Notes under the pieces: generated by a model
The model's input: only the letters and a program-made list of their open reading frames with translations
Databases searched by the model: none
Told to the model about the DNA's origin: nothing
In this document: positions 1 to 11,418 of the stretch, in pieces
How the letters are laid out: every line of letters begins with the position of its first letter
Numbering within the stretch: the stretch's first letter is position 1
Source: Candidatus Woesebacteria bacterium
Lineage (GTDB): Bacteria > Patescibacteriota > Microgenomatia > UBA8517
Length of the DNA stretch: 11,418 nucleotides
Reading direction: 5' to 3'
NCBI GenBank assembly: GCA_026394855.1
Contig: JAPLZT010000123.1
Span: 1-11,418, forward strand
Program-made: the position numbers and the translations under genes

Positions 1-1294
1 TACATTCATTGATTTAAGGGACCGAAGTGGAATTATGCAATGTGTCGGACGGAATATTACAAAGGTATCTCCAGAATCTGTTATTGAGATATTGGGGACT
101 GTTTCAAACCGCCCTGAGAAGCTAGTTAATCCAAATTTAGAAACAGGTAAAGTCGAAATTCAAATAGAAAAACTTACTGTTATATCTTCTTCCAAAGAAA
201 TGCCTTTTCCTCTTGACGGAGATGGGTATGAAATTGAAGAGATGGTTCGGTGTAAATATAGATATCTTGATCTTCGAAGAAAGAGAATGGCTAAAAATAT
301 TCGAATAAGATCAAAAGTAACAAGTTTTTTAAGAGAGTGGCTAACCTCCCGCGATTTTGTCGAAATTGAAACTCCGATTCTTACCAAAACTACTCCTGAG
401 GGAGCTCGTGATTTCTTAGTACCATCAAGACTCCAATCTGGTAAATTCTATGCACTTCCCCAATCACCTCAACAATATAAACAATTATTGATGGTTGCCG
501 GATTTGAAAGATACTTTCAAATCGCTCGATGTTTTAGAGATGAGGATCCAAGAAAAGATAGAGCTTATGGAGAATTCACCCAGCTTGATATGGAAATGTC
601 ATTTGTGACACAAGAGGATATATTGCAGTTTACGGAATCTATGTTTACAGAACTTGTCAAAAAACTTTTTCCAAACAAGAAAATTTCTCAAACTCCTTGG
701 CCGAGAATTTCTCACAAGGTAGCCAAAGAAAAATATGGAAGCGATAAACCTGATTTAAGGAAAGATAAAAGTGATCCTGACGAGCTTGCTTTCGCTTGGG
801 TTGTTGATTTTCCTCTTTTTACAGAACAATCAAAAGAAGACTACTTTTATGGGTCAGGTTCCGCAAAATTTGCACCATCGCACCATATGTTTACTGCCCC
901 TCACCCCGATGATATTAAACTTTTGGGCACTAATCCTTCCAAAGTAAGAGGTTTGCAGCACGATTTGGTTTTAAACGGATTTGAAGTAGGCGGCGGAAGT
1001 ATTAGAATCCATCAATCTGAAATTCAGGAAAAAGTATTTGAACTTATTGGGTTTTCAGAAGAGCAAAAGAAAGAGTTTGATCACATGTTAACAGCGTTTT
1101 CTTACGGCGTTCCTCCTCATGGAGGTATTGCTCCGGGACTTGATAGATTTATGATGGTCATTCAAGGAGAGCCGAATGTTCGTGAAGTTATAGCATTTCC
1201 AACTTCGTCTTCCGGCCAGACATCTGTTCTTGATGCTCCAAGCAAGGCAACAGAAGAACAACTCAAAGAATTAAAAATAAAGGTTACGAAATGA
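1..1294 (+). CDS. aspS: Aspartyl-tRNA synthetase, 5'-truncated by the window edge
   Basis: Class II synthetase that charges tRNA-Asp in the cytosol. The frame is already open at base 2 and reads TFIDLRDRSGIMQ, the OB-fold anticodon-binding region, so the ATG at 35 is internal and the true start lies upstream. Motif 2 is seen as FRDEDPRKDRAYGEFTQ, and motif 3 as GIAPGLDRFMM. The ~140-residue GAD domain that most bacterial AspRS carry after the YGSDKPDLR segment is absent: that segment runs almost directly into FAWVVDFPLF. The protein ends in AFPTSSSGQTSVLDAPS where textbook AspRS has FPKxxxAxD. Both traits fit my recollection of Patescibacteria enzymes. The stop overlaps the next start as ATGA (1291-1294), indicating translational coupling. 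The family call is secure; whether it also charges tRNA-Asn cannot be read from here. Confidence 0.95.
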   Translation, partial: TFIDLRDRSGIMQCVGRNITKVSPESVIEILGTVSNRPEKLVNPNLETGKVEIQIEKLTVISSSKEMPFPLDGDGYEIEEMVRCKYRYLDLRRKRMAKNIRIRSKVTSFLREWLTSRDFVEIETPILTKTTPEGARDFLVPSRLQSGKFYALPQSPQQYKQLLMVAGFERYFQIARCFRDEDPRKDRAYGEFTQLDMEMSFVTQEDILQFTESMFTELVKKLFPNKKISQTPWPRISHKVAKEKYGSDKPDLRKDKSDPDELAFAWVVDFPLFTEQSKEDYFYGSGSAKFAPSHHMFTAPHPDDIKLLGTNPSKVRGLQHDLVLNGFEVGGGSIRIHQSEIQEKVFELIGFSEEQKKEFDHMLTAFSYGVPPHGGIAPGLDRFMMVIQGEPNVREVIAFPTSSSGQTSVLDAPSKATEEQLKELKIKVTK

Positions 1295-2226
1295 AAAAAC
1301 TCCTGACAAAGAAGAATAATTATCTTTATTTTTTAATGCTTTCGTTTGTTTTTATTGCATCATATGCCCTTGCTCTAAGCCCGGTTGGAACAACGGTTTA
1401 CCAAGAAATTAATAAAGTTCTTGCGAAAAGGCAGTTTCCTCCGAATCCGATTATTTCTAAAGATGCTACATTTCCCATATTTTCCGCTCAAGGGGTTTTA
1501 GTTGTTGATTTGATCTCCGGAGTTTCCCTTTTTGAAAAAGATGCGGATAAAGCACTTCTTCCTGCATCAACAACAAAGATAGTTACCGCACTTGTCGCTA
1601 TGAATTCATTTAATAAAGACGATGTTATCGAAATAGGTAATATCGTCATTGAGGGACAAAAGATGGGACTTAAAAAGGGAGAAAAAATAAAAGTTTCTGA
1701 TCTTTTGTATGGTCTTTTAGTTTATTCGGCAAATGATGCGGCAGAAGCTTTGGCTCAAAATTATATTGGTGGCCGTAATGCTTTTATTTTAGCCATGAAT
1801 AATTTTGCAAAGAGTCTGTATCTGGAAAATACCAATTTTACAAATCCTTCAGGACTTGACGGAAACGGAGATCATATAGTTTCCACAGCAAGGGATTTAA
1901 TTAGAGTATCCACATACGCAATGAAGAATCCGGAGTTTGCTAAAATTGTTGCAACTAAAGAAATTACGGTTAAAAGCATTGATGGGAAAATTGTTCATAA
2001 ACTTATTAGTGTTAATAAACTGTTGGGTCAGGTTTCCGGAGTTTTGGGAGTTAAAACCGGCTGGACAGAAAACGCAAGAGAAAACCTTGTTACATATATA
2101 GAAAGAGATAGTCATAAAATTATGATTGCGGTTTTAGGAAGTCAGGATAGATTTGGAGAAACTAAGGAACTAATAACTTGGATATTTGCTAACTACTCCT
2201 GGCAAGAAGTAAAGGGACCGCAATAA
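1291..2226 (+). CDS. D-alanyl-D-alanine carboxypeptidase (DacA/PBP5-type, S11 family)
   Basis: Exported penicillin-binding-protein-type peptidase that trims the terminal D-Ala from peptidoglycan pentapeptides. All three active-site motifs are present: S93-T-T-K96 (nucleophile and base), S146-A-N148, and K255-T-G257. An N-terminal hydrophobic stretch at about residues 11-29 after a lysine-rich start (MKKLLTKKNN) is a signal peptide or membrane anchor. At 311 residues it ends soon after the KTG domain, so the C-terminal beta-sandwich and amphipathic anchor of E. coli PBP5 are missing; the N-terminal helix may hold it at the membrane. It starts inside the aspS stop codon, so it is probably in the same operon. 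No strong Shine-Dalgarno is visible. Confidence 0.93.
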   Translation: MKKLLTKKNNYLYFLMLSFVFIASYALALSPVGTTVYQEINKVLAKRQFPPNPIISKDATFPIFSAQGVLVVDLISGVSLFEKDADKALLPASTTKIVTALVAMNSFNKDDVIEIGNIVIEGQKMGLKKGEKIKVSDLLYGLLVYSANDAAEALAQNYIGGRNAFILAMNNFAKSLYLENTNFTNPSGLDGNGDHIVSTARDLIRVSTYAMKNPEFAKIVATKEITVKSIDGKIVHKLISVNKLLGQVSGVLGVKTGWTENARENLVTYIERDSHKIMIAVLGSQDRFGETKELITWIFANYSWQEVKGPQ

Positions 2227-2336
2227 GCGAATAAACAAATTGTTCAAATTACAAATAAATTTCAAATTATTTAATTATTAAATCATTCAAACATTTATTT
2301 GCAGATTTGGTTATTTGCAGATTTGTTTATTTTGTT
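2227..2336. terminator. AT-rich inverted-repeat spacer between convergent genes, probable bidirectional terminator
   Basis: The spacer separates two converging genes. An 11-bp arm AATAAACAAAT (2230-2240) is matched by ATTTGTTTATT (2321-2331), and an inner CAAATAAAT is matched by ATTTATTTG near 2294-2301. A-rich flank on one side and T-rich flank on the other would suit termination in both directions. The call rests on symmetry and position only. Confidence 0.5.
2295..2334. repeat. 16-bp tandem repeat, two and a half copies
   Basis: TTATTTGCAGATTTGG (2295-2310) is followed directly by TTATTTGCAGATTTGT (2311-2326) and a partial third unit TTATTTTG (2327-2334). It forms the right arm of the inverted-repeat spacer and ends two bases before the stop of the leftward gene. 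Confidence 0.8.
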
Positions 2337-3386
2337 CTACTGACCGTAGTAATCATTCGTGACTGCCGGAAGGTAGGCGACATATCCGTTATCTCCCTCA
2401 AAAACATAAACTGGTTCAAAGAAGTCTATTTGGATACCTGGATCAAAGTAAGCTAAATAAACTTTTCTTATTTTAATACTGTCTCCTTCTTTATTAACTC
2501 CTGCATTTGCTGTGGAAGCTTTGCCTTCCGTAAATTCTTTCCATGCGGTTTCTGATGTTTTTATAGGGTAGGTTGAAAATTGGCTTTCATCAACTGTGAA
2601 GTAATGGAACTCCGCTGCAACTATTTGTTTTCCTCTGTTTGTTACTCCGCTTACTATAAACCAGACATTGGCAGCATTTGGATCAGGGGTAACAGCCGGA
2701 AGATTATCATAGTTTTTTCTAAAAAGGTTTATTTTAACCAAATCTGCTTCGGATTGTGAGATTGCCGTAACAAATTTATCGTTATTAAGTTTTAAGTATT
2801 CAGCTTTTGTTGTTCCTGTCAAATCGGCGGGAAGAAGGTTGGCAGATGAAAGATATGATCTGACTTGGGATGCGGCAATTTCGGAAACCGGAGGACGAAC
2901 AGAAATTGGCTCGGAATCAGTTTTTAAATCATAGCTTATGGAAAATACTCCTGAGACTATATTTATCTCAAGTGTCGAAGGATTGTCTTTGTTGGGGAAT
3001 CTGTATGTGGTTGGTGATAATTGCTCTCCATTTGGATTAAAACCAAGGCTTTCTGCTTTGTTTTGGGCAGCGGAAAGAGAAAGAAGGTTGGATGATGGTT
3101 TAGGCATAAAGAAGACTTTCGTCTGGGTAGGCATTTTAGGTAAAGTTCCTTCCGTTGTTTCCAGAGTAAAAGAAACGCCTTGCGGAATACCGACTTCAGG
3201 AAAAGCAAGTTTTGAAAGTTTTCCATAAGTTACGGTTGGGGGCGGCGGTGGAGCAGGAAAGAGTTTTTTGTATAAGGAAACTGCGCCGGTTAAAAGAATT
3301 CTTCCAACAATTAGAAAGATAATGGCAAAGATTCCGTACCTAATTATCTTTCTTGTGACAATTGCTGTTTGGGTCAGTGAGGACAT
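2337..3386 (-). CDS. Conserved membrane-anchored hypothetical protein
   Basis: Function not recognised. Residues about 14-36 (RYGIFAIIFLIVGRILLTGA) form one transmembrane helix, followed by a short basic stretch and a proline-rich linker (PAPPPPPTV) into a ~300-residue domain that should lie outside the membrane. The domain is rich in Ser, Thr and short beta-like stretches, and ends with YFDPGIQIDFFEPVYVFEG and YVAYLPAV, a style seen in cell-surface or PepSY/YycI-like proteins. That likeness is weak and I would not name it on that basis. It starts at 3386 and is divergent from gltX with 34 bp between start codons. A minus-strand -10 (TACAAT, 3398-3393) puts the predicted transcript start at the ATG itself, so the message is probably leaderless. 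Confidence 0.8.
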   Translation of the reverse strand: MSSLTQTAIVTRKIIRYGIFAIIFLIVGRILLTGAVSLYKKLFPAPPPPPTVTYGKLSKLAFPEVGIPQGVSFTLETTEGTLPKMPTQTKVFFMPKPSSNLLSLSAAQNKAESLGFNPNGEQLSPTTYRFPNKDNPSTLEINIVSGVFSISYDLKTDSEPISVRPPVSEIAASQVRSYLSSANLLPADLTGTTKAEYLKLNNDKFVTAISQSEADLVKINLFRKNYDNLPAVTPDPNAANVWFIVSGVTNRGKQIVAAEFHYFTVDESQFSTYPIKTSETAWKEFTEGKASTANAGVNKEGDSIKIRKVYLAYFDPGIQIDFFEPVYVFEGDNGYVAYLPAVTNDYYGQ

Positions 3387-3420
3387 AAGTCTATTGTATA
3401 TGATAAAATCAAAGCTGAAA
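3387..3420. promoter_or_regulatory. Compact divergent promoter pair
   Basis: Only 34 bp separate two divergent start codons. On the minus strand TACAAT (3398-3393) lies 6 nt from the ATG at 3386. On the plus strand TATGAT (3399-3404) and TAAAAT (3404-3409) lie 11-16 nt before the gltX ATG at 3421. The two -10 regions abut, so the polymerases should compete. No Shine-Dalgarno precedes either start. Confidence 0.55.
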
Positions 3421-4737
3421 ATGGATAAGATTAGAACGCGCTTTGCTCCAAGCCCAACCGGATTTTTACATATCGGAAGTCTAAGGACTGCTTTATATGC
3501 GTACGCACTAGCAAAACATAATGGTGGAGATTTTTTACTTCGAATTGAAGATACTGATCAAAAAAGGGAAGTACCGGGAGCACTAGAAGCTTTGCAAACC
3601 ACCTTGAAAAAATTTGGTTTGACTTGGGATGAATTTTATACTCAGAGTGAAAGGCTTCCTTTATATTCAAGCGCAGCTAAGAAATTGGTCAAGGATGGTC
3701 ACGCATTTTACTGTGATTGCAAACCCAAAAATGCAAAGTTGGAAGGATTTTCGCAAGAACTGCGTGACCCGTGCAGGAATAAAAGTCTAAAGTCTGGTGC
3801 AATTAAATTAAAAGTTCCTGACGACAAAGTTGTTTCTTATTGTGATTTTGTTCATAAAAAGGAAATTTCGTGGAATACGGATACGGTTTACGATGCCACA
3901 CTTCTGAAATCAGACGGGTTTCCAACTTATCATCTTGCGGCGATGGTAGATGACCTGAGTATGAAAATAAGTCACATTTTACGGGGTCATGATTGGTTGC
4001 CATCTACCCCAATTCATCTTTTAGTTTTTGATTACCTTGGAGGAAAAAGGCCGGAAATCGGACATTTAACAGATATTCTTTCAGCCGAAACCGGAAAAAA
4101 ATTGAGTAAACGGCGTGATTCGGTTTTTGTGGAGCAATTTTTAGACATGGGATATCTACCTGAAGCAATACTAAATTTTGTCATGCTTCTCGGTTGGGCA
4201 CCAAAAGATAATCGCGAACTTTTTTCACTTGGAGAGTTTGTAAAAAATTTTGATATAAACGGATTTCAGGATGCAAATCCAAGGTTTTTCTATAACAAAT
4301 TGAACTGGTTTAATGGACATTATATTAGACAAAAGACTGATAAAGAATTAATAGAACTTCTAAAGAACGGATTTCTTCCCGAAAATACCGATATGGAACT
4401 ATTAAGCAAAATTGTTCCACTTGTTAAGGAAAGAATTGCCAAGCTCTCCGATTTTTCCTCCTTTGCCGGATTTTTCTTTGAGAAAAAAGAGGTAGACAAA
4501 ACCCTTTTGGGTAAAAACTATAAAGAACATCTATCAAAAGCAGTTGAAGCATTAGAAAGAGGAATTCTGCTGGATAAAATTCCGGAAGAAAATGGTTTTA
4601 AGGTAGGGGATTTTTTCATGGATCTAAGAATCGCCATAGCAGGAAGTAAATTTACCCCTCCCATTAACGAATCAATCGAAATATTAGGAAAAGAAGAAAG
4701 TATCGAAAGGCTCAAAAAAGTAATAAGTAATAACTAA
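3421..4737 (+). CDS. gltX: Glutamyl-tRNA synthetase
   Basis: Class I synthetase charging tRNA-Glu. If the organism lacks GlnRS, as many bacteria do, it would also mischarge tRNA-Gln for GatCAB; that cannot be decided here. The signature HIGS is at residues 17-20 within SPTGFLHIGS, and the KMSKS-type loop KLSKR is at 227-231. A Cys-rich CDCKPKN segment at about 98-104 sits in the connective region. At 438 residues it is slightly shorter than the usual 460-480. A longer open frame back to 3268 exists, but it would overlap the divergent gene and adds a non-family N-terminus (MYKETAPV...); MDKIRTRFAPSPTG is the family start. It is followed after 5 nt by the next gene, likely one transcript. Confidence 0.95.
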   Translation: MDKIRTRFAPSPTGFLHIGSLRTALYAYALAKHNGGDFLLRIEDTDQKREVPGALEALQTTLKKFGLTWDEFYTQSERLPLYSSAAKKLVKDGHAFYCDCKPKNAKLEGFSQELRDPCRNKSLKSGAIKLKVPDDKVVSYCDFVHKKEISWNTDTVYDATLLKSDGFPTYHLAAMVDDLSMKISHILRGHDWLPSTPIHLLVFDYLGGKRPEIGHLTDILSAETGKKLSKRRDSVFVEQFLDMGYLPEAILNFVMLLGWAPKDNRELFSLGEFVKNFDINGFQDANPRFFYNKLNWFNGHYIRQKTDKELIELLKNGFLPENTDMELLSKIVPLVKERIAKLSDFSSFAGFFFEKKEVDKTLLGKNYKEHLSKAVEALERGILLDKIPEENGFKVGDFFMDLRIAIAGSKFTPPINESIEILGKEESIERLKKVISNN

Positions 4738-4742
4738 TAACT

Positions 4743-5555
4743 ATGAAAAGCTCTGCCGACATGATTACGCAGGATTATCTCCGTAATAAACTTAAACTGA
4801 AAAATCTTGAGGTAAGACAATCTTTTTCAGAAAAGTTTCCTGAAGTAAATAAATTTCTAACCGATAAAGGAATAGACCTGGGGAAAATCAGAGAACACTC
4901 TGCAAAAATAATCGGAGCGGGAGCTTTAACCGGAACACTTCTTTTTGCTCCTCCAGGGACAGTAAAAGATCTTCCTTCGATTACTGAAATGATTTCATCG
5001 GTTAATAATCTTAAAGATTCTGCAAATGACTTACCTCAGAAATTTTTAATAGATGTTTTAAAAGGAATTCTCCCTGAAAGGGCAAGACCATTAACAGGGG
5101 GTGAAGAAAAAAAACTGGAACAGGTTTTTGATAAGGTAATCGGAGTTAAAGCAAAGGCAAATTTGGAAGGGGAACATCTTAATACAACATATGGTTATAT
5201 CGGTGCAGAGCAGCACTTAGCAAGATATCCCGGGGACAATATCGTCAATCACCCGAAAATTCCGACAGGCGATGAAGGCATGGCACCGGGACTTGGGGCT
5301 TGGGGATATTTTGCCAACTCCAGGGAAAATCTGACAAGTAGTTTAGATGAAACGGAAAAATGGTATGCCGTAGTTCAAACACTATATCTCCCCGACTGGA
5401 ATATAAGGGTTAGATATTTAAGAGAATGGTATAAATACAGGAAAGTATTAATAGTTAATACAAATAATGGAAACGCGGTTGTTGCGGCAATTGCGGATTC
5501 AGGGCCTGCCGCATGGACAGGAAATTGGCCAACTTTGTTGGTAAAACAAACTTAA
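4743..5555 (+). CDS. Hypothetical protein, possibly C-terminally shortened
   Basis: Not recognised by function. The 270-residue protein has a charged N-terminus (about 1-55), one hydrophobic stretch at about 56-71 (AKIIGAGALTGTLLFAPPG), then a soluble domain with EQHLARYPGD, GAWGYFAN and YLREWYKYRKVLIVN. It ends AIADSGPAAWTG plus a short unrelated-looking tail. The tail stops abruptly straight after a beta strand and DSGP turn, where I would expect a domain to continue, so a C-terminal deletion is possible; I could not find the continuation in another frame. The glycine- and tryptophan-rich C-terminal part with a DSGPAAWTG turn is reminiscent of surface or cell-wall domains, which is only an impression. 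It starts 5 nt after gltX, ends 6 nt before the next gene, and has no Shine-Dalgarno. Confidence 0.75.
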   Translation: MKSSADMITQDYLRNKLKLKNLEVRQSFSEKFPEVNKFLTDKGIDLGKIREHSAKIIGAGALTGTLLFAPPGTVKDLPSITEMISSVNNLKDSANDLPQKFLIDVLKGILPERARPLTGGEEKKLEQVFDKVIGVKAKANLEGEHLNTTYGYIGAEQHLARYPGDNIVNHPKIPTGDEGMAPGLGAWGYFANSRENLTSSLDETEKWYAVVQTLYLPDWNIRVRYLREWYKYRKVLIVNTNNGNAVVAAIADSGPAAWTGNWPTLLVKQT

Positions 5556-5561
5556 ATTAAA

Positions 5562-5885
5562 ATGTCAAAAATTTTCTGGGACAAAATAATAGTTTTTGAT
5601 GAAGTTGAAGCAGAGATTAAAAAGGTTGCTAAAACTCCTGAAGAAAAAGAAGAACTCTGGCGAGAGGTAGATGAAATAATTCACCATAAATTAATGGGAT
5701 GCGTATTGGAAAAGCTTCCCGAAAAAAATCATCATGAATTTTTGGAAAAGTTTGAAAAAGCTCCGCAGGACGAAGGACTTTTCAAGTTTTTAACAGAAAA
5801 AGTAGGAGAAGATATTGAAGATTTCTTGAAATTAGAAATGGGAAAGCTAAAAACCGAACTTCTTCAACTAATTAAGGGCAAGTAG
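5562..5885 (+). CDS. Small acidic helical hypothetical protein
   Basis: A 107-residue protein made almost wholly of charged amphipathic helix, rich in Glu and Lys (EEKEELWREVDEIIHHKL, LEKLPEKNHHEFLEKFEKAP, EDIEDFLKLEMGKLKTELLQ). There are no membrane segments, signal peptide or cysteine clusters; the single Cys is near residue 47. The pattern LEKLPEKNHHEFLEKFEKAP resembles short conserved proteins common in Patescibacteria (DUF5663-like), by recollection only. It is the last gene of the gltX run, 6 nt after its neighbour. Its function is unknown. Confidence 0.75.
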   Translation: MSKIFWDKIIVFDEVEAEIKKVAKTPEEKEELWREVDEIIHHKLMGCVLEKLPEKNHHEFLEKFEKAPQDEGLFKFLTEKVGEDIEDFLKLEMGKLKTELLQLIKGK

Positions 5886-5908
5886 CTAAATTTCGTGGTA
5901 AGCAAAGC

Positions 5909-5937
5909 TTGGCCATTTAGCAACTAAATGGTAAAAT
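5909..5937 (+). promoter_or_regulatory. tRNA-type promoter
   Basis: TTGGCC (5909-5914) and TAAAAT (5932-5937) are 17 bp apart, and the tRNA-like 5' end begins at 5948, 10 nt after the -10. This is the spacing expected for a tRNA gene. The -35 keeps only the TTG of the consensus. A perfect 8-bp inverted repeat fills the spacer. Confidence 0.5.
5913..5931. repeat. Perfect 8-bp inverted repeat within the promoter spacer
   Basis: CCATTTAG, loop CAA, CTAAATGG. It could act as an operator or as a weak hairpin ending the upstream operon, but no T-run follows, only TAAAATAG. Confidence 0.6.
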
Positions 5938-5947
5938 AGCCCTATAT

Positions 5948-5967
5948 TGCGGGATCGTCTAATGGTA
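5948..5967 (+). pseudogene. 5' fragment of a tRNA-Gln-like gene
   Basis: TGCGGGA (acceptor strand), TC, GTCT (D-stem) and AATGGTA (D-loop) match the first 20 nt of a bacterial tRNA-Gln. The fragment agrees with the intact tRNA-Gln at 6765 in 16 of 20 positions. It stops in the D-loop: the expected GGAC/AGAC strand does not follow, and AT-rich sequence begins. The differences fall at paired positions (A7, C12), so the fragment would not pair well with the downstream 3' half. It therefore looks like part of a different isoacceptor or an ancestral target gene, not an exon of the intact tRNA. Confidence 0.65.
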
Positions 5968-5971
5968 TAAT
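5963..5971 (+). promoter_or_regulatory. Extended -10 promoter formed at the tRNA fragment junction
   Basis: TGGTATAAT fits the extended -10 consensus TGnTATAAT exactly. The TGG comes from the conserved D-loop AATGGT and the rest from the junction. The GTG start of the endonuclease begins 5 nt downstream, close to the expected transcription start, so a leaderless or near-leaderless message is likely. Confidence 0.55.
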
Positions 5972-5976
5972 TAATT

Positions 5977-6846
5977 GTGGTAAAGAGAAAATTTATTCTT
6001 ACTTCTCCGTGTTTGTTGCCAAAGAATGATCCTAGGTATTTAAAGTGGCGCGAAAGTTTAAAGAAACGTCCTCCTCCATGGTGTAAGGGTAAAAACAAAT
6101 ATACGGATTTAAGCGTGAAGAAAATTTCTGATACTTTTAAGAGAAAGAAAATCGACAACTTTTCTAATTGGCGGATTAATGCCAGAAAGATTGGATTAAT
6201 TCCTTCGTCATACCCAAGTTTAAAAAAAGATCTTAACTTTGCGTTTTTGTTTGGTTTAGTTTTGGGAGATGGCCATATTGATAAATTTCCCAGAACAGAA
6301 AAAATTACTATTGCGTTAGGAACAGATAAACCAAAACTCATTGATTTCACTACCTTAATTGTCGAAAAAGTTTTTTCTAAAAAACCGGCGGTTAAAAAGA
6401 CTAGTTATGCAAATATGGTTAGGGTTTCGTTTTATCAAAAATATATTTCGAAAAGATTAAAAGTTCCTTCAGGAAACCGTGGCAAAATTAGAATTAAAAT
6501 ACCATCTTGGATTAGAACTAATAGAAAATATTTATTGGCGTGTCTTAGAGGTCTTTATGAAGCGGAAGGTTCTTTGTCTATTCATTTACCAACATATACT
6601 TACAATTTTGCCTTTAGTAATAAGAATACATCTCTTCTCAAATTTGTTAGCAAATCCTTAATAGATTTAGGTTTCCATCCCGAGGTTAGATCTTATGCAA
6701 TTAGACTACGTAAGAAGGAAGAGGTAAAATACTTTGGAAACCTAATAAGATTTAGGAAGTATGGTGCGGGGTGGTGTAATGGTTGCACGCGTCCCTCTGG
6801 AGGACGAGATCGGGGTTCAAATCCCTGCCCCGCAGCTCGAGTCTGA
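5977..6846 (+). CDS. LAGLIDADG homing endonuclease inserted at a tRNA-Gln gene, frame continuing through the tRNA
   Basis: Site-specific DNA endonuclease of the kind that spreads by cutting an empty target. Two LAGLIDADG-type motifs are visible, FLFGLVLGDGHID at about residues 90-102 and CLRGLYEAEGSLS at about 189-201, each ending in the metal-binding acidic residue, so it should work as a monomer. A basic N-terminal region with RPPPWCKGKNKYTD precedes them. The start is GTG at 5977: an in-frame TAA at 5968 closes the frame upstream, and the next in-frame ATG lies after the first motif. The domain ends near RFRKYG (base 6764). No stop follows, and the last 27 codons (GAGWCNGCTRPSGG...) are the tRNA gene read in frame, ending with TGA at 6844-6846. 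This tail is probably a by-product of the insertion site. The element sits between a 5' tRNA fragment and a complete tRNA. Confidence 0.88.
   Translation: MVKRKFILTSPCLLPKNDPRYLKWRESLKKRPPPWCKGKNKYTDLSVKKISDTFKRKKIDNFSNWRINARKIGLIPSSYPSLKKDLNFAFLFGLVLGDGHIDKFPRTEKITIALGTDKPKLIDFTTLIVEKVFSKKPAVKKTSYANMVRVSFYQKYISKRLKVPSGNRGKIRIKIPSWIRTNRKYLLACLRGLYEAEGSLSIHLPTYTYNFAFSNKNTSLLKFVSKSLIDLGFHPEVRSYAIRLRKKEEVKYFGNLIRFRKYGAGWCNGCTRPSGGRDRGSNPCPAARV
6765..6835 (+). tRNA. tRNA-Gln (anticodon CUG)
   Basis: Complete 71-nt cloverleaf. Acceptor TGCGGGG pairs with CCCCGCA (6828-6834), with discriminator G at 6835. The D-stem is GTGT/GCAC around AATGGTT, the anticodon arm is CGTCC-CTCTGGA-GGACG, and the T-arm is CGGGG-TTCAAAT-CCCTG. 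U1-A72 with G73 and anticodon CUG are the identity elements of bacterial tRNA-Gln. CCA is not encoded (CTC follows). The gene lies wholly inside the 3' end of the endonuclease frame. A weak candidate -10 (TAAGAT, 6746-6751) lies upstream; otherwise it must be processed from the element's transcript. Confidence 0.93.
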
Positions 6847-7094
6847 CGAGATCCTGAGTTTGCCGAAGGACAATCCATTGCACCCCAGTGACTCGGTTCT
6901 CTAGAAAAGCCCGTGTTTTCCTTCAAAAGTGCTATTTTGAAAGACGAGGAATATGACAGCATTTGCTGACATGTCATCTCAAAGATGTCATAACCGTCTT
7001 CTACCCTCAAAAAACCTCCGTTCGAATCCCTACTTTGTTTGAGTTTATAGCAAATCAAAGATTTGATATGTCAGCTTAAATAGCTGTCATGGGA
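6836..7094. repeat. Noncoding stretch with nested inverted repeats and ATGTCA/TGACAT half-sites
   Basis: No supportable gene is seen in about 260 bp. Inverted pairs found are TTCAAAA/TTTTGAA (6922-6928, 6935-6941), AAGACG/CGTCTT (6941-6946, 6995-7000), TATGACA/TGTCATA (6952-6958, 6986-6992), CAAATC/GATTTG (7051-7056, 7060-7065) and CAGCT/AGCTG (7072-7076, 7082-7086). TGACATGTCA (6967-6976) is a perfect palindrome. ATGACAGC and GCTGACAT (6953-6960, 6965-6972) recur as their reverse complements at 7083-7090 and 7068-7075. It may be an operator cluster, a structured RNA tail or a remnant of a small mobile element. Confidence 0.55.
6852..6870. repeat. Short imperfect inverted repeat of a common dispersed-repeat type
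   Basis: TCCTGAGTTTGCCGAAGGA has TCCT/AGGA ends and resembles a short repeat family (TCCTGAG...CGAAGGA) that I recall as dispersed in many bacterial genomes. There is one copy in this window. It lies between CGAGTC (6838-6843) and GACTCG (6890-6895), a further inverted pair. Confidence 0.35.
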
Positions 7095-7100
7095 TATAAT
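7095..7100 (+). promoter_or_regulatory. -10 box of the gene at 7110
   Basis: Perfect TATAAT, 9 nt before the ATG at 7110, so the transcript has a leader of only a few bases. No convincing -35 is seen; the half-site TGTCAT (7085-7090) lies just upstream. Confidence 0.6.
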
Positions 7101-7109
7101 TGACTGGAT

Positions 7110-7625
7110 ATGACCAAAAAGCTCCTCAATAACAGGTATTTGACTATCGGCGGGGTTCTTTTGGTTCTTGGAGTTTTAGCGTTTTTCTTGCCTAAAAAAC
7201 CAAATATGGATAATTTCAAAGCACCCGGAAGAAGTTGGAACTCTCCAAAGAAAGTTGAAGACTATTTTATTGAAAGATTGCATATGACGTCATTGGAAGC
7301 TTCCGAAATCAGATCAAAGCCTGGCGTTGACGGAACAGTGGATCTTCGAATTAGCACTAACACAACTCTGGCTGGGCTAATCAGTAATCTTGCCTATTAT
7401 GGCTTCGTGCGGGATGAAAATTCACTGCGATATGCACTGGAGCACACAAAGGATGTTACTCCCAGTGATAAAGCAATTATTGTTGATAAAAACCGTACAA
7501 TTGACACAAATGCCGAGTATAGAATTTCGGAAGATATGGATGCTTGGCAGATTGCAGACATTCTCCTTAATAGGCCATCCGGACATTTTATTTTTGACGA
7601 ATACAACTACTTCTTTATGCCCTGA
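7110..7625 (+). CDS. Membrane-anchored protein resembling the N-terminal part of MltG/YceG
   Basis: A 171-residue protein. After a basic start (MTKKLLNNRY), residues about 11-27 (LTIGGVLLVLGVLAFFLP) form one membrane helix, and the rest should lie outside the cell. TTLAGLISNLAYYGFVRDENSLRYALEHTKD and YRISEDMDAWQIADILLNRP resemble the paired LysM-like segments that precede the catalytic domain of endolytic transglycosylase MltG, where the phrase 'AxxIAxxLxxxG' is typical. The catalytic Glu domain of MltG is absent, so it is at most a binding or scaffold relative. The MltG link is inference. The start is supported by TATAAT 9 nt upstream. The 3' end overlaps the convergent small gene by 19 bp. 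Confidence 0.75.
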   Translation: MTKKLLNNRYLTIGGVLLVLGVLAFFLPKKPNMDNFKAPGRSWNSPKKVEDYFIERLHMTSLEASEIRSKPGVDGTVDLRISTNTTLAGLISNLAYYGFVRDENSLRYALEHTKDVTPSDKAIIVDKNRTIDTNAEYRISEDMDAWQIADILLNRPSGHFIFDEYNYFFMP

Positions 7626-7801
7626 TCTTCAACTTCGACAATTTCAGCAACATTTTCAGTTGTAATCAATTCACGGACTTGGCCTCTAACGGGGAGAATC
7701 CCATAATGCCCGCTGTTTATTTTAAGCCGTAGAGATTTTTCATCCTCAGCGTTCAACTTGCTACTTAATCCTGACTTAAGTTTAATAAAATAAGTTTTCA
7801 T
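7607..7801 (-). CDS. Small hypothetical protein with a strong Shine-Dalgarno
   Basis: A 64-residue protein, MKTYFIKLKSGLS... through GQVRELITTENVAEIVEVE, with an alternating hydrophobic pattern that suggests a small beta-rich fold. It has no membrane segment and no cysteine. It is supported by AGGAGG on the minus strand (7814-7809), 7 nt from the ATG, the only textbook ribosome-binding site in the window. It lies 66 bp downstream of the HEPN gene on the same strand and could be its partner or simply a neighbour. The different translation signal suggests an origin outside the core genome. Its end overlaps the convergent gene at 7607-7625. Confidence 0.65.
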   Translation of the reverse strand: MKTYFIKLKSGLSSKLNAEDEKSLRLKINSGHYGILPVRGQVRELITTENVAEIVEVEDQGIKK

Positions 7802-7808
7802 AGATTAA

Positions 7809-7814
7809 CCTCCT
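7809..7814 (-). promoter_or_regulatory. Canonical Shine-Dalgarno AGGAGG
   Basis: Read on the minus strand as AAAGGAGGTTAATCTATG. The 7-nt spacing fixes the start of the small gene at 7801. Confidence 0.85.
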
Positions 7815-7825
7815 TTCTAAACAAA

Positions 7826-7840
7826 GAAAGCCCGCCTTTC
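7826..7840 (-). terminator. Short hairpin in the leader of the small minus-strand gene
   Basis: GAAAG-GCGGG-CTTTC on the minus strand is followed by TTTGTTTAG. It could end transcription from the HEPN gene or act as a leader hairpin. The stem is only 5 bp, so this is tentative. Confidence 0.35.
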
Positions 7841-7867
7841 AGTGAGCTATATTACTCTATATATTTA

Positions 7868-8383
7868 TTATATCACGCTCTTTCCAGAGACCTTTTTAAC
7901 ATACTCTGACCATGTATCTTTTGAGGGGACAATTTCTTTGTGTAGCATACCAAGAGTTTCCATTCCACAAACAAATAACTGGTCCAGCGCCTCATCGTAA
8001 GAATAGCTCCTGAAATCAGAATTTAATGGATCTTTAAAATTTAACCAGTTATGTACAACGGAGTTTCTTTTTTCTCGGTACTGATGAAGTTGCAATTGCA
8101 TATCCTCCGTAATAACTTTCACTTCAAATAGTTTATCTATAACTGACGCAAAAGATCCTTCTTTGGTATTTTTAAGCACCTTGTCATATTTTTCCGGCTG
8201 TTTTGAAACGTTACAATAAATGAAATAGCCTAGAAAAGTAAGCCCCTCAATTAGAGACATCAACTCAAAATTAGCTCCAGTCTTAGATTCAAGAAAAAGT
8301 TTCCTAAGTATTTCAGGAGTGTAGTCTCTGAAGGGCACGCCACCTTTATCATTTATTCTTATCGAAAATCTATAATCGGTCAT
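7868..8383 (-). CDS. HEPN-type protein, candidate RNase toxin or defence factor
   Basis: A 171-residue, mostly helical protein. REKRNSVVHNWLN contains R106-N-S-V-V-H111, the RNxxxH form of the Rx4-6H motif that defines catalytic HEPN ribonucleases. The preceding helices (FELMSLIEGLTFLGYFIYCN and VIDKLFEVKVITEDMQLQLHQYREKR) fit the antiparallel bundle of the fold. HEPN proteins commonly cut tRNA or mRNA in toxin-antitoxin and abortive-infection systems. No nucleotidyltransferase partner is adjacent; the 64-residue gene downstream is the only candidate partner on this strand. The promoter is divergent from the methyltransferase promoter. The minus-strand TATAAT at 8397-8392 is 8 nt from the ATG, so the gene is near-leaderless. 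The exact HEPN subfamily is not recognised. Confidence 0.75.
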   Translation of the reverse strand: MTDYRFSIRINDKGGVPFRDYTPEILRKLFLESKTGANFELMSLIEGLTFLGYFIYCNVSKQPEKYDKVLKNTKEGSFASVIDKLFEVKVITEDMQLQLHQYREKRNSVVHNWLNFKDPLNSDFRSYSYDEALDQLFVCGMETLGMLHKEIVPSKDTWSEYVKKVSGKSVI

Positions 8384-8391
8384 ATAGTAAA

Positions 8392-8397
8392 ATTATA
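8392..8397 (-). promoter_or_regulatory. -10 box of the HEPN gene
   Basis: TATAAT on the minus strand, with 8 nt to the ATG at 8383. No good -35 is seen. Confidence 0.55.
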
Positions 8398-8489
8398 TCA
8401 AACAGACTATTTAATTAGTGCCCCACAGACCTCTTTGTTATGAATATAGAGCGATTTCCCAAATACTTTCGGACTTTTATCGAGTTAGT

Positions 8490-8548
8490 GTGACTTTGTT
8501 TGACTTGGTGTGGGTTGTATAACAAGTTGAAGCTGAAAGTGCTAAAAT
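8490..8548 (+). promoter_or_regulatory. Promoter region of the methyltransferase gene with a short direct repeat
   Basis: The -10 candidate TAAAAT (8543-8548) is 10 nt before the ATG at 8559. Upstream, TGACTTTGTT and TGACTTGGTG sit in tandem (8491-8510). Such repeats can be regulator sites, but nothing more supports that here. No Shine-Dalgarno is present. Confidence 0.4.
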
Positions 8549-8558
8549 ATGGGCAGAT

Positions 8559-9659
8559 ATGGCCAATAGTAATTTGCAAGCGGCAAAGGCAGCAAAAAAC
8601 GACGAATTTTATACACAGTACAGCGATATCCAAAAAGAGATTGAAAAGTATCTGGAATATAACCCCGACGTATTTCGAGGCAAGGTGGTGTATTGTAACT
8701 GCGATGATCCGTTTGAGAGTAACTTTTTTCGTTATTTTGTGCTTAATTTCAACAAGCTTAAATTGAAACAGCTTATAACCACTAGTTACAAACCCTCGCC
8801 TGTAGCCAACACTCAGCTGCAACTGTTTGGTGATGACAAGACTCTCCCGAAATTAAAAGGCCGTCCCAAGATAACGGCCAACAAATTCATTGTGAGCGAA
8901 GTGTGCGACATAGACGGCGACGGCGAGTTCAACTTGAAGGATGTTGCCAAGCAATTAAAGGTAAATAAAAATAACGAATGGACGCCACTAGACGGTGATG
9001 GTGACTTCCGTAGCGATGAATGTATAAATTTGCTTAAACAATCTGACATTGTGGTAACAAATCCTCCGTTCAGTCTTTTTCGCGAATATGTTAAACAACT
9101 TTTTGATTACAATAAGAAATTTTTAATTATCGGAAATATTAATTGCATAGCCTATAAAGAGATATTTCAAAAAATTAAGAATAATGAAACATGGCTTGGT
9201 AATGGAATGGGAAGGTGGATTTCTGGATTTATTGTACCAAAATCCTACAAGTTGTACGGAACAGAAGCTCGAATAGATGAAAATGGAGATAGAATTGTTG
9301 CCACCAATAGCTGTTTGTGGCTTACTAATATTGACCATGGACGCCGCCATCAACCGTTGCCACTAATGACCATGGAAGATAATTTGAAATACAGCAAACA
9401 CAAAGAAATCAAAGGCAAAAAAGCCTATGATAAATATGACAATTACGATGCCATAGAAGTGCCTTTTACCGATGCTGTCCCAAGGGATTATCGTGGCGTA
9501 ATGGGCGTGCCAATAACATTTCTTGACAAATACAATCCTGAACAATTTGAACTTATTGGACAAATGGTTACTACAAAAATAGACGAATTTAATCATGGTT
9601 ATCCATATATAAATGGTAAAAAAATATATGCGAGAATTTTAATTAAAAAGAAAAAATAA
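8559..9659 (+). CDS. EcoRI-family adenine-specific DNA methyltransferase
   Basis: Modification enzyme that uses S-adenosylmethionine to N6-methylate adenine in a specific site. The catalytic motif is N168-P-P-F171 within [16 protein letters not shown]. The N-terminal part [21 protein letters not shown] and [18 protein letters not shown] matches the opening of the EcoRI methylase family as I know it. At 366 residues it is longer than M.EcoRI (326), partly through a segment at about 113-150 with D117-I-D-G-D-G-E-F-N and LDGDGDF, which look like EF-hand-type calcium loops. The 5' half is richer in G+C than the 3' half and the neighbours, a sign of transfer. The next gene starts 1 nt after the stop, so both share a transcript. 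The site it modifies cannot be read from sequence. Confidence 0.9.
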
Positions 9660-9660
9660 T

Positions 9661-10742
9661 ATGAAAACAATTTTAATAACCAACATTACTGTTAAGGATA
9701 TTTGCGAAGGGTTTGTCTATAACGAACTTGAGGGCAAGGGTTTGTTTGGCTTGAGCGGTAAACTAACTATCCAGCCTGAATATCAACGCAATTATATCTA
9801 TTCTTCCGATGGAGGCAAAAAAGAAATGGCTGTCATCGAATCAATCCTGAAAGGCTATCCAATAGGATTGATTTATTTCAATAAAGTGAGTGAAGATAAT
9901 CTGGAAGTTTTGGATGGTCAACAACGCATCACTAGTCTGGGGCGGTTTATAAATGACAAATTTGCAATAAAAGACGAAAGCGGCATGGAGCAATATTTTG
10001 GCGGAATGGCAAAAGATAAACAGGCCAAAATTTTGGAAACAAAACTTCTTATTTACGAATGCGAGGGCGTTGAGAGTGAAATAAAAAAGTGGTTTGAAAC
10101 TATAAATATAGCTGGAGTACCGCTTAGCTCTCAAGAGTTGTTAAACGCAATATATTCAGGGCCATTTGTAACATTATGTAAAGAAGAGTTTAGCAACACT
10201 CAAAACGCCAATATCCAAAAATGGAGTGCTTATATTAAGGGCAGCGCCAACCGACAAGAGTTTTTAGAATGTGCTCTTGATTGGGTAAGTAAAGGTCTAG
10301 CGTATTTACCGACGTTGAAAGTGAGATGCGCGGATTAATGTGGGGAAGACTGTATGAAGAATATCATAAGAAAGCCTATAACCCGATTAAGGTGTCAGCC
10401 GAGGTACAAAAGCTCTACGCGGATCCTTATGTCAGAAATCGCAGGGGAATTTTTGAGTATATTCTCGGAGGCTCAGTTGACACGAAATTGCTGGAGGTAC
10501 GCGTATTTGACGATGCGACTAAAAAATCAGTGTATACGAAACAGACTTCAACGGCTGAAGCTAAGGGCGAATCTAACTGTCCGCATTGCGCCATAGGACA
10601 CGATGTTAATAAGGGGAAAGTCTGGAAGTTAGATGAAATGGATGCCGATCACGTCGCGGCATGGAGTAAAGGCGGTGCGACGTCTGCTAGTAACTGCCAG
10701 ATGTTGTGCAAGACACACAATAGGGCAAAAGGAAATCGATAA
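9661..10742 (+). pseudogene. DUF262-HNH nuclease gene disrupted by an internal deletion or frameshift
   Basis: The two halves are in different frames. The first half (9661 to about 10295, 212 family-like residues) is a DUF262 domain with [10 protein letters not shown] at 38-47, DGQQR at 85-89 and [17 protein letters not shown] at 144-160. It then runs into an unrelated tail and stops at 10338. The second half is readable from 10296 ([14 protein letters not shown]...) to 10742 and carries a zinc-binding HNH domain: CPHC, DADH, ASNCQ and [10 protein letters not shown]. The switch is near 10291-10296, where ALDWVSKG meets SSVFTDVE. Family members as I recall them have about 35-40 more residues there, so a non-triplet deletion is likely. 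Placement 1 nt after the methylase suggests it was the restriction partner. A sequencing error is the alternative. Confidence 0.8.
10326..10742 (+). CDS. C-terminal HNH fragment of the broken nuclease
   Basis: If translated on its own from the ATG at 10326 this gives 138 residues that include the complete HNH motif set. The CPHC knuckle, the DEMDADH histidine, the central Asn in ASNCQ and the [10 protein letters not shown] end are all intact, so the nuclease domain itself is undamaged while its link to DUF262 is lost. No ribosome-binding site or promoter is evident, so separate expression is doubtful. It belongs to the pseudogene entry starting at 9661. Confidence 0.6.
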
Positions 10743-10835
10743 AATTATTAAAATTTGACCTTTGAGAAATTTAGACATTATTAGGCTGTTGCCTTTCGAG
10801 ACATTTTTTTGAAAAGTGCCCCAAATTATTAAAAT
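10742..10835. repeat. 13-bp direct repeat in an AT-rich spacer
   Basis: AAATTATTAAAAT occurs at 10742-10754 and again at 10823-10835. Between them lies a small hairpin AGGC-TGTT-GCCT (10783-10794) followed by a T-run at 10804-10810, which may weakly terminate the upstream operon. Confidence 0.4.
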
Positions 10836-10850
10836 AAAAATTATCCAGCC

Positions 10851-10879
10851 TTAATATCCTAAGGAAAACGAAGTATAAT
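10851..10879 (+). promoter_or_regulatory. Promoter of the rightmost gene, leaderless type
   Basis: TTAATA (10851-10856), 17-bp spacer, perfect TATAAT (10874-10879). The ATG at 10887 begins 7 nt later, at the expected transcription start. Confidence 0.65.
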
Positions 10880-10886
10880 CAGCAGA

Positions 10887-11418
10887 ATGGAAATTATATT
10901 AGGAGGAGGACAACAATACCTATCAACTTTGTTTCACCATCTGATAACAAACATTATTCCCCAAAAACTGAAAGAGGAGGATGATAAATGGATACTAGGT
11001 GCAGATGTGGAGGAGCTTGTAGAATATCTCGCAAAAGAATACTTCATTCCCTCATTAGAGTTAGACCCAGAAAGACCTGCGGTGCCTAAACGTATTACTT
11101 CGCAAGTCGAGTATGAAGATTTTGCCGGATATCCCAGAACAACCGACCAAAACCAAATTGAGATGACAATCTACTTCAAACCACATCCAAATTTAGACAA
11201 TTCTTTATTGTATGAGGCCTCATCCCGAGTCTTACATGCAATAAAAACCGAATATGACGAAAGAGACGGAAGCGTAAAATTTGTTACAACCCCAAACGAA
11301 TTAGAAAATGATGTCAATTTTATCAAAGGTCTTATAGACAAACGTAATCCAGAAATTTTAAGTGGTAACGAGGAGGTGAAAAATGCAATCCGAGCACAAA
11401 TTGAAGAAAGAAAGAAAA
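10887..11418 (+). CDS. Unrecognised protein, 3'-truncated by the window edge
   Basis: The frame is open for 177 codons to the end of the window. The protein starts MEIILGGGQQYLSTLFHHL and continues with KWILGADVEELVEYLAKEYF, PAVPKRITSQVEYEDFAGYP, MTIYFKPHPNLDNSLLYEAS, EVKNAIRAQIEERKKK. It is soluble-looking with mixed alpha and beta character, has no signal peptide or membrane helix, and ends in a charged helix at the edge. I have a faint recollection of similar N-terminal regions in large uncharacterised proteins with a PD-(D/E)xK-like nuclease domain further on, but nothing here proves it. Start choice rests on the promoter placing the transcript start at the ATG. It lies 144 bp after the broken nuclease gene with its own promoter, so it is a separate unit. 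Confidence 0.75.
   Translation, partial: MEIILGGGQQYLSTLFHHLITNIIPQKLKEEDDKWILGADVEELVEYLAKEYFIPSLELDPERPAVPKRITSQVEYEDFAGYPRTTDQNQIEMTIYFKPHPNLDNSLLYEASSRVLHAIKTEYDERDGSVKFVTTPNELENDVNFIKGLIDKRNPEILSGNEEVKNAIRAQIEERKK

Follow-up and report, generated by a model that had tools for sequence, protein, structure and literature searches.

We propose that the window, by which we mean the whole 11,418-nt stretch of DNA analysed here (contig C31 of an 835-kb genome in 159 contigs, G000), probably contains a LAGLIDADG homing element that is specialised on the tRNA-Gln(CUG) gene and carries an altered replacement for the 5' half of this gene, which it would cut. The architecture of the locus and the logic of replacement are well supported; we infer cleavage, immunity and activity of a promoter at the junction from the sequences. 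The features of the locus are as follows.

5909..5937, + strand: probable original promoter of the tRNA-Gln gene, TTGGCC-17-TAAAAT with TG before the -10 (consensus scan, weak alone; placement of TAAAAT in uninvaded loci)
5948..5967, + strand: remnant of the interrupted tRNA-Gln gene, nucleotides 1-20, TGCGGGATCGTCTAATGGTA (20/20 against an uninvaded tRNA-Gln(CUG))
5963..5971, + strand: predicted extended -10, TGG-TATAAT, made up of remnant (TGGTA) and insert edge (TAAT) (by eye)
5968..6764, + strand: insert, 797 nt (sequence)
5977..6846, + strand: LAGLIDADG homing-endonuclease-like ORF with a GTG start, 289 amino acids (289 codons) (LAGLIDADG_3; structure model)
6765..6783, + strand: carried replacement 5' half, TGCGGGGTGGTGTAATGGT, with mismatches to the remnant at 7, 9 and 12 (sequence alignment)
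6765..6836, + strand: intact tRNA-Gln(CUG) (ARAGORN, anticodon ctg; Rfam tRNA, 60.4 bits)

The order of fragment, endonuclease and complete tRNA-Gln(CUG), which had been described in the initial annotation, is borne out by the fragment at 5948-5967, the LAGLIDADG_3 match of the ORF, and the ARAGORN and Rfam calls at 6765-6836. The tRNA-type promoter placed upstream of it is also found, but the consensus match alone proves little, as the scan gave five sites of the TTGGCC-17-TAAAAT kind against a mean of 2.8 in shuffled sequences. By eye, TAAAAT is located 9-10 nt ahead of the intact tRNA-Gln in the uninvaded loci L039, L128 and L320, as it is ahead of the fragment. The endonuclease had been thought to end before the tRNA. 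Instead, the ORF, which takes up 788 of the 797 bases of the insert, meets no stop before 6846 and reads on in frame through the tRNA gene, with residues 263-289 (approximately 27) being tRNA-encoded. The genome also contains a separate tRNA-Gln(UUG), at G000:C116, the presence of which had been suggested as a check.

Two further parts of the window are worth recording. An EcoRI-type methylase, a gene with a GmrSD_N domain and an HNH gene are found consecutively at 8559-10742, possibly forming a restriction-modification cluster. Following the tRNA-Gln(CUG), at 6880-6960, there is a partly conserved stretch (GGGCACCC..GTGACCG..GAAAAGC), possibly an unknown RNA, which is also seen in L052, L059, L060 and L124. 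By alignment only, it is common to loci of different families, both with and without an insertion, and it had no convincing match in Rfam.

Aligned with the window's own intact tRNA over positions 1-19, the fragment shows three differences (p<=0.003), and position 20 differs as well. Thus, the differences at positions 7 and 12 pointed out in the initial annotation are both present, but that list was incomplete in omitting position 9 (and 20). In contrast, the fragment is identical over positions 1-20 to an uninvaded tRNA-Gln(CUG), that of G327, whose genome is from another family in the same class as the window's genome (p 0.0005, which is the floor of 2000 shuffles). The simplest reading is that the fragment preserves the gene start in its ordinary form, and that it is the downstream copy which has been altered.

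Related endonuclease genes of the same Gln type are located just before tRNA-Gln(CUG) in ten genomes of tiny uncultured bacteria, all from the sets searched (50 family, 57 order, 373 class, 45 f5-family and 379 phylum genomes, the sets overlapping): G000 (the window), G104 (L070), G205 (L071), G248 (L072), G320 (L073), G236 (L074), G339 (L075), G004 (L034), G472 (L181) and G524 (L182). L070 is also L059, in Amesbacteria LCKS01000001.1, and L034 is also L060, in Woesebacteria MGGO01000031.1. Metagenome assemblies are among the genomes and the families are not independent samples; at the level of the class, the gene is found in 8 of 373 genomes. The flanks of these homologues agree with what the initial annotation had led us to look for, namely a 5' tRNA fragment upstream and an intact tRNA downstream. 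The downstream tRNA-Gln(CUG) was called by ARAGORN in 8 of the 10 loci and read by eye in L071 and L075, which run into masked stretches; the tRNA starts 10 nt after the ORF in L071 and 65 nt after the endonuclease match in L075. On the upstream side, the remnant is significantly similar to an uninvaded 5' half in 8 of the 9 readable loci (uncorrected p 0.0005-0.004), L181 having been left out because its upstream side is off the contig. In all eight significant loci, the endonucleases of which are divergent, the last base of the remnant corresponds to tRNA position 20 or 21. In L072 nothing more than AATGGTA is left (p 0.38), spaced from the start codon as in the other loci. When compared with their own downstream tRNA alone, the remnants of L070, L072, L073 and L034 are weak. 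The ORF overlaps the start of the tRNA in 5 of the 6 scored Gln loci. Decayed copies are found in L034 (internal loss), in L182 (two stops) and probably in L075 (a first ORF of 49 codons), and would be compatible with the life cycle of a homing gene.

Empty and occupied sites can be compared within genus g102, which comprises 12 genomes. Eleven of these have gltX, and the same small gene, ending in ..GW[GS]L..P[HRK], follows gltX in 11 of the 11 loci examined. In six genomes (L128, L129, L130, L131, L132 and L134) the tRNA-Gln(CUG) is uninterrupted. Each of these empty loci has a single tRNA-Gln, none of them was flagged as having a 5' fragment, and one has exactly the sequence of the window's fragment; the comparison with close genomes that lack the element, which had been suggested previously, is therefore in agreement with the proposed interruption. 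Four further g102 loci are occupied, two by LAGLIDADG genes (L071 and L072) and two by GIY-YIG genes in the same layout (L124 and L125), and in L127 another sequence follows the promoter, with no tRNA found. The LAGLIDADG proteins of L071 and L072 belong to different supported clades in a tree of 128 proteins, and therefore the two loci represent independent invasions. Genus g93 comprises two genomes: in G175, TTAAAATTAGCCGTAT precedes a tRNA-Gln(CUG) that is uninterrupted, and in G104, GATAAAATTAGC precedes the remnant, as judged by eye from these sequences alone. Together, the recurrence of remnant and downstream tRNA-Gln(CUG) in the homologues and the uninterrupted state of the empty loci uphold the earlier suggestion that the element carries a replacement 5' half.

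The ORF product matches Pfam LAGLIDADG_3 (E 4e-9), with conserved GDG and EAE columns in the alignment of the protein. In an AlphaFold2 model based on a 38-row alignment, the two-repeat core (residues ~86-256) is predicted with confidence, and the tRNA-encoded tail has pLDDT<50. The closest solved folds are I-DmoI chains (Foldseek E 5e-8; profile search E 6e-4). The protein has the two LAGLIDADG motifs and the alpha-beta-beta fold of LAGLIDADG homing endonucleases, and its scattered occurrence at a single site, where some copies have decayed, is likewise characteristic of homing endonucleases. Identity between the window and L070 at the three codon positions is 67/80/43%, which fits purifying selection. 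Among 121 proteins (the query and 120 listed of 980 matches), 20 have tails ending in AG[WL][SC], 30 end in AG directly before the stop, 2 end in AGS[VA]NG and 69 have other endings; thus, the tails of 52 of the 121 proteins are consistent with a translated tRNA start. None of the 121 has the AGSSNG tail expected from an unaltered tRNA start. On viral contigs, no relative was confirmed.

The tRNA genes downstream of the endonuclease are altered in the D-arm. The core TCGTCTAAYGG (positions 8-18 of the intact tRNA) is present in 0 of the 10 LAGLIDADG loci, of which eight were scored by script and L071 (TCATCTAACGG) and L075 (TCGTCTAATTGG) were read from the sequence. In the comparison set, consisting of the 30 best loci from a query with the D-arm core masked, the core is present in 10 of 18 CUG genes (including one GIY-YIG locus, L292 in G113) and in 10 of 12 UUG genes. 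The difference from the CUG genes is significant (Fisher p 0.004, or p 0.009 with only the eight script-scored loci). With fragments and tRNAs compared in the same 9 loci, CGTCTA is found in seven fragments and one tRNA (p 0.015). Loci with a GIY-YIG or HNH-like ORF have the core in 9 of 9 cases (p 1e-5 versus the LAGLIDADG loci), six of the nine originating from a search with a query that contained the core. Where no endonuclease was detected, 48 of 73 CUG genes have the core; the query behind this sample favours genes with the core, and the masked-query sample was therefore used for the main test.

Resistance of the carried copy to cutting would lead one to expect an altered core, as seen in all ten invaded tRNAs. 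Altered cores also arise where no endonuclease gene is now present, because the core is missing from 8 of the 18 comparison tRNA-Gln(CUG) genes, from 3 of the 6 empty g102 loci and from the G175 gene (TCGGCTAACGG). The tRNA-Gln(UUG) genes of two hosts, L321 in G104 and L253 in G236, speak against immunity, as the core is intact in both and they would be cut if the enzyme recognised nothing else. Presumably, recognition extends past the core, into the 3' side.

We hypothesize that the endonuclease cuts an uninterrupted tRNA-Gln gene in the D-arm near position 20, at TCGTCTAAYGGTA^GGAC. The break would be repaired from an element-bearing copy, with the upstream flank and 5' half serving as the left arm and the 3' half and downstream flank as the right arm, and this repair would copy in the endonuclease gene and a second 5' half. 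What the comparison of loci shows is the state that such an event would leave behind: the old 5' half remains as a stranded piece, the tRNA downstream of the endonuclease gene is intact but has an altered D-arm, and the ORF enters this tRNA. The altered D-arm would resist re-cleavage, and thus provide immunity in addition to rescue. The direct repeats formed by the remnant and the new 5' half would permit precise loss of the element.

We speculate that the insertion also creates the promoter of the endonuclease gene, with TGGTA of the remnant and TAAT of the insert forming its -10 element. By eye, 7 of 9 loci have an extended -10-like box across the junction, consisting of (T/C)GGTA followed by TAAT, AAAT, CAAT or TATT, with the start codon 5-6 nt later; in L074 and L182 the box is located further into the insert. 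The start codon, in our assignment, is 9-10 nt after GGTA in 7 of 9 loci. The junction box predicts a leaderless endonuclease mRNA that would exist only after insertion. The intact tRNA may be transcribed from the original promoter and freed from the shared transcript by RNase P, or may have its own start within the ORF, where 6702-6730 resembles a promoter.

Among the alternatives, the one that survives best, although we consider it unlikely, is that a tandem duplication by slippage or of a hairpin unit came first, and that the endonuclease gene settled later in the harmless spacer, which would make the rescue logic unnecessary. The basis for this scenario is a set of 12 among 134 tRNA-Gln genes (a count that omits 6 genes with <300 nt upstream) that have a 5' fragment 17-98 nt upstream without a detected endonuclease, from which it follows that 5' duplication occurs without an endonuclease gene now present. 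These loci (L120, L122, L119, L213, L215, L221, L225, L106, L277, L227, L237 and L044) have hairpin or tandem-repeat cargo before an intact tRNA-Gln; by eye, hairpins are seen in L120, L237 and L122, and a plain tandem repeat in L044. L237 has two 5' tRNA-Gln fragments in a row. However, a prior duplication does not predict the altered core in 10 of 10 loci. It is also at odds with the shared end point of all eight significant remnants next to divergent endonucleases, with the overlap between ORF and tRNA start, and with the six empty g102 loci, where no fragment was flagged.

Less probable still is that the LAGLIDADG protein has been domesticated, for instance as a WhiA-like regulator of tRNA-Gln expression. 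WhiA chains are found among the fold matches, the junction promoter is predicted, and the two relatives tested (P0118 and P0034) match WhiA-LAGLIDADG weakly, with E values of 2e-4 to 3e-4 that fall short of the cutoff, P0034 also having a weak ROS/MUCR match. The patchy distribution in the class, the decayed copies and the top solved folds, which are those of homing endonucleases, argue against such a role. The initial annotation had raised a tandem pair of isoacceptors of which the first lost its 3' half, and two tRNA-Gln(CUG) genes are indeed close together in L056. With a single tRNA-Gln at each of the six empty g102 loci, and significant remnants ending at 20-21, a lost isoacceptor is not supported, and we regard a relic of this kind as highly improbable. 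Finally, we attach next to no probability to a self-splicing or bulge-helix-bulge intron in the D-loop and reject a splicing intron: although the ORF sits within a tRNA gene, and CPR rRNA genes have introns with LAGLIDADG genes (PMC11270868), here the ORF leaves no room for an intron fold, a full tRNA follows, so that no 3' exon is needed, as had been noted before, A7 of the fragment would face a C of the downstream acceptor, and neither the ribozyme (no group I/II match at E<=10 with Rfam in 5880-7120) nor the exon continuity of an intron-encoded endonuclease gene was found.

The homing interpretation may extend to other endonuclease families in front of the same gene. A GIY-YIG ORF is located upstream in 8 of 157 distinct tRNA-Gln genes. 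Six of these loci are clear by inspection, having a hairpin-broken 5' tRNA-Gln piece, the ORF and an intact tRNA in this order (L047, L124, L125, L250, L274 and L288); L275 is doubtful and L102 is without a 5' piece. The two GIY-YIG proteins tested match PF01541. An ORF in L246, HNH-like by eye, has the same layout, and had no Pfam match at E<=0.001. A uniform cut-off on the fragment score was passed by 5 of 8 GIY-YIG and 4 of 8 LAGLIDADG loci. We tentatively suggest, with slightly less than even confidence, that Patescibacteria host natural home-and-rescue elements, in which several unrelated types of endonuclease (LAGLIDADG, GIY-YIG and possibly HNH) have each entered tRNA-Gln genes independently, leaving the native 5' half stranded and supplying one of their own, with the LAGLIDADG type bringing a cleavage-resistant version and being switched on by a -10 promoter completed with D-loop bases of the target.

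More distant LAGLIDADG relatives are located just before tRNA-Ser, tRNA-Tyr and tRNA-Phe genes and just after tRNA-Leu(CAA). Two of these genes, members of the same superfamily, are in the window's genome, before tRNA-Phe (G000:C133:11-262) and before tRNA-Ser(GGA) (G000:C28:12068-12493); the latter has a scaffold gap beside a repeated part of the tRNA. LAGLIDADG genes directly 3' of an intact tRNA-Leu(CAA) are seen in L186, L189, L196, L160 and L199, and in L160 a remnant resembling the 3' part of tRNA-Leu follows the gene by eye, possibly in a mirror-image arrangement. Overlap with the tRNA start is found for 33 of 46 scored LAGLIDADG ORFs (6 of them Gln), in loci that were chosen for a downstream tRNA. 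Among 40 non-Gln LAGLIDADG loci, a 5' remnant has p<0.05 in five, which is not significant in combination (p 0.14), and is clear in L084 and L092; we do not claim generality to tRNA-Ser, tRNA-Tyr or other LAGLIDADG loci. The initial annotation had regarded homologues next to unrelated tRNAs, or without an upstream fragment, as evidence against its model. The Gln group, with remnants in 8 of 9 loci, sustains the model, but the distant homologues at tRNA-Ser, Tyr, Phe and Leu, in few of which a remnant is clear, in part count against it.

Tyrosine-recombinase islands regenerate tRNA 3' ends, and resemble the element described here in carrying the piece that restores the tRNA. In contrast to these islands, the element would home via a double-strand break and restores the 5' rather than the 3' part; an integrase gene and a 3' att repeat were not found, and the insert is almost wholly LAGLIDADG ORF. 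Synthetic home-and-rescue and cleave-and-rescue drives similarly combine a nuclease with a recoded rescue copy of its own target, whereas the element is natural and compact (0.8 kb), and has a tRNA as the target of its putative cleavage.

The closest known systems are the mobile ORFs (mORFs) of fungal mitochondria, which duplicate gene ends and have been described for atp6 in Allomyces and for atp6, atp9, cox2 and nad3 in Glomus (PMC3630166). Both mORFs and the present element consist of a free endonuclease ORF in a gene and of a diverged duplicate of the gene end, which takes the place of the displaced native end and restores the gene (PMC3630166); here, function of the restored tRNA is deduced from its fold. 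However, mORFs act on mitochondrial protein genes, the 3' ends of which they replace (PMC3630166), whereas the element replaces the 5' half of a bacterial tRNA gene, alters the core of its D-arm and is predicted to have a promoter at the junction. Insertion sequences in CPR rRNA genes occur in the same bacteria, encode LAGLIDADG proteins including LAGLIDADG_3 and target RNA genes, but they are located within rRNA genes and some are group I/II introns (PMC11270868), whereas the present element has none and restores its target at the DNA level. Phage SegB is a homing endonuclease linked to phage tRNA genes. Its setting is a phage, and the text covered has no duplicated 5' half (PMC13096335). We found no title or abstract in the open-licence PMC literature describing a homing endonuclease gene that duplicates the 5' half of a bacterial tRNA, an absence that carries little weight.

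Our interpretation predicts that a D-arm of the fragment type is cut, and that the carried D-arm is spared. If cleavage is confirmed, a homing gene can live inside a tRNA gene without splicing, at the price of supplying a resistant spare part, and the element would provide a natural and very small model for rescue drives. It would also point to convergence of endonuclease families on one gene, and offer one explanation for the broken tRNA pieces in CPR genomes.
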